58,396 bases of DNA. Origin: Nitrospirota bacterium (GTDB lineage: Bacteria > Nitrospirota > Thermodesulfovibrionia > Thermodesulfovibrionales > UBA1546). Shown here one piece after another: positions 1 through 58,396 of the stretch. How positions within the stretch are numbered: position 1 is the stretch's first letter; each line of letters opens with the position of its first letter. Where the stretch lies: positions 1 through 58,396 of the forward strand of contig JACRGY010000131.1 of the NCBI GenBank assembly GCA_016212165.1, in the 5' to 3' direction. A program made the position numbers and the translations under genes. The notes beneath the pieces are model-generated. The model saw only the letters and a program-made list of their open reading frames with translations, ran no database searches and was not told where the DNA came from.

Positions 1-58
1 ATACAGCTATTAGAGATAAAACAGCTAAAAATACAACCAGGAAAATTCTCTTGTTCAT
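1..58 (-). CDS. Exported protein, N-terminal signal peptide only (runs off window)
   Basis: Only the first 19 codons lie in the window. They encode MNKRIF followed by an unbroken hydrophobic stretch (LVVFLAVLSLIAV), which is a Sec signal peptide or an N-terminal membrane anchor. The start is fixed by a strong AGGAGG ribosome binding site five bases upstream of the ATG. It follows the FHA gene on the same strand and may be the last gene of the kinase/phosphatase operon. The mature protein is outside the window, so no function can be given. Confidence 0.7.
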   Translation of the reverse strand, partial: MNKRIFLVVFLAVLSLIAV

Positions 59-118
59 AAGCGCCTCCTGAAATTTTGAGTTCTTTTTATTATTAGCACA
101 GGGGTAAGTTATCCGCTT

Positions 119-832
119 CTATGCCTTAATGTAAAACTGCATCTTGAGATTCTCAACTTCAACTATATCCCCGTCTTTAAGTTCATGACGGCCTTCAAGA
201 GAGCTGCCGTTAATCTTAATCTTTGTCTTGGTCCCGGGAGGGCTGATAAAATAGCCGTCTTTGGTCCTGTTGATAAGGGCTGCGACTTTAGGAGCAAAAA
301 AACCTTTTAATTTGATTTCCGCTGTTTCTGTCTTGCCTATTGTGGTCAGCCTCTTTGTAAGTTCATATTCATTTTTCTCGGACGCCCCTTCAATTATGGT
401 GAAGCCTCCGATTTTATCGCCAAAAGCCGCCGCGCCACCCGTCTCGCCCATCATCGCTTTCTGCGCTCTCGTGTCCATTACAATTGTTTCATTAAGCCCC
501 GGCTTCTTTGTCTGCAGGGTCTTGTCTGCCTCAGATGCCTGAGAAGAAGGGCCGCTGAAAACCAGCGTATGCTTGCCGACAGTAATTACGTCATTATTAT
601 TTAATGCGCTTTTTGAGATCCTTTTCCCGTTTACAAAAGTGCCGTTTGTACTGTTCACATCCTCTATAAAAATCCTTCCGCCCTCGGTTATTATTTTTGC
701 ATGAGAGCCTGAAACAGCAGGATTGTCAATGTGGATATCGTTATCCAGATTTCTGCCAATTGTGATTACTTCCTTATCCAGTTGTATTTCTTTCAATACA
801 GCCTCTTTAAACTTCAGTGTGACCTTCGGCAT
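119..832 (-). CDS. FHA domain protein
   Basis: This 237-residue soluble protein has a canonical forkhead-associated domain at about residues 22-90, with the phosphothreonine-pocket signatures GR, SGSHAKI and NSTNGTFVNG. A second, degenerate FHA-like fold seems to occupy about residues 150-237 (TTIGKT, INGSSL, LKDGDIVEV) but lacks the SxxH motif. FHA domains bind phosphothreonine peptides. It lies 2 nt downstream of the PP2C phosphatase, which follows a Ser/Thr kinase, so it probably reads that kinase's phosphorylation; that link is inferred from context. Confidence 0.9.
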   Translation of the reverse strand: MPKVTLKFKEAVLKEIQLDKEVITIGRNLDNDIHIDNPAVSGSHAKIITEGGRIFIEDVNSTNGTFVNGKRISKSALNNNDVITVGKHTLVFSGPSSQASEADKTLQTKKPGLNETIVMDTRAQKAMMGETGGAAAFGDKIGGFTIIEGASEKNEYELTKRLTTIGKTETAEIKLKGFFAPKVAALINRTKDGYFISPPGTKTKIKINGSSLEGRHELKDGDIVEVENLKMQFYIKA

Positions 833-834
833 TT

Positions 835-1641
835 TTACCTCCCTGCAAATTTAAAAAGATTTTTTACGCTGCTAAACCATTTCCTCTTGCTGAAATGCGC
901 AACTACTACAGTTACATTATCCTTCCCGCCATTTTTGTTTGCAGTATCTATAAGCCTGCAGCACGCCTTCTCAGGTTCCTCAAGGGAACTAATCATGGAA
1001 AGGATAGCATCGTCAGATACCATTGTTGTCAGTCCGTCAGTGCACAGGAGAACCCTGTCATCATCCATAAGCTCTACTTCATCAATATCAACATCCAGGG
1101 AAAGGTCTTTACCGAGGGCCCTGGTGATGATATTCCTGATATTGGATTCTGACGCTTCCTCCCTGGTAAGCAAGCCCTGTCTTACCTGTTCTGATACTAC
1201 AGAATGGTCATCCGTAAGCTGTACAATTGAATTAGCCCTGATAAGGTAACCCCTGCTGTCACCCACATGGGCTATGCTCAGCCTGTCTTCTGTAAACAGG
1301 GCAGCAGCTACTGTTGTCCCCATCCCGCGCCATGCGGCATTGTTTTGTGATGCCTCGTATATTGCCTTATTTGAGAGCCTTATAGCTGATGCAAGCCTGT
1401 TTGCGGACTCGGAATGTTTTTTATTATACTCGCCAATGAACGGTTCATTTGCAGAAGCAGACCTTGTTATATAATCTCTTATCACATCAACTGCCATCTT
1501 GCTTGCAATCTCACCTGATGAAGAACCTCCTATCCCGTCTGCAACAGCAAAAAGGCCTAAGCCTTCTTCAACACAAAAATTGTCCTCATTGTTGGTCCTT
1601 GAAATCCCGGTATCTGTCTGCCCGCATGCAAGCAATCTCAA
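835..1641 (-). CDS. PP2C-family Ser/Thr protein phosphatase (Stp-like)
   Basis: The 268-residue protein has the PPM/PP2C metal-binding signatures in order: RTNNEDNF near residue 16, [12 protein letters not shown] near residue 34, VGDSRGYL near residue 126, and CTDGLT and [10 protein letters not shown] toward the C terminus. These residues bind the two Mn/Mg ions used to hydrolyse phosphoserine and phosphothreonine. It starts 3 nt after the kinase gene stops. Such a phosphatase next to a Ser/Thr kinase usually reverses that kinase's phosphorylation. No membrane segment is seen, so it is cytoplasmic. Confidence 0.95.
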
Positions 1642-1644
1642 TGT

Positions 1645-4143
1645 CTAACCCAGCTCCTTCATACATAAATTTATATCATTCACAACCTCTCTGCCGCGCT
1701 GGTATCTCGTCTCAGCATCCTTTGCGAGCATTTTACCGACAATTGAAACACAGCATTGGGGGATATCCGGATAAAATTCTTCCAGCGTAAGAGGCGGGGT
1801 ATTGGCTATATTGAACATAAGTGTTGCAATGCTGTCTCCCTTAAAGGCTTTTTCGCCTGTAAGAAGCTCAAAAGATACAACACCAAGGGAAAATAAATCA
1901 GACCGGCCGTCAACCTTTTTGCCGAGCACCTGTTCAGGAGACATATAGCTCGGGGTCCCCAGCACCAAACCTGTCTGCGTGCTGGAAGTCGCCATAACCC
2001 TTGCTATCCCAAAATCCGTTATCTTTATTTCCCCGCTTTTTATAAGCATGATGTTTGCTGGTTTTATATCCCTGTGTACAACCCCTTTGGAGTGGGCATA
2101 GTCCAAGCCATCGGCAACCGAACTTATTATCCTTAAAACTTCTTTAAGCGGCAGCTTGTTTTCCTTTGAAGAAATATCACTGAGGTCTTTGCCTTCGAGG
2201 AGTTCCATTGCGACATACGCCACGTCATAATCCTCTCCTGCATCGTAGATAGTCACGATATTGGGATGAGAGAGAGTTCCGGCAGCCTCTGCCTCACGGA
2301 AAAACCGTTTCTTTGTTTCAGCAAGCTGGCTTTGTTCAACCTCGTCAAACCTGATGGTCTTGATGGCAACAAGCCTGTTGATCTTCGGGTCTTTACCGAG
2401 ATAGACAATGCCCATTGCCCCGCGCCCGAGTTCTTTCTGGACTTCATACCTGCCGAGAGTAGGCGTCGTTGTTGAGCCTTCCATCAGCACGGTGGCATCT
2501 TTTTTCGTCGCGCCGACCCCGCCTCCGAATATCATTGTCTCGCCCGCGACCTTGAGTTTTTTTATCCTTTCCTTTATGTCCTTGAAATTGCCTGCCTTTA
2601 AGATATGCTCATAAACAGCTGCGGCCTTATTGAACATCCTTTTCCTCTCGAAATCAAGGGCCAGGTTATACATGAGTTCTTTGACGGCATCATCATCCAC
2701 AGGGCATTTCCTGAATTTTTCAAAGGCAAGGTCGAGCATCCCCTGCCCCTGAAATGACAGCCCTAACATCTTATTTGTCTCTATGCTGTCTGTCTCGACA
2801 AGTTCCTTTTTCTTCTCTGTGACCATATAACGTTTTGACATTATTATTGTATAACCCAGTCCCAGCAGAAGGGTCGGATGAAGCATCCTAAGCCAGTATC
2901 CGTTTACAACAAAGAAATATATTGCGACCCCGTTCCATATAAGCAAAAGCACCGCTGCAATAACAGCGCTTATGCCTGCCTTGAACCTGGGGATGAAAAA
3001 CGAGAGAAAGACACCGAAAAGAACAATGATACCAAGCTCGGCATATAAGGCCCATTCAGGCCGGGAAATAAAATTCCTGTTCAATATATTTTCGATAATA
3101 TTAGCCTCAACCTCTATTGTCGGGAAATTAGGTTCCACAGGCGTTACTTCCAGCGTAGCAATCCCTGTTGCAGTGTGGCCTATCAGGACAATCTTGTCTT
3201 TGAAGGTCTCAGGCGGGACTTTACTGTTTATTACATCAAAGAACGAATAATAAGGGAATGTGCCGAACTTTCCGTTGTAACTTATAAGCATCATCTGTTT
3301 CCTGTCCTGGGGAATGCTGACCTTTCCTATATTTATCCTGTCGGCTATCTTTACATCAGCTACGCTATAGTTCAGGTATTTCATAACAACATGCAAGGCA
3401 AACGACGGATAAACGCGCCCCATGTACTGTATAAACAGGGGGTCCCGCCTGATGGTCCCGTCCTCATCAGCAATAAGGTTCAGGTGTCCAAGCGCAAGTG
3501 TGCCTGAAACAAACTCAGGGATGGGCGGGGTTGCTTTCCTCGCCTGTATATACATGTCAGACGGCAGCAGCGCAGCCGCAGAATTAGTTTTAAGATAATC
3601 AGGCAAATTTTCATCGGGATTGCCTGTCTGCTGTTCACCTATATCAAAATACAGAGGCAGTATGACATTTTTGGCAGCTGCTATCGAGGCAGAAAGCATT
3701 GCGTCATTATCAAGGCGCATCTCTGCCTGAACAAGGGCATTATAGATATTTGCAAGCTGTGCATTTCTCTGATAGTTGGGCAGCTTTTCCACTTCTCCTC
3801 TGAGAGCCCTTAGCTCAGCAAGCCCTGAGTTGAGGTCGGGTTCCGTATACAGCACATTCACGCCGATAATCTTTGCGCCGTAACCTGCCAACTGGTCTAT
3901 CATCGCAGCAATATAACCGCGGGGCCACGGCCAGCGCCCGATATTTGCTATGCTCATATCGTCTATAGCAACGATAACTACAGGGCTGGAAGCCTTCTGC
4001 TGCCTGAACTTTGTCCTTAAATCATAGGTCTTATACTCCAGTGTCTGTAATGGAGACCAACCGATAAGAAGGCCGCCGAGGATAATCAGCGTTAACAGGA
4101 CTCCGATAAGCCAATCAGGCAACAGGTTTACCTTGCGTTTCAT
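1645..4143 (-). CDS. CHASE2-domain Ser/Thr protein kinase (transmembrane)
   Basis: The 832-residue protein opens with a membrane segment (about 10-28), then a roughly 300-residue extracytoplasmic CHASE2 sensor domain ([28 protein letters not shown]). Three further membrane helices follow at about 360-440. A helical, TPR-like linker (about 455-540) precedes a complete kinase domain (about 565-830) with [11 protein letters not shown], the VAIK lysine, [13 protein letters not shown] and SYMSPEQ. This is the reverse of most bacterial kinases, with the sensor N-terminal and the kinase C-terminal. It is first in an operon with the PP2C phosphatase and the FHA protein. The CHASE2 ligand is unknown. 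Confidence 0.95.
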
Positions 4144-4265
4144 AACAGTTTAATTGTAAACAATTTTTAAGCCTTATTGCAACAAAACATGGAATTGCAA
4201 ACTCAGCCTCTATTTATCCCATCAGGAGGTTTACATTTCTCTGATTTTTAAGTATCCTCTTATTC

Positions 4266-5792
4266 ATGGCAACAGACCTGGAAAAAGAGAAGAAAAAAAA
4301 TCTAAAACTTGCAATTGGAGTCGCTGCAATAGGAATTTTTTTCTCTGCCGGGCTATACATAATTATGTTCGCCCTTATGTTTTTAAGGCCGGGGCTTGTG
4401 TTCAGCTTTATGCCTTTCCCGGCGTTATCAAAGAGCATTGCAGGAATAAATAACAGGCTCTATGTCATTTCAAAAGAAATTGATTTCAGCGGCCTGTCTT
4501 TTGAAAACAAAAAAGAGCCCAAAGAAAAATTCATGCTCAGTATCCTTGACGATAAAAACCCTGGCTCAAGGGAGATAAAACCTTTCCATTCCTTTACCAA
4601 TGACAGCAATAAGATATATTTCTTAAGTGAAGGTTTTTTCAGAACTTTTGACGGCGTTGAATGGGCTGAGACAAAAACAGATGCGGCAGGAAAAAGGCCG
4701 GAGGGGGTGATAAGCCCTGACGGCCTGTTTGTGCTGAGCGGGATAAAAAACAACCCGGCGCTCAACTTAATTAAAGACAGCGGAATATCCTCCATCCCGC
4801 TTCCTGAAGAATATCTTGAAGATAAAAACAAAAAATGTTCTACACAGATGCTGTGGTTTCAGAGCAAACTGTACCTTTTCTGGCCTTCGGACAATGATTT
4901 TTACTGGACATCTTACGACGGCAAAGCGTGGAGCAGGACAGAATCCTTCGCACAGCACGGCCCTATAAAAGCAATTGCTGATGATAAAAGAATATATCTC
5001 TTTTATGAGCAGCATTCCGAACAAATGCCTTCAATTTATTTTACAGCCTATGAAGACGGCTCATGGAGCGAGCCCAAAGCCCTGAATATTCAGGGGCTGT
5101 TTATTGACTGGGCTCCGTTAATCCATCAGGGCAAACTTCATCTTTTTGTCAGGAGTTTTTCCTCTGAAAACCTCTATAGAATTGAAAACAAAAATGCAGT
5201 AAATCCCCTCAGGGTTGGCAGTTCTTTCTTCGGGAAAGGGTTCTTTTGGAAAATCATCCAGCTGATAATATTAAGCAGCCTTGTATTTTTATTTTTCATC
5301 TATCTGCTTTCGGTCTTTATCAGAAAGTTCAAGTTAAGGGCATGGCAGGCCAACTCCACTGAATACGAATTCGCAAGCCTCTTCAGGCGCTTTATCGCGA
5401 AGGTCATTGACACTATAATCATCATGATTCCGCCGGCTATCGTGACAGCCTGGTTTTTATTCAGCCAGGACTTTTGGACCAACCCCTTTAAACTCTGCGC
5501 TATCGGAATATTTGCATTCATATATTTAATCCTCGGCAATTTTCTGTATCACTCTTTACTTGAAGGGCTTTACGGAAAAACCCCCGGCAAAAAAATCTGC
5601 GGGATAGTGGTCCTTAAAGACGATTTCTCAAAGTGCGGGCTGCTGGCAGGGTTTCTGAGAAATGTAATGCGGATAGCTGATAATTTTTTCTATTACCTCG
5701 TCGGGATAATTTCCATGGCAGGCACGCTCAAATGGCAGAGGCTCGGGGATATTGTTGCAGAGACAGTTGTGGTGAGGGAAAAAAAGACTTAG
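4266..5792 (+). CDS. RDD-family membrane protein with large extracytoplasmic domain
   Basis: This 508-residue protein has an N-terminal membrane helix (about 17-40), a roughly 280-residue exported region rich in aromatic, BNR/propeller-like repeats (SYDGKAWS, YEDGSWSEP, FDGVEWAE), a second helix (about 330-352) and a C-terminal RDD domain with paired helices (about 375-505, including ETVVV). RDD domains are found in membrane transport or targeting proteins of mostly unknown function. The fused propeller-like sensor is unusual. It is divergent from the CHASE2 kinase. An AGGAGG lies about 36 nt upstream of the chosen ATG with no start codon at normal distance, so the start is uncertain. Confidence 0.8.
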   Translation: MATDLEKEKKKNLKLAIGVAAIGIFFSAGLYIIMFALMFLRPGLVFSFMPFPALSKSIAGINNRLYVISKEIDFSGLSFENKKEPKEKFMLSILDDKNPGSREIKPFHSFTNDSNKIYFLSEGFFRTFDGVEWAETKTDAAGKRPEGVISPDGLFVLSGIKNNPALNLIKDSGISSIPLPEEYLEDKNKKCSTQMLWFQSKLYLFWPSDNDFYWTSYDGKAWSRTESFAQHGPIKAIADDKRIYLFYEQHSEQMPSIYFTAYEDGSWSEPKALNIQGLFIDWAPLIHQGKLHLFVRSFSSENLYRIENKNAVNPLRVGSSFFGKGFFWKIIQLIILSSLVFLFFIYLLSVFIRKFKLRAWQANSTEYEFASLFRRFIAKVIDTIIIMIPPAIVTAWFLFSQDFWTNPFKLCAIGIFAFIYLILGNFLYHSLLEGLYGKTPGKKICGIVVLKDDFSKCGLLAGFLRNVMRIADNFFYYLVGIISMAGTLKWQRLGDIVAETVVVREKKT

Positions 5793-5800
5793 CCAGTTCC

Positions 5801-6595
5801 CTACCTCTTCCCCTTCAAAAACGCTGTAAAGAAGAATGCAGTGAGTATCAGGACAATTGTGCCGCCGGAGGATACATCAAACTGATAGGACAGGTAAAGG
5901 CCTGATATTGTAGAAAAAAAGGCGATGAGGCAGGATATGAGCATCATCGGATAAAACCTTCTTGAAACAAGCTGTGCCACAGCTCCGGGAATAACAAGCA
6001 GGGCAGAAACAAGAATAATCCCCACCACTTTTATGGACATCACAATCGCAACTGCCATCGAGATAAGAAAGAGCGATTTAATCAGCCTTGTAGGTATGCC
6101 GCTTACTATTGCAAGCTCTTCATTAAAAGTCGTAAGCAGAAGCTCCTTCATTATCACTGTCAGCGCTGCAAGGATGACAAGAGTTATGGCAATTGTAAGC
6201 CACATCTCATTTTCACTTATTGCAAGGATGCTTCCGAAGAGATAACCAAAGAGGTCAACATTATAGCTTTTTGAGAGCCCTATAAGCACTATGCCGAGGG
6301 CCATCGAGCTTGAGAAAAATACGCCTATGGCAGTGTCTTCCGCAACCTTGCCTTTTGAACTAATCCTCTCTATTCCAAAGGCGATAAGAATGGAATATAT
6401 CATTGCCGTTATCATGGGATTTATACCGGCAAAAAAACCTATTGCAACACCTCCGAATGCAGCATGGGAAATGCCTGAGCCAATAAACGAAACCCTTCTT
6501 AATACCACAAATACAGAGATGATGCCGGTGAGAATGCTGACAACTACCCCTGTTATCAAGGCCCTCTGCATGAACCCGTATGAAAGTATTTCCAT
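5801..6595 (-). CDS. znuB: Metal ABC transporter permease, ZnuB-like
   Basis: This polytopic protein of about 264 residues has the ABC-3 family pattern: seven to eight hydrophobic helices, and near the N terminus a GSGISHAAFGGVA segment typical of zinc/manganese permeases. The open frame can start at 6625, but the ATG at 6595 is preferred because it overlaps the stop codon of the ATPase gene (TAATG), implying translational coupling. With ZnuC and ZnuA it forms a high-affinity divalent metal importer in the inner membrane. Confidence 0.92.
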   Translation of the reverse strand: MEILSYGFMQRALITGVVVSILTGIISVFVVLRRVSFIGSGISHAAFGGVAIGFFAGINPMITAMIYSILIAFGIERISSKGKVAEDTAIGVFFSSSMALGIVLIGLSKSYNVDLFGYLFGSILAISENEMWLTIAITLVILAALTVIMKELLLTTFNEELAIVSGIPTRLIKSLFLISMAVAIVMSIKVVGIILVSALLVIPGAVAQLVSRRFYPMMLISCLIAFFSTISGLYLSYQFDVSSGGTIVLILTAFFFTAFLKGKR

Positions 6596-7365
6596 TACTT
6601 CCTCAGCCTTTCGCACTTGTCGCAAACGTCAGAGTGTATAAGCAAATCCACATTCTTGCCATAGAGCCGCTCCAGAACATTTTCGTCAAGCGCTCCCAGA
6701 GGCGCGCCATGATAGTAGAGGATTTTATTAAGGCACGCAATCTCATCAACATAAGCTGTTACAGCGCCTATGTCATGCGAGACCATGATGATGGTAAGGC
6801 CAAACCTCTTCTGCAGGCCTTTCAGAAGATGATAAAAATCCTCCTGACCGACAACATCTATGCCTGTGCTCGGCTCATCAAGAATGAGTATCTTTGGATC
6901 GCTGACCAATGCGCGTGCAATGGAAATCCTTTGCTGTTCCCCTCCCGATAAATCACCAAACGGCTTATTACCCTGGCCTGACATCCCTATAAGTTCGATA
7001 TATTCCGACGCCTTTTTCTTTTCCTTTGCTGAAGGCCATCTGAACATTCCCAGTTTTCCGTACATCCCCATCGTAACAACATCAACAGCGCTTGCAGGGA
7101 AATTGATATCAAGGTTTATATGCTGCGGCAAATAACCGAATATGCCCTGTCTCAGGCATTCCTCAGGGGATTTATCAAATATTTTTATCCCGCCTCCTGC
7201 AGGCTTAACAAGGCCGAGTATCACTCTTAGCAGAGTTGTCTTCCCGCTGCCGTTCGGCCCGACAATGCCGAGAAACTTTCCTTCAGCAAGCGAAAGGTTT
7301 ATATCGGCAAGTATCTCCCTGCCGCTGAGCATTACAGAGAGCTTATTTATCTCTATTGCGTCCAT
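6595..7365 (-). CDS. znuC: Metal ABC transporter ATPase, ZnuC-like
   Basis: The 256-residue protein has a full ABC ATPase core: Walker A GPNGSGKTT (about 36-44), signature LSGGEQQR, Walker B ILILDEPST, and an H-loop in MVSHD. The C terminus ends with a Cys-containing tail (CDKCERL). It sits between the binding protein (1-nt gap) and the permease (overlapping), so the three are one operon. It powers uptake of zinc or manganese; the neighbour's His-rich loop favours zinc. Confidence 0.95.
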   Translation of the reverse strand: MDAIEINKLSVMLSGREILADINLSLAEGKFLGIVGPNGSGKTTLLRVILGLVKPAGGGIKIFDKSPEECLRQGIFGYLPQHINLDINFPASAVDVVTMGMYGKLGMFRWPSAKEKKKASEYIELIGMSGQGNKPFGDLSGGEQQRISIARALVSDPKILILDEPSTGIDVVGQEDFYHLLKGLQKRFGLTIIMVSHDIGAVTAYVDEIACLNKILYYHGAPLGALDENVLERLYGKNVDLLIHSDVCDKCERLRK

Positions 7366-7366
7366 A

Positions 7367-8272
7367 TCACTTCATCGCACCTTCCATCACAGAAAGATTA
7401 TATCTCATAAGCCCCATATAAGTATCCCTGCCTTTGATATCTGAACCCCCGATCGGGTCAAGGAATAAAACCCTCGCTCCCGCCTCTTTTGCAATCACCT
7501 CTGCAATAGAAGGATTGAACTGCGGCTCTGCAAAAATAATTTTTGAGTTTATCCTCTTTGCCTCCCGAATGATTCTTGCAATATGTTTCGGAGAAGGCTC
7601 TCTGCCAGGTGATTCTTCTATGACGCCTGCTACCCTCAGGCCGTATCTTTTAGAGAAATAGTTCCATGCAGGATGAAAAGTCACATATTCTTTTATCTTA
7701 AAAGTCTTAACCTTATCTGAAATTTCATTATGAAGGATATCCAAGTCCTTCTTATATTTTTCAGACCTTCCACTGTAATAGGCGCTCCCTGAAGGGTCGG
7801 CCTTTGAGAGGGCGGCTATTATTTTATCTGCGATTGCTTTTGCAAACACAGGGTCAAGCCATACATGAGGGTCGGCAATTTCTGAAGAACCATGCGGCTT
7901 ATCATGGCCTGCCTCTGATTTATGAGAGTGTATATCCCTTATCAACGGAAGTCCCGAAGATGCATCAACGACAATAAGTCCTTCATTCCCTGCTGCTCTC
8001 AGCATCTTCGCTGCCCAGAACTCAAGCCCTGCGCCTGCTTTTATAAAGGCCTTGGCATTCTGTAGCTGCATCATCTCAAGCGGCGTCGGCTCAAATGTAT
8101 GAGGTGAAACTCCGGGAGGCAGCATAACCTTTACATCAACCCTTTCCCCTCCTACCTGTTTTGCAATGTCGCCGAGAGGAAATATGCTCGCAACAACCTT
8201 AAGTTTTTCGGCATAAGAGTTTTGCGCTGCAAGCAGAAACAGAATGATTAGAACTATCTGAAATTTTTTCAT
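7367..8272 (-). CDS. znuA: Metal ABC transporter substrate-binding protein, ZnuA-like
   Basis: The 301-residue protein begins with a signal peptide (KKFQIVLIILFLLAAQNSYA) and belongs to the cluster 9 periplasmic metal-binding family (SIFPLGDIAKQVGG, PPGVSPHTFEP). Expected ligands are visible: His in SPHTFEP, His in DPHVWLDP, His in FHPAWNYF, and a C-terminal Asp near LFLDPIGG. Between them lies a His-rich loop (HSHKSEAGHDKPHG), a hallmark of zinc-binding ZnuA rather than MntA. It is first in the operon with a possible AAGG ribosome site. An inverted repeat in the divergent spacer may be its operator. Confidence 0.92.
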   Translation of the reverse strand: MKKFQIVLIILFLLAAQNSYAEKLKVVASIFPLGDIAKQVGGERVDVKVMLPPGVSPHTFEPTPLEMMQLQNAKAFIKAGAGLEFWAAKMLRAAGNEGLIVVDASSGLPLIRDIHSHKSEAGHDKPHGSSEIADPHVWLDPVFAKAIADKIIAALSKADPSGSAYYSGRSEKYKKDLDILHNEISDKVKTFKIKEYVTFHPAWNYFSKRYGLRVAGVIEESPGREPSPKHIARIIREAKRINSKIIFAEPQFNPSIAEVIAKEAGARVLFLDPIGGSDIKGRDTYMGLMRYNLSVMEGAMK

Positions 8273-8302
8273 ATTGCCTTATCTTCTGATTTAATATCAT
8301 AT

Positions 8303-8319
8303 ATGAATTGAAGATTCAT
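8303..8319. promoter_or_regulatory. Inverted repeat in znuA/MFS divergent spacer, candidate operator
   Basis: ATGAAT, a 5-nt spacer (TGAAG) and ATTCAT form a perfect 6-5-6 inverted repeat in the 60-bp gap between the divergent metal transporter operon and the MFS gene. It overlaps where both promoters must lie. It does not match a canonical Fur, Zur or PerR box, so the role as a metal-sensor site is inference from position only. Confidence 0.3.
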
Positions 8320-8332
8320 GTAAAATATCATA

Positions 8333-9574
8333 ATGAAAAATTCAGATAAATTCTCCGCACTATATTTCAGGGACTTCCGTTTGTTCTGGTTCGGCCAGCT
8401 CATTTCCCTGTCAGGCACATGGATGCAGTCTGTTGCGCAGGGATGGCTTGTATATTCGCTGACAAAATCCCCTTTTTACCTCGGCATTGTCGCCGCTGCA
8501 TCAACCCTGCCCATACTGCTCTTTACACTAATCGGCGGGATGGTTGCAGACAGGTTCAGAAAAAGAAATCTCATAATCCTGACACAGGCGCTGTCCATCA
8601 TCCCTGCGCTTATGCTTGGCATTTTCATAGACTTTAAAATCATAACTGTTTATCAGGTCATCGTGCTTGCATTTTTTATGGGAACAGTCAACGCCTTTGA
8701 TATGCCTGCAAGGCAATCCTTTCTTGTTGAGATGGTCGGCAAAGGGCATATCCTTAATGCCATAGCGCTTAACTCAGCGGCGTTTAACGGCGCCCGCATC
8801 ATAGGGCCTGTCATCGCCGGACTGACAATAGCGTATCTCGGGCTCCCGGCATGTTTTTATCTTAATGCGGCAAGTTTCGTTGCAGTGATAATCGCCCTGT
8901 CTTTAATAAAAAACAGAGGCGGGATTACTGCAGCTTCAAAAGGATTTTTGAAAGATTTTTCAGAAGTCCTTCATTTTATAAAGGCCCAAAAAGATATCCT
9001 GTATATTATAATCCTCATTTCTGTATTCAGCCTGTTTGGAATACCTTTCACAAGTTTTCTGCCCATATTTGCTGAGGAGATATTCAATGCAGGACCAAAA
9101 GGGCTTGGCCTGTTAGTCAGCGCCACAGGGCTTGGCGCATTCTCCGCCGCAGTAATAATCGCCGTAAAAGGCGATATAGGAAACAAGTGGCGATATCTGT
9201 CAGTGTCGGGAATATGTTTTTCTCTGGCGCTGCTTATTGTTTCCATATCAAAAATTTTCTGGCTTTCTCTTTTATTCCTTGTCTTCACAGGATGGGGAAT
9301 ATCCAGTTTTCTTGCAACGGCAAACAGCTTTATCCAGCTTTCCACGCCTGATAATTTAAGAGGAAGGGTCATAAGCGTCTATTCGCTGGTATTTTTGGGT
9401 TTTGCTCCGATAGGAAATTTTCTTATCGGAATACTATCACATTCACTGGGAACAACAAACGCAGTCTCCATCTCAGCCGTAATCTGCATTATTGCCTCAA
9501 GCCTGTTTTCCAGCGCCAGTTCCCGGCGACTCTCTCAGAAAAACAAGGCCAATTTTCCCACGTCCAGCCTTTGA
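8333..9574 (+). CDS. MFS exporter (DHA3/EntS-like)
   Basis: This 413-residue protein has 12 predicted membrane helices in two halves. Its N terminus (ALYFRDFRLFWFGQLIS, GTWMQSVAQGWLV) and the loop motif GGMVADRFRKRN are typical of the DHA3/EntS-like branch of the major facilitator superfamily, which exports siderophores, macrolides or metals. The substrate cannot be read from sequence. It is divergent from the znu operon. There is no ribosome site; a TAAAAT -10-like box ends 6 nt before the ATG, so the mRNA may be leaderless. Confidence 0.88.
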   Translation: MKNSDKFSALYFRDFRLFWFGQLISLSGTWMQSVAQGWLVYSLTKSPFYLGIVAAASTLPILLFTLIGGMVADRFRKRNLIILTQALSIIPALMLGIFIDFKIITVYQVIVLAFFMGTVNAFDMPARQSFLVEMVGKGHILNAIALNSAAFNGARIIGPVIAGLTIAYLGLPACFYLNAASFVAVIIALSLIKNRGGITAASKGFLKDFSEVLHFIKAQKDILYIIILISVFSLFGIPFTSFLPIFAEEIFNAGPKGLGLLVSATGLGAFSAAVIIAVKGDIGNKWRYLSVSGICFSLALLIVSISKIFWLSLLFLVFTGWGISSFLATANSFIQLSTPDNLRGRVISVYSLVFLGFAPIGNFLIGILSHSLGTTNAVSISAVICIIASSLFSSASSRRLSQKNKANFPTSSL

Positions 9575-9639
9575 CATGAAGGCAATAAATAAGACATACT
9601 TTTCTGGCAATCAATAATGTTTGAAACCATGTTAAAAAT

Positions 9640-10494
9640 ATGAAAGCCTGTATATTGATAATAGTGCTCCTGTCTCTGCCAATCTCAGCCAGCGCTGTTG
9701 AGCAGAATGCTGCAGCAGGCAGCAATGGTTCCAACGATATTTTCCTCCCGACAGGCGACCTGTTCCGTCCCCTGATTGCCGACCCGAAGCAGCCAAGGTT
9801 CTTTGTAAGCTTAAGAAAATATAATTTTAAAGCACAGAATATCAATGGCGCTGCCGTGGGATACGGAGAAAATTTTGGGATATACAAACACCAGGGGAAA
9901 GAGAATGAATCCGGTTATCAGCTGAATATTGTAGGCGGGTTGTTTGCACAGTTCAATCTGGATGCGCCGTCACGCGACCTGCTGAATGCTGATTACACCA
10001 TAGGCTTCCCTCTAACGTATAGAAACGGCCCTCTCTCTGCGCGCCTTAATGTTTATCACCAGAGCTCCCATCTTGGAGATGAGTACCTTCTTGAGGCAAA
10101 GCCGGAGCGGATTAATCTCTCCTATGAAGCTGTTGACCTGCTCGGCTCTTATGAATGGGAAAAATGGCGCAGTTATCTCGGCGGAGAATATCTGTTCCGC
10201 AGGGAGCCGGGAGACCTTAAGCCGGCCGGAGTCCACGGAGGAATTGAGTATTACGGGACCAAACATGTTCTGAAAATCGGCAGGCTGGTGGGAGGATTGG
10301 ACCTGAAGAGCTACGAGGAACACCACTGGTCACTTGACGCTGCGCTCAATATAGGTTTTGAATTCGGCCAGCCGAATCCGGGCCAGAGGCGTTTACGCAT
10401 CATGCTTGAAGGATATAAAGGTTATTCGCCACATGGCCAGTTCTACAATGACAGGATATCTTATTACGGGGTTGGATTGTACCTCGGTTTTTAG
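9640..10494 (+). CDS. DUF1207 family outer-membrane-type protein
   Basis: This 284-residue protein has a signal peptide (MKACILIIVLLSLPISASA) and the DUF1207 hallmark FRPLIADPKQPRFFVSL just after it. The rest alternates in short beta-strand-like segments rich in aromatics and Gly (YGENFGIYK, RLNVYHQSSHLGDEYLL) and ends YYGVGLYLGF. The terminal aromatic and strand pattern fit an outer-membrane beta-barrel. The family has no established function. A large hairpin element lies directly downstream. Confidence 0.8.
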   Translation: MKACILIIVLLSLPISASAVEQNAAAGSNGSNDIFLPTGDLFRPLIADPKQPRFFVSLRKYNFKAQNINGAAVGYGENFGIYKHQGKENESGYQLNIVGGLFAQFNLDAPSRDLLNADYTIGFPLTYRNGPLSARLNVYHQSSHLGDEYLLEAKPERINLSYEAVDLLGSYEWEKWRSYLGGEYLFRREPGDLKPAGVHGGIEYYGTKHVLKIGRLVGGLDLKSYEEHHWSLDAALNIGFEFGQPNPGQRRLRIMLEGYKGYSPHGQFYNDRISYYGVGLYLGF

Positions 10495-10500
10495 GCCGGC

Positions 10501-10660
10501 AGATCTCAGGAGGGGACTGTCTTTGAGCGGTTTTATTTTACCGATAGTCAACAACCCCCTTTTCCCCCTTTGCTAAGGGGGAATTAAAGAGTCATAAAGA
10601 GGTAAAATACCTCGGAGCGGAGCGAGAATGAGCGAAAAGATTGTTCCCTCCCGAGATCTC
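10501..10660 (+). repeat. Long hairpin element, copy 1
   Basis: Starting 6 nt after the DUF1207 stop codon, the segment is bracketed by an imperfect inverted repeat (left arm AGATCTCAGGAGGGG, right arm its near complement ending CGAGATCT). Inside is an inner pair ATTTTACC/GGTAAAAT. The interior blocks at 10522-10550 and 10608-10640 recur in inverted orientation at 31437-31530. The loop holds an extra perfect hairpin (TTCCCCCTT/AAGGGGGAA). It may be a 3'-UTR structure, a terminator relative or a non-autonomous mobile element. Confidence 0.7.
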
Positions 10661-10701
10661 TTGCAGTTGATAATAGATTTGTGAATAATATGGATAAACC
10701 T

Positions 10702-11406
10702 ATGAAAATACTTGCAATAGACACCTCAACAATGCTCGGTGGAATTGCAGTCATGGATGAACTTAACCTGATTGCAGAGACAAGGCTGAATGTCAAGTCC
10801 ACACATTCGGAGAGGCTTATGACGGAAATAGAGCATTGCCTCAAACAGTCCTCCTTGAAGATATCTGATATTGATGTCTTTGCCGTAGCTATCGGGCCTG
10901 GTTCTTTTACAGGGCTGAGAATTGGGGTAAGCACTGTCAAAGGATTATCTTATGCAACAGGGAAACCGATAGTTTCTGTCCCAACTCTTGATGCCCTTGC
11001 ATTGAATTTCCCTTACAGCAGGTATCCTGTATGCACAATGTTAGATGCAAGAAAAAAAGAGGTGTATGCGGCATTGTTTGGATGGGACAATGATAATTTT
11101 AAAAAACTGATAAATGAAACTTCTGTCAATCCTGAAGAATTTATACGCTACGCGCTACACGCTGCACGCTATGATAAGTTTATCTTTGCCGGTGAAGGAG
11201 CAGTAATTTACAAAGATAAAATTATCGAGGTCATGGGAGAAAAGGCAGTATTTGCATCACCGGAAAAAACAGTCCCTTCACCTGCAAATGTTGCATCCCT
11301 GGGCATGAAGAAGGCTCTCAGAGGAGAATTTTCAGAACCTGTCAGCCTTGCGCCTGTTTATATCAGAAGATCAGAGGCCGAGGTAAAGTGGAAGGGCTCA
11401 TCATAA
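10702..11406 (+). CDS. tsaB: tRNA threonylcarbamoyladenosine biosynthesis protein TsaB
   Basis: About 234 residues. The N terminus MKILAIDTST and the block AIGPGSFTGLRIGVSTVKGL are diagnostic of TsaB, the inactive ASKHA-fold partner of TsaD in making t6A37 on ANN-decoding tRNAs. ATG 10702 is chosen because it gives the family's usual start; a GTG at 10681 and an ATG at 10690 are in frame. The stop overlaps rimI by 19 nt, a common bacterial pairing. An in-frame array of four degenerate heptamers (11146-11173) encodes residues absent from typical TsaB cores. Confidence 0.93.
   Translation: MKILAIDTSTMLGGIAVMDELNLIAETRLNVKSTHSERLMTEIEHCLKQSSLKISDIDVFAVAIGPGSFTGLRIGVSTVKGLSYATGKPIVSVPTLDALALNFPYSRYPVCTMLDARKKEVYAALFGWDNDNFKKLINETSVNPEEFIRYALHAARYDKFIFAGEGAVIYKDKIIEVMGEKAVFASPEKTVPSPANVASLGMKKALRGEFSEPVSLAPVYIRRSEAEVKWKGSS
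11146..11173 (+). repeat. Heptanucleotide tandem array inside tsaB
   Basis: Four consecutive 7-nt units, consensus CGCTACR (variants CGCTGCA and CGCTATG), run through the tsaB reading frame and encode the RYALHAARY segment. Four units are 28 nt, so the array does not by itself preserve frame; flanking sequence must compensate. Confidence 0.75.
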
Positions 11407-11852
11407 GAGAACTGCTGGAGTATGACTTACCCGAGGTCGTGGGAATCGAAAATATCTCATTTACCACCCCTTGGTCGGAAATATTATTTTTTAATGAAAT
11501 ATACAAGCAGCGCTCCATTGCAAGGGTTGCGCTTATAGATAAAAGAGTAATCGGATATATATGCGCAAATTATGTTGCGGATGAAGGGCATATTCTTAAC
11601 CTTGCAGTCCATCCTGATTTCAGAAGGAAGGGAATTGCGAAAATCCTTGTAGAAAATATTCTTGAAGAGCTAAAAGAAACTGATTGCAGGTTTTTATATC
11701 TGGAAGTAAGGGCCTCCAATAATGCTGCAAGGGAACTCTATGAAGGTTTTGGATTCAGCGTAGTTGGGACCAGGAAAAAATATTATAATAAACCTGAAGA
11801 AGACGCAGTTGTCATGTCGTTGCGACTCGATTCCGGGATGCTCAGGATTTAG
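11388..11852 (+). CDS. rimI: Ribosomal protein S18-alanine N-acetyltransferase RimI-like
   Basis: The 154-residue protein is a GNAT acetyltransferase with the RimI N terminus (REL.E.DLPEVVGIE, TTPWSE), the acetyl-CoA loop HPDFRRKGIAKILV and the C-terminal LEVRASNNAARELYEGFGF followed by GTRKKYY. Translation starts at a GTG inside the end of tsaB behind a GAGGTAA ribosome site. RimI acetylates the N-terminal Ala of ribosomal protein S18. The overlap with tsaB and rather complete motifs make the assignment firm, though GNAT specificity always carries some doubt. Confidence 0.9.
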   Translation: MEGLIIRELLEYDLPEVVGIENISFTTPWSEILFFNEIYKQRSIARVALIDKRVIGYICANYVADEGHILNLAVHPDFRRKGIAKILVENILEELKETDCRFLYLEVRASNNAARELYEGFGFSVVGTRKKYYNKPEEDAVVMSLRLDSGMLRI

Positions 11853-12237
11853 CCTTTTTTGTATCTCTTTGCTCTGACATCCCGGCAATGCCTTTTACCG
11901 CAATCAAGAATCCATCTTTTAACTTCTTATTTTTTATTTTTCTGAAAAGCCTGAGAACTTCAATCTCATCATCGCTGAGAGTGCCATATAAACTAACGGA
12001 TTCTGCTACCATCGTTTTTTCATCATCTGCAATAAATCTGCTTACAGGCATATTCAGGGCATGGGCGATCTGAGAAAGCCTTGCTATAGTGATTTCACTT
12101 GCCCCTTTTTCATATTTTTGGATCTGTTGATATGAGATACCAACCCTCTCTGCTAATTCCATCTGAGATAGGCCGGCTGCCTTTCTAGCAATTTTTATAA
12201 GGCTTCCAATATGTCTTTTATCTGTCTCTCTGTTCAT
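11842..12237 (-). CDS. XRE-family transcriptional regulator
   Basis: The protein of about 131 residues has an N-terminal Cro/CI helix-turn-helix (LIKIARKAAGLSQMELAERV, SYQQIQKYEKGASEI, ARLSQIAHALNMPVS) and a C-terminal half with a charged helix (LSDDEIEVLRLFRKIKNKKL), a layout common in SOS/phage-type repressors without a peptidase domain. The frame is open to 12315, but the ATG at 12237 starts immediately before the HTH and is preferred. Its 3' end overlaps rimI by 11 nt, tail to tail. Target genes are unknown; it is divergent from a response regulator it might control. Confidence 0.85.
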   Translation of the reverse strand: MNRETDKRHIGSLIKIARKAAGLSQMELAERVGISYQQIQKYEKGASEITIARLSQIAHALNMPVSRFIADDEKTMVAESVSLYGTLSDDEIEVLRLFRKIKNKKLKDGFLIAVKGIAGMSEQRDTKKAKS

Positions 12238-12302
12238 AATACAATGCATAATTTTGCTTGTTGTGATATAAAAAGTCCATAAACCTACAGTTGTAATAAG
12301 TA

Positions 12303-12331
12303 TTGACAAACACAACTTTAAGTAGTATTAT
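12303..12331 (+). promoter_or_regulatory. Sigma70-type promoter of response regulator gene (leaderless geometry)
   Basis: A perfect TTGACA -35 box (12303-12308) is followed after exactly 17 nt by a TATTAT -10 box (12326-12331). The predicted transcription start, 7 nt beyond the -10 box, is the A of the ATG at 12338. No ribosome binding site can fit. Confidence 0.75.
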
Positions 12332-12337
12332 TTGCCC

Positions 12338-12715
12338 ATGAAGGCTGATAACAAGAAAATCCTGGTCGCTGATGACGATGCTGACATCAGAAAAGTCTTA
12401 AATATATTCTTAACCTATTTCGGATATGCGGTTGACTGTGTTAACGACGGAGAAGATGCAATGATATTAATAGAAAAAAGTAGTTACTCTCTCCTTATAA
12501 CCGACTATGAGATGCCCAGGATTAATGGGATAGAGCTTACAAAAAAAGTGCGAAATCTAAGTCCGTCAATGCCAATCATAGGAATCAGCGGCTTGCATTC
12601 ATCTAGAAATGAATTCCTGACCGCAGGGGCATCCCTTTTTATTGAAAAACCTCTCACTCTCAGCATCCTGAAGAACGCGCTGGAAAGAGAACTCTTATTT
12701 GAGGTTCCTGATTGA
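12338..12715 (+). CDS. Single-domain response regulator (CheY-like receiver)
   Basis: A stand-alone receiver domain of about 125 residues: acidic pocket ADDDADI near the N terminus, phosphoacceptor Asp in LITDYEMPRINGIEL, the conserved Ser/Thr region GISGLHSS, and Lys in EKPLTLSILK. There is no output domain, so it must act by protein contact. The ATG at 12338 is chosen over an upstream TTG at 12332 because the -10 box ends at 12331. No histidine kinase is adjacent. Its 3' end overlaps the heptose kinase gene by 21 nt, convergently. Confidence 0.92.
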   Translation: MKADNKKILVADDDADIRKVLNIFLTYFGYAVDCVNDGEDAMILIEKSSYSLLITDYEMPRINGIELTKKVRNLSPSMPIIGISGLHSSRNEFLTAGASLFIEKPLTLSILKNALERELLFEVPD

Positions 12716-13660
12716 TTTCATGATTTTTGCAGGTGTTGTCACGGCAGTGCCGACCTCGCCAACAACAATACCTGCTGCATGATTTGCAATTATTGCTGAT
12801 TCCTTCATTGTTGCGCCTGATGCACGCGCCAGAGTGAATGAAGCCACAACAGTATCACCTGCGCCAGTAACATCATATACATGCCTTGCAACAGTCGGGA
12901 TGTGAATCACATTCCCTTTTTCAAAAAGGCTCATACCCTCTTCACCGCGTGTTATAAGAACCGCCTTGCACGGAAGTTTCTTCAGAAGGGTCCTGCCTGC
13001 CTTAATAAGTGATTTTTCGTCCTTTATCTCTATTCCTGAACCGTGTGACGCCTCGATAAGATTCGGCGTTATCAACGAGACACCCTTATAACAGTGGAAA
13101 TGCCCTGTTTTTGGATCAACAGCGATAAACTTATTCTTCGGCCTTGCCGCCTTCACAACCTCTAAAACAAGCTCTGAAGAGACAATGCCTTTTTTGTAAT
13201 CAGATATTATTACTGCATCGTGCTCTTTTACAGCCTTCTTTATATATTCAATAAAGGACTTATACGTCCTGCCTGAAACTTTCTTTTTATCCTCTCTGTC
13301 GAATCTCACCACCTGCTGATTATGCGCTATCACCCTTGCCTTCACTGTCGTTGGCCTCTGGTCATCGAATAAGCAGGAGCCGATGCCTTTTTCATCAAGA
13401 AGATTTCTTAAGACATCTCCTGCCCTGTCCCTGCCGGCTATCCCGACAACTGTCGCATGGCCTTCAAGACTCACAATGTTATACGCAACATTGGATGCGC
13501 CTCCCAGAAGAAAATTTTCCTTTGTGACTTCAACCACCGGCACTGGCGCCTCAGGCGAGATTCTGCTGACCTTGCCCCATATATAACGGTCAAGGACAAG
13601 GTCGCCGATTACAAGTATCTTTTTATTCCTGAAATTTTTAAAAATCTTCTCAAAATCCAT
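12695..13660 (-). CDS. hldE: D-glycero-beta-D-manno-heptose-7-phosphate kinase (HldE domain 1 / RfaE1)
   Basis: This PfkB-family sugar kinase of about 321 residues has the RfaE1 signatures VIGDLVLDRYIWGKVSRISP and EAPVPVV at the N terminus, and the anion-hole/catalytic motif DVTGAGDTVVA near the C terminus. It phosphorylates heptose 7-phosphate for ADP-heptose and LPS inner core synthesis. It lacks the C-terminal adenylyltransferase domain of bifunctional HldE, so HldE2 must be elsewhere. In-frame starts at 13681 (ATG) and 13687 (TTG) are possible; the ATG at 13660 gives the family's usual N-terminal length. Confidence 0.9.
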   Translation of the reverse strand: MDFEKIFKNFRNKKILVIGDLVLDRYIWGKVSRISPEAPVPVVEVTKENFLLGGASNVAYNIVSLEGHATVVGIAGRDRAGDVLRNLLDEKGIGSCLFDDQRPTTVKARVIAHNQQVVRFDREDKKKVSGRTYKSFIEYIKKAVKEHDAVIISDYKKGIVSSELVLEVVKAARPKNKFIAVDPKTGHFHCYKGVSLITPNLIEASHGSGIEIKDEKSLIKAGRTLLKKLPCKAVLITRGEEGMSLFEKGNVIHIPTVARHVYDVTGAGDTVVASFTLARASGATMKESAIIANHAAGIVVGEVGTAVTTPAKIMKSIRNLK

Positions 13661-13765
13661 CTTACAGCATAAAATATCCATGCTCAAAAATCAACCGTGA
13701 GAAAGTTTATTGTTATAGCCTCCGGCATTCAGACTATCCACTAAAAAAAGATTTTTTAAAAAAGA

Positions 13766-13794
13766 TTGACAAACTTGAGGCCTTCTGCTATATT
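13766..13794 (+). promoter_or_regulatory. fur promoter
   Basis: TTGACA (13766-13771), a 17-nt spacer and TATATT (13789-13794) form a near-ideal sigma70-type promoter for fur. The Fur box palindrome overlaps the -10 box, so bound Fur would block RNA polymerase. Unlike many genes here, fur has a normal leader with a TGGAGG ribosome site. Confidence 0.8.
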
Positions 13795-13812
13795 GATAAT
13801 AATTATCAATAT
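13790..13812. promoter_or_regulatory. Fur box (fur autoregulation)
   Basis: A perfect 23-bp palindrome centred on 13801 contains ATTGATAAT, one base, and ATTATCAAT, closely matching the 19-bp Fur consensus (GATAAT repeats). It overlaps the -10 element of fur. Autoregulation is inferred from position. Confidence 0.85.
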
Positions 13813-13827
13813 TAATTTGGAGGCTTC

Positions 13828-14259
13828 ATGGGCAGAAACAACGCAAAAGATATTTTTTTAAACTATATAAAAGAAAAGGGATTGCGTTACACCAAACAGA
13901 GAGAGGCAATTCTTGAGGCGTTTCTCGCTTCAGGCAAACATATCACCATAGATGACCTTTACAACACAGTAAAAAAGACAAATCAGGAGATAGGTTATGC
14001 CACGGTTCATCGCAATTTAAAATTAATGACTGAATGCGGCCTGGCTGACGAGATAAAGATAGGCTCTCATAAAACGAGATTTGAGCAGAAATACGGGCAT
14101 GAGCATCACGATCACCTTATCTGTATGAAATGCGGTAAATTCATAGAAGTTCATGATGACAAGATTGAGAGGCTGCAGGAGAAGCTTGCCGAGGCAAATG
14201 ATTTTGCTCCGCAGCGGCATAAATTGGAAATATACGGCTTGTGCAAAAAATGTAGGTAA
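13828..14259 (+). CDS. fur: Ferric uptake regulator, Fur family
   Basis: The 143-residue protein has the Fur winged helix (RYTKQREAILEAFLAS, ISIDDLYNTVKK-like segment, GYATVHRNLKLM) and the dimer/metal domain with HEHHDHLICMKCGKFIE and the C-terminal GLCKKC pair, giving two CxxC zinc sites. A strong promoter, a Fur box on its own promoter and iron transport genes immediately downstream indicate an iron sensor rather than Zur or PerR. It is the first gene of the iron region but is separately promoted from the barrel gene by a second Fur box. Confidence 0.95.
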   Translation: MGRNNAKDIFLNYIKEKGLRYTKQREAILEAFLASGKHITIDDLYNTVKKTNQEIGYATVHRNLKLMTECGLADEIKIGSHKTRFEQKYGHEHHDHLICMKCGKFIEVHDDKIERLQEKLAEANDFAPQRHKLEIYGLCKKCR

Positions 14260-14274
14260 TTTTTTTGTGTTTTA

Positions 14275-14293
14275 ATTGATAATGAATATCAAT
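14275..14293. promoter_or_regulatory. Fur box upstream of outer-membrane barrel and feo genes
   Basis: ATTGATAAT, one base (G), then AATATCAAT forms a 9-1-9 Fur box with one mismatched pair. It lies 18 bp upstream of the barrel gene start, in the 51-bp gap after fur, and an AGGAGGGGG ribosome site follows. The downstream genes to feoB are tightly spaced, so this box probably controls them all. Confidence 0.8.
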
Positions 14294-14310
14294 ATTAAAA
14301 GGAGGGGGAA

Positions 14311-15168
14311 ATGAAGTTTCAAGGGTTAAGGTTAAAAGGTTTAAAGGTGAGAGGGGTTTCGTTTTTCCTGCTATTCACAGTTCACTTTTCGCTATTCACT
14401 GCCTCTTACGCGGCCCATCCGTTAATCACGGATGACACAGGCACGCAGGGAAAGGGAAAAATTCAGATGGAAGTTAACAGCGAATTCACTAAGGAAAAGG
14501 AGCAACAGTACAACACAGATGAGGCTAAACGGGAAACAAAGAAAGAAACAGGCAGTGAACTGGCAACCATATTGTCTTACGGCATAACAGATACTACAGA
14601 TATTGTTCTCGGCCTGCCGTACCAATGGAAAAAGACAAGGATAGACGGGGTTGTCACAACTGATGCAACCGAGCAAGGCGACGGCATATCTGACATGTCA
14701 TTGGAAGTCAAGTGGAGGTTATTTGAAAAAGATGAGCTAAGCTTTGCGCTCAAACCCGGAATCACACTGCCGACAGGAGACGAAAATAAAGGTCTCGGCA
14801 ATGGAAGGGCTTCGTATGGCCTTATGTTTATAACAACAAAGGAGATTAAGCCATGGGCATTCCACCTGAATTTAGGTGGTGCATACAACGAATACAAACT
14901 CCAGGCCGATAAAGAGGCAAACAGAAAGAATATATGGCATGCATCCCTTGCCTCGGAGGTAGAAGTTATCAGAGGCCTGAAAGCAGTCGCCAATATCGGT
15001 ATGGAGAGAAATCCTGACAAGACATCTAATACCCACCCTGCATTTATACTTGGCGGACTTAGTTATTCAATATCAGAAAGCATTTCTGTTGATATCGGCA
15101 TTAAGGGAGGACTGAACAAACCAGCGACGGATTTAACATTCCTTGTAGGAATAGCATTTAAGCTTTAG
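14311..15168 (+). CDS. Outer-membrane beta-barrel protein (MetA-pathway/transporter-like), Fur-controlled
   Basis: The 285-residue protein has a long positively charged N terminus and a hydrophobic signal ending ASYAA, then AHPLITDDTGTQGKGKIQMEVN, the start typical of the porin-like PF13557 ('MetA pathway of phenol degradation') barrels. Alternating strands and a terminal LVGIAFKL fit an outer-membrane barrel. It lies between a Fur box and feoA, so it may admit ferrous iron or another metal ligand; that is inference. The signal peptide is largely built from degenerate heptamer repeats (14371-14398). Confidence 0.8.
   Translation: MKFQGLRLKGLKVRGVSFFLLFTVHFSLFTASYAAHPLITDDTGTQGKGKIQMEVNSEFTKEKEQQYNTDEAKRETKKETGSELATILSYGITDTTDIVLGLPYQWKKTRIDGVVTTDATEQGDGISDMSLEVKWRLFEKDELSFALKPGITLPTGDENKGLGNGRASYGLMFITTKEIKPWAFHLNLGGAYNEYKLQADKEANRKNIWHASLASEVEVIRGLKAVANIGMERNPDKTSNTHPAFILGGLSYSISESISVDIGIKGGLNKPATDLTFLVGIAFKL
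14371..14398 (+). repeat. Heptanucleotide tandem array in signal-peptide coding region
   Basis: Four consecutive 7-nt units (CTATTCA, CAGTTCA, CTTTTCG, CTATTCA) encode the hydrophobic core of the barrel protein signal peptide. A second, looser run of AAGGTTA-like units at about 14313-14352 encodes the basic n-region. Confidence 0.7.
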
Positions 15169-15179
15169 GAGGTAATGAT

Positions 15180-15434
15180 ATGGCGCCGCTTGGGCTTTTG
15201 AGCATAGGTGAAAAGGCTGAAATTGTGGAGATAAAAGGACAAACGGGCTGCGTTCATGGAAGCAGCAAGAATCAGTTGTGCCATGCAGAGGATATGGGGC
15301 TGCGCGTAGGCAAGATGATTGAAATGTTAAACAACGAGGGCCGTGGCCCAATTCTCTTAAAAGTAGATGAATCAAGGATTGCCATCGGAAGAGGAATGGC
15401 AATGAAGATACTGGTGAGGAGGAAAAAGCGATGA
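15180..15434 (+). CDS. feoA: FeoA family protein (first copy)
   Basis: The 84-residue SH3-like protein has the FeoA core (GEKAEIVEIKGQTG, HAEDMGLRVGKMIEMLNN, GRGPILLKVDESRIAIGRGMA). FeoA binds the FeoB cytoplasmic domain and is needed for ferrous iron import. It begins 11 nt after the barrel gene behind an AGGAGG site, and its stop overlaps the second feoA. Two distinct feoA genes before feoB is a common arrangement in anaerobes. Confidence 0.92.
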   Translation: MAPLGLLSIGEKAEIVEIKGQTGCVHGSSKNQLCHAEDMGLRVGKMIEMLNNEGRGPILLKVDESRIAIGRGMAMKILVRRKKR

Positions 15435-15658
15435 ATTTGTCTGATTTAAAACCCGGAGAGCACGGTGAAATTATAAAGATTGGCGTTATAGGCCCCATAA
15501 AAAGAAGGCTCATGGATATGGGAGTGCTTGTGGGAGAAAAGGTAAAAGTAGAAAAGATCGCGCCTCTCGGCGACCCCATTGAAGTAACAATCAAAGACTA
15601 TAATCTCTCATTAAGAAAAAAAGAAGCTGAGGGAATAGAAGTGGAGGTGATTAAATGA
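15431..15658 (+). CDS. feoA: FeoA family protein (second copy)
   Basis: The 75-residue protein is a more canonical FeoA (LSDLKPGEHGEIIKIG, KRRLMDMGVLVGEKVKVEKIAPLGDP, LRKKEAEGIEVEVI). It overlaps the first feoA by 4 nt and feoB by 4 nt (ATGA), indicating translational coupling. It lacks the Cys and His insertion seen in the first copy, so the two probably have different roles at the FeoB complex. Confidence 0.93.
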   Translation: MNLSDLKPGEHGEIIKIGVIGPIKRRLMDMGVLVGEKVKVEKIAPLGDPIEVTIKDYNLSLRKKEAEGIEVEVIK

Positions 15659-15724
15659 TACATGATACAGGATACACGATACAGGATAAACAAAACGTGC
15701 ATCATGCATCTGGCATCATGCATC
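15655..15724 (+). repeat. Ten-unit heptanucleotide array at the 5' end of feoB
   Basis: Ten consecutive 7-nt units start exactly at the feoB ATG. The first five follow RYGATAC (ATGATAC, AGGATAC, ACGATAC) and the last four follow NTGCATC (GTGCATC, ATGCATC, TGGCATC), with one divergent unit between. Ten units are 70 nt and are translated as the N-terminal extension. Confidence 0.85.
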
Positions 15725-17892
15725 AAAGGACTATCACTGTTGCGGTTGCCGGTAATCCCAATTCAGGCAAATCCACTCTTATAAATGCAATTGCAGGGAC
15801 AAGATTGTATGTCGGCAACTGGCCCGGGGTTACTGTTGAAAAGAAAGAGGCGATGTTTGAGCATGAGGGCAGACAGATAAAACTGGTTGATCTTCCAGGC
15901 ACATACAGCCTCAGCCCGTATACTCAGGAAGAGATTATTGCGAGGGATTATCTCGTGCATGAAAAACCTGATGTAATAGTAAATGTTGTTGATGCCACAA
16001 ATCTAGAAAGGAATCTTTATCTCACTGTTCAGCTTCTGGAATTGGGCATACCCGTGATAATCGCCCTAAACATATATGATGAGGCTGTTGGCAAAGGTTA
16101 CAAGATGGACATAAAAACAATGGAGGACATGCTCGGAGTTAGGGTCATCCCGACGGTTGCGACAAAAAAATCCGGGCTTGATGACCTGTTAAAAACTGTT
16201 ACAAATATCGAGGGCAGCGCATCAACGCAGCCGAAAAAATTAAATTACGGCGGGGACCTCGAAACAGCGGCTCTGGCGCTTGAAGACCATCTGAAAAAGG
16301 ATCATGCCACGGTCGCGGCAGCTTATCCCCTGAGATGGCTTGCCTTCAAGCTGATGGAAGGCGACCGCAATGTCCTGGAGGAGACCGGTCTCGACGAGAG
16401 CAGCCTTTTGGGCGAAACACTCAGGCACATGCGGCAGGCCCACGGCGAGGACATCGAGTCTCTGATGGCTAACGCACGCTACGCGCAGGCCTCGGGCCTC
16501 ACCCATGAAGTCCTGAAGAGGCCGGATATCAAAAAAATGGAAATAACTGAAAAAATAGACAGGGTAGTACTGAACAGGTTTCTGGGGATACCTATATTCC
16601 TTGCCGCCATGTGGCTCATGTTTAAGTTTACATTTGATGTGTCAACACCATTTGCAGATTGGATAGACGCCATGACAGCAGGACCTTTCAAAAGATGGGC
16701 TGAGGCTATATTGGGCTTTGTCAGCGCGCCTGCATGGACCGCCTCGCTAGTCACGGACGGGATCATAGCCGGAGTGGGCTTTGTTATCGTATTCGTCCCG
16801 GTCATATTCGCCATGATGTTTTTCATCACCCTCCTTGAGGGGAGCGGATATATGGCGAGGGCAGCATTCGTGATGGACAGGGCAATGCATGCAATAGGGC
16901 TTCATGGGAAATCATTTATACCGATGCTCCTAGGATTCGGGTGCAATGTGCCGGCTGTCTATGCAACGAGGGTGCTTGAAAATCCAAGGGACAAGGCGCT
17001 CACATCATTGCTCATACCCCTCATGTCATGCGGTGCAAGGCTTCCTGTATATGTCGTCTTTATCGGAGCTTTTTTCACTGCATATGCAGGAACAGTTCTC
17101 TGGTCATTGTATGTGATGGGAATTGCGCTTGCTGTGCTTATGGGGATTATATTCAAAAGAACGCTCTTCAAAGGCGAATCACCGATGTTCATCATGGAAC
17201 TCCCGCCATACAGAATGCCTTCGTTCAGTAGCCTGATGATACACACATGGGAGAAGGGGAAACACTTTCTCATAAAGGCGGGAACATATATACTTGCTGT
17301 TTCAATCCTCGTCTGGTTTCTTTTGAACCTGCCATGGGGTGTTGAACACAAAAAGGATTCCTATTTAGGAAAGATGGGACAGGTGATTGCGCCAGTATTA
17401 GAGCCTGTCGGGTTTGGAAATTGGGAGGCTGCATCATCGCTTGTCTCGGGCCTGATCGCCAAGGAGATAGTAGTCGGCACAATGAGCGAGATATATGTTC
17501 AGAAAGCAGCGGATGAGAAAAAAGATAAGCCTACGTTGACGGACGACCTGAAAGAGATAGGGCTGTCCTTTGCAAATGCTCTTAAGGATTCCGCATCGAA
17601 TGTGATTTCCACTTTCGGAATTGCGAGCATGAGCAGCGAGGAATCTGCTGAAGAAAAGGAAGAAATATCGCCTCTCAGGAATGTAATCAAGGGCAAATTT
17701 ACACCGCTTTCTGCCTATGCCTTTATTACCTTTGTCCTGCTCTACATGCCGTGCGTTGTGGTTGCCATAGCCATGAGACAGGAGTTTGGAACATGGAAGT
17801 GGTTCGGGATTGCCTTTGCATATCAGATGGTATTGGCATGGGTGGTGGCGTTTGTGATTTATCAGGGAGGAAAGTTGATAGGATTAGGATAA
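15655..17892 (+). CDS. feoB: Ferrous iron transporter FeoB
   Basis: The 745-residue protein has the N-terminal G domain (G1 GNPNSGKST, G3 DLPGTYSLSPYTQEE, G4-like NIYDE), a helical GDI domain and a polytopic C-terminal domain with two Gate/nucleoside-recognition repeats (ARAAFVMDRAM, GFGCNVPAVYATR, PLMSCGARLPVY). It imports Fe2+ across the inner membrane. The first 23 residues before G1 are encoded entirely by degenerate heptamer repeats and are probably unstructured. Translation may begin at 15655, coupled to feoA, or at an ATG at 15718 inside the array. Confidence 0.97.
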   Translation: MIHDTGYTIQDKQNVHHASGIMHQRTITVAVAGNPNSGKSTLINAIAGTRLYVGNWPGVTVEKKEAMFEHEGRQIKLVDLPGTYSLSPYTQEEIIARDYLVHEKPDVIVNVVDATNLERNLYLTVQLLELGIPVIIALNIYDEAVGKGYKMDIKTMEDMLGVRVIPTVATKKSGLDDLLKTVTNIEGSASTQPKKLNYGGDLETAALALEDHLKKDHATVAAAYPLRWLAFKLMEGDRNVLEETGLDESSLLGETLRHMRQAHGEDIESLMANARYAQASGLTHEVLKRPDIKKMEITEKIDRVVLNRFLGIPIFLAAMWLMFKFTFDVSTPFADWIDAMTAGPFKRWAEAILGFVSAPAWTASLVTDGIIAGVGFVIVFVPVIFAMMFFITLLEGSGYMARAAFVMDRAMHAIGLHGKSFIPMLLGFGCNVPAVYATRVLENPRDKALTSLLIPLMSCGARLPVYVVFIGAFFTAYAGTVLWSLYVMGIALAVLMGIIFKRTLFKGESPMFIMELPPYRMPSFSSLMIHTWEKGKHFLIKAGTYILAVSILVWFLLNLPWGVEHKKDSYLGKMGQVIAPVLEPVGFGNWEAASSLVSGLIAKEIVVGTMSEIYVQKAADEKKDKPTLTDDLKEIGLSFANALKDSASNVISTFGIASMSSEESAEEKEEISPLRNVIKGKFTPLSAYAFITFVLLYMPCVVVAIAMRQEFGTWKWFGIAFAYQMVLAWVVAFVIYQGGKLIGLG

Positions 17893-17902
17893 CAGAGAGC
17901 TT

Positions 17903-18072
17903 AGCTATAGCAGAACTGTCTTTCGCTGGAATTAAACTATCTTTGTTAAGAGCAGCGAGAGTTAAGCCAAAGATATACTTATTCACAAATTCTTTGGCGA
18001 GGCTTTCGCTTCGTCTTCAGCCTCTCTATTGAAGACCCGTGAATTCCGGCTTAATCCAGTCCTGCCATAGCT
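17903..18072. repeat. MITE-like element with 31-bp imperfect terminal inverted repeats
   Basis: The feoB-to-Cys-rich-gene gap is filled by a 170-bp segment whose ends are inverted repeats (17903-17933 and 18042-18072, 24 of 31 positions paired, AGCTATRGCAGRACTG outermost). An inner pair GCCAAAGA/TCTTTGGC is nested. No transposase frame is inside. The iron genes on both sides look intact. Confidence 0.65.
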
Positions 18073-18103
18073 GTTGAAGAACTACTTAAAGGAGGCTTTT
18101 GAA

Positions 18104-18256
18104 ATGAATTTTGTGGATGTAGCATTGATGGCTGCCATCATCGCCGGAGCAGTCTATCTTCTGTACCGCTCGCTGTGGAAGAAAAAAGGACATTGCCAGG
18201 GGTGCGATATGGGTTCATGCGAGGCAAAAAAGAAAACGAACTCAAAGAACTGCTAA
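18104..18256 (+). CDS. FeoB-associated Cys-rich membrane protein
   Basis: A 50-residue protein: a single membrane helix (FVDVALMAAIIAGAVYLLYRS), then a basic patch and a Cys-rich tail (HCQGCDMGSCEAKK, ending NC). This is the layout of the small FeoB-associated Cys-rich family found beside feoB in anaerobes. The ATG at 18104 is chosen because an AAAGGAGG site lies just upstream; an earlier in-frame start at 18074 would remove the helix from the N terminus. It probably handles iron delivery at the FeoB complex; the mechanism is unproven. Confidence 0.85.
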   Translation: MNFVDVALMAAIIAGAVYLLYRSLWKKKGHCQGCDMGSCEAKKKTNSKNC

Positions 18257-18264
18257 AATAAAAA

Positions 18265-18930
18265 ATGGCGGCATTGACATTCGGTTTGACGCAGAAAAAT
18301 AATACGCTGTACAGATGGGCTTCAGTATTGGCCCTGATTACCATTTTTTACAATATCGTTGAGGGGCTCGTCTCTGTCTACTTTGGGCTTGAGGATGAAA
18401 CCATTGCCCTGTTCGGTTTTGGGATTGATTCTTTCGTTGAGGTAATCTCAGGCGTCGGGATATGGCACATGGTCAGGAGGTTGAGACAGAACGGCAATGA
18501 GAATCCCGACAGGTTTGAAAGCCAGGCGCTTAGGATTACGGGAACAGCATTTTATCTTCTCACTGCGGTATTAATAGTTACATCCGCAATAAATCTATAT
18601 CAGGGACATAAACCTGAGACTGCTTTATGGGGCATCATAATATCGGTTGTCTCAATCCTCACTATGTGGGCATTAATCCATTATAAGACTAAAGTCGGCA
18701 GAGAGATTAATTCCCACGCAATACTGGCAGATGCCGCCTGCACAAAAGTTTGCATCCAGCTTTCTGTAATCCTGCTTTTAGCGAGCGGAGGATATGAACT
18801 TACCGGAATAGGAGGCCTGGATTCGATTGGCGCAGCAGGCATTGCATGGCTTTCGTTCAGGGAAGGCCGCGAGGCATTTGAAAAGGCAAAGGGCAATCTG
18901 GCCTGCGGCTGCCAGGGTAAATGCGGGTAA
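18265..18930 (+). CDS. CDF-like cation transporter with Cys-rich tail
   Basis: The 221-residue protein has six predicted helices of a cation diffusion facilitator-type membrane domain, with acidic residues in helix 2 (FGFGIDSFVEV) and a HAILADA motif at helix 5. It lacks the usual cytoplasmic C-terminal domain and ends with CGCQGKCG. It follows the FeoB partner by 8 nt, with the partner's stop forming part of a TGCTAAAAT extended -10 box 5 nt before the ATG. Position suggests iron efflux or redistribution; CDF metal choice cannot be read. A broken paralogue lies at 47995-48660. Confidence 0.85.
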   Translation: MAALTFGLTQKNNTLYRWASVLALITIFYNIVEGLVSVYFGLEDETIALFGFGIDSFVEVISGVGIWHMVRRLRQNGNENPDRFESQALRITGTAFYLLTAVLIVTSAINLYQGHKPETALWGIIISVVSILTMWALIHYKTKVGREINSHAILADAACTKVCIQLSVILLLASGGYELTGIGGLDSIGAAGIAWLSFREGREAFEKAKGNLACGCQGKCG

Positions 18931-18947
18931 CCCCGCCCTCGCTCCTC

Positions 18948-18976
18948 TTGACAAAATATCTCAATTGGATTATTAT
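18948..18976 (+). promoter_or_regulatory. Promoter of DUF4143 ATPase gene (leaderless geometry)
   Basis: TTGACA (18948-18953), 17 nt, TATTAT (18971-18976). The predicted start of transcription is 18983, one base before the ATG at 18984, leaving no room for a ribosome site. Confidence 0.7.
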
Positions 18977-18983
18977 TCATATC

Positions 18984-20234
18984 ATGAATGATAATCATTC
19001 AGGCAAAGAATTGATTTATAGAAAGCGTTGGATTACTCCGCAGGTAAAGGCAGCGGCCGGCAAGTTCCCTGTTGTAGTGCTCACAGGTGCACGGCAGGTG
19101 GGAAAGAGTACGCTTCTCAGGCACGAATTCCCTGATTATAAATACGTAAGCCTCGATGATTTCGGCGCTCTTCAGCAGGCAAAGGCTGATCCATCGTCTT
19201 TGTGGATTGATGCCGACTACATCATCATAGACGAAGCACAGAAAGCACCCGAAATATTCCCTGCCATCAAGCTGACTGTTGATAGAGGAAAAAAGGCGAA
19301 GAAATTCATTCTTTCAGGTTCATCGAACCTTCTCCTTATGCAAAGGATTAGCGAAACGCTTGCAGGAAGGGCAGTGTATTTTGAGATGTTTCCCATGACT
19401 TATGCTGAGATAAGTGAGACATCTGATAAGCCCATGAATTTTTTCAGCCTGTGGGAAAGAGATTTACAACTAAAAGAAAAATTAATGGACTCCATAGATT
19501 ATTGCAGCCTTCTTTTGAAGGGATTCATGCCCCCGCTTCTCCGCTTGAGCCAGGGACAGGACATCCTTCTATGGTGGGAAGGATATGTAAGAACATATCT
19601 TGAGAGAGATGTGAGGGAACTCACACAGGTTGAGTCTCTGATAGATTTCAAGAAGGTGCTCGATTCCCTTGCGGTCCGGACAGGGAATGTACTTAATCAG
19701 ACAGAGATCTCAAGGGATTCAGGGGTAAGCCAGCCGACGGTCCACAGATATATAAAGCTCCTTGAGGTATCGAACATCATAAACAGGATTCCATCTTACT
19801 TTCACAGCAGAACAAAGAGAATAATAAAATCACCAAAAGTGTTCTTTATTGACCCTGCCCTTAGCATATATCTCTCAGGCTACTATGATAAGCAGTCGCT
19901 GAGAAATGCCAGGGAGCTTGGGAATTTCTTTGAGACAATGGCATATATGCACTTGAGGATAGCATCAGAACTTATGACACCTAAGGCAAAGGTGTTCTAC
20001 TGGAGAACAACCACAGGGAAAGAGATTGATTTTGTTATAGAGCATGGCAAAAAGCTCCTTGCCTTTGAGGTAAAACTGAGTCCTAATCCTACATTAAGTG
20101 ATGCAAAGAATCTTCTAAGCCTGATTGAGGAATACCCCCATACAGTGAGAGGCATTGTGCTTCACTCAGGGAATTCCGTAAAATGGCTTCACTCAAAGAT
20201 TCTCTCAGCGCCATGGTGGTGGGTGCTGGCGTAA
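18984..20234 (+). CDS. AAA ATPase with DUF4143 domain
   Basis: About 416 residues. An AAA_14-type ATPase domain comes first (Walker A LTGARQVGKSTLL, Walker B YIIIDEAQKAP, sensor FILSGSSNLLL), then a winged-helix segment (NQTEISRDSGVSQPTVHRYI) and a DUF4143 domain with a nuclease-like end (RTTTGKEIDFVIEHGKKLLAFEVK). These proteins are widespread, often horizontally moved, with no settled function. The ATG at 18984 is chosen over an open-frame start at 18921 because of the promoter and because it skips the overlap with the CDF gene. Confidence 0.88.
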   Translation: MNDNHSGKELIYRKRWITPQVKAAAGKFPVVVLTGARQVGKSTLLRHEFPDYKYVSLDDFGALQQAKADPSSLWIDADYIIIDEAQKAPEIFPAIKLTVDRGKKAKKFILSGSSNLLLMQRISETLAGRAVYFEMFPMTYAEISETSDKPMNFFSLWERDLQLKEKLMDSIDYCSLLLKGFMPPLLRLSQGQDILLWWEGYVRTYLERDVRELTQVESLIDFKKVLDSLAVRTGNVLNQTEISRDSGVSQPTVHRYIKLLEVSNIINRIPSYFHSRTKRIIKSPKVFFIDPALSIYLSGYYDKQSLRNARELGNFFETMAYMHLRIASELMTPKAKVFYWRTTTGKEIDFVIEHGKKLLAFEVKLSPNPTLSDAKNLLSLIEEYPHTVRGIVLHSGNSVKWLHSKILSAPWWWVLA

Positions 20235-20264
20235 GCACAAAATACCCTTCCTTGATCCTTAACA

Positions 20265-21656
20265 TCAATAGATAGCCGCATTGACGCCCTTAACGAGTTC
20301 CTCTATCTCTCTGCTCCTGATAGTTCTTGCATCAAGCAAAAGCGAGTCGTCTTTGATCCTTGCAATAACCGGAGGGGTACCTTTTCTCAATCTCTCTTCC
20401 AGTTCATTCACTGAAATGCCTTTAGGTTTTATTGCAACAGCAAAAGTCGGAAAATCCATCTCAGGGAGCGAGCCTCCCCCTGCCTTTGACTTATCAGAGA
20501 CAACCTCCACTTCTGCATTTTTTACATGCCTCTTTATGCCGGATGCTATTTTATTTGCCCTCTCTTTGATAGTTTCCGGCTTCTGAAAAAGCATATTAAG
20601 AGTCGGGATATTTTCTATCGCCTTTTCCAAATCAACATATTCCATCAATACCGCCTCGAATGCTGCAAGCGTGAGCTTGTCTATCCTCACAGCCCTTGTG
20701 AGCGGGTTCTTCTGCATCCTCTCAACCAATTCTTTTCTTCCGACAATAACCCCGCCCTGCGGCCCTCCAAGGAGCTTGTCGCCGCTGAAAGTAATAATGT
20801 CAACGCCAGACTTCATTATCTCCTGAACAGAAGGCTCGGAATACACTCCATACGGCCTCAGGTCTATCATGCATCCGCTCCCGAGGTCATACATAAGTGG
20901 TATGTTATATTTCTCAGAAAGTTTTTTAAGCTCCTCTATGGATACATCTTCTGTAAAGCCTGTTATCCTAAAATTAGACTGATGAACCTTAAGGATTAAT
21001 GCGGTGTTTTCATTTATAGCACTTTTATAGTCCCTGAGATGCGTCTTGTTCGTTGCGCCGACTTCTCTCAATATAGCGCCGCTCGATGCCATAATATCAG
21101 GGACCCTGAACGAGCCTCCTATCTCAACAAGCTCGCCGCGGGAAACAATGACCTCTTTGCCCTTTGCAAGCGTGCTGAGGCTGAGAAAGACTGCTGCTGC
21201 GTTATTGTTTACGATGAGCGCTGATTCAGCGCCTGTTATCTCCCTGAGAAGCCCTGTGATATGGGCATATCTCTTTCCTCTTTTCCCTTCCTCGATATTG
21301 TATTCGAGATTAGAATAATTTTCCGATACCTTTTTCACATTCTCAAGTATCTTTTCAGAGAGTATAGACCTTCCAAGGTTAGTATGAATAACAATGCCTG
21401 TTGCATTAATCAATGGCTGAAGGCTGAAGGCTGAAAGCTTCTGTATCCTTGCCTCTATATCTTTTGCCATTCCTTCAATAGAGATATCAGTAGAAGAGAC
21501 CTCAATTATCTCTTTTCTCCTTATCTCTATAATCTCCCTGATGGCCTTGAGGACAAACCTTCTGTGATATGTACTGCACCACCTTGTCCCGTCCCGGCTC
21601 TTGAGTATCTCGTCTACAGACGGAAGTTCCTGAAGTAATTTCTGTTTTTTATTCAT
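20265..21656 (-). CDS. selA: L-seryl-tRNA(Sec) selenium transferase SelA
   Basis: The 463-residue PLP enzyme has the SelA N-terminal tRNA-binding part and the fold-type I core with LINATGIVIHTNLGRS, VNNNAAAVFLSLSTLAKGKE, and the PLP lysine in TFSGDKLLGGPQGG. It converts Ser-tRNA(Sec) to Sec-tRNA(Sec), so the organism should encode selB, selC, selD and selenoproteins elsewhere. The segment SAFSLQP near residue 80 is encoded by a three-unit heptamer array. It has its own promoter with no ribosome site. Confidence 0.96.
   Translation of the reverse strand: MNKKQKLLQELPSVDEILKSRDGTRWCSTYHRRFVLKAIREIIEIRRKEIIEVSSTDISIEGMAKDIEARIQKLSAFSLQPLINATGIVIHTNLGRSILSEKILENVKKVSENYSNLEYNIEEGKRGKRYAHITGLLREITGAESALIVNNNAAAVFLSLSTLAKGKEVIVSRGELVEIGGSFRVPDIMASSGAILREVGATNKTHLRDYKSAINENTALILKVHQSNFRITGFTEDVSIEELKKLSEKYNIPLMYDLGSGCMIDLRPYGVYSEPSVQEIMKSGVDIITFSGDKLLGGPQGGVIVGRKELVERMQKNPLTRAVRIDKLTLAAFEAVLMEYVDLEKAIENIPTLNMLFQKPETIKERANKIASGIKRHVKNAEVEVVSDKSKAGGGSLPEMDFPTFAVAIKPKGISVNELEERLRKGTPPVIARIKDDSLLLDARTIRSREIEELVKGVNAAIY
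21415..21435. repeat. Heptanucleotide tandem array inside selA
   Basis: Three perfect GGCTGAA units (as read on the plus strand) plus a decayed fourth. The 21-nt length preserves the selA frame and encodes seven residues just before the LINATG motif. Confidence 0.7.
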
Positions 21657-21662
21657 AACACA

Positions 21663-21692
21663 TTTCTACCACAACTCAGGCATATTGGTCAA
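21663..21692 (-). promoter_or_regulatory. selA promoter (leaderless geometry)
   Basis: On the minus strand TTGACC (21692-21687), an 18-nt spacer and TAGAAA (21668-21663) end 6 nt before the selA ATG. The predicted start of transcription coincides with the ATG. The -10 match is only moderate. Confidence 0.5.
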
Positions 21693-21773
21693 TAAATAAT
21701 GCAAAGGGGCCGAGGGTCAAGTTCGGGTCAATGACATACAAAAAAATACTTACTTCCTGCCTTTATTTTTCTG

Positions 21774-21782
21774 TGATATAAT
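21774..21782 (+). promoter_or_regulatory. Extended -10 promoter of fmdB-like gene
   Basis: TGA followed by TATAAT at 21777-21782 is an extended -10 element 29 nt upstream of the zinc-ribbon ATG. No clear -35 box is seen. A normal leader with AAGGAGG follows. Confidence 0.5.
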
Positions 21783-21811
21783 TTTTACATCTCAGGTCAT
21801 AAGGAGGTATC

Positions 21812-21979
21812 ATGCCGATTTATGAATATATCTGTAAAGAGTGCAACCATGAATTCATCGTTTCTCTATCTTTTCATGAGGCAGAGATGAAACCGGAAAT
21901 AAAATGCCCTCACTGCAACAGCCCCAAGGTGGAGAAAAAATTCAGCGTATTTACTGCAAAGACATCAAAAAAATCATAG
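21812..21979 (+). CDS. FmdB-family zinc ribbon protein
   Basis: A 55-residue protein of the FmdB/CxxC regulatory family: MPIYEYICKECNHEF, then KCPHCNSPKVEKKFSV, giving two CxxC knuckles for one zinc ribbon. An AAGGAGG site precedes the ATG. Despite the name, most members have no known role in formamidase regulation. A longer paralogue with a Gly/His tail lies at 44156. It converges with the methyltransferase gene, 3 nt between stops. Confidence 0.9.
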   Translation: MPIYEYICKECNHEFIVSLSFHEAEMKPEIKCPHCNSPKVEKKFSVFTAKTSKKS

Positions 21980-21982
21980 GTT

Positions 21983-23182
21983 TTATCTCAAACTCAAAAA
22001 TGCCAGCGCTTCGACATGGTAGGTATTGGGGAAAAAGTCAATCATCCGGAGGGAATCTATATTATATTTCTCATTAAGCTTTTTTAAATCCCTCGCCAGC
22101 GTTGCAGGGTTGCATGAGACATAGACAATCTTTTTGGGAGAAAAGTCAGTAACCTTCTTCATAACCGCTGACGTAAGCCCGGGCCTCGGCGGGTCAAGAA
22201 ACACAATATCAAACTTCTCATTTATCTTATATTTCTCTGCAGAGGATTTTATGAACCTGCAATTTTTTATGCTGTTCAGGCCTGCGTTTCTCTGCCCGTC
22301 TTCTGCTGCATGGGGGTTTTCCTCAACCGCAACAACCTGTGAGGCATGGACTGCAAGGGGGAGCGAAAAATTCCCTGCGCCTGCATACAGGTCAAGAACC
22401 CGCATGCCCTCTAACGGCTGGAGTTCATTTACAATGAGTTCAACAACCTTTTTATTAAGATTCCAGTGCGCCTGAAAAAAACTCCATGGGGTAATCGTAT
22501 ATTGCAGGCTGTTAAGGTCAAGCCTTATATAGTCCTTGCCTATTGATTCTCCGTTTCCAAAGGCAATGCCTGATAAGCCGGCGACTGCCATCAGGTTTTC
22601 CATATCCTCTGCAGATGCCTTTGCCTTAACCAGGGCAATTCCTGTATCTCCGTATGATACATGGATTTCCTTAAGCCCTGTTAATTTCATGCCCTTCGCC
22701 TGCCTGAGGACAAGGTTAATCTCCTGTATCATCAAAGGGCATTCTTCAACAGCAACAACGTCTCTTGTGCCTTCTCTGTAAAAACCTGCTTCGCCTTTTG
22801 GAGAAATTTTAAACTGTGCCCTATGCCTGTAATGATAATCCCTTTCTGTAAGCGCCTCAGACAGGGATGCCTCTATCCCGCCAATTCTCTTCATTGAGTC
22901 AAGAAGGATTTCTTCCTTCATCGAAACCTGTTTATCGTACGAGATAAACTGAAGATGACAGCCCCCGCATATCCCGAATACAGGACACGGCGGGGTTATC
23001 CTGTAAGGCGAAGGTTCAAGGATATTCGTAACCGCTCCAATGGAATAATCCCTTTTCTTCTCACTGATGGAAACCTCGACAACCTCATCAGGTATTGCTC
23101 CTCTGATAAAGATTATTCCTTCTTCCCGCGCAATTACATAACCTCCATAAACCGGAGACTGGGCTTTTATCACCAAAGACAT
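21983..23182 (-). CDS. rlmD: 23S rRNA (uracil-5-)-methyltransferase, RlmD/RumA type
   Basis: The 399-residue protein has an N-terminal TRAM domain, a Cys cluster CPVFGICGGC (about 68-77) for an iron-sulfur cluster, and a SAM-dependent methyltransferase domain with VLDLYAGAGNFSLPLA, FLDPPRPGL and the catalytic-Cys motif YVSCNPATLARDL. It forms m5U in 23S rRNA or tRNA (RlmD, RlmC and TrmA cannot be separated by eye). Its start overlaps the response regulator stop by 1 nt, placing it last in the galT-glgA-sensor operon. Confidence 0.93.
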   Translation of the reverse strand: MSLVIKAQSPVYGGYVIAREEGIIFIRGAIPDEVVEVSISEKKRDYSIGAVTNILEPSPYRITPPCPVFGICGGCHLQFISYDKQVSMKEEILLDSMKRIGGIEASLSEALTERDYHYRHRAQFKISPKGEAGFYREGTRDVVAVEECPLMIQEINLVLRQAKGMKLTGLKEIHVSYGDTGIALVKAKASAEDMENLMAVAGLSGIAFGNGESIGKDYIRLDLNSLQYTITPWSFFQAHWNLNKKVVELIVNELQPLEGMRVLDLYAGAGNFSLPLAVHASQVVAVEENPHAAEDGQRNAGLNSIKNCRFIKSSAEKYKINEKFDIVFLDPPRPGLTSAVMKKVTDFSPKKIVYVSCNPATLARDLKKLNEKYNIDSLRMIDFFPNTYHVEALAFLSLR

Positions 23183-23532
23183 TACTCTTTACTCAGAAGT
23201 TTTTTTATCGTATTTTTCAGCTCCTCAAGGTCCGCTGATTTTACTATATACGCCTCGGACGCCCATACAGCAAAATCATCCCTGTAGTCGTAAGCTGTAG
23301 ACATGATAATCGGAAGCCTCGGCTTTTTCTCCTTCATCTGCCTCAGGAGTTTTATCCCGTCAATATCAGGCATCAGAATATCAAGAGTGACAAGGTCAAA
23401 ATTTTCCTGAGTAAATAATTCCATCGCCTTTTTCCCCGACTCTGCAATAACAACCTCGTAACCCTCATCTTCCAGTTCTTCCTTGTAAAGTTTCTGGATA
23501 TGAAGATCGTCATCAACCACCAAGATTTTCAT
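23182..23532 (-). CDS. Single-domain response regulator
   Basis: A 116-residue receiver domain only: acidic pocket VVDDDLHI, phosphoacceptor Asp in TLDILMPDIDG, Thr in STAYDYRDD and Lys in IVKSAD. It overlaps the large histidine kinase gene by 4 nt and is very likely its direct phosphorylation partner. With no DNA-binding domain, output must pass through protein contact or a further phosphorelay. Confidence 0.95.
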   Translation of the reverse strand: MKILVVDDDLHIQKLYKEELEDEGYEVVIAESGKKAMELFTQENFDLVTLDILMPDIDGIKLLRQMKEKKPRLPIIMSTAYDYRDDFAVWASEAYIVKSADLEELKNTIKKLLSKE

Positions 23533-26500
23533 ATTTCCTCCTTTAAAGATAAAAATACCCTGAATGTTGTCCCTATCCCTACTATACTTTCAACCTCCAC
23601 CCTGCCTTTATGCTCCTCAATAATCCTGTTGGTAATTGCAAGTCCAAGCCCTGTGCCCGAGGCCTTTGTTGTATAAAACGGGCTGAAGATAAAAGGCAGG
23701 TCTTTTTCGTCTATGCCGGGCCCTGTATCGCTTATCTCAACCACGACAGAATCTTCTGTCGCATAGGTCTTTACTGCTATTGTGCCCTGTGTGGTTAATG
23801 CCTGGATAGCATTATTGAATATATTGAGCAATGCCTCTTTACCCCTGTTAGGGTCCATAAAGACCAGCGGCGTCTCTCCAAGGTCTTTTAAAAGCATAAT
23901 CCCCCTTTCCTTCAGGTCTGCCTCTACCAGCGATATGATGTCGTTAATAATCTTATTAATATCAACGCTCTCCTTTGACAACCTGGCCTCTTTTACAAAT
24001 CCCAGTATCTCCTTGAGAATATTCTCAAGCCTCCCAACCTCTTTTGCTATAATGCCTGCATATTCCTTGAGGTTTCCGTCGAGTTTTTTCTCAAGTCTTC
24101 TTGCAAACCCTCCAACAGATACCAACGGGTTTCTTATCTCATGCGCAACCTTTGCTGCAACTTCGCCGAGGGCTGCCATCCTCTCTGCTGCAACCAGCTT
24201 CTCCCTGAGGTTATTCAATTCAGTGATATTCCTGACAACATGGACCGTCCCAAGAAATTCCCCCCCTGCATCAAAGACAGGAGAACTCGATGTTAAAAAT
24301 GTTCCTCCCAGATACTTGTCCTCAACCTCTTCGATATATGCCTTCATTGTTGTAACTGTCTTGTGGTGCGGACATTCTGCCCACGGCTCATCCATGCCGT
24401 GGAATACCTTGTAACATTTACTGCCTATTATCTCCTCAACAGGCCTCCCGATTCTGTCGGCCACTGCCTTGTTTATATTTTTTATCGTGTAGTCCTTATC
24501 AGTTATATAGACCATATCCGAGATAGACCTGAAGATATTCTCCAGTTCCGCTTCCGCCTGCGACACCTTTTCAAACAGCCTTGCGCTCTCAACAGCGCTT
24601 GCAACCTGGTTCGAAAAACCGGTGAGAAATTTCATGTCCTCATCAGTTATCAGGCGCCTGGTAAAAAAATTATCCACCCATAATACACCTATGACCCTGT
24701 CCCTTGAGATAAGCGGCACAGTTGCATACGCCTGGGTTCCAAGCTGCTGTATGAGAATGGGATCAGACAATGGTTCAGTTTTAATATCCTGTACATTAAT
24801 AGCTATTTTTTCTTTAACTGTCCGTGTAAGTACAGTATCCTCTTCAATCGAAATCTCCATGCCAAGAGTCAATCTGTCAAGAAAAGAGTCCTTTCTCAGA
24901 GGGCCTGTTTCTATATCGTGCATTATATCGGGAAGCGTCCTCTTTTCTATGGAAAGCTTCTCCCATATACGCCATGCCTCTTCAGGGCTTGCGGGGCCGA
25001 CACCCATGGCGCCTTTCACAACGCCCTTTTTCTCATCAACAAGAAAAAGGATCGCCCTGTTAAAGCCAAGGCCGTCACTCATTGTTACGGCAGTCAATAC
25101 CATCCTGAGCAGCCTCTCAAGGTCCAGCGTGCCTCTCATTGCAGAGCTTATGAAAAATAACCTTGACAGTTCCTGGTTCCTTCTTATGAGTTCCTTTTCA
25201 ACCCGCTTCCTTTCCGATATATCCCTCGATATGCCGCTTATCCCGATAACCTCGCCTGCCGAATCCTTTATGGCTGAAAGCGTCAGGCTCACCTCTATTA
25301 TTGAGCCGTCTTTCTTCTGTCTCAAGGTCTCTATATCCTTGAGGGTCTCTCCTTTTTTTATCCTTTCGATGTTGCTTTTCTCTGCTTCTATGAGAAACTG
25401 CGGGGCAAACGGCAGAAACTTGCCTACGGCCTCGGTATCCGTGTAGCCGAATATCCTCTCGGCCCCCTGGTTCCACGAGGTTATAACTCCATGGAGATCA
25501 GAGGTAACTATTGCATCGGCTGAATTGCCTATGAGGCTTTCAAGATAGTCTTTTGTCTGCGCGACCTCTTTATACAGGCCCAGTATCTCCTCATGATAAA
25601 GTATCCTGTCAGTGATATCCTGTATAAATACGACGCATCCGGTAATGTTTCCGTCATCGTCCTTAACCGGATACGATGTCAGCTCCGCATAGTTCACTCC
25701 TTTAGACTGTGTTATAGAGTTTATCTGCCCTGTTTCATACGTAACCTTTGCGACACAATGAGGGCATATCCCCTCTTCCTTATGAAAAACTTCTATTGCG
25801 CTTCTGCCCACCATCTCGCCGGCAGTCTTATTTGTCCAATCCTCTACAAATTTGTTTACTGATATTATCTCAAAGTCTTTACCGAGTGTAACTATACCGC
25901 CCTGCACGCTGTCAAAGAGGATATCCATCCTCTTTTTTGCCTCAACAGCCTGCCTTTCGCTCAGGCGTTCACTCTCGTAAATCTTCGCCTTTTCTATGGC
26001 TACTGCTGATATAGATGCAAAGGCAATTGCTATATTCATGTCATCCACTGAAAATGACATCACGCCTCCGTCAACATCCATCTTGTCATAAAGGCCGAGA
26101 GTCCCTATAACCTTCCCCCCAACCTTAAGCGGCACACATACTACAGATTTAACATCAATTACAGGCACTCTCATATCAGGAGGCATTTTGGACACATCTT
26201 CAACAAGCAGGGGTTGGGCCTCCTTTGCAACCCACCCTGCTATGCCTTTCCCGACCTCCAGGTCCATCTGCTCTTTCAGATCCTCTGCCAGCCCGTAAGA
26301 AGATTTTATCCTTAGGACATCACCCTCGCGTAATCTTATAATGCAGCCCCTTGCCTCGATGAGTTTTGTAATCTCAGATGCCACTATTCTTAACAGTTCA
26401 TCCAGGTCCATTACCGATGTAACAGTTGTGCCTAATTCATATAAAACTGTAAGTTTCTGTAATTGATTTTTTGTTGATGTGTAGAGTTCAGAATTTCGTA

Positions 26501-27734
26501 CGACAGAACTTATGGTGTGAGCTACTATGTCCATTGTATTAATCTCATCTTCCCTGAAACCATAGGCATTATCTGTTTTAAGCACAAACAGCCCGAAACA
26601 ATGGCTATCCCTGACAATCGGGACAACTAAGAGAGACCCGAACCTGCCGAAATCATCCTTTCCTCCTTCACCCCTCAAGAGAGGATTTTCCGCCTCTATA
26701 TCATTTATAACAACATGTTTGAGATTTTTAATAACTTCCTCTACGATATTGTTATTAAGAGGCAGGCATTTATTCCCGGTTGTTATTCCTGTCCCGCTGC
26801 CTGCCTCAAGACAGAATGCAGCTCTTTCCTGTCTGAAAAGATATATAGAGCAGGTCCCTTTCCCAAGTTTGTTGGCAACAGTCTCGGTAATCATGCCAAG
26901 CGCATCCTTAAGCTCAGGGGTAGTGGCTGCTATCCTTGCCGTCCTGAGCAGCAGTTCTGTCTCTGTAAGTTTATTCTGCACCTTTGTGCTTGTGTCCTGG
27001 AGTCTTTCCACCATCTCATCAAATCTTTTAGAAATTATTCCGAATTCATCCCCCCTCCTGGAACCAATCCTGTAGGCCAACTCTCCCTTGTTTACCATTT
27101 CTGTTGCCCTGAGCAGATCATTAAACGGCGCTGTAATCATCCGTTTCATAAAAAGGGTAAGGGATATAAATGCAAAGGAGCTGAAGACAAAGAGGGCGGC
27201 AAGATAAAACGCTATCTGCCTTTCAATCTTTTCGCCAAGGCTGATGGCGGTTGTGAGAGCGCTTATTGACCTGTTGCGCAAGACATCCAGTTTATCACGT
27301 ATATCTCCTTCTTTTTCCTTAAGCCTGCGCATCATAAGAAGCACATCCCTGTCTCCCACCGGCTGTTCCACAGACACAACGGCATTTGCCAACCCCTTCA
27401 GCTCCTCGAAGTCCTTTCCTATTACTTCTATGACTTCTTTGTCCTGCGTAGACCTATGGAGGCGGCTAAATGCCTTATAAGTTTCTTTCAGTTTTTGGCG
27501 ATATTCTCTTTTGAACCTGGCATTGCCTGTGATGCCCCATCCTTCGGCAGCCATGACAAAATCTATTACGGATGACTTCCATTCCTCGTAAAGATTATGC
27601 TCTTCAGTAACTGCCTTCTGACTTGCAAAATTACTGCTCATGCGGTCAAAAATAAGAAAACTTCCGGCAACAAGCGCTGCGGTAAGTAAAATAAAGGCTA
27701 TTGAAAAAAGTATAAGTTTTGCCCTGATGCCCAT
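23529..27734 (-). CDS. Multi-sensor histidine kinase (TM-HAMP-GAF-GAF-PAS-PAS-GAF-PAS-HisKA-HATPase)
   Basis: At 1401 residues this is an unusually long membrane kinase. In order: membrane helix (about 7-30), exported helical sensor, second helix (about 174-195), HAMP (about 196-250), GAF (about 265-420), GAF (about 430-590), PAS with a CPHC pair (about 610-730), PAS/PAC (about 745-870), GAF (about 880-1075), PAS (about 1085-1180), HisKA with VAHEIRNPLVS, and HATPase_c with NIFNNAIQAL, DTGPGID and GTGLGLAI. It senses both outside and cytosolic signals. It is coupled to the single-domain regulator by a 4-nt overlap and follows glgA by 8 nt. Confidence 0.95.
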   Translation of the reverse strand: MGIRAKLILFSIAFILLTAALVAGSFLIFDRMSSNFASQKAVTEEHNLYEEWKSSVIDFVMAAEGWGITGNARFKREYRQKLKETYKAFSRLHRSTQDKEVIEVIGKDFEELKGLANAVVSVEQPVGDRDVLLMMRRLKEKEGDIRDKLDVLRNRSISALTTAISLGEKIERQIAFYLAALFVFSSFAFISLTLFMKRMITAPFNDLLRATEMVNKGELAYRIGSRRGDEFGIISKRFDEMVERLQDTSTKVQNKLTETELLLRTARIAATTPELKDALGMITETVANKLGKGTCSIYLFRQERAAFCLEAGSGTGITTGNKCLPLNNNIVEEVIKNLKHVVINDIEAENPLLRGEGGKDDFGRFGSLLVVPIVRDSHCFGLFVLKTDNAYGFREDEINTMDIVAHTISSVVRNSELYTSTKNQLQKLTVLYELGTTVTSVMDLDELLRIVASEITKLIEARGCIIRLREGDVLRIKSSYGLAEDLKEQMDLEVGKGIAGWVAKEAQPLLVEDVSKMPPDMRVPVIDVKSVVCVPLKVGGKVIGTLGLYDKMDVDGGVMSFSVDDMNIAIAFASISAVAIEKAKIYESERLSERQAVEAKKRMDILFDSVQGGIVTLGKDFEIISVNKFVEDWTNKTAGEMVGRSAIEVFHKEEGICPHCVAKVTYETGQINSITQSKGVNYAELTSYPVKDDDGNITGCVVFIQDITDRILYHEEILGLYKEVAQTKDYLESLIGNSADAIVTSDLHGVITSWNQGAERIFGYTDTEAVGKFLPFAPQFLIEAEKSNIERIKKGETLKDIETLRQKKDGSIIEVSLTLSAIKDSAGEVIGISGISRDISERKRVEKELIRRNQELSRLFFISSAMRGTLDLERLLRMVLTAVTMSDGLGFNRAILFLVDEKKGVVKGAMGVGPASPEEAWRIWEKLSIEKRTLPDIMHDIETGPLRKDSFLDRLTLGMEISIEEDTVLTRTVKEKIAINVQDIKTEPLSDPILIQQLGTQAYATVPLISRDRVIGVLWVDNFFTRRLITDEDMKFLTGFSNQVASAVESARLFEKVSQAEAELENIFRSISDMVYITDKDYTIKNINKAVADRIGRPVEEIIGSKCYKVFHGMDEPWAECPHHKTVTTMKAYIEEVEDKYLGGTFLTSSSPVFDAGGEFLGTVHVVRNITELNNLREKLVAAERMAALGEVAAKVAHEIRNPLVSVGGFARRLEKKLDGNLKEYAGIIAKEVGRLENILKEILGFVKEARLSKESVDINKIINDIISLVEADLKERGIMLLKDLGETPLVFMDPNRGKEALLNIFNNAIQALTTQGTIAVKTYATEDSVVVEISDTGPGIDEKDLPFIFSPFYTTKASGTGLGLAITNRIIEEHKGRVEVESIVGIGTTFRVFLSLKEEI

Positions 27735-27742
27735 ATACCCTC

Positions 27743-29200
27743 TTATTGCCTTTTCACTTCTATAACACGGTTATAAAGCCCGATATATTTTTTTGCAGAG
27801 TTCCCCCATGAAAAATCCGTCTTCATTGCATTAAGAATCAGTTTCTGCCATCTGATTTCATCAACATATACGCATAATGCCCGTTTGAGGCACCCCGAGA
27901 GTGCAGAAGGTGTATAATCAGAGAAAAGGAAACCGGTGCCATTGCCTGTAAGCGGTTCATAGTCCATGACCGTGTCTGCAAGCCCGCCGGTCTTTCTCGC
28001 GACAGGAATTGTTCCATACCTCATGGCAATTAGCTGTCCCAGGCCGCAAGGTTCGTATCCTGACGGCATCAGGAACATATCAGCTCCGGCATATATTTTA
28101 TGGGCCAAGCTTTCTTCAAATCCAATCTTTACATATACCCTGCCTTTATATTTTTCTGCGGCATCAGACAATTTCTTATGAAAAATCTCATCTCCCTTGC
28201 CGAGGATAATAATATTTGAGCCTGTTGAAATAATCTCTTCAAGCGCCTCTAAAACAAGGTCAACCCCCTTCTGGCCGGACAGCCTGCCTACCATGCCTGC
28301 AACAGGCCTTTTGATATCCGGTTTCATTGAGCAGTCTTTCAGGAGCTGCAGCTTGCATTTTATTTTCCCTTCGATATTTTTAATGCTATATTTTTTTTGT
28401 ATAAGGCTGTCTGACTGCGGATTCCATTCGTTATAGTCTATGCCGTTTACAATTCCTGCGAGAGCTGACGCCCTTTTCCTCAAAACCCCGTCAAGCCCGA
28501 AACCGTGCTCCCGGCCCAATATCTCCCTTGCATAGTTGTTGCTGACAGTGGTTATGAAATCTGCGAATATTAAACCGGCCTTCAAAAAACTTATCTTTCC
28601 GTAAAACTCAATCCCCTCAGGATTAAACCATACAGGATCAAACCCGGTTAAAGGCATTGCTGAAGGAGGGAACAATCCCTGATAGCCGAGATTGTGAATT
28701 GTAATTACTGAAGCAGTCCCGCTGAAGAACCTGTCACGCCTGTACAAAGTCTTAAGATACATGGGCAACAGCCCGGCCTGCCAGTCATTGCAATGGATCA
28801 CATCGGGTTTAAATTCAAGCGCCTTGCATGCCTCAAGTATTCCTCTGGAAAAAAACACAAAGCGTGACGCATTGTCAGGATAGTCGCCCAGGGGAGTGCC
28901 ATAGAGCTCGTCCCTGTCAAAAAACTCATTACACTCAAGAAAATAGGCTGCCGCTTTATCCGCCTGCGGGCCGCTGCTGAATATCCGCCCTGTAACATTA
29001 TTGTTGCTCACAGGCACCTTGATCTTCAGCCCTGTATTTTTAAGCCTGAATTTTTCCCTTACCCCTTTATAAAGAGGCATGATAAGGCATGCCTCCTCCT
29101 TCCTGCGGTTGTATTCACCAAGCAGCGCACCGGTCACATCCGCAAGCCCGCCTGTCTTGGCAAACGGCACTGCCTCAGGCGTTGCAATGAGTATCTTCAC
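27743..29200 (-). CDS. glgA: Glycogen/starch synthase GlgA (GT5)
   Basis: About 485 residues. The N terminus KILIATPEAVPFAKTGGLADV holds the ADP-glucose-binding KTGGL motif, and the C-terminal half has MVGRLSGQKG, EPCGLGQLIAMRYG and ARKTGGLADTV. It extends glycogen from ADP-glucose. The GTG at 29200 is chosen because it starts exactly at the family N terminus behind a GGAG site; the open frame to 29308 is an artefact of reading through the upstream heptamer arrays. It lies between galT and the sensor kinase in one operon. Confidence 0.94.
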   Translation of the reverse strand: MKILIATPEAVPFAKTGGLADVTGALLGEYNRRKEEACLIMPLYKGVREKFRLKNTGLKIKVPVSNNNVTGRIFSSGPQADKAAAYFLECNEFFDRDELYGTPLGDYPDNASRFVFFSRGILEACKALEFKPDVIHCNDWQAGLLPMYLKTLYRRDRFFSGTASVITIHNLGYQGLFPPSAMPLTGFDPVWFNPEGIEFYGKISFLKAGLIFADFITTVSNNYAREILGREHGFGLDGVLRKRASALAGIVNGIDYNEWNPQSDSLIQKKYSIKNIEGKIKCKLQLLKDCSMKPDIKRPVAGMVGRLSGQKGVDLVLEALEEIISTGSNIIILGKGDEIFHKKLSDAAEKYKGRVYVKIGFEESLAHKIYAGADMFLMPSGYEPCGLGQLIAMRYGTIPVARKTGGLADTVMDYEPLTGNGTGFLFSDYTPSALSGCLKRALCVYVDEIRWQKLILNAMKTDFSWGNSAKKYIGLYNRVIEVKRQ

Positions 29201-29220
29201 CTCGAACTCCGCTCGATTGT

Positions 29221-29320
29221 AAAATAGAAAATGCAAAATGGAAAATGCAAAACAAAAAACTTCACCGGGGCCTGAAATTTTCTTAAATTCGCAATTTGCA
29301 ACCTGCAATTTGCATTTTGC
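29221..29320. repeat. Paired inverted heptamer arrays between galT and glgA
   Basis: Two heptanucleotide arrays face each other: units of AAAATGC type at 29221-29255 and units of GCATTTT-complementary type (AATTTGC, AACCTGC, ATTTTGC) at 29286-29320, separated by 30 nt of unique sequence. Together they can fold into an imperfect hairpin. The arrays run from the galT stop to about 20 nt before the glgA start. Confidence 0.75.
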
Positions 29321-29324
29321 ATTG

Positions 29325-30320
29325 TTATATCTTTGCCTCTCTCATAAACTTTGCTGCCTCCTCCGGAGGCGTCGGATTTATATAAAAACCTGACCCCCAC
29401 TCAAAGCCCGCCATCTTTGTCAGCGTTGGCATTACCTCAATATGCCAGTGATAGTAATCGTTCGTCTCATCATAGAAGGGTGATGTGTGAATGATGAAAT
29501 TATACGGAGGGATATCAAGTATCCTGTCCATCTGCTTAAGTATCCTCTGGAGTATATCTGCAAGCATCGAAAAGTCCTTATTAGGAGGATAAAAGGAAGA
29601 TTCATGCTGCTTTGGCAAAATCCATGTCTCAAAAGGGGCCCTTGGCGCAAAGGGCGCAAGGGCCAGATAATTTTTGTTTTCATATATTACGCGCTTGCCG
29701 TCTTCAAGCTCCTGGCTTATCACATCGCAGAAAATACATCTCTCCTTAAAATGGAAATACTGTTCTGCTGCATCAAGCTCTTCCTTAACAAGTTTTGGCA
29801 CGATAGGAAGGGCTATGAGCTGGCTGTGCGTATGCTCCAGAGAGGCGCCTGCATCCTCTCCCTCGTTTTTGAATATCAAAACGTATCTGAATCTCTGGTC
29901 TTTTTTCAGGTCATTAAGCCTCAGGTAGTAGGCCCACAGCACATCTTCAACTGCCTTAAGGGTCATTGTTGATATGGAAAGATTATGCTGGGGCGTCTCT
30001 ATGACAACCTCATGCGCCCCGGTCCCGCTCATCTTATCAAAGATTCCTTCGCCAGTCTTGCTTAATTCGCCGTGTATCTGGAGCGCAGGAAATTTATTGG
30101 GCACAACGCGCAAAGTCCAGCCTGCTGAATTAGGCTGAGTGTCCACAGGCCTGAAGGCCATTATCTCCGGCGGCGCTGTGTGCTCATTGCCGGGGCAGAA
30201 CGGGCAGAACCCTCCCTTCTTTCTCTGTGAAGGCGATATGAAGTCAGTCGGCCTTTTGCCCCTTTCAACAGAGATAATTACCCAGCGCCCGACAATAGGA
30301 TCTTTTCTAAGTTCAGACAT
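29325..30320 (-). CDS. galT: Galactose-1-phosphate uridylyltransferase GalT
   Basis: The 331-residue protein opens with MSELRKDPIVGRWVIIS and has the zinc-site CPFCPGNE motif and the catalytic HTHSQL (His-x-His) of HIT-superfamily GalT, plus FETWILPKQH and a C-terminal WHIEVMPTL. It exchanges UMP between UDP-glucose and galactose-1-phosphate. In non-Leloir bacteria such proteins can act on other sugar phosphates or ADP-glucose; the glgA neighbour fits a glycogen-linked role. A GGAGG site gives a confident start. It is first in the operon. Confidence 0.92.
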   Translation of the reverse strand: MSELRKDPIVGRWVIISVERGKRPTDFISPSQRKKGGFCPFCPGNEHTAPPEIMAFRPVDTQPNSAGWTLRVVPNKFPALQIHGELSKTGEGIFDKMSGTGAHEVVIETPQHNLSISTMTLKAVEDVLWAYYLRLNDLKKDQRFRYVLIFKNEGEDAGASLEHTHSQLIALPIVPKLVKEELDAAEQYFHFKERCIFCDVISQELEDGKRVIYENKNYLALAPFAPRAPFETWILPKQHESSFYPPNKDFSMLADILQRILKQMDRILDIPPYNFIIHTSPFYDETNDYYHWHIEVMPTLTKMAGFEWGSGFYINPTPPEEAAKFMREAKI

Positions 30321-30335
30321 ATATCCTCCGGTATA

Positions 30336-30420
30336 AATTCAAAAATTCAAGATTAAAAATGCAAAGTTACGGGCTTCCTGTCAACCAGCCTTAAGTTTTA
30401 CATTTTTGATTTTCATATTA
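30336..30420. repeat. Paired heptamer arrays in the galT/MBL divergent spacer
   Basis: Degenerate 7-nt units of AAATTCA/AAATGCA type (30336-30370) and ACATTTT/TGATTTT type (30393-30420) flank 22 nt of unique sequence and are roughly inverted to each other. The arrangement is the same as in the galT-glgA gap, though less regular. Confidence 0.55.
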
Positions 30421-30444
30421 TATCACAATAGGATATAATCCCCT

Positions 30445-31413
30445 ATGAAACCAACTTTTCATCACAGGCTTGTAAATAATTCATTTGAAGACCCATGCGT
30501 ATATGTAAGGGTGCTCAGGGAAAAACGCGCCTTCCTCTTTGACCTCGGATTCATAAGCAGGTTGAGCCCAAGCGATATTCAGAAGGTAACCGACGTCTTT
30601 GAAACACATACCCACATAGACCATTTTATAGGATTTGATATTATGCTGAGGGCGCTCCTCAGGAGAGAAACTCCGCTGAAGATATTCGGCCCTGCCAATA
30701 TAATAGAGTGCACCGAGGGAAAGCTTAAGGGTTACACATGGAACCTGATTCAGGAATATCCTCTCAGAATAGAAGTCTTTGGGATAGAAGAGGGCTTTAT
30801 AAGACATGCGGGTTTTTATGCAGAAAACTGTTTCCGCAGAAAAGATTATGAAAAAATATCATTCGACGGAATTGTTTTAAAGGAACCGCCTTTTGAGATA
30901 AAGGCTGTGTGCCTGAAACATCAGATACCGAGCCTCGGGTTTTCTCTTAAAGAGGACTTTCACATAAACATAGACAAGGCAGCTCTCGGTGGGATGGGGC
31001 TTCCTGTCGGGCAGTGGCTCTCTGAATTCAAAAAGGCAGTCAGGGAAAATGCTTCTGTGAAAACGGAATTCAAAATCTCAGGCAAGAGATATTCAATGAA
31101 AGAACTGGAAGGTATTGCAAAGATAACAAGGGGGCAAAAGATATCATACATATCGGATTCTTCGATGGATGAAGCCAACATAAAAAAAATAATTGATTTT
31201 GTGAAAGACTCTGATACGCTTTACTGCGAGGCATATTTCATCGAGAAAGACAGGGAAAGGGCTGTAGAGAGGCATCACCTGACGGCAAAGACCGCAGGGA
31301 GGATTGCAAGGGAGGCAGGCGTTAAGAACCTTGTGGTAATGCACTTTTCTCCAAAATACCGGGAATTTCCTGATGAGCCTGAAAAAGAGGCGATGATGGA
31401 ATATAATAGATAA
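30445..31413 (+). CDS. MBL-fold metallo-hydrolase, RNase Z-like
   Basis: The 322-residue protein has the metallo-beta-lactamase signature HTHIDH near residue 53 and later metal ligands in CLKHQIPSLG, ISYISDSSMDE and ERHHLTA, in the order of the RNase Z/ElaC family. It may process tRNA 3' ends, which fits the tRNA gene 160 bp downstream, but the flexible-arm features of true RNase Z are not clear. A TATAAT box ends 5 nt before the ATG with no ribosome site. A hairpin element follows the stop codon. Confidence 0.82.
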   Translation: MKPTFHHRLVNNSFEDPCVYVRVLREKRAFLFDLGFISRLSPSDIQKVTDVFETHTHIDHFIGFDIMLRALLRRETPLKIFGPANIIECTEGKLKGYTWNLIQEYPLRIEVFGIEEGFIRHAGFYAENCFRRKDYEKISFDGIVLKEPPFEIKAVCLKHQIPSLGFSLKEDFHINIDKAALGGMGLPVGQWLSEFKKAVRENASVKTEFKISGKRYSMKELEGIAKITRGQKISYISDSSMDEANIKKIIDFVKDSDTLYCEAYFIEKDRERAVERHHLTAKTAGRIAREAGVKNLVVMHFSPKYREFPDEPEKEAMMEYNR

Positions 31414-31421
31414 TGGTTAAT

Positions 31422-31545
31422 AATCAGGATATAATATTTTCGCTCATTCTCGCTGCGCTCCGAGGTATTTTGCCTCTTTATTATTTTAAGCATTAACTGT
31501 TGGACTATCGGCAAAATAAAGCCGCTCAAACACTATATCCTGATT
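31422..31545 (-). repeat. Long hairpin element, copy 2 (inverted relative to copy 1)
   Basis: Perfect 12-nt inverted repeats (AATCAGGATATA at 31422-31433 and its complement at 31534-31545) close a 124-bp segment. Read on the minus strand, its interior repeats copy 1: TTTGAGCGG, ATTTTGCC, CCGATAGTC, GAGGCAAAAT and GAGAATGAGCGA. The inner stem is ATTTTGCC/GGCAAAAT where copy 1 has ATTTTACC/GGTAAAAT. It lies 8 nt after the MBL stop and 28 nt before tRNA-Thr. Confidence 0.75.
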
Positions 31546-31573
31546 GTTTTAAAAATGTATAATGTAAGCTAAT

Positions 31574-31645
31574 GCCGGGATAGCACAGTGGTAGTGCAGC
31601 TGATTCGTAATCAGCAGGCCGCGGGTTCAAGTCCCGCTCCCGGCT
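31574..31645 (+). tRNA. tRNA-Thr (anticodon CGT)
   Basis: A complete cloverleaf can be folded: acceptor GCCGGGA/TCCCGGC, D stem GCAC/GTGC, anticodon stem GCTGA/TCAGC with loop TTCGTAA, and T stem GCGGG/CCCGC with loop TTCAAGT. The anticodon CGT reads ACG (Thr). The 3' CCA is not encoded. A TATAAT box at 31558-31563 places transcription start a few bases upstream. Confidence 0.95.
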
Positions 31646-31855
31646 TTTCAAGCCCTTTTAGCCATTTTACCACTGAATATAAGACAAGTTTACCCCTTTA
31701 AATAGGAACTTCTTCCAATTGTGCGAAGACCGCCCTTCTGTTACGCTAGAATCAAGAAATAAAAAAGGAGGTAGAGGTAAGAGAGTAAGGCAGCAAGGGT
31801 TACAAAAAACATGTCTGACGGTATAATCAGACAAATTACGAAAGGAGGAGTAAAA

Positions 31856-32245
31856 ATGTTAAAGCTAAAACACATAGGCGGAGAGAGAGTAAAAGGAGGA
31901 AATTACTGGAACTTCTCAACAGGTGAGCGCATCACCATCGAATCCGGCAGCGTGCTTCCTGGTGACAGCTCGGTAACATATTACAACGCCCATCCTGCTG
32001 TAATTTTGCTGGCAAGCCCTATCCTGGGCCTTGTATATGCTACTTTTCTTCCATTCATAGGGATTGCAGTATTGGTGAAGGTTGTGGGGACAAAACTGTT
32101 CGGCGGTGTTATCGAGGGAGTATCCAGCGTTGCAACATTCAATTGGAGGCCGTCTGAGGCATACCTTGCAGGCAAAAAGCATAAAAAGGAAGCAAAAGAC
32201 TCAAAAAAGAAAACAGGACACAAAGATTCAGAAGAAAATGAATGA
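31856..32245 (+). CDS. Small membrane protein of unknown function
   Basis: A 129-residue protein I do not recognise. It has a soluble N-terminal half (LKLKHIGGERVKGGNYWNFSTGER), a long hydrophobic hairpin (AVILLASPILGLVYATFLPFI, then IAVLVKVVGTKLFGG) and a strongly basic tail (KKHKKEAKDSKKK). It looks like a two-helix inner membrane protein with a cytoplasmic tail. The ATG at 31856 is chosen for its AAAGGAGGAG site; the frame is open to 31811. It stands alone between a tRNA and a perfect terminator-type hairpin. The 210 bp upstream hold no other gene that I can see. Confidence 0.7.
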   Translation: MLKLKHIGGERVKGGNYWNFSTGERITIESGSVLPGDSSVTYYNAHPAVILLASPILGLVYATFLPFIGIAVLVKVVGTKLFGGVIEGVSSVATFNWRPSEAYLAGKKHKKEAKDSKKKTGHKDSEENE

Positions 32246-32253
32246 AGGCAGAA

Positions 32254-32287
32254 CGAGGGGGTTTTGATTCAGGTAAAAACCCCCTCG
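32254..32287. terminator. Bidirectional hairpin terminator
   Basis: A perfect 12-bp stem (CGAGGGGGTTTT/AAAACCCCCTCG) with a 10-nt loop lies 8 nt after the small membrane protein gene and before the convergent lipoprotein gene. The stem itself ends in A/T tracts, so it can work in both directions, but no long T run follows it. Confidence 0.7.
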
Positions 32288-32358
32288 ATATTTGGTAATC
32301 TGACGGCGTACTTGCCTTAATCCAATGCAGGGACAAAGCCGGAGGGAAGATATATCCC

Positions 32359-32841
32359 CTAATACTTTTTTCTCTTTTGTTCAAGCTGGATGTCAAGAGA
32401 CTTCATCTTCTCAATAACATCATTTATCTTCTGATTTTCCTCTTTTATCCTGTTATTCTCTTTTGTCAAAAGTTCTATCTTCTTCAAAAGTGCCAGAAGG
32501 TTCTGAACATCATCTGCCTTTCCTCCTTCAGGCTCAAGGGAGATAAATGTCTCCAGCTCTTTAACTGCTCTTAAATAATCGGGGAACGGGTTTTTATGGT
32601 CTGCGTGAAGCAGGGCAAGTTGAAGATGTGCCCTGGCCTGCACAGACACATCAGAATGCGTTTTAGCTATTTTTTCCAGCCTTGCAATCTCTTTGGGGAA
32701 ATCCTTGGGTTTTAGCCTGGTGGAATATTTCATATCCTTCAGCTCTGCATCTTTGTGCAAAGGCGCAGGGGCACACTGAGACAGCAGCAACGCGATAAAA
32801 ACTAACAAAACTAATCTGGCTATACTATGCGTCCCGAACAT
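32359..32841 (-). CDS. Probable lipoprotein with helical repeats and C-terminal coiled coil
   Basis: The 160-residue protein has a signal ending LLLSQC, a lipobox whose -1 residue is Gln instead of Gly, Ala or Ser, so lipidation is likely but not certain. The middle (about 45-115) forms TPR-like helix pairs (ARAHLQLALLHADHKN, RAVKELETFISLEPEG), and the end (about 120-158) is a coiled coil (LLTKENNRIKEENQKINDVIEKM). It starts 3 nt after the GGDEF gene stops. A periplasmic lipoprotein co-transcribed with a sensor recalls QseG with QseE, but homology is not evident. Confidence 0.75.
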   Translation of the reverse strand: MFGTHSIARLVLLVFIALLLSQCAPAPLHKDAELKDMKYSTRLKPKDFPKEIARLEKIAKTHSDVSVQARAHLQLALLHADHKNPFPDYLRAVKELETFISLEPEGGKADDVQNLLALLKKIELLTKENNRIKEENQKINDVIEKMKSLDIQLEQKRKKY

Positions 32842-32844
32842 TTT

Positions 32845-34293
32845 TTATCCGCTTGCCCCGCCTGATTTTTTAGGAAACCTGATAACATTTTCATCAGATA
32901 TTTCCTGCTGAGGATCTTTCCTGCGCTTGTCAACTACATAAAGGCTGCCGGGAATAGATTTGGCATAGTCCTTCAACTCAGCAGCCAGCTCGCCTACCTG
33001 TATAGTATTTATAAGCTTGCGGTGCTGGTTTGTAACAACGGCTATTGATACTGTCATGATGGGAAAGGTCATCTCCTGTCCCTGGCGTGTCTTCCCTTCG
33101 ATATACCCCTTTTTTCTGTCTTCTGAATCGTAAAAATCAGGTATCATCTTATCAAATGCATTAATAATAGCATTGCAGATTTTTTTATACCGGCCCGGCG
33201 ATGAAACTACTATAAAGTCGTCTCCGCCGATATGCCCGATAAAATCATCACTTGTTCCGTGCCCCTCAATTGTATCTTCTATTATCCTGGCAGTGGCCTT
33301 TATTACTTCGCTGCCCCTGGCATATCCATACCGGTCATTAAACACCTTGAAATTATCCAGGTCAACGAGGCAAAAGGCTATCAGGGCGTTGGACTCAAGC
33401 CGTTTTTTTACGACATTTTCTATTGCCACGCCGCCCGGCAGGCGTGTTAAAGGGCTTGCATCTAAATTCATCTCTTCCAGCCGTTTCAGCCTTTGGGCCA
33501 TCATGCCAAAAGAATCAGACAACTCGCCTAACTCATCCTGATTCGCTATATCCGGCGTATAGTCAAATGCCCCTTCTGATATCTGCTTGGTTGCATATTT
33601 CAATTTACGGATAGAGCCTGAAATATTTTTGGTAATCAGGATTGCAGCGCTCAGGCCTATCAGTATGCCAAGGGCGCTTAACACTGCTGAGACCCGGAAT
33701 GCCATAGTACCGATGCCTGCGGTCATGAGGGTTTTTTTCTTCTGGTCACTGCGGGCCCTGGCAGACACATCTTTAATCACCTTAATGAGTTCTTCCTGCT
33801 TTTTTATAATCTGCGCGTCATACTTCTTTGCAGACAAAGAAGATGGGGTTCTCATATAATCAACCCCTTTAATAAAAAGGCTGTTATATTCCTTATGGAG
33901 AGAAACCATGCGGCTGACAGGCACATTTTCAATCCCCTTCAGGCTGCTGACCTGCTCGACCTGGTGATTGAACTCCTCACTCCTTCTCCAGAACAGCTCC
34001 AGCATATCAGGGCTCTTAAGAAGAACATAGCGGCGGCCGTAAAGCTCCTGCGCAAGCAGGTTGTCAATCATCTTGTCGGTGGCCTCTATGAGGGGAACAT
34101 CTGTTTTGATGACGCTGTTATTGATGCTGTTAATCCTCTCGAGGCTTGAAAGCGCAAAAACAGAAATTAAGACCGTTAAGATAGAGAGAGACAGGTACCC
34201 AAGGAGCATTTTTTTTGCAATATTAAGACGGAGAAAAAAAACCTTGCCCCTTCCGATTACAGAGCCATTGTCCACAGTTCCTTCATGTTTCAT
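32845..34293 (-). CDS. Membrane diguanylate cyclase (4-helix-bundle sensor, HAMP, GGDEF)
   Basis: The 482-residue protein has two membrane helices (about 29-50 and 205-225) around an MCP-type four-helix sensor, then HAMP (about 226-280) and a GGDEF domain (about 300-460) with the active-site form IGGDDF and upstream DLDNFKVFNDRYGY. The active-site motif is intact, so it should make c-di-GMP; no RxxD product-inhibition site is seen in the usual place. A TAAAAT box ends 6 nt before the ATG. The lipoprotein gene follows. A PilZ effector is encoded at 45315. Confidence 0.92.
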   Translation of the reverse strand: MKHEGTVDNGSVIGRGKVFFLRLNIAKKMLLGYLSLSILTVLISVFALSSLERINSINNSVIKTDVPLIEATDKMIDNLLAQELYGRRYVLLKSPDMLELFWRRSEEFNHQVEQVSSLKGIENVPVSRMVSLHKEYNSLFIKGVDYMRTPSSLSAKKYDAQIIKKQEELIKVIKDVSARARSDQKKKTLMTAGIGTMAFRVSAVLSALGILIGLSAAILITKNISGSIRKLKYATKQISEGAFDYTPDIANQDELGELSDSFGMMAQRLKRLEEMNLDASPLTRLPGGVAIENVVKKRLESNALIAFCLVDLDNFKVFNDRYGYARGSEVIKATARIIEDTIEGHGTSDDFIGHIGGDDFIVVSSPGRYKKICNAIINAFDKMIPDFYDSEDRKKGYIEGKTRQGQEMTFPIMTVSIAVVTNQHRKLINTIQVGELAAELKDYAKSIPGSLYVVDKRRKDPQQEISDENVIRFPKKSGGASG

Positions 34294-34402
34294 GTCTGTA
34301 TTTTAAAGTATAGCAGATTTAAAATAAACTAGAAATGCCTTTGGATAGTGCAGATCTCGGGAAAAAGCAGATTCTACGTCTTGCTGAGGCAGGGTTCAGC
34401 CG

Positions 34403-34411
34403 TGTTATAAT
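34403..34411 (+). promoter_or_regulatory. Extended -10 promoter of HD-domain gene
   Basis: TGT plus TATAAT (34406-34411) forms an extended -10 element, with a TTGCTG -35-like box at 34381-34386 (19-nt spacer). A GC-rich 5' leader with a GCCGG/CCGGC-type stem lies between it and the ATG at 34461. The role of the leader structure is unknown. Confidence 0.5.
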
Positions 34412-34460
34412 CCATTATCAGCCGGCCAGGAGGCCGCTCCCTTCCCGGCTTTTATGAAAA

Positions 34461-35252
34461 ATGAATCTTAATGATTTGAATGTCCTGAAAAACCGGTTTT
34501 CTGACTACTGCAGGTCATTTTATTTTTCCGATGCAGAGCATCAGAAAAATATAGCGCTGAAGGAAGCACATACCCATGAGGTATGTAAGAACATAGTCCT
34601 GATAGCAAGAGAACAGCGCTTAAGCAAAAATGATATTATGCTGGCTGAAACTGTTGCCCTTTTCCATGATGTCGGAAGGTTTTCCCAGTATGAAAAATAT
34701 AAAACATTCCGTGACAGTATCTCCGTAAATCACGGGAAACTCGGCGCAGAGATTCTGGAACAGGAAGAATTTATTAAAAATCTTTCCGGAGACGAACAGA
34801 AGATAGTTGTCAACTCAGTAAAATTCCATAATGCCTTCGGCATACCGGCCCTGAAAAATCAGAAGGCGCTGCTCTTCTTAAAGTTAATACGGGATGCCGA
34901 CAAATTGGATATATGGCGTGTGTTTTTTGAATATTATGAAAGCAGCGGGGATGAAAAGGCCTCAGCGACAGCCCTTGGATTGCCTGACACTCCTGATTAT
35001 TCAAAAACCGTGCTTTCCCGCATTTATAAAAAACAGCTGATATCTCTTACATCACTCAGGACATTGAATGATTTCAGGCTTTTGCAGCTTTCATGGATAT
35101 ACGACCTGAATTTCAGGACTTCATTCAGGTTATTGCTGGAAAGGGACTATATAAGACTGATTTCTGCAAAACTGCCACGGACAGATGAGGTCGGGAAAAT
35201 CACGGTGTTATTGAAAGAGTTTGCATCTCAAAGATTAAAAAACAGCCGGTAA
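34461..35252 (+). CDS. HD-domain phosphohydrolase
   Basis: The 263-residue protein has HD superfamily metal ligands: the first His in EAHTHEV, the HD pair in ALFHDVGRFSQYEKY, and the distal Asp in LIRDADKLDIW. The DVGRFSQ block resembles HD proteins acting on nucleotides. No second domain is visible and no HD-GYP motif is present, so a c-di-GMP role is unlikely. It is monocistronic, divergent from the diguanylate cyclase. Substrate unknown. Confidence 0.85.
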   Translation: MNLNDLNVLKNRFSDYCRSFYFSDAEHQKNIALKEAHTHEVCKNIVLIAREQRLSKNDIMLAETVALFHDVGRFSQYEKYKTFRDSISVNHGKLGAEILEQEEFIKNLSGDEQKIVVNSVKFHNAFGIPALKNQKALLFLKLIRDADKLDIWRVFFEYYESSGDEKASATALGLPDTPDYSKTVLSRIYKKQLISLTSLRTLNDFRLLQLSWIYDLNFRTSFRLLLERDYIRLISAKLPRTDEVGKITVLLKEFASQRLKNSR

Positions 35253-35266
35253 TTTCAATCAAGTTC

Positions 35267-35296
35267 ATAAATCTGCAACTGCAGCCGCAGATTTAT
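35267..35296. terminator. Hairpin between convergent genes
   Basis: A perfect 10-bp stem (ATAAATCTGC/GCAGATTTAT) with a 10-nt loop lies 14 nt after the HD gene stop. It is followed by TTTATC, a short T-rich tract. It is a plausible terminator, though the stem is AT-rich at its base. Confidence 0.5.
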
Positions 35297-35429
35297 TTAT
35301 CAGGCAGTTCTCTCGCTTTTTTGAAAGCTCAGCCGGAGAACCTCCGCCTCTCTCTCCCATCAAGGGAGAAGGAAACATTGGAATTTTCTACCTCTGTTTT
35401 GGTATCAGGGCAGACTATGCAAATATTTC

Positions 35430-36569
35430 TCACTCCCCATGGACAAGTTCGATTACTGTCACTTCCGGCTGTGATAGAAAACGGATTGGGGGCCCGGCTG
35501 TGCCTGCGCCCCTGCTCACATACAGATTGGAACTGCCGGAAAGATTCGCATATCCTGCATGAACAGGATAATAAAGCCACGTGACAAGGCTGAAAGGAAA
35601 TATCTGCCCCTTATGGGCATGTCCTGAAAGCTGCAGGTCAAAAAGGCCGACAGCGGTTTTATCAACAACCGGCCTGTGTTTAAGCAGTAAAGTGAACTTT
35701 TCCTTCGGAAGCCCTGAGAGCAATTCCCTTTCCGGAATATCTTTGAAATCCTCATAAGCCTTCCCCTGAGAGTCATCAACGCCAACGATATTTATCAGCC
35801 CCTCAACAGTTACACCCTCTCCTCTCAAAATCAGAAACCCCGACTCCCTTGTAAAGGCCAGCGCCCGATCAAGCCCGGCATAAAACTCATGGTTCCCTGT
35901 TATCGCAAACTTCCCGAATCTTGGTTTGATGCCTTTAAAGAGTTCTGCCATTTCCCCGATGTTATTAATCTGGCCATCCACAAGATCTCCTGTTGCAACT
36001 AAAACATCAGGCCCTGCATTCTTCACCTGCTCCAGAATGCTCTTTAATCTTTCTCCTCTGATAATCAGCCCGATATGCACATCAGAAATCTGGACTATCT
36101 TAAGCCTGCCGGCCTCTTTTGGGATTTTAGGAGTCCTGATTACTATCCGCTCGGTAATGATATTCCCTGCCTCGTAATAGCCGTAAAAACTTATAATGAC
36201 TGCAAGAAAAAGAGATATAAAGAAAGACAACCTGGCAGGAATATCAATGCCGGATAAATCCCTTTTAAGCATGAGGCCGCCTGAATATACCAGAAGGCTG
36301 TAAATATCAAAGACAAGTGAAGCAGAAAAAAACAAAAACAGGAGCCCCAGCCAGATATATCCTGTATAAGACATAAGGCGCGCAGCAAACTCAAACCCAT
36401 GCCTTTCCGACAGGCGCACAATAAACGGGGCAAAAATCATTAGCACCATGAAGGCTGCCAGATAAATACCTGTCACAGTCCCAAAGGCAAAGGCAGCCCT
36501 TGCCTTATGGAATGCATAGAGATGCGTTCCGCTGTAAATCAATAAAAAAATCAGTATAAAGGGTGTCAT
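35430..36569 (-). CDS. Membrane-anchored metallophosphoesterase (YkuE-like)
   Basis: The 379-residue protein has four N-terminal membrane helices (about 1-135) and a calcineurin-like phosphoesterase domain (about 150-375) with DVHIG, ATGDLVDG, ITGNHEFY, LLLKHRP and SGHAHKGQ, the complete set of dimetal ligands. Such proteins hydrolyse phosphodiesters or UDP-sugar lipids at the membrane; which one cannot be told. The 139 bp upstream of its start, before the divergent radical SAM gene, shows no ribosome site or clear promoter for it. Confidence 0.9.
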   Translation of the reverse strand: MTPFILIFLLIYSGTHLYAFHKARAAFAFGTVTGIYLAAFMVLMIFAPFIVRLSERHGFEFAARLMSYTGYIWLGLLFLFFSASLVFDIYSLLVYSGGLMLKRDLSGIDIPARLSFFISLFLAVIISFYGYYEAGNIITERIVIRTPKIPKEAGRLKIVQISDVHIGLIIRGERLKSILEQVKNAGPDVLVATGDLVDGQINNIGEMAELFKGIKPRFGKFAITGNHEFYAGLDRALAFTRESGFLILRGEGVTVEGLINIVGVDDSQGKAYEDFKDIPERELLSGLPKEKFTLLLKHRPVVDKTAVGLFDLQLSGHAHKGQIFPFSLVTWLYYPVHAGYANLSGSSNLYVSRGAGTAGPPIRFLSQPEVTVIELVHGE

Positions 36570-36708
36570 GGCAGAAACGCCGCTACTCTCTCACTTATAT
36601 TTTTATGCCCCACTGGCTATATTAACCAATTTCATAACACCAAAATCAATCCTGAAATAATTTGCAGTGCGTTTTCAAATAGATTAGACTTTAAAATAAC
36701 AAGGCATT

Positions 36709-37623
36709 ATGAAATCAGCGCCAGATTACATCCAGTTCTATCCCACCATGAGATGCAACCTCTCATGTGATTTTTGTTTCAATCAGACAATGCCATTTTG
36801 TGACGATATAACACTGAGCAGCTTTAAAAGCATGGCTGACATATTGGCCGGCCTGAATATAAAGACTCTGGATATAATGGGCGGAGAGCCCACGCTGCAC
36901 AAAGATATCATTCCCATGCTTGAATATGCCGGAAAGAAAAGCCTTAACCTTAATATAAGTTCCAACGGAACAGACATAGCAGCGCTGTCGGAGATTATGG
37001 AAAGGTTTCCAAAGGCCAATGTCGGTATTTCAATCAACAGCAGGCTGTCTTTTAAAAAAATAAAGGGCTTTATTAAAAAATACAGGCCCGTAGTAAAAAT
37101 GGTCTTTCTGGATGACATTGACATAAAATTATTGAAAAGGATACTTATTGCAGGGCCTGACAGATTTTATCTTCTTTATCCGGATGTGCTTGTAACCGGG
37201 CATGTTAAAAATACCATGCCTTTCCCCCAGTTCCTGTTCTCTGTGCAGAGGCTTAAATTACAAATGACAGGCGCTGTCTATTGTTCCGGCTTCATCCCGG
37301 ATACCGCACATTATCCGGAACTTTCAAAAGTGAGATGCCCTGCAGGCACAACCAAGCTGGGTTTGCTGCCGGATGGCTCAGTCTATCCGTGTAATCTATT
37401 TTTCGGAATAGAGGAATTCAGGCTGGGGAATCTCCTTCATGACAGTTTCGAAAGTATATGGAACCACAGAAGGCTCAAATTCTTCAGGGCCTTCAGCAGA
37501 AATACATGTCCTCAGGCCTCCTGTATCCTGCACAACAGCTGTCATGGAGGCTGCCCTGCGCACAGTTTCATCCACCACGGAAACCTGAAGTCACCCGAAC
37601 CAAGATGCTGCGCCGACAAATAA
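36709..37623 (+). CDS. Radical SAM/SPASM protein
   Basis: The 304-residue protein has the radical SAM cluster motif CNLSCDFC near residue 17, the GGEP motif (MGGEPTLHKD) and a C-terminal SPASM-like Cys set (RCPAG, GSVYPCNLF, CPQASCILHNSCHGGCP, CC). SPASM proteins usually modify peptides or build cofactors using extra iron-sulfur clusters. No precursor peptide gene is visible beside it: the flanks are a metallophosphoesterase and skp. The function is therefore open. A strong terminator follows immediately. Confidence 0.88.
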   Translation: MKSAPDYIQFYPTMRCNLSCDFCFNQTMPFCDDITLSSFKSMADILAGLNIKTLDIMGGEPTLHKDIIPMLEYAGKKSLNLNISSNGTDIAALSEIMERFPKANVGISINSRLSFKKIKGFIKKYRPVVKMVFLDDIDIKLLKRILIAGPDRFYLLYPDVLVTGHVKNTMPFPQFLFSVQRLKLQMTGAVYCSGFIPDTAHYPELSKVRCPAGTTKLGLLPDGSVYPCNLFFGIEEFRLGNLLHDSFESIWNHRRLKFFRAFSRNTCPQASCILHNSCHGGCPAHSFIHHGNLKSPEPRCCADK

Positions 37624-37659
37624 AAAAGGGGCGGCCTGATATCGGGCCGCCCCTTTTTT
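37622..37659. terminator. Bidirectional rho-independent terminator
   Basis: An A6 tract, GGGGCGGCC, an 8-nt loop, GGCCGCCCC and a T6 tract form an ideal symmetric terminator shared by the radical SAM gene and the convergent skp gene. Confidence 0.95.
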
Positions 37660-37671
37660 ATGCAGGTTATA

Positions 37672-38238
37672 TTATTTTTTGCCTTTTGATTTTTCCTTTG
37701 GCTTTTCCTTTGGCTCGTCCTTTGACTTCTCTTTTACCTCGTTGAATTTCTTTATTATCACATCAGTAATGTCGAGTTCCTTTTTTGCATGAAGGATTAC
37801 TTCGCTTCTGATAATAATTGTATACCCCTCTTCCTTTCCGTATACATCCACAATTTCGCTCATATCCTTAAGAATAGCATCTGTAAGCTCCTGCTCTTTC
37901 TTCTGAAGCTCTGCCCTGGCGTCTGCAACAAGCCTCTGGAAATCCCTCTGGAGCCTCTCCAGTTCCTCTTCTCTTACCTTTCTTGCCTCTGGTGAAAGGA
38001 CCGATGACTGTTTCCCCAGTTCCTCTTCAATCTTGTTAATGGACTTTACCTTCTCATCTATCGCAGTCTTCTTTGATTTCTCGATAGAGTCAAGGTCAAC
38101 CTTTGCCTTTTTGCCTGCATCTGATTCCACAAGCGCGCGCTGCAGGTCAATATATCCTATCTTCATCCCCTCAGTTGCCATTGCTGTTGTCGCAGCCAGC
38201 ATAGCTGCAACCAGCACCACCAAAAATATTTTTTTCAT
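37672..38238 (-). CDS. skp: Skp/OmpH-family periplasmic chaperone
   Basis: The 188-residue protein has a signal peptide ending AMA and the OmpH pattern: GMKIGYIDLQRALVESDAGKKA, a long coiled coil (about 45-125) and a conserved C-terminal body (YTIIIRSEVILHA, DITDVIIKKFNE). Skp carries unfolded outer membrane proteins through the periplasm. It lies 40 nt downstream of bamA in the usual bamA-skp order. The Lys-rich tail is a tetrapeptide repeat (PKEK, SKGK) coded by 12-nt repeats, longer than in typical Skp. Confidence 0.92.
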   Translation of the reverse strand: MKKIFLVVLVAAMLAATTAMATEGMKIGYIDLQRALVESDAGKKAKVDLDSIEKSKKTAIDEKVKSINKIEEELGKQSSVLSPEARKVREEELERLQRDFQRLVADARAELQKKEQELTDAILKDMSEIVDVYGKEEGYTIIIRSEVILHAKKELDITDVIIKKFNEVKEKSKDEPKEKPKEKSKGKK

Positions 38239-38278
38239 CTTTTCCTCCTTATTACAGGTCGTAGACCTTAATTTTTAT

Positions 38279-40528
38279 TTAGAAAAAAGTGCCGAATGTG
38301 AATTCCCATCGGCTTTGTTTCTCCCCTTGCTTCTGATCCAGATTGTATCCCCATTCCACCCTCAACGGCCCTATCGGAGAAATCCACCTTATCCCGCCGC
38401 CTGCGGTATATCTGAGCCTTTCATCGCTCCATGAATCATATGCCTTGCCTGCATCATAAAATACAACGCCCTTAAGTTTCAATTCAGTAATCAGAGGGAA
38501 TACATATTCTGCATTGAAGATAACCTGTTTTCTACCTCCAACAACCCTGCCGGAACTGTCCCTTGGCCCTCCCTCGCCGAAACCAAGGCCCCTGACATTA
38601 TATATGCCTCCGACATAATACCTTTCATACAATGGCAGCGGCTTGCCGGAAACGCCTGACCCGTAGCCATAGCGGCCCCTGAGTGAAAAGGTAGTTTCGT
38701 ATACAGGGAAAAACCATCCTGAGTCAATATTTGCTTTCACAAAATTATTGTCTCCGCCAAGTCCGGCATAAGTCACATACATGGAATTCCTTGAACCGGT
38801 GTGAGGGTCCAGAAAATTGTCCCTGCTGTCCCTCGCAACTCCGGGCGTAATGCTGCTCGTTGTCTTTGAACCTTCCTGGGACTTTATTAACGATGAGGAA
38901 TTTGAGTCTACATTATATATAGTGGCCTTTTCATAGTTATATGTAATGTCGCCTCGCCAGTATTCAGCCAGGCTTTTGCCCAGCGATACATCAAAGCCTA
39001 CTCCTTTTCTTTCATAACCTATAAATTTTCTTGTCGTCTTGTAAATGCCGGTACCGAACAGGACCGGTTTATCCAGAAACCATGGGTCCCTGAATGAAAG
39101 TTCATAAAATGAACTCCTGCCGCCTACTTCGCCTTTTAATTTTATATGCTGTCCCCTTCCGAAAAGATTGGACTGCGTGATATCCACAGTGCCTATCAGC
39201 TTATCAATAGAGCTGTATCCGCCTCCCACACTGAGAAAACCTGTCGGCTTTTCCTTCACCTTTATATCAACGTCCACGAGTTTTTCCTCTGGCCGCGGCT
39301 TTGGCTGCAAATCAACAGTTTCAAAATAATTAAGGTTATTAATCCTCTCGTAAGTCCTTTTGAGGAGTGCGCCATTAAAGGTCTCCCCTTCATCGAAACG
39401 CACCTCGCGCCTTATAACCTTATCCCTGGTCTTTATATTCCCTGATATTTCAATCCTGCCTATCCTGTAAATATCGCCTTCCTCAATCTTAAAAATTACC
39501 CTGACCTGCCTTTTGGCGTCATCAGGCATCAAGTCCGGATATATGCTCACAAGCGCATAACCTTTTTCCGAATACATATCTACCATGGCATTTACATCTT
39601 TCTTCAGCACTGACCTGTTTAACACACCATGGGAAGAAGACTTTATCTTCTTTCTTAATTCGTCCTCGGAAAATGCCTTGTTCCCCTCGACCCCTATGGA
39701 AGAAATACTGAACTGGTCTCCCTCGGAAATAAGGATTGTTATTATCATCCCTTCCTTGTCAGGTGTCAGTTGTATCTTCGGGTCTGTTACGGCAACCTTA
39801 ATATACCCATTATTGAAATACAGGTCTCTTATTTTTCCCATATCAGAATTCATCTCATCTTTTTTGTAGTATCCGGAAGATGTTACAAAAGAAAATAACC
39901 ACCAGGTATCTGTCTTCATCACCTTTTTTATGTCTTTTGTTGACATGGCCTTATTCCCCTCAAGGATTATGTCCTTTATCTTTACCTTGGGGCCTTCCTC
40001 TACCTGATAGGTAAGTGAAACCTCATCATCGCTTGTCTTGTTCACAACAGGGACAATCGCTGACAGCCAATAGCCCTCTTCCTCATAAAAGGCATGGAGC
40101 TTGTCGGCATTATCCTGAATTAAAACAATATCTGCTATAGAGTTGGGCGTTATTGTTATTTTTTCCTTCAGTTTTTCATCATCAAACTCTTTATTGCCCT
40201 GGAAATCTATTTTTATGATCGAAGGTTTTTCCTTTATCAGATATATCAACTTTACCCCGCCCTCAAGCGGCTCTATCTCAACCTTTACATCATCAAAGTA
40301 ACCCATCTTGTAAATATTTTTTATGTCATTGGCAGTCTTCTCGCTTGCCATCGGCTCGCCTGTTTTATGCGTTATCCTGGATTTTACAGCCCCCTCCTCT
40401 ATCCTCTTGAGGCCCTTCACCTCTATAGAATTTACCAGGGGAAATTCCTGTGCAAAGGCATTATGCGCACCTGCCGTAAATACAGCAAAAAAAATAGAGC
40501 AAAAAATCAGTAATGCTGTTTTTTTCAT
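38279..40528 (-). CDS. bamA: Outer membrane protein assembly factor BamA
   Basis: The 749-residue protein has a signal peptide (to about residue 26), five POTRA domains (about 28-420, for example VNSIEVKGLKRIEEGAV and ISSIGVEGNKAFSEDELRKKI) and a C-terminal 16-strand Omp85 barrel with the RGLGFGEGGP lid-lock-type loop (VRGF/Y equivalent VRGL) and terminal Phe. It is the essential insertase for outer membrane proteins. It is followed by skp. A GAGGGG ribosome site and a TTTACA/TATACT promoter lie upstream. Confidence 0.97.
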   Translation of the reverse strand: MKKTALLIFCSIFFAVFTAGAHNAFAQEFPLVNSIEVKGLKRIEEGAVKSRITHKTGEPMASEKTANDIKNIYKMGYFDDVKVEIEPLEGGVKLIYLIKEKPSIIKIDFQGNKEFDDEKLKEKITITPNSIADIVLIQDNADKLHAFYEEEGYWLSAIVPVVNKTSDDEVSLTYQVEEGPKVKIKDIILEGNKAMSTKDIKKVMKTDTWWLFSFVTSSGYYKKDEMNSDMGKIRDLYFNNGYIKVAVTDPKIQLTPDKEGMIITILISEGDQFSISSIGVEGNKAFSEDELRKKIKSSSHGVLNRSVLKKDVNAMVDMYSEKGYALVSIYPDLMPDDAKRQVRVIFKIEEGDIYRIGRIEISGNIKTRDKVIRREVRFDEGETFNGALLKRTYERINNLNYFETVDLQPKPRPEEKLVDVDIKVKEKPTGFLSVGGGYSSIDKLIGTVDITQSNLFGRGQHIKLKGEVGGRSSFYELSFRDPWFLDKPVLFGTGIYKTTRKFIGYERKGVGFDVSLGKSLAEYWRGDITYNYEKATIYNVDSNSSSLIKSQEGSKTTSSITPGVARDSRDNFLDPHTGSRNSMYVTYAGLGGDNNFVKANIDSGWFFPVYETTFSLRGRYGYGSGVSGKPLPLYERYYVGGIYNVRGLGFGEGGPRDSSGRVVGGRKQVIFNAEYVFPLITELKLKGVVFYDAGKAYDSWSDERLRYTAGGGIRWISPIGPLRVEWGYNLDQKQGEKQSRWEFTFGTFF

Positions 40529-40559
40529 CAGCCACCCCTCAAAATAAGATTAGCGTGTT

Positions 40560-40589
40560 AGTATAGCTCTCTAAACGGGTGCGTGTAAA
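40560..40589 (-). promoter_or_regulatory. bamA-skp promoter
   Basis: On the minus strand TTTACA (40589-40584), an 18-nt spacer and TATACT (40565-40560) lie about 32 nt upstream of the bamA start, which has a normal ribosome site. Confidence 0.55.
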
Positions 40590-40652
40590 CAAAAAAATAA
40601 TCAGCGGACAAAAATACATTCGGGCTGTTATTTAAGGTAAAATTAGACTGCA

Positions 40653-41588
40653 ATGGCATTGGAAAAGATTATAATTAATAAAGAAGAAGCAGGGAAGCGG
40701 ATAGATATTTTAGCTGCAGAAAAGACAGGCATTACCCGTTCACAGATTCAAAAATTAATAGAAAAAGGCTCTTTGACAATCAATTCCAGGCCTGTCATCC
40801 GGAATTACAGGACAAAGGCCGGCGATATCATTGAAATAACAATAACAGAAGAAAAAACCTCTGAACTCATCTCAGAAGCGCTCCCTTTAGAAATACTCTA
40901 TAAAGACGAATACCTCGCCGTAGTCAATAAACCTTCGGGAATGGTGGTTTATCCCGCTGCCGGACACAGCAGAGGCACCCTGATGAATGCGCTTTTATAT
41001 CACTGCAAAAAACTTGCAAATATAGGCGGGCCATTAAGGCCGGGTGTAGTCCACAGGCTCGACAAGGACACCTCAGGCGTAATGGTTATAGCCCTTGATG
41101 ACAGGGCATATTATGACCTTGCCGGGCAGTTTAAACAAAGAACAATAAACAGAAAATATATTGCGCTGCTTTATGGAAATCTCAGAGAAGATAAGGGAGT
41201 AATCAGCCTGAGTATCGGCAGGTCTGAATCCGACAGAAAAAAAATGTCAACAAGGGTAAAAAGAGGCAAAGAGGCTGTAACAACATGGAAGGTAATCGAA
41301 AGGTTCCATGGCGCTGTATTAATCGAGGCAAAACTGAAAACAGGAAGGACCCACCAGATAAGAGTCCATTTTGCATCTATCGGACATCCGGTGCTTGGGG
41401 ACAGGACTTACGGCAAGAAGATTGAGGTTGAGGATAAGGATAAGGATAAGAAAAAAATTACATTTCCAAGGCAGATGCTGCATGCAGAACTGCTCGGGTT
41501 CATTCATCCTGTTACTGGCGAGTATCTTGAGTTTAAGAGCCCTTTGCCTGAGGATATGGAGGAAAGAATACGGGAGTTAAGGAGCTAA
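40653..41588 (+). CDS. rluD: RluD-type 23S rRNA pseudouridine synthase
   Basis: The 311-residue protein has an N-terminal S4 RNA-binding domain (ITRSQIQKLIEKGSLTINSRP), the RsuA/RluA catalytic motif HRLDKDTSGVMVIA with the nucleophilic Asp, and KTGRTHQIRVHFASIGHPVLGD. RluD modifies helix 69 uridines of 23S rRNA. A short insertion VEDKDKDKK after the last motif is coded by hexamer repeats (GATAAG three times). A TAAAAT box ends 9 nt before the ATG with no ribosome site. Its 3' end overlaps the roadblock gene by 4 nt, tail to tail. Confidence 0.92.
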   Translation: MALEKIIINKEEAGKRIDILAAEKTGITRSQIQKLIEKGSLTINSRPVIRNYRTKAGDIIEITITEEKTSELISEALPLEILYKDEYLAVVNKPSGMVVYPAAGHSRGTLMNALLYHCKKLANIGGPLRPGVVHRLDKDTSGVMVIALDDRAYYDLAGQFKQRTINRKYIALLYGNLREDKGVISLSIGRSESDRKKMSTRVKRGKEAVTTWKVIERFHGAVLIEAKLKTGRTHQIRVHFASIGHPVLGDRTYGKKIEVEDKDKDKKKITFPRQMLHAELLGFIHPVTGEYLEFKSPLPEDMEERIRELRS

Positions 41589-41941
41589 AATTCTTTTTCT
41601 ATCTTCGGAATCGTGCTCTTTAAAACAAACCTGCCCTTCCCGTAATTGCCATCCGGCTTGATTATAAGCGCAAAGTAGTATTCAGCATTTATCTTCCTCA
41701 TTATTATCCCGCATTTCTCCGATATTATTGAAAACTCTTTTGCCTCGCCCAGGCCGAGTGTCTCGGCAGCGTTAGCTATGTCCTTTATTATTGCGGATGT
41801 TTCAGCGCTGAGGTCTTCAAGGTTTATAAGTTTTTCACTTGCATACTCTTCAACCGGCATGCCGTCTGCGCCTATTATCATTGCAGAAACTGCGCCGTCA
41901 ACCCTGTCAACTGTCTCTTTAAGTATTACTGAGAAACTCAT
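41585..41941 (-). CDS. Roadblock/LC7 domain protein
   Basis: The 118-residue protein is a single roadblock/LC7 domain (VDRVDGAVSAMIIGADGMPVEEY, SAETSAIIKDIANAAETLGLGEAKEF, YYFALIIKPDGNYGKGRFVL). This fold acts as a small-GTPase regulator in MglB and as a scaffold elsewhere. It overlaps the TPR gene by 23 nt, so the two are translationally linked and likely form one complex. No MglA-type GTPase is encoded in the window. Confidence 0.88.
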   Translation of the reverse strand: MSFSVILKETVDRVDGAVSAMIIGADGMPVEEYASEKLINLEDLSAETSAIIKDIANAAETLGLGEAKEFSIISEKCGIIMRKINAEYYFALIIKPDGNYGKGRFVLKSTIPKIEKEF

Positions 41942-43010
41942 CTTTCCTCTTTTTTATCGCCTCTCCAAACGACTCCAGTTTATCAATCACTGCATCATCT
42001 TCTTTCCCCAGCATCTTTAACAGCATCCTCAATTCTTCAATTTTCTGCAGGATATATTTATCCTCAGGGCTTGCAGACAGCATGTCCCTGTATACCTTCA
42101 TTGCCCTTGAATAGTTGCCCCCGGCTATAAAGATTTCAGCCTCCCTTAGATTAGATGCCGGTTTTTCAGGGCTCTTCCCTGCCGCAGGCTCATCTTTTTT
42201 AATCTGTGCCCCGCCAGGAAACGGCGGAGGCTGAAAAGCCGGTACGGCCCGCAACTGAGAAGGGGCATCCGGCGCTGCCTCTGCTTCCGGCTCTTTAAAC
42301 ATATCCACATAAGCCGCTGCCTCTTTTTCCACCGCTTCTATTTCCTCTTCGTCAATAACTGTCTCAGGGATGATTTCTTCCGCATCCCCGGCGTCCTTTC
42401 CGGAAACAACTTCTTCTGTTGCAAGCCCCCCTTCTTCTGAATCACGTTCGGCAATTGATTTTCTGAACAGTTCAAACTCGTCTTCGCTCCCGGACTGCGG
42501 AGGCTCTTCCGCAGGGAACATTTCATCCTCTTCGTTTATCTCAGGCAGAGGCTCAACCTTGGGAGATTCCTCATGCCGGGTCTGCTCAAAGACAGGCGCC
42601 GCAACTTCCTGTGTGCTCTGAAGCGCATTAAGATTAGACATGGCGTCTTCATCCAGCGAATTCAATTTAAGCACTATCTTGTACTCTCTTATCGCCCTGT
42701 CCTTATCTTCCGAGTCTCTGTAAATATCAGCTAATTTTTTGTGGGCAAAGAGGTTATCGGGTATTGCTGATATTACCTTTTCGAATTCTGTCTTGGCCTC
42801 AGCCATCATTTTCTTCTCAAGGTATACTTTGCCGAGGGATACCCTTGCGCTCATGTAGGAAGGCTGATTGTCCAGCCCTTTCAACAGAACAGATATGGCC
42901 TCATCAAACTTACCCGTTTTTCTGTATTCATCGGCAAGCGGGACAAAGAGCTTTGAGTTTGGGTCCTTTGCGACCTTTTCTTTTAATTTTTCAATATCTT
43001 CGAGAGCCAT
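41919..43010 (-). CDS. TPR-repeat protein with acidic linker
   Basis: The 363-residue cytoplasmic protein has N-terminal TPRs (about 1-125: PLADEYRKTGKFDEAISVL, ARVSLGKVYLEKKMMAEAKTEFEKV, HKKLADIYRDSEDKDRAIREYKIVLK), a long acidic Glu/Pro-rich linker (about 130-285) and a final TPR-like helix pair (about 290-345). It has no signal peptide. With the overlapping roadblock protein it resembles the scaffolds of motility or polarity systems; this is contextual inference. Confidence 0.85.
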   Translation of the reverse strand: MALEDIEKLKEKVAKDPNSKLFVPLADEYRKTGKFDEAISVLLKGLDNQPSYMSARVSLGKVYLEKKMMAEAKTEFEKVISAIPDNLFAHKKLADIYRDSEDKDRAIREYKIVLKLNSLDEDAMSNLNALQSTQEVAAPVFEQTRHEESPKVEPLPEINEEDEMFPAEEPPQSGSEDEFELFRKSIAERDSEEGGLATEEVVSGKDAGDAEEIIPETVIDEEEIEAVEKEAAAYVDMFKEPEAEAAPDAPSQLRAVPAFQPPPFPGGAQIKKDEPAAGKSPEKPASNLREAEIFIAGGNYSRAMKVYRDMLSASPEDKYILQKIEELRMLLKMLGKEDDAVIDKLESFGEAIKKRKDEFLSNT

Positions 43011-43024
43011 ATTGGTTGTAAAAA

Positions 43025-43053
43025 ATCTTAACAGAATACCTGAAAAAGTTCAA
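43025..43053 (-). promoter_or_regulatory. Promoter of TPR-roadblock genes
   Basis: On the minus strand TTGAAC (43053-43048), 17 nt and TAAGAT (43030-43025) fill the 50-nt gap after amrS. The predicted leader is only about 8 nt and has no ribosome site. Confidence 0.55.
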
Positions 43054-43060
43054 GCTGTCA

Positions 43061-44074
43061 TTATCTCCACAAACCCTCTATTAAGCTGTCGCAATTAAAG
43101 CATCTGCCATTCTTAAGCTTGTTTTCGCCTATGCTGTACCCAACTCTCTGAATGAGCAGCTCCCTGCAGTTCGGGCAGTATGTATTTTCACCGCCTTCTC
43201 CCGGAACGTTTCCTTCATAAACATATTTGAGCCCTGTATCAAGGCCCATCTGACGTGCCCATCTGAGTGTTTGAACAGGGGTGCGGGGCACATTTGTTAA
43301 TTTATATGTTGGATAAAACTGGGACACATGCCACGGCATTGCCGGGTCAACAGATTTTATAAACCCGGCAATGTTCCTTAAATCCTCTTCTGAGTCATTA
43401 TGCCCCGGGATTATCAGCGTCGTAACCTCTACCCACACACCGAGTTCCTTCATTAACCTTATGGTCTCCCTGACAGGAGCAGCCTTTGCACCGCATATCT
43501 CCTTGTAAAACTTCTCACTCCCCTTGAAATCTATATTGTTTCCGTCAAGATAAGGCGCTATCAGACGCGTTGCCTCAGGGCTTGTATACCCGTTGCTGAC
43601 AAAGACATTCTTTATCCCCTTTTTGTGAGCAAGCCGTGCGCAATCATATGCAAACTCAAAAAATATCGTCGGTTCTGTATAGGTATAGGATATACTCGCA
43701 CAGTTGTTTTGTTCTGCCAGATTCACTACATCCTCTGGTTTCATCTCCCTGCCGGGGATTGCCGCATCCGGCCTCTCCCTTGGAAACTGGGATATTTCAT
43801 AGTTCTGACAATGCATGCATCTGAAGTTGCAGCCCACTGTAGCAATCGAAAAAGAATATGAGGCCGGCAGAAAATGAAAAAGGGGTTTTTTCTCGATGGG
43901 ATCTATATTTGCGGATATGACCCTGCCGTATACAAGGCTGTAAAGAGTCCCTTCAATATTTTCCCTGACAGCACAGATACCCCTTTTCCCGTCAGAGATA
44001 TGGCAGCCGTGAGCGCATAAAAAACACCTCACCTTTTTGTCTTCAAGCTTTTCATACAGCATTGCCTCTCTCAT
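43061..44074 (-). CDS. amrS: AmmeMemoRadiSam system radical SAM enzyme AmrS
   Basis: About 337 residues. The N terminus RCFLCAHGCHISDGKRGICAVREN and the radical SAM motif CNFRCMHC with QNYEISQFPRE are diagnostic of AmrS, followed by ISYTYTEPTIF and a C-terminal CPNC plus CFNCDS zinc-ribbon-like pair. Its reaction is not established. The AMMECR1 partner AmrA is encoded about 9 kb away (53105-53614); the Memo-like partner is not in the window. The ATG at 44074 is chosen because an extended -10 box ends 6 nt before it; an ATG at 44062 is the main alternative. Confidence 0.92.
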   Translation of the reverse strand: MREAMLYEKLEDKKVRCFLCAHGCHISDGKRGICAVRENIEGTLYSLVYGRVISANIDPIEKKPLFHFLPASYSFSIATVGCNFRCMHCQNYEISQFPRERPDAAIPGREMKPEDVVNLAEQNNCASISYTYTEPTIFFEFAYDCARLAHKKGIKNVFVSNGYTSPEATRLIAPYLDGNNIDFKGSEKFYKEICGAKAAPVRETIRLMKELGVWVEVTTLIIPGHNDSEEDLRNIAGFIKSVDPAMPWHVSQFYPTYKLTNVPRTPVQTLRWARQMGLDTGLKYVYEGNVPGEGGENTYCPNCRELLIQRVGYSIGENKLKNGRCFNCDSLIEGLWR

Positions 44075-44080
44075 GACTTG

Positions 44081-44089
44081 ATTATAGCA
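44081..44089 (-). promoter_or_regulatory. Extended -10 of amrS (leaderless geometry)
   Basis: TGC followed by TATAAT on the minus strand (44089-44081) ends 6 nt before the amrS ATG. The predicted start of transcription is the A of ATG. No good -35 box is seen, as expected for an extended -10. Confidence 0.55.
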
Positions 44090-44155
44090 GAGTCCAATTT
44101 GACTTAAAAGGAATAGATTAGGCAAAATAAAAGATATAATAACCGGAGGTTAAAA

Positions 44156-44356
44156 ATGCCGATTTATGAATATAAATGTAAAAAATGCAACACAGCTTTT
44201 TCAGTCCTGCAAAAAATAGGAGCTACGGAAAAAGACACCGCCTGCCCTGATTGCGGCTCAAGGGATGTAAAAAAGCAGATGTCGTCTTTCTGCTGTTCGT
44301 CTGAGGGGAATACCTATTCTCCATCAATCTCCCACAAAGGCCATGGCGGCGGCTGA
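44156..44356 (+). CDS. FmdB-family zinc ribbon protein with Gly/His tail
   Basis: The 66-residue protein starts MPIYEYKCKKCNTAF and has the second knuckle CPDCGSRDVKKQ, then a CC pair and a tail rich in Ser, His and Gly (SHKGHGGG). It is the second FmdB-type protein in the window. A TATAAT box (44135-44140) and a GGAGG site precede it. It lies 75 nt upstream of dapF on the same strand and may share its transcript. Confidence 0.9.
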   Translation: MPIYEYKCKKCNTAFSVLQKIGATEKDTACPDCGSRDVKKQMSSFCCSSEGNTYSPSISHKGHGGG

Positions 44357-44431
44357 GGGGTTTCCTGCTGCTGAACCGTGAGTTCAGCAACTAACTTAAA
44401 CAGTTCGAACAGTTTAAAAGGTTATTCTGTA

Positions 44432-45337
44432 ATGAAAATAAAATTCACAAAAATGCACGGCCTTGGCAATGACTTCATTCTCATTGACTGCCTTTCTCAG
44501 GCGTTGGGCGCTCAGCGTTCAGCGCTCAGCAGCTTAAGCAAAAATCTGTGCAACAGGCGATTCGGCATTGGCGCTGACCAGATACTTTTGCTTTACTCCT
44601 CTAAAAATGCCGACTTTAAGATGAGGATATTAAATGCCGACGGCAGCGAGGTGGAGATGTGCGGCAACGGCATCAGGTGCCTTGCAAAATATATCTGGGA
44701 CAAGGGGCTGTCTAAAAAGAAAGTTCTTACCATAGAAACACTTGCAGGCATAATTCGTCCGGAGAAAAAAGGAAGGCTTGTCAGAGTTGACATGGGAGAG
44801 CCTATTTTTGAACCGGAGAAAATACCGGTGAAGATAAGTCAGAAGTCAGAAGTCAGAAGTCAGAATTCAGAAAAAAATATTATTATTGACTACTCTCTGA
44901 AAATAGAAGACAAAACCTTTCTAATAACATGCGTTTCAATGGGCAATCCGCACGCTGTTATATTTGTTGACAACGCCGCTGATTTCCCTGTAACTTATTA
45001 CGGTCCTTTGCTCGAAAAGCACAAGCTTTTCCCAAAGAGAACCAATGTGGAATTTATAGAGGCCGTGAGCTCTTCGGAAATAAAGATGAGGGTGTGGGAA
45101 AGAGGCTCAGGAGAGACTATGGCATGCGGCACCGGAGCGGCGGCTGCTGCGGTTGCTTCAAATCTGAAAGGGCTTACAGGGAAAAATGTTACAGTCCGTC
45201 TTACAGGCGGAGATTTATTTATCGAAAGGGCTGAAAATAATCATGTTTATATGACAGGCCCTGCAACAGAGGTATTTACCGGAGAAATAAGTATTGAACT
45301 ATCAGGAGAAAGAAATGAGCGAAAGAAGAAAATTTGA
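44432..45337 (+). CDS. dapF: Diaminopimelate epimerase DapF
   Basis: About 301 residues. The signature MHGLGNDF, the first catalytic Cys in EMCGNGIRC and the second in MACGTGAAA are intact, so it should epimerise LL- to meso-diaminopimelate for lysine and peptidoglycan. ATG 44432 gives the family N terminus; the frame is open to 44378. Two insertions relative to typical DapF (QALGAQRSALSSL near residue 30 and SQKSEVRSQNSE near residue 140) are coded by heptamer arrays. It overlaps the PilZ gene by 23 nt, with dapA next. Confidence 0.95.
   Translation: MKIKFTKMHGLGNDFILIDCLSQALGAQRSALSSLSKNLCNRRFGIGADQILLLYSSKNADFKMRILNADGSEVEMCGNGIRCLAKYIWDKGLSKKKVLTIETLAGIIRPEKKGRLVRVDMGEPIFEPEKIPVKISQKSEVRSQNSEKNIIIDYSLKIEDKTFLITCVSMGNPHAVIFVDNAADFPVTYYGPLLEKHKLFPKRTNVEFIEAVSSSEIKMRVWERGSGETMACGTGAAAAAVASNLKGLTGKNVTVRLTGGDLFIERAENNHVYMTGPATEVFTGEISIELSGERNERKKKI
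44501..44528 (+). repeat. Heptanucleotide array in dapF (N-terminal)
   Basis: Four consecutive units of GCGYTCA type (GCGTTGG, GCGCTCA, GCGTTCA, GCGCTCA) are translated as part of an insertion after the conserved LIDC segment of DapF. Confidence 0.75.
44836..44870 (+). repeat. Heptanucleotide array in dapF (central)
   Basis: Four perfect AAGTCAG units and one AATTCAG unit (35 nt) encode the hydrophilic SQKSEVRSQNSE insertion between two conserved strands of DapF. Confidence 0.85.
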
Positions 45338-45590
45338 AAGAAAACCATTTACCAATACCATAAATTTTGCCGTGAGTGTTCTTGATATTGCAAATACAAA
45401 GGTATTGAACCTTGTGGCAAAAGGCATTGATATAAGCGAGGCTGGTATCGGCATTAAAACAAACTACCCTCTTGAACCGGGCCATGTATTGAGGCTTGAC
45501 AATTCAACTGCACACAAGGTTGGACTTGTTGTATGGAGTGTGAAAACATATAATAACGGCACATACATGGTCGGTATTAAGTTTGTATAA
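45315..45590 (+). CDS. PilZ domain protein
   Basis: A 91-residue single PilZ domain. The c-di-GMP-binding motifs are present: RxxxR in ERRKFERKP at the N terminus and DxSxxG in DISEAGIGI. The rest is beta-rich (GHVLRLDNSTAHKVGLVVWS). The ATG at 45315 sits behind an AGGAGA site inside the end of dapF, and dapA follows 21 nt after the stop. A c-di-GMP effector between two lysine/peptidoglycan genes is unusual. Confidence 0.88.
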   Translation: MSERRKFERKPFTNTINFAVSVLDIANTKVLNLVAKGIDISEAGIGIKTNYPLEPGHVLRLDNSTAHKVGLVVWSVKTYNNGTYMVGIKFV

Positions 45591-45611
45591 TAATTTGGCA
45601 AGGAGGCCAAT

Positions 45612-46484
45612 ATGTTTAAAGGTTCAATAGTTGCAATAGTCACTCCGTTTAAAAAAGGGAAAGTTGATGAAAAAGCGCTCTGCAATTTAATAGAATGGCA
45701 CATTAAACAGGGCACAAACGCCATTGTCCCGTGCGGCACAACAGGAGAGTCCGCAACCCTTGATTACGACGAGCATATCAGGGTGATTGAGTTAACAGTA
45801 AAGACCGTTAACAAGCGGGTGCCTGTAATTGCAGGCACAGGCGCAAACGCAACCGATGAAACAATAATGATAACAAAAAAGGCTGAAAAGGCTGGCGCTG
45901 ATGCAGCGCTCCTTGTTTCACCTTATTACAATAAACCGACTCAGGAAGGCCTCTACAGGCATTATAAAGAGGTAGCAAAATCAACAGGCCTTCCGCTTGT
46001 CCTGTATAACGTGCCGGGAAGGACTGCGGTGAATATACTGCCTTCAACAGTTGCGCGCCTCGCGGAAATAAAGAACATAGTTGCCATAAAAGAAGCTACA
46101 GGCGATATGAAACAGGTCAGCGAGGTAATAAGGCTCTGCGGTAACAGGATTTCTGTAATATCAGGAGATGACTTCACCACGCTTACCCTTCTTGCGCTTG
46201 GAGGCACAGGCGTAATATCTGTTTCAGCAAATGTGGCGCCAAAGGACGTCTCTGATATGTGTGCGGCGTGGCACCAGGGAAATATTGAAAAGGCAAGGAA
46301 GCTCCATTTCAAACTGGAACCATTGAATGCTTCCATGTTCATAGAGACAAACCCGATTCCTGCAAAGACAGCCCTTGCAATGATGGGAAAAATTCAGGAA
46401 GAATTCAGGCTCCCCCTCTGCGAGATGTCTGATGCGAATAAGGACAAGCTCAAGAAGGTATTGAAAGATTACGGGCTGCTATAG
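45612..46484 (+). CDS. dapA: 4-hydroxy-tetrahydrodipicolinate synthase DapA
   Basis: The 290-residue TIM-barrel aldolase has GSIVAIVTPFKKGKVDE, the GTTGESATL substrate loop, catalytic Tyr in LYNVPGRT and the Schiff-base Lys in VAIKEATGD. It condenses pyruvate with aspartate semialdehyde, the first committed step to diaminopimelate. An AGGAGG site precedes the ATG. With dapF and the PilZ gene it forms an operon. Confidence 0.97.
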   Translation: MFKGSIVAIVTPFKKGKVDEKALCNLIEWHIKQGTNAIVPCGTTGESATLDYDEHIRVIELTVKTVNKRVPVIAGTGANATDETIMITKKAEKAGADAALLVSPYYNKPTQEGLYRHYKEVAKSTGLPLVLYNVPGRTAVNILPSTVARLAEIKNIVAIKEATGDMKQVSEVIRLCGNRISVISGDDFTTLTLLALGGTGVISVSANVAPKDVSDMCAAWHQGNIEKARKLHFKLEPLNASMFIETNPIPAKTALAMMGKIQEEFRLPLCEMSDANKDKLKKVLKDYGLL

Positions 46485-46494
46485 GCATTCAAAT

Positions 46495-46515
46495 CCCCTC
46501 CTTACCAAGGAGGGG
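46495..46515. terminator. Hairpin downstream of dapA
   Basis: CCCCTCCTT, a 3-nt loop and AAGGAGGGG form a perfect 9-bp stem 10 nt after dapA. No T run follows, so it may be a REP-like palindrome or a factor-dependent stop. The remaining 150 bp to the next gene show only an AT-rich stretch. Confidence 0.5.
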
Positions 46516-46665
46516 TTGGAGAGGTTTGCGTGGCCATGCAGGACAATTTCCCCATAAAAAACGAACAGCGCTTTTAGTCCATAATATTTTGCTTTGTGCT
46601 ATATTTGTATCGAATTATCGGAAAGAGCGAAATTCGTATATTATATGTTAGGTTTAAGAAAATAA

Positions 46666-47298
46666 ATGGGTTTTCACGAAGAAATTCAAGAGGCTATAAA
46701 AATACTCGAGTCGAAGTTAAATATACGAGCGGGATTTTTAGACACTTTACTGAAAGAAGATGACTGGTCTTTTGTTATTAAATCTCATGCGTTGCTCGAA
46801 ACAGTAATATCCACATTAATTACAGACCGTGTTGGATATAATAGACTTCTTGATATATTCGCAAGATTAGAGATAGGAAATAAATCGTATGGCAAAATTG
46901 CATTCATTAAGGATCTGGAACTTCTAAACACAGATGAACGACGATTCATATCTGCTCTTGCAGAATTGCGCAATTTATTAATACATAACGTATCTAATAT
47001 TGATTTTTCTTTTAGCGAATATATCAAGAATCTCGATCCAAACCAGAAGAAGAACTTTATTAGTTCATTTGGTTATTGGTACCTAGATGATAAAGGAAAA
47101 TCAACAGTAGATTATGGTGATAAGATTTTAGCCGCTCCCAAAGAAACTATTTGGCTAAGTCTTAAATATATACTTGCCATTTGTAGTCTTATTATTGACA
47201 CAATTAAATTAGAAAAAGAAACTAAACAACATAAAGATAAACAATTATCATTACAAGAAGGAATCATTGAAAAATATGAAAAACTAAATAAAACCTAA
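46666..47298 (+). CDS. HEPN-like protein, possible RNase toxin or defence protein
   Basis: The 210-residue all-helical protein is not one I can name. Two features stand out: an N-terminal helical block (SFVIKSHALLETVISTLITDR) and LAELRNLLIHNVS, which fits the Rx4-6H catalytic motif of HEPN RNases. The C terminus is a Lys-rich helix. Its codons are much more AT-rich than those of neighbours, suggesting recent transfer. It opens the accessory region after dapA. HEPN assignment rests on one motif and fold impression. Confidence 0.6.
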   Translation: MGFHEEIQEAIKILESKLNIRAGFLDTLLKEDDWSFVIKSHALLETVISTLITDRVGYNRLLDIFARLEIGNKSYGKIAFIKDLELLNTDERRFISALAELRNLLIHNVSNIDFSFSEYIKNLDPNQKKNFISSFGYWYLDDKGKSTVDYGDKILAAPKETIWLSLKYILAICSLIIDTIKLEKETKQHKDKQLSLQEGIIEKYEKLNKT

Positions 47299-47347
47299 CA
47301 ACCAGATGAAATAATTAAATAGGGGACAGCGACCGGTTTTTTGCTGC

Positions 47348-47373
47348 TATTCTTCCAGGCTAATCGCCTCAAC
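47348..47373. repeat. Direct repeat, left copy (duplicates ferredoxin 3' end)
   Basis: These 26 nt are identical to 47739-47764, which is the 3' end of the ferredoxin gene including its last codons; similarity continues for about 7 more bases with two mismatches. The two copies bracket a 365-nt segment carrying the antitoxin-like gene. Confidence 0.85.
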
Positions 47374-47465
47374 AGGTCAGATATTGGCTGTTGTTCATAC
47401 AGAACGACATGGGAAAACAAGACTAATAAGCGCAAGGCGCGCAACAAGGCAAGAAAGGAAAATAT

Positions 47466-47720
47466 ATGAAGACGGCTAAAAAAGAAGGAATGCGTAAAGA
47501 GTACAGGCGGGAAGATTTGGGCAAAGGCGTAAGAGGAAAATATTTCGAGGAATACAAAAGAGGAACTAATCTTGTTCTTCTCAGCCCTGATGTAGCAGCA
47601 GCGTTTCACGATGACGCCTCGGTCAATGAGGCACTGCGCAGTTTACTAAAAATAGCACGGCAATCAACGAGTATAACAAAGCGTTCCACTGGTTCGCGGC
47701 TTGCCAGCCGCCCCAGGTGA
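47466..47720 (+). CDS. Antitoxin-like small protein (orphan)
   Basis: The 84-residue protein has a basic N terminus and the core GKGVRGKYFEEYKRGTNLVLL followed by SPDVAAAFHDDASVNEALRSLLKIAR, a pattern I associate with small, often paired, antitoxin-like proteins. The last 15 residues look like read-through into unrelated sequence. No toxin gene is next to it, so it may be an orphan left after rearrangement. It lies wholly between the two copies of a 26-bp direct repeat. Confidence 0.55.
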   Translation: MKTAKKEGMRKEYRREDLGKGVRGKYFEEYKRGTNLVLLSPDVAAAFHDDASVNEALRSLLKIARQSTSITKRSTGSRLASRPR

Positions 47721-47737
47721 GCTTTCTCGTTATTGAA

Positions 47738-47929
47738 TTATTCTTCCAGGCTAATCGCCTCAACCGGGCAGTTTTCTTCTGCTGCCTCGCAGCAGCCGAC
47801 AAACTCGCATGCCTCAGAATCAATGACCTGTGACTTGCCTGATATTTCATCCACATGAAAAACCGCCGGGCATATATCCTCGCAGTTTCCGCAGCCAATG
47901 CATAATTCTTCATCAACTCTGACATTCAC
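47738..47929 (-). CDS. Ferredoxin, single [4Fe-4S] type
   Basis: A 63-residue protein with CIGCGNCEDICP near the N terminus and a distal CP in EENCPVEAI, together binding one [4Fe-4S] cluster. The extra Cys pair (VGCCEAA) matches the disulfide of monocluster ferredoxins in anaerobes. It is a low-potential electron carrier. Its 3' end is one copy of a direct repeat. No ribosome site is evident. It is divergent from the CDF pseudogene. Confidence 0.93.
   Translation of the reverse strand: MNVRVDEELCIGCGNCEDICPAVFHVDEISGKSQVIDSEACEFVGCCEAAEENCPVEAISLEE
47739..47764. repeat. Direct repeat, right copy (in ferredoxin 3' end)
   Basis: Identical over 26 nt to 47348-47373. This copy codes for the C-terminal residues of the ferredoxin and is therefore likely the original; the left copy has no coding context. 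Confidence 0.85.
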
Positions 47930-47994
47930 GCTGATATTCTATATTTTAATTAATAATGAAGCAAGAAAAAGAACCACATCTGTTAAAATAAAAA

Positions 47995-48660
47995 ATGGCG
48001 ACCTTAACGCTAAAGCCGGGAAAGAAAAATGAAGTTCTTTACAGATGGGCATATGTTCTTGCCCTTATTACAATCTTCTATAATATCCTTGAGGGCGTGG
48101 TTTCTGTTTTTTTCGGAATTGAAGGCGAAACACTCGTCCTCCTGGGTTTTGGGATAGACTCATTCGTTGAGGTAATCTCCGGCATAGGCATATGGCACAT
48201 GCTCCGCCGTATAAGAAGAAATAACAATGAAACTTTTGATAAATTTGAAAAGGATGCACTAAGGGTAACAGGGACTGCATTTTATATTCTTACTGCAGGG
48301 CTAATCGTAACTGCTTCAATCAATTTATACAGGGGACATAAACCTGAGACAACATTGTGGGGGATTATTATTTCCCTCGTCTCAATCCTTTCGATGTGGC
48401 TTCTGATTCATTACAAAATAAAAGTAGGCAGGCAGTTAAATTCATAGGCAATACTTGCTGACGCCAATTGCACAAAGGCCTGCATGTATCTTTCGGTTGT
48501 CCTTTTTCTCTCAAGCCTGGGCTATGAGCTCACAGGCATCGGAGGGCTTGACTCAATCGGGGCAATCGCAATTGCAGCACTTTCATTCAGGGAAGGACGC
48601 GAGGCATTTCAAAAGGCCAGAGGGAACTTGACCTGTAGCTGCAATAGCGCCTGCCACTGA
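47995..48660 (+). pseudogene. CDF-like transporter interrupted by in-frame TAG
   Basis: The frame encodes a close paralogue of the CDF-like protein at 18265 across all 221 residues, including the Cys-rich tail (CSCNSAC). A TAG at 48445-48447 replaces the His codon of the paralogue's HAILADA motif at helix 5. The downstream half stays in frame and well conserved to a TGA at 48658. This looks like a recent nonsense mutation or a base-calling error rather than old decay. The same extended -10 and 5-nt spacing precede the ATG as in the intact copy. Confidence 0.85.
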
Positions 48661-48690
48661 TAGAATCTGCCTTTTATCAGTTATCAATAA

Positions 48691-48719
48691 TTGCCAGAAA
48701 TAATTCAGGATGATATATT
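48691..48719 (+). promoter_or_regulatory. moaC promoter (leaderless geometry)
   Basis: TTGCCA (48691-48696), 17 nt and TATATT (48714-48719), with TGA just before the -10 box (extended -10). The predicted transcription start is 48726, one base before the ATG at 48727. Confidence 0.7.
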
Positions 48720-48726
48720 AGTATTC

Positions 48727-49206
48727 ATGAAAAAGCTCACCCACATAGATAAAAAAGGAATGCCCAAGATGGTTGATGTCGGCGCAAAGCCTTTAACCGA
48801 AAGAATCGCAGTTGCAAGAGGCAATGTCTATATGAAAAAGAAAACCTTCGGTATAATCAAAAAGGGCCAGGCCTCAAAAGGCGATGTCCTGGGTGTCGCA
48901 AAGATTGCGGGAATAATGGCTGCTAAAAAAACAGCTGAAATAATTCCCCTCTGCCACCCGTTAAAGATTACTTCAGTGGACATTGACTTCAAACTTGATG
49001 AGAAAAAAAGCAGGATAGGAATAGAATCGCGGGTGAAGATAACCGGGCAGACCGGAGTCGAGATGGAAGCCCTGACAGCGGTAGCAGCCGCAGCGCTTAC
49101 AATCTATGACATGTGCAAGGCAGTTGATAAAGAGATAACCATCACTGACATCATGCTCATGGAAAAAAGCGGCGGAAAAAGCGGAAAGTTTAAGCGTAAA
49201 AGATAA
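48727..49206 (+). CDS. moaC: Cyclic pyranopterin monophosphate synthase MoaC
   Basis: The protein of about 159 residues has the MoaC motifs KMVDVGAKPLTERIAVA, PLCHPLKITSVDI and GVEMEALTAVAAAALTIYDMCKA, containing the active-site His and Lys regions. It forms cyclic pyranopterin monophosphate with MoaA in molybdenum cofactor synthesis. ATG 48727 is chosen from the promoter position and the family N terminus; a TTG at 48691 is in frame but lies on the -35 box. No other moa gene is nearby. Confidence 0.95.
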   Translation: MKKLTHIDKKGMPKMVDVGAKPLTERIAVARGNVYMKKKTFGIIKKGQASKGDVLGVAKIAGIMAAKKTAEIIPLCHPLKITSVDIDFKLDEKKSRIGIESRVKITGQTGVEMEALTAVAAAALTIYDMCKAVDKEITITDIMLMEKSGGKSGKFKRKR

Positions 49207-49369
49207 GACGCTTATATTGCAAACAACCTAAAAAAGACAAGCCTCTATATCCCCTTATCGTATCCTCCCTCTCTTGAAATTCTCAACCTTCAAGGGGTAT
49301 GATTGAGGGAAAAATTTTGGGAGGCATACGGATGATGAGCGATACATCAATATTAGTGTTGACATGAAC

Positions 49370-49723
49370 ATGACTTTTATCGTAGAATTTTATGAGACAG
49401 AGCTTGGTGCTTGTCCTGTGCGAGAGTTCCTGGATAAACTAAAGACCTCTGATCCGGATGATTTTGCAGCCGTCGTTGCCGGGTTGGCGAAACTGAGGAA
49501 TCGGCTGTATCACCGGGAGCCGTTAGCCAAGTCGCTCGGCGGCGGGCTCTTTGAACTTCGCCACGTTGGCAAACTCAATACGCGGGTTCTTTGGTTTTTT
49601 GTGAAGAATCGCCGCATTGTTGCCGTCCACGGTATCCGAAATAAAGGACAGGCTATTCCGGATCGTGATATTAGGCTTGCGCGGGAACGAATGAAAGACT
49701 GGCAGAAAAGAGCAGAGAGATGA
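49370..49723 (+). CDS. HigB/Gp49-like toxin (DUF891 type)
   Basis: About 117 residues. FIVEFYETELGACPVREFLDKL and LFELRHVGKLNTRVLWFF with IVAVHGIRNKGQAIPDRDI are typical of the phage-derived Gp49-like/HigB branch of RelE mRNA interferases. It overlaps the antitoxin gene by 4 nt, toxin first, as in HigBA modules. ATG 49364 and 49370 are both possible; the second gives the family N terminus. The 157 bp upstream hold no gene and no clear promoter. Confidence 0.9.
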   Translation: MTFIVEFYETELGACPVREFLDKLKTSDPDDFAAVVAGLAKLRNRLYHREPLAKSLGGGLFELRHVGKLNTRVLWFFVKNRRIVAVHGIRNKGQAIPDRDIRLARERMKDWQKRAER

Positions 49724-50079
49724 AGAAGACTAATTTTGATCGTTATCTTGAAGAGCAGTTGAAAAACCCGGCGTTTGCTGACTGGTTTGAGCGCGCAGGC
49801 GAGGCCTGGGATGTGGCACTCCAGATTGCCGCCCTTCGTCAGAAGTCGGGACTTTCCCAAAAGGAGCTTGCAAAGCTCCTCAAGACCTCCCAGCAGCAGA
49901 TCAGCAGGTTGGAATCGCCCGGCTATGAAGGCCACTCACTCAGCATGTTGCGCCGCGTGGCCGAGGTGCTGCACGCCCGCGTCCGTGTGACATTTGAGCC
50001 GGAGGCAAGGGGGAGCGAAATGCGCGTGGCCGAAGAGCTGGCAGTTTATGGAGTCAAACGTACCAAAAAACGGACATGA
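49720..50079 (+). CDS. HigA-like XRE antitoxin
   Basis: The 119-residue protein has an N-terminal helical arm and a central Cro/CI helix-turn-helix (IAALRQKSGLSQKELAKLL, TSQQQISRLESPGYEGHSLSMLRRVAEVL). It is placed 4 nt overlapping the HigB-like toxin, so it should neutralise it and repress the shared promoter. The next small gene overlaps its stop by 4 nt (ATGA). Confidence 0.9.
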   Translation: MKKTNFDRYLEEQLKNPAFADWFERAGEAWDVALQIAALRQKSGLSQKELAKLLKTSQQQISRLESPGYEGHSLSMLRRVAEVLHARVRVTFEPEARGSEMRVAEELAVYGVKRTKKRT

Positions 50080-50279
50080 GCATAAGGCAGGACAAAGTAG
50101 AAAGTAATATGACCTGCTTGAGTACGGCATATTGCCCCCATTGCAGGGGTGTAGCCAATCTAAGTGTATCTATTACTCCAAGAATTGTTACTGACCCAAA
50201 CGGGCAAACGAAAATGGTCGTTTTGAAGACATATCATTGCGGAGTCTGCAACTCATTTGTTCTCAGCGAATCCGCCTGA
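50076..50279 (+). CDS. Small zinc-ribbon-like protein
   Basis: The 67-residue protein has two Cys pairs, YCPHCRG and YHCGVCNSF, spaced about 37 residues apart, which could bind one zinc; the region between is beta-rich. I do not recognise a family. The start overlaps the antitoxin stop (ATGA), suggesting coupling, though an ATG at 50109 would give a protein beginning just before the first Cys pair. It may be a third member of the toxin-antitoxin operon. Confidence 0.6.
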   Translation: MSIRQDKVESNMTCLSTAYCPHCRGVANLSVSITPRIVTDPNGQTKMVVLKTYHCGVCNSFVLSESA

Positions 50280-50374
50280 GTGCGGACTGAGGCGAGCCGC
50301 TCTTTGATCCTCCATTTCAAACTGCCATAATGGTGGCAGTGGTGGTATGATATAGTCAATTCAGAAAGAGGAAA

Positions 50375-50434
50375 ATGTCATACAAATTCGACTCGTTAAT
50401 AACAATTCTAAGAAAACTTGACAGCATCCTCTGA
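50375..50434 (+). pseudogene. 5' stub of a WYL/HTH-type transcriptional regulator
   Basis: An ATG with an AGAGG ribosome site begins a 19-codon frame reading MSYKFDSLITILRKLDS, the start I recognise from HTH-WYL regulators (usually continuing into a DeoR/HTH_11 helix-turn-helix). The homology stops where a 50-bp tandem repeat begins, so the rest of the gene has been lost. Recognition is from memory of the family N terminus. Confidence 0.5.
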
Positions 50435-50519
50435 GGGTCAGGTCTTGCAATGCAACTTTCTGCACGTAGGACAGCATCCTCTGAGGGTCAGGTCTTGCAA
50501 TGCAACTTTCTGCACGTAG
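50420..50519. repeat. Exact 50-bp tandem duplication
   Basis: Two identical 50-nt units, 50420-50469 and 50470-50519, lie head to tail. Each holds two small palindromes, CTGAGGGTCAG and TTGCAATGCAA. The first unit starts within the regulator stub at its break point. The surrounding 520 bp (50280-50800) otherwise contain only the stub, a short palindromic repeat and a weak extended -10 (TATAAT at 50685-50690). Confidence 0.95.
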
Positions 50520-50600
50520 TCCACAGTCAATACGGCGTTAAGAAAATATAACCCCTATCGAGATTGAATCAATAGCCTTTTGCAAACATTCCCCCTTTCC

Positions 50601-50627
50601 CCCTAAAAAACTTCCGGCTCAGGAAGG
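50601..50627. repeat. Flanking direct repeat, left of MNT-HEPN module
   Basis: A 27-nt sequence (CCC, A-run, then CTTCCGG..CAGGAAGG) that matches 51611-51637 at 24 of 27 positions. It contains the inverted repeat CTTCC/GGAAG. Confidence 0.7.
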
Positions 50628-50800
50628 GTATTTAAAAAAGTTGGCAGGACTGCGCGTATTGAAAGAGAATCTCCAGCCGTATGATATAATTATCTACGGG
50701 AAGCAAAGATTCAGGCTTTGCCGGGTCATGCAGAAATCCCTGCCCGGATACTGGTAAGATATAGACAGGGCAATCAAGGAAAAAGTGAGAGGAGGTTAAG

Positions 50801-51118
50801 ATGCAGGAAAAAGACCTTAGCGTAATAGAAAAATTTAAATCTCTTGTTTCACAAAAAGTGAGAGTTCTTGAACTACGGGTCTTCGGCTCCCGCGCAAGGG
50901 GAGACGCAAGTCCTGAATCAGACCTTGATGTGCTTGTCGTTGTAGATCATCTTGACCACTCAATAGAAAAATATATAAGCGATTGTGCATGGGAGGCTGG
51001 ATTCCATGAAGATGTGCTCATCATGCCTGTTGCCGTCAGCATGGAGGCTGTTAAGCACAGCCCGCTCAGCGAATCTGTCTTTATCAAAAATGTTTATCGT
51101 GAGGGTGTTGCCATATGA
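50801..51118 (+). CDS. MNT-type nucleotidyltransferase (antitoxin of HEPN-MNT pair)
   Basis: The 105-residue protein is a minimal nucleotidyltransferase with ELRVFGSRARGDASPESDLDVLVVVD, containing the GSxxxGxxxxxSDxD metal-binding motif. It is paired with a HEPN gene that overlaps it by 4 nt. In HEPN-MNT modules the MNT protein AMPylates and silences the HEPN toxin. An AGGAGG site precedes the ATG. Confidence 0.92.
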   Translation: MQEKDLSVIEKFKSLVSQKVRVLELRVFGSRARGDASPESDLDVLVVVDHLDHSIEKYISDCAWEAGFHEDVLIMPVAVSMEAVKHSPLSESVFIKNVYREGVAI

Positions 51119-51507
51119 AAGAGAAACTTCTTGAGTTAATAAAATACAGGCTTAAAGAAGCGGACGATTCCATAAAGGAAGCAGAAGTCCTTCTCAGGGA
51201 AGGCATGAGCATGCGCGCGGTGATGAACCGAATGTATTACGCAATGTTCTATGCTGTCCTTGCCCTTCTTCAGGAAAAAGAGTTGGGCACATCAAAACAT
51301 GGCGGTGCGATTTCGCTTTTTGACAGGGAGTTTATAAAAACCGGTGTCTTTGACAATGAATTATCAAAAACATTGCATCGTGCTTTTGAACTCAGGCAAA
51401 AAGGCGATTATATGGAGCAGACTGAAGTTTCAAAGAATGATATTGATGAGATGTTGCCTAAGACAAAAGACTTTGTCAATAAAGTAAAAAGATATCTGCT
51501 TAAATAA
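51115..51507 (+). CDS. HEPN domain protein (UPF0332 type)
   Basis: The 130-residue helical protein has EAEVLLREGMSMRAVMNRMYYAMFYAVLALL and the C-terminal RAFELRQKGDYMEQTEVS, typical of UPF0332 HEPN proteins. In this branch the classic Rx4-6H RNase motif is not visible; R..GDY is found instead, so RNase activity is less sure than in HepT. It is coupled to the MNT gene and both are flanked by near-identical 27-nt direct repeats. Confidence 0.9.
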   Translation: MKEKLLELIKYRLKEADDSIKEAEVLLREGMSMRAVMNRMYYAMFYAVLALLQEKELGTSKHGGAISLFDREFIKTGVFDNELSKTLHRAFELRQKGDYMEQTEVSKNDIDEMLPKTKDFVNKVKRYLLK

Positions 51508-51610
51508 ATCGAGTCAGCGCCTATTTTTTTCCTTTCCCGCCCATCTCTCCAAAAAAAATCCAATCCCCTGCGTTCCTGTCCTTCATTTCGACAAATCATT
51601 GCATAGATGC

Positions 51611-51637
51611 CCCAAAAAAACTTCCGGTGCAGGAAGG
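51611..51637. repeat. Flanking direct repeat, right of MNT-HEPN module
   Basis: Matches 50601-50627 at 24 of 27 positions and lies just beyond the stop of the PATAN-DnaJ-TPR gene (51643). The two copies bracket the toxin-antitoxin pair. Confidence 0.7.
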
Positions 51638-51642
51638 ATAAT

Positions 51643-53088
51643 CTATCCCTTAATCTGCTTCAGCCCCTTCTGTGCCTTTATATTGCCGGGGTCAAACTTC
51701 AATGCCTTCTCAAACTGGCCGGCTGCCCTTTTAGTGAGCCCGGTCTTAAGATATAAAAGGCCAAGGTTTGCATAGTGCTCTCCATTTAATGGCTCAAGCT
51801 TTATGGCTTCGAGCAAAGGTTCCTCTGCTTCCTTCAGCCTGTGCGGAATCTTTGTGAGGGCCAACGAAAGGTAACTCCAGTATTGAGTTTTTTTAGGATT
51901 TATTCCTGCGGCCTCTTTAAAAAGGACCACCGCAGCCTCGAAGTTATTCTTCTTGAATTCATCAATGCCTTTTTTAAACTGTTCTTCATCACTTTCTTTC
52001 CCTGCCGCTGTTTTCTCTTTTGCAGGCCCGGCTGAAGAACTGAAATATTCCTTTCTCCCGGAATCATCCTTAAGCGTACTATAAGCTGTTGTAATGGCAT
52101 CGGAGATCGCTGTGAGTTTGTCTATCAGAGTGGCGTCTGAAGCGCTGAGGTGCCGGTCCGGATGAAAATCCCTCGAAAGCCTGTAGTAGTTCTTTTTTAT
52201 GGTTTCAGCGTCTGAATTTTTATCTATCTCAAGAAGCTCATGCATCTTTAACATATCAAGGTTGGAATAAATCTCTCTCACCCTTTTCATGAATGCTTCC
52301 TCTTCTTCAGCAAAAGGCTGCATCAGGTCTTCAAAAGACACTGTCTCAGTTGTTTCTTTTATTTCTCTGGGCGCCCCCTTTTTTTCTTCGAGAATCCCGA
52401 TAGACCATAACACATAAATAGTCTTCATCGCCTCAAATGAATTTGTCCAGGAACTGTCAACAATTTCTTTAATTGTCTTTCTCCCGTCTATCAGGGGAAG
52501 CATCTTTTTGTCATTGGGGCTTAACTCTACATTCTGAAACAGGCTAATCGGGTCTTCAGAAAGCCTTAATACTATCCCTGTGTCAGGCATCTCCTGCCTT
52601 ATCCTGGTCCAGTTTTCTATTTTTTTCACTCCCTCATATATAAGGTTGCCCATGCTCATCTTAAGAGTTATGACCTCCTGGGTCGGCACATCTCCTTCTG
52701 CAAGTTCAAATTCTCCTTCCTCAAGCTGGAAAAGGCTGTAAATTATCTCTTTTACCTGATATTTAACTCCCCAGAAAAGGTCTTTGGGAGTAAGATAACC
52801 GAGTTCTACAAGTATCGCACCCTGACGTTTTTTGGTTGCCTTTAATATCTCTACGGATTTATCGTATTGTTCAACGGTAATCTTCCCGGCCTTAAGCAGC
52901 ATCTCGCCGAGCCGGTCATCCTCGTAAGATGAAGAGGCAAATACAGCATCCCCTTTTATCAGATATATCTTTTTGGTAAAGTTAGGCGTGCTTACCGACA
53001 GGGTCCCTGTTGCACGCTTCCTGTTGAGCTGAACAAGTACCTTTGGGAGACTATAGTCCCTGATGCTGCCTTTTAAAGGTATTTCCAT
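51643..53088 (-). CDS. PATAN (DUF4388)-DnaJ-TPR fusion protein
   Basis: The 481-residue cytoplasmic protein begins with a DUF4388/PATAN domain (about 1-130: LKGSIRDYSLPKVLVQLNRKR, ATGTLSV, KGDAVFASS), has a middle winged-helix-like segment (about 185-235), a J domain (about 270-340, with the HPD motif in SRDFHPDRHL) and three TPRs (about 370-480). PATAN domains interact with receiver-type signalling proteins; the HPD implies recruitment of Hsp70/DnaK. It is last in the six-gene minus-strand operon, 16 nt after amrA. Confidence 0.9.
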   Translation of the reverse strand: MEIPLKGSIRDYSLPKVLVQLNRKRATGTLSVSTPNFTKKIYLIKGDAVFASSSYEDDRLGEMLLKAGKITVEQYDKSVEILKATKKRQGAILVELGYLTPKDLFWGVKYQVKEIIYSLFQLEEGEFELAEGDVPTQEVITLKMSMGNLIYEGVKKIENWTRIRQEMPDTGIVLRLSEDPISLFQNVELSPNDKKMLPLIDGRKTIKEIVDSSWTNSFEAMKTIYVLWSIGILEEKKGAPREIKETTETVSFEDLMQPFAEEEEAFMKRVREIYSNLDMLKMHELLEIDKNSDAETIKKNYYRLSRDFHPDRHLSASDATLIDKLTAISDAITTAYSTLKDDSGRKEYFSSSAGPAKEKTAAGKESDEEQFKKGIDEFKKNNFEAAVVLFKEAAGINPKKTQYWSYLSLALTKIPHRLKEAEEPLLEAIKLEPLNGEHYANLGLLYLKTGLTKRAAGQFEKALKFDPGNIKAQKGLKQIKG

Positions 53089-53104
53089 TGCCTTCCCTTA
53101 TTCA

Positions 53105-53614
53105 TCAGTGATACCTCCTGACCTCAAACCTGAATATTTTGACTTCCTCATCACCAGGAGACAGCCCTGCCTTCATCTTTGCGATTCTAAGCTGCTCCTC
53201 AACAGTATCAACCCCTTCAAGGTCTGGCAGAAGCAGCCCCTTTCTCTGCCCTTTAGAGACTATCACCCCGTATTTTTTAGGGTTTAATTTCTTAATATCC
53301 CTGACCTCTTCGGGCAAGGACAGCACATCAACAGAATATACAAGGTCATCCAGTTCTTCCGGCCGGACACAATGAAACCGCGGGTCCTGCGTTGCAGCAT
53401 ATATCGCATTTTTTATAATCTCTGATGCAACATTGTCACAGCTCGGCATAAATGAGCCTATGCAGCCCCTTAGCTCTCCGTGTTTCTTCAGGGATACAAA
53501 GGCCCCTGCCTTTTCTTTCATCTCTGGTATAAGTTCAGCCGGAGGTTCGATTGCGCAGCCCTCTTTCACATAGGTCTCAATTGCCTGTCTGGCAAGCATT
53601 ACCAATGGATGCAT
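53105..53614 (-). CDS. amrA: AMMECR1-domain protein, AmmeMemoRadiSam system protein A
   Basis: The protein of about 169 residues is a single AMMECR1 domain: [19 protein letters not shown], the family hallmark LRGCIG, plus [11 protein letters not shown] and [20 protein letters not shown] 53614 is chosen because it follows the polyprenyl synthase stop by 1 nt and fits the family start; the frame is open to 53710. The partner radical SAM enzyme AmrS is at 43061-44074 on the same strand. The activity of the system is unknown. Confidence 0.93.
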
Positions 53615-53615
53615 A

Positions 53616-54596
53616 TCACTTCTCCCTGGAAATTGCGTAATCAGCAATACAGAGCATATAATCCCTTTCAGGGGAATCAGGGAATATCGAAAGCTCATCC
53701 TTTGCCTCATTCACAATCCCCTCTGCCCTTGCGAGAGACTTTTCCAGAACATCATATTGCCTGAACAGGGCAAGCACCCTCTGAAGCCCCTGCTCTGAAA
53801 AATTATCTATGACCTGTTTTATCTCTTCTTTTTCATTATCCAGGGCATTCTTAAAAAGATAAATCAGAGGCAGCGTGATTTTGCCTTCTTCTATGTCTTT
53901 ACCGAGTTTTTTGCCAAGTTCACTCTCATCCGCCATATAATCGAGTATATCATCCGCCATCTGAAAAGCCGTGCCCGACTTAAGGCCAAACCTTGCAAGG
54001 GCGTTTTCTTCGGCGCCTGGACCAAGGCTTAATATCGCGCCAATCCTGCACGCAGCAGATATGAGTATGCCTGTCTTGGCAGATATTATTCTTGTATACT
54101 CCTCCTCTGTAATGCTGATATCCGAGGTTTTCTGAAGCTGCAATATCTCTCCCTCAGTCATGCTTGTCGTGGCCTCAGAGAGCGCCTCCATTATCCTCTG
54201 GCTCCTGAAAGACACTGCTTTTTTAAGGGCATTGGAATAAAGGAAATCTCCGACCAGAATCACAACCTGATTGCCCCATAAGGAATGGGCAGCTGCCTTC
54301 CCCCTCCTTAGTTTGGCGCCGTCAACAACATCATCATGGAGCAGCGACGCCATATGTATCAGCTCTATAATGCCCGCAAGAATTATATGGTCTGTTCCCT
54401 TGTATCCTGCAAGCCGTGCGCCTGAAAGAAGAAAAAGCGGCCTCAGCCTCTTGCCTCCGCTCTCAAGCAGATATTTTCCTACCAGCGGTATGAGCGGAGC
54501 ATCGCTCTTAAAAAGTTCTTCCAGCCTGACTTCAACCAGGCGAAGCTCGGCGTCATAGGCGTCAAAAACCTTTTTTATATCTGTTGTCTTAATCAT
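53616..54596 (-). CDS. Polyprenyl diphosphate synthase (IspB-like)
   Basis: The 326-residue trans-prenyltransferase has both Asp-rich motifs: the first in [15 protein letters not shown] and the second in [13 protein letters not shown], with [18 protein letters not shown] upstream. It makes a medium- or long-chain (C35-C40) diphosphate for the quinone side chain; chain length cannot be read safely. It is fourth in the operon, 11 nt after mtnA. Confidence 0.93.
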
Positions 54597-54607
54597 ATCA
54601 TCTCATG

Positions 54608-55666
54608 TCAGAGCCTTAACTCATCAAGGTTAACATCTTTCTTCATTAATTTTTTCAGTTCCCTCGGCCTGAATGCGCCCTTCTCGGTAATAATCGCCGT
54701 TATATATTTTGCAGGCGTAACATCAAAGGCCATGTTCCTGACCTTTACGTTGTCAGGCGCTATCTGGCAGGTGCCGAATATATGAGTGACCTCTTCAGGC
54801 CCTCTTTCCTCTATAGGAATCTTATCGCCTGTTGTTATGGAAAAATCAATACTGCTCAAAGGAGCTGCAACATAAAAAGGTATCCTGTGCTCCTTACAGA
54901 GCACTGCAACCGAATATGTGCCTATCTTATTGGCAACGTCTCCGTTCCTGACAGTTCTGTCAGTGCCGACAATCGCAAGGTTTATCTCGCCTTTTTTCAT
55001 AATCGCTCCTGCGGAATTGTCTGTAATCAATGTAACAGGAACTCCTGCCTGCATAAGCTCCCACGCAGTGAGCCTCGCCCCCTGAAGAACAGGCCTTGTC
55101 TCATCAGCAATTACCTGAATCTTTTTGCCCTGCTCTATTGCAACAAGAATTGGCGCTGTTGCTGTGCCGTATCCGCCTGTTGCAAGAGCGCCTGCGTTGC
55201 AGTGAGTAAGGACTGTGTCGCCGTCTTTTATAAACTGCGCTCCCCATCTTCCTATTGCCTTATTAACCTCTATATCTTCTGCGTGTATCTTCTGTGCCTC
55301 TTCAATCAACAGCATCTTAAGTTTTGAAACCGGTTCTTCTTTATTTTCTTTCAGGAGTTTTTTTATCCTCTCAACCGCCCATTTTATATTTACAGCCGTA
55401 GGCCTTGTTGAAAGGAGGTCACTAAATACAGCTTCAAGCCCTTTCATTAATTCCCTGTAGTTCTTTGCTGTTATGTCCTGCGCGCCAAGGGCTATGCCCA
55501 TGGCTGCTGCAATCCCTATCGCAGGCGCCCCTCTTATCCATAGTTTTTTAATTCCCTCTGCAACAATATGATAATTGGTGCAGTCTATGAATTTTACCTC
55601 TACCGGAAGCCTGCTCTGGTCGAGCATTATTACCTTGCCGTCTTTCCATTCTATTGCCTTTACCAT
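54608..55666 (-). CDS. mtnA: Methylthioribose-1-phosphate isomerase MtnA
   Basis: About 352 residues of the eIF-2B/MtnA family: [14 protein letters not shown], the catalytic Cys in [33 protein letters not shown] and the Asp-containing [20 protein letters not shown]. It isomerises methylthioribose-1-phosphate in methionine salvage, or deoxyribose analogues in some anaerobes. ATG 55666 overlaps the NRAMP stop (TAATG), so it is translationally coupled; the longer frame to 55747 is rejected. No other mtn gene is adjacent. Confidence 0.95.
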
Positions 55667-56907
55667 TAAATCTTTCCCCCTGCCGGAATAATATTTATAA
55701 AAATCAGAAATGCTGTAAGCCCTATTATAACAACCACTGTTCCCCATGAAATGTAATTGTAACTTTTTGGATTGGTGTATTCTCCCATTAATTTTTTGTT
55801 ATTTACAAGCAATAAGGCATAAACAAGGACAAACGGCAGCAACAACCCGTTAATCACAGCTGACAGCACCATCAGAAAGACCAGCGGCGCCCCTGGTATC
55901 AGGACCACAAGCGAAGCCAGCGCTATCGTCAATGTATAGATCCACATAAACTGAGGAGCCTCTTTAAATGTCTTATTAACCCCTGCCTCCCATCCCATTG
56001 CCTCGCATATATAGTATGCAGTTGCCAATGGCACTATTATAGCCCCGAGCAGAGATGCATTGGCAAGGCAGAGAGAGAATATAAGGGATGAATAATCACC
56101 TGCCAATGGTTTCAAGGCCAGTGCTGCCTCTGACGCCTCATTTATCCTGACCCCTTGCGGAAACAGCAATGTTCCGCAGGTCACTATTATAAAAAAACTG
56201 ATTATATCGGTTATGGAGCACCCGATAATAACATCCAGGCGCGATGCCTTATACTGCTCTTTTTTTATTCCCTTTTCAGCAATGGATGATTGAAGATAGA
56301 ACTGCATCCACGGTGTTATGGTTGTTCCTATTATGGCTATGCTGAGCATAACATATTCCGAATCCCATTTAATCTGCGGTACAAAGGTGCTTTTAAGCAC
56401 CGGCATCCACTCAGGCTTTGCCATAACCCCTGAAATAACATAGCCAAAGTACAAAAGACATGCAAATAAAAGTATCTTTTCAACAAACCGGTAACTTCCT
56501 TTTGTGACAAGCATCCATATTGAAATTGCGCCAACAGGTATCATTATATATTTACTTAATCCGAGTATTTCCAGGCTTGCTGCCCAGCCTGCAAGATTGG
56601 CAACAGTGTTTCCGAAATTAGCTATGAGGAGGCCTAACATCATGAAAAATGCAGCCTTTATTCCATAATTTTCCCTGATAAGATCGGAGAGCCCTTTCCC
56701 TGTTATGACGCCCATGCGGGCTATCATCTCCTGTATTACAACAAGGGCTATAGTTGTAGGTACCAGGGTCCAAAGCAAACCATAGCCAAAGCGCGCGCCT
56801 GCAACAGAATATGTTGTGATGCCGCTTGCGTCATTATCTATGTTTGCGGTTATTATCCCCGGCCCCATAACTGCAAGAAACAGGGCTATTTTCCTGTAGA
56901 GGCTCAC
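55666..56907 (-). CDS. NRAMP-family divalent metal transporter
   Basis: The 413-residue protein has about 11 membrane helices. The helix 1 metal motif [11 protein letters not shown] (DPxN/DNxx type) and the helix 6 region [18 protein letters not shown] place it in the NRAMP superfamily, in the branch where the Met of MPH is replaced. Such variants may carry Mg2+ or Mn2+. The gene overlaps the MgtE-like regulator gene by 4 nt, which supports a Mg2+ or Mn2+ role. Confidence 0.88.
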
Positions 56908-58166
56908 ACCTTTCTCCTTTTACGTTTTGCCGAAGGAGGCAGAAGAATATCAATTATGTCATCAACTGTTACGATGCCGTGCATATAACCGTCTTCATCT
57001 ACCACGGGCAGGGCCAGCAGATTGTACTTGGATATAATTCCAGCAGCAACCATTTCATCTTCTCCCGGCGAGACAGTCTTGAGATTCGTCTCCATAATAT
57101 CTGCAAGTATACTGTCCGGCTCCGCAAGCAGCAGTTCCCTCAGCGAAGTAACGCCTATCAATTTCTCGTCTTTATCAAGCACGTAAATGTAATATACAGT
57201 CTCCACCTCTTTGGCATTAACCCTGAATCTTTCCGAGGCTTCTTTTACAGTCATCTCCGGCGAATAAGCAATATATTCGTTTGTCATGATACCGCCTGCT
57301 GTATCTTCCTCATGCCCCAAGAGTTCCTGAATGTCCTCGGCATCTTCTTTTTCAAGGTTGCCCAGAATTTCCTGCGCCTTCCCTGCAGGGAGGTCGCTGA
57401 GCACATCGGCAGCTTCGTCAGGAGGCATTTCCTCTATGATGTCGGCAGCCTTTTCAGTGTCCATCCCTGTTATTATTGCTGCCTGTGTATCAGGTTCAAG
57501 CTCTGAAAGCATCTCAGCTGCGGTCTCAACATCAAGGTCTTTAATAAATGTAGCGCCCTCTTTGTGAGAGACCTGGCTTATTATTGCTGCAAGGTCTGCA
57601 GGATGCAGTTCAGACATCATCTGTCTCGGTATAGTAAGAGATATCGCAGTAAGTTTCGGCTCCAGAGGCTGGATATAGTCCCAGCTTATCAGGTTATATG
57701 GAAGCTGTCCTCTTAAAACCCTCATAAGGTCTTCTCCGCCTCTCTCAACTCCGAGCCTTCTCATTATGCCTCTCATACCTACATCAGCGGCAATGAGCAC
57801 AGCTTCAGTATTAAATCCTTCGAGCTTGACATCATTCACCCTTACAACCTTGGCTCCGTTTGCATCAACTATCTGCTTATCAAGGATGTCCCTGACCAAA
57901 AGAAGGTCTTCCTCGCTCATTTCATAAGACTTAAGGCTTTCGCTGTAAATATTTGCAGAGATTATCCTCTTGTTGAATATGTTCAGGTCTGCCCATGGGA
58001 GACTGAAAAACTTTCTCTTCCTCTCGACTATGAGGCTTGAAATCTTTGGCAATGCTTCGCCCTTCACTACCACAAGGTCTTTAACCCTTCCGAGTTCTTC
58101 GCCTTTTGGGTCCAGCACAGGTTTTTTTAATATTTCACTTACAAAAAGCTCACCGAAAAACGGCAT
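56904..58166 (-). CDS. PRC-barrel, MgtE-N and CBS domain protein (no membrane domain)
   Basis: The 420-residue protein carries two PRC-barrel-like units (about 8-75 and 85-150), an MgtE N-terminal superhelix (about 185-285: LHPADLAAIISQ, LSELEPDTQAAIITGM, EEMPPDEAADVLSDLP) and a CBS pair (about 290-410), but ends [12 protein letters not shown] without the MgtE channel. The MgtE-N/CBS unit is a Mg2+ sensor, so it likely gates the NRAMP transporter encoded next, with which it overlaps. It is first in the operon, behind a GAAGGA site. Confidence 0.92.
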   Translation of the reverse strand: MPFFGELFVSEILKKPVLDPKGEELGRVKDLVVVKGEALPKISSLIVERKRKFFSLPWADLNIFNKRIISANIYSESLKSYEMSEEDLLLVRDILDKQIVDANGAKVVRVNDVKLEGFNTEAVLIAADVGMRGIMRRLGVERGGEDLMRVLRGQLPYNLISWDYIQPLEPKLTAISLTIPRQMMSELHPADLAAIISQVSHKEGATFIKDLDVETAAEMLSELEPDTQAAIITGMDTEKAADIIEEMPPDEAADVLSDLPAGKAQEILGNLEKEDAEDIQELLGHEEDTAGGIMTNEYIAYSPEMTVKEASERFRVNAKEVETVYYIYVLDKDEKLIGVTSLRELLLAEPDSILADIMETNLKTVSPGEDEMVAAGIISKYNLLALPVVDEDGYMHGIVTVDDIIDILLPPSAKRKRRKV

Positions 58167-58210
58167 TATCCTTCTCCGCTATAATTTTTTCGAGGATTTG
58201 CTGCTTTAAA

Positions 58211-58239
58211 AGTATAACCTAATAACTCTATTTGGGCAA
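58211..58239 (-). promoter_or_regulatory. Promoter of mgtE-like/NRAMP/mtnA operon
   Basis: On the minus strand TTGCCC (58239-58234), 17 nt and TATACT (58216-58211). Predicted transcription starts near 58204, leaving a leader of about 38 nt with a GAAGGA ribosome site. The -35 box is 25 bp from the insertion sequence end. Confidence 0.65.
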
Positions 58240-58263
58240 TAGAAACCTGCTCTTACTGTCAAG

Positions 58264-58305
58264 CCAAAATAGAAATGTCCTGTTTCTACCAAAATAGAAA
58301 TGTCC
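58264..58305. repeat. Repeated 17-nt motif at insertion sequence end
   Basis: The 17-mer CCAAAATAGAAATGTCC occurs twice, at 58264-58280 and 58289-58305. Multiple terminal copies of such a motif are typical of IS21/IS481-type integrase-core elements, whose transposase binds them. Confidence 0.65.
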
Positions 58306-58344
58306 GGTTTTTATGCCGCCGCCTCGATTGGGTTTTCTCGGTGG

Positions 58345-58396
58345 TTATTGTGCCCCATAAACCCTCTTATATTGAACTTCTTCCATGGATGCTCTG
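58345..58396 (-). mobile_element. C-terminal fragment of an integrase-core transposase (runs off window)
   Basis: A minus-strand frame enters from the right edge and ends at a TAA at 58347-58345; its last residues read RASMEEVQYKRVYGAQ. It is followed by the repeated 17-nt motif expected at an IS end. The family (IS481- or IS21-like) is inferred from those terminal repeats; the transposase core is outside the window. Confidence 0.5.

Follow-up and report, generated by a model that had tools for sequence, protein, structure and literature searches.

Integron attC sites are recognized by their shape as a folded single strand; their stems vary, their outer boxes are conserved and they stand in cassette arrays. 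Small bacterial repeats, by comparison, are normally known by their fixed ends. The enterobacterial ERIC/IRU elements are intergenic repeats of 127 bp with terminal inverted repeats (TIRs), TA ends and target-site duplications (PMC2229807). NEMIS/Correia elements have a 24-bp TIR, TA ends and a target-site duplication, and RNase III has been suggested to process the long stem in their transcript (PMC2229807). The YPAL/RU-2 element of Yersinia, 168 bp long, is flanked by target-site duplications of 3-26 bp (PMC2229807). REPINs consist of two inverted copies of a conserved REP, and REPs bear a GTAG end tag (PMC3733652).

We analyzed a window of 58,396 nucleotides, a single stretch from a Nitrospirota MAG (2.79 Mb, 202 contigs, 8% contamination reported; hereafter the source genome). 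Its two hairpins are members of an undescribed dispersed repeat family of about 110-160 bases, in which a 20-bp outer helix (P1) is kept with nearly arbitrary sequence in hundreds of copies in related genomes. The element resembles ERIC/IRU in being intergenic, of high copy number and built around a long hairpin, and probably in an orientation-dependent effect on mRNA (PMC2229807), but has free-sequence ends, no duplication and a three-way junction, and belongs to a different phylum. REPINs of the REP-RAYT system are likewise extragenic hairpins of comparable size that multiply within their genome (PMC3116915) and persist at orthologous sites; here, however, there is no conserved REP pair, the outer arms are not conserved, and one carrier, G004, holds the element without a Y1 transposase. 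It shares with YPAL the inverted repeats, the lack of TA ends, a target preference near dyad symmetry and the occurrence of empty and filled sites (PMC2229807), but not the target-site duplication. As in NEMIS/Correia, a long stem would form in the transcript (PMC2229807), although the folded transcript is putative here and P1 evolves freely with compensation. The likeness to attC lies in the variable stems and the folded single strand, and shape recognition may extend to the Nitrospirota element; its outermost part is, however, the least conserved, and its copies are dispersed among housekeeping genes.

Element copies, anatomy and distribution

Copy 1 lies on the forward strand at 10501-10659 and copy 2 on the reverse strand at 31422-31545. 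The original prediction had placed two hairpins here, with outer stems that are palindromic in each copy yet unrelated between copies and an inner stem that carries a compensatory change (ATTTTACC/GGTAAAAT in copy 1, ATTTTGCC/GGCAAAAT in copy 2), and sequence inspection bears out each of these points. It had also placed both copies less than 10 nt after a gene stop, and the start of each copy is 6-8 nt from a stop codon (gene ends 10494 and 31413). Copy 1 is in the same orientation as the gene it follows and copy 2 in reverse to its preceding gene. Both were recovered by a covariance model trained on copy 2 and further members of the family, copy 2 (within the training set as L046) at 31418-31551 on the reverse strand with E 3.1e-27 and copy 1 (outside the training set) at 10501-10657 with E 1.8e-20. 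The features are as follows.

10501-10659, forward: copy 1, whole element (cmsearch match 10501-10657, E 1.8e-20)
10501-10524, forward: copy 1 P1 5' arm AGATCTCAGGAGGGGACTGTCTTT, an unusually long pairing (from sequence; partner 10636-10659)
10525-10530, forward: copy 1 junction motif GAGCGG (near invariant among 59 copies)
10535-10542, forward: copy 1 P2 5' arm ATTTTACC (from sequence and P2 covariation)
10543-10600, forward: copy 1 P2 loop, GATAGTC and then the nested CCCCCTTTGCTAAGGGGG palindrome
10601-10608, forward: copy 1 P2 3' arm GGTAAAAT (from sequence)
10611-10626, forward: copy 1 P3 hairpin CTCG...CGAG with a GAG bulge (closing pairs invariant)
10627-10635, forward: copy 1 junction motif AATGAGCGA (invariant in alignment A1)
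10636-10659, forward: copy 1 P1 3' arm (from sequence)
31422-31545, reverse: copy 2, whole element (cmsearch match 31418-31551, E 3.1e-27)
31528-31545, reverse: copy 2 P1 5' arm AATCAGGATATAGTGTTT, as read on the reverse strand (from sequence)
31522-31527, reverse: copy 2 GAGCGG (from sequence)
31510-31517, reverse: copy 2 P2 5' arm ATTTTGCC (from sequence)
31467-31474, reverse: copy 2 P2 3' arm GGCAAAAT (from sequence)
31449-31464, reverse: copy 2 P3 hairpin (from sequence)
31440-31448, reverse: copy 2 AATGAGCGA (from sequence)
31422-31439, reverse: copy 2 P1 3' arm (from sequence)

With the orientation of copy 1 taken as the element strand, the order is P1 arm, GAGCGG, P2 arm, loop, P2 arm, CCTCGGAG, P3, CGAG, AATGAGCGA and P1 arm, and the invariant junction letters are GAGCGG / CCTCGGAG / CGAGAATGAGCGA. 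P1 spans about 20 bp and is nearly free in sequence, with a loose consensus GRCAGGRYATAGTATTT / AAATRCTATRYCCTGYC and nearly random letters in its outermost pairs; when own arms were compared with swapped arms in 186 copies, the excess of pairing ran through position 20-21 and fell to chance level beyond. Directly inside P1, GAGCGG can stand opposite GAGCGA as G-A, A-G, G-C and C-G, and minimum-energy folds put two G-C pairs at this position. The usual P2 arms are ATTTTGCC and GGCAAAAT, around a loop that starts with GATAKTC and tolerates variation. The palindrome CCCCCTTTGCTAAGGGGG is nested in the P2 loops of many copies (19 occurrences inside elements and 2 outside, in the stretches pulled); its presence, at 10550-10590 of the window in copy 1, varies between orthologous copies. 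Position counts gave no more than a mild A/T enrichment outside P1, and no T run past the stem such as the U-tract of an intrinsic terminator would give. Three loci (L329, L331:6235-6391 and L222) have an extra small hairpin (e.g. TCGGTACGACTCTGCGAG) between GAATG and AGCGA, which makes a four-way junction. At L088, the ortholog of L234:10631-10772, the whole of P2 is swapped for TATCATCAC/GTGATGATA and the remaining element is intact.

The hairpin had been described as a two-copy element. A blast search of the source genome with copy 1 gave 49 matches, and the covariance model, built from 59 short-loop copies (A1; R1) of the source genome, its relatives and named Nitrospirota MAGs, found at least 69 copies in the source genome and 74 in G002, a genome of the same genus, with 0.78 Mb scanned in each (28% of the source genome); these stretches were picked around known copies, and a density cannot be extrapolated from 69 or 74. 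Carriers make up 27 of the 61 sampled genomes of the order, with 1 to at least 56 copies each, and a phylum-wide draw gave the element in 9 of 118 genomes. In Rfam searches the window had no element match at gathering level, and the elements in the copy-holding loci had none even at E<=1; with gathering and permissive thresholds together, tRNA genes and one chance match were the only returns. The phages, plasmids and viral contigs searched held no match to the element, and literature searches found no description of the repeat family. As an undescribed structured repeat in an abundant, poorly studied subsurface phylum, the family merits masking or annotation in Nitrospirota genomes.

Covariation and the selected strand

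The proposed helices covary. Among the 69 copies of the source genome, 94.0% of base-pair cells are paired as against 77.6% after shuffling, and 361 cells are changed on both sides as against 96.5, a level reached in none of 500 shuffles. Alignments fitted to the model are biased towards it; A1, aligned by MAFFT without structure, gave 92.8% paired cells (79.3% shuffled; about 45% in slid controls) with 259 cells changed on both sides (74.6 shuffled), and again none of 500 shuffles reached these values. The 23 copies from five genomes of other genera are 91.5% paired with 152 double-changed cells (0 of 500 shuffles), and in some of them P2 and P3 are swapped outright (e.g. CAGCTCG/CGAGCTG) with the junction letters nearly unchanged.

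The inner part of P1 distinguishes the two strands. Summed over all contexts, it contains 254 G-T/T-G cells compared to 21 A-C/C-A cells. G-T and A-C are expected to be equal in the absence of selection for folding of one strand, and thus the folded single strand is the selected form. The ratio of G-T to A-C is 155:16 in antisense copies and 41:2 in sense copies, with the same direction in every gene context, which indicates that it is a property of the element and not of its neighbors. In 171 of 186 copies, P1 is predicted to be more stable than its reverse complement. All of these strand counts come from related copies and are not independent of one another. By these counts, selection has acted on the folded single strand of the element. 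This strand would most simply be RNA, and the data fit single-stranded DNA as well. From two copies, it had been proposed that pairing maintained with changed sequence points to a functional RNA or structured DNA; the covariation and the one-strand G-T excess strongly support this.

Gene context and turnover at orthologous gaps

Between co-directional genes, as defined by our own simple ORF caller, the element strand is antisense in 93 copies and sense in 17 (p 7e-14). The antisense class has a median distance of 9 nt from the upstream stop and of 17 nt to the next start. Antisense-to-sense counts are 25:6 in G001 and 8:3 in G003, both of the same genus and sharing sites, such that the counts are not independent, and 12:3 in the other genera together. 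Copy 1 belongs to the sense minority and copy 2 is antisense. Replication strand was considered as the cause of orientation and rejected, as local gene direction is the better predictor of orientation (67:5 where gene direction and replication strand coincide, 14:7 where they conflict); replication may have an effect besides that of local gene direction.

Comparison of flanks across the genus revealed that a given gap holds the same element, an element with an unrelated P1, an inverted element or none, sometimes with one P1 arm left. Orientation is inverted in 9 of the 29 gaps that have a copy in both G000 and G002. Copy 1 itself is inverted in G002, and the element there retains the same 5' arm CAGGAGGGGACTGTCTTT. 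At the site of the L189:7516 copy, the flanking genes abut in G000 and no element is present, and the gaps in G017, G058 and G004, which leave 80, 88 and 58 nt between the aligned parts, could not accommodate one. This copy has the same 83-nt core, without a difference, as another copy at a distance of 1.3 kb, but the P1 arms of the two match at only 22 of 40 positions. Judged from these flanks, copies have been gained, lost, inverted and replaced, with complete exchange of P1, at orthologous gene gaps. At L045 (contig C124 of the source genome, near 1685-1805), tandem left halves of the element lie upstream of a complete copy, which suggests insertion into or beside existing elements.

The original prediction is supported in its structural part and not in others. 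It had set the element apart from a mobile one, whereas the patchy distribution, together with copies gained, lost, inverted and replaced between orthologous gaps, points to mobility. It had also suggested a processed 3' UTR or small RNA; a sense 3' UTR does not agree with a folded strand that is antisense in 93 of 110 copies between co-directional genes; the two-copy description is superseded by the family.

The sequence of P1 is uncoupled from that of the core. About 4,500 within-genome paralogous pairs have a mean P1 identity of 20-23 of 40, however similar their cores are, and in the 8 pairs whose cores are 95% or more identical the P1 arms are no more alike than those of random copies. 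Transposition of the whole element should yield pairs that share both P1 and core; none was found among the paralogous pairs, which counts against it. Two explanations fit these pairs equally: conversion of cores between standing copies, or renewal of P1 when a copy is made.

Proposed mode of spread and competing readings

From these patterns we infer the mode of spread, an RNA activity and the cause of the antisense orientation. The reading that we favor, with moderate confidence, is a high-copy, non-autonomous, interspersed mobile element that functions as a single folded strand, most likely RNA. A trans-acting factor would recognize the shape formed by the P1 helix and the GAGC/GCGA junction module and would spread the element by way of its folded strand. 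We propose that P1 is free in sequence because recognition is by shape. Sense insertions in operons would be purged, with the folded strand in the mRNA harming expression by termination, processing or cleavage. Cores would be homogenized between copies, probably by gene conversion or core-only copying, and P1 would remain site-specific. Such an element would be a natural system in which to ask how repeats spread when shape alone is recognized and why the sense strand is avoided in operons, and its junction is a candidate for a new RNA activity.

More tentatively, the family may be a new kind of shape-recognized mobile element. In that case the folded strand (P1 with GAGC/GCGA) would be the substrate, P1 would not pass on with the core but be made anew or exchanged whenever a copy moves or is converted, unrelated interiors (class A, the element described above, and class B, described below) would share one end module, and an RNA activity, possibly self-cleavage, would bar the sense orientation in operons.

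Changes between orthologs bear on a further possibility, which we regard as rather unlikely: a host-functional RNA motif, which would serve in regulation or processing or give rise to antisense or small RNA, held in operon gaps by selection and not chiefly mobile. Orthologs hardly differ in the core but do so in P1 and the spacers, with 12 of 798 positions changed in the two core motifs vs about 91 of 1654 in P1, a core count that may be biased low, as the detecting model includes the core. At the 34 sites where orthologs have the same P1, 20 inner P1 changes are to G-U and 6 to A-C (p 0.009). An early, smaller count of P1 changes between orthologs (13:12) had been taken as no strand bias, and this was dropped after more genomes gave 28:11. 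The G-T preference and the spared core suggest some selection in place, as far as these orthologs go, and the sparing of the core would fit either host-level selection or core conversion. In addition, separate copies occupy the gaps between successive thi and aro genes (names that we take from our own reading of the translations), and the same gaps carry copies in two species. Against a host RNA, presence is patchy across genera, orientation or P1 differs at many orthologous gaps and the element is missing at others, no common gene category was evident among the loci that we read, and the strand that pairs in an RNA-like manner is in most cases non-coding; conversion between copies could also explain the conservation of the core.

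It is improbable, as a special form of either the mobile or the host-RNA reading, that the element is a self-cleaving ribozyme or strong processing site whose sense copies are removed as cutting the message. The invariant junction letters across three helices, with helices and loops free, the strand-specific fold and the depletion of sense copies in operons would all suit putative self-cleavage. However, the element matches no known ribozyme family in Rfam, and 17 copies still lie in sense between co-directional genes.

An ordinary DNA MITE or REP/ERIC-like repeat, with the apparent structure merely its terminal inverted repeat, is mostly refuted, and we give it a very low probability. Such repeats typically have the size, intergenic site, copy number and dispersal seen here (PMC2229807), but the ends differ. 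Fixed terminal inverted repeats are absent, paralogs agreeing at about 22 of 40 P1 positions regardless of core identity; element ends lack TA termini; and direct repeats of 4 bp or more next to the P1 ends are no more frequent with own flanks (17.2%) than with swapped flanks (19.4%) in 186 copies, which gives no sign of target-site duplications. The original prediction had named, as its own refutation, further copies that lack pairing or that share identical ends with target-site duplications; the further copies stay paired and show no such ends. Moreover, a 12:1 asymmetry of G-T over A-C is unexpected for a double-stranded terminal repeat. Least probable is an outer palindrome upheld by mutation (template switching at quasi-palindromes) and not by selection, which the small strand bias in the outermost 9 bp of P1 and several double changes in outer P1 between orthologs (once with flanks 97% identical) would fit, but which yields perfect Watson-Crick stems and cannot produce the 12:1 excess of inner P1, and against which the fixed stem length and the covariation of P2 also stand.

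The search for a mobilizing gene identified none. A resident RVT_1 reverse transcriptase was rejected as a partner, as RVT_1 is missing from the source genome and several heavy carriers (none in G000, G004, G017, G051 or G057). Y1/RAYT transposases, also considered as a partner, occur in some of the carriers: Y1 matches number 2 in G000 (one weak) and 3 in G002, but 0 in G004, which has 9 element copies, and a cmsearch of the Y1 loci (L249-L260) found no element. Insertion into the loop of existing terminators or hairpins is disfavored, as pairing ends at 20-21 bp and sequence outside elements gave no P1 hairpin that lacks an element. Long copies with cargo (up to 6 kb between P1 arms) were also considered, and the two candidates above 150 bases were judged to be arms of neighboring copies pairing by chance.

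A second structured repeat, class B, was found in eight copies (L202:9744-9889, forward; L180:14296-14434, reverse; L174:4515-4662, forward; and L234, L242, L198, L246 and L248). Its interior reads TTTTTCGGTAACAGTTCTTAG...CTTAGAACTGTCGAAAAAT, with 136-170 nt between the P1 arms, and its ends are the class A end module, a variable P1 plus TTGAGCGG on one side and AAGCGAAA on the other. Class B P1 arms pair at 12.25 of 14 positions with their own partner vs 9.7 when swapped. Different interiors with one end module are the outcome that would be expected of a shared recognition factor. The gap at L115, orthologous to L222:3123-3261, contains a further unrelated interior after GATGCCTTTGAGCGGCATTAC..., with no match in Rfam, which is possibly a third element class. 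Finally, L212:9050-9101 on the reverse strand is a core-less derivative in which the P1 arms are linked by GAGCGA alone, the product expected of recombination between the two GAGCG motifs.
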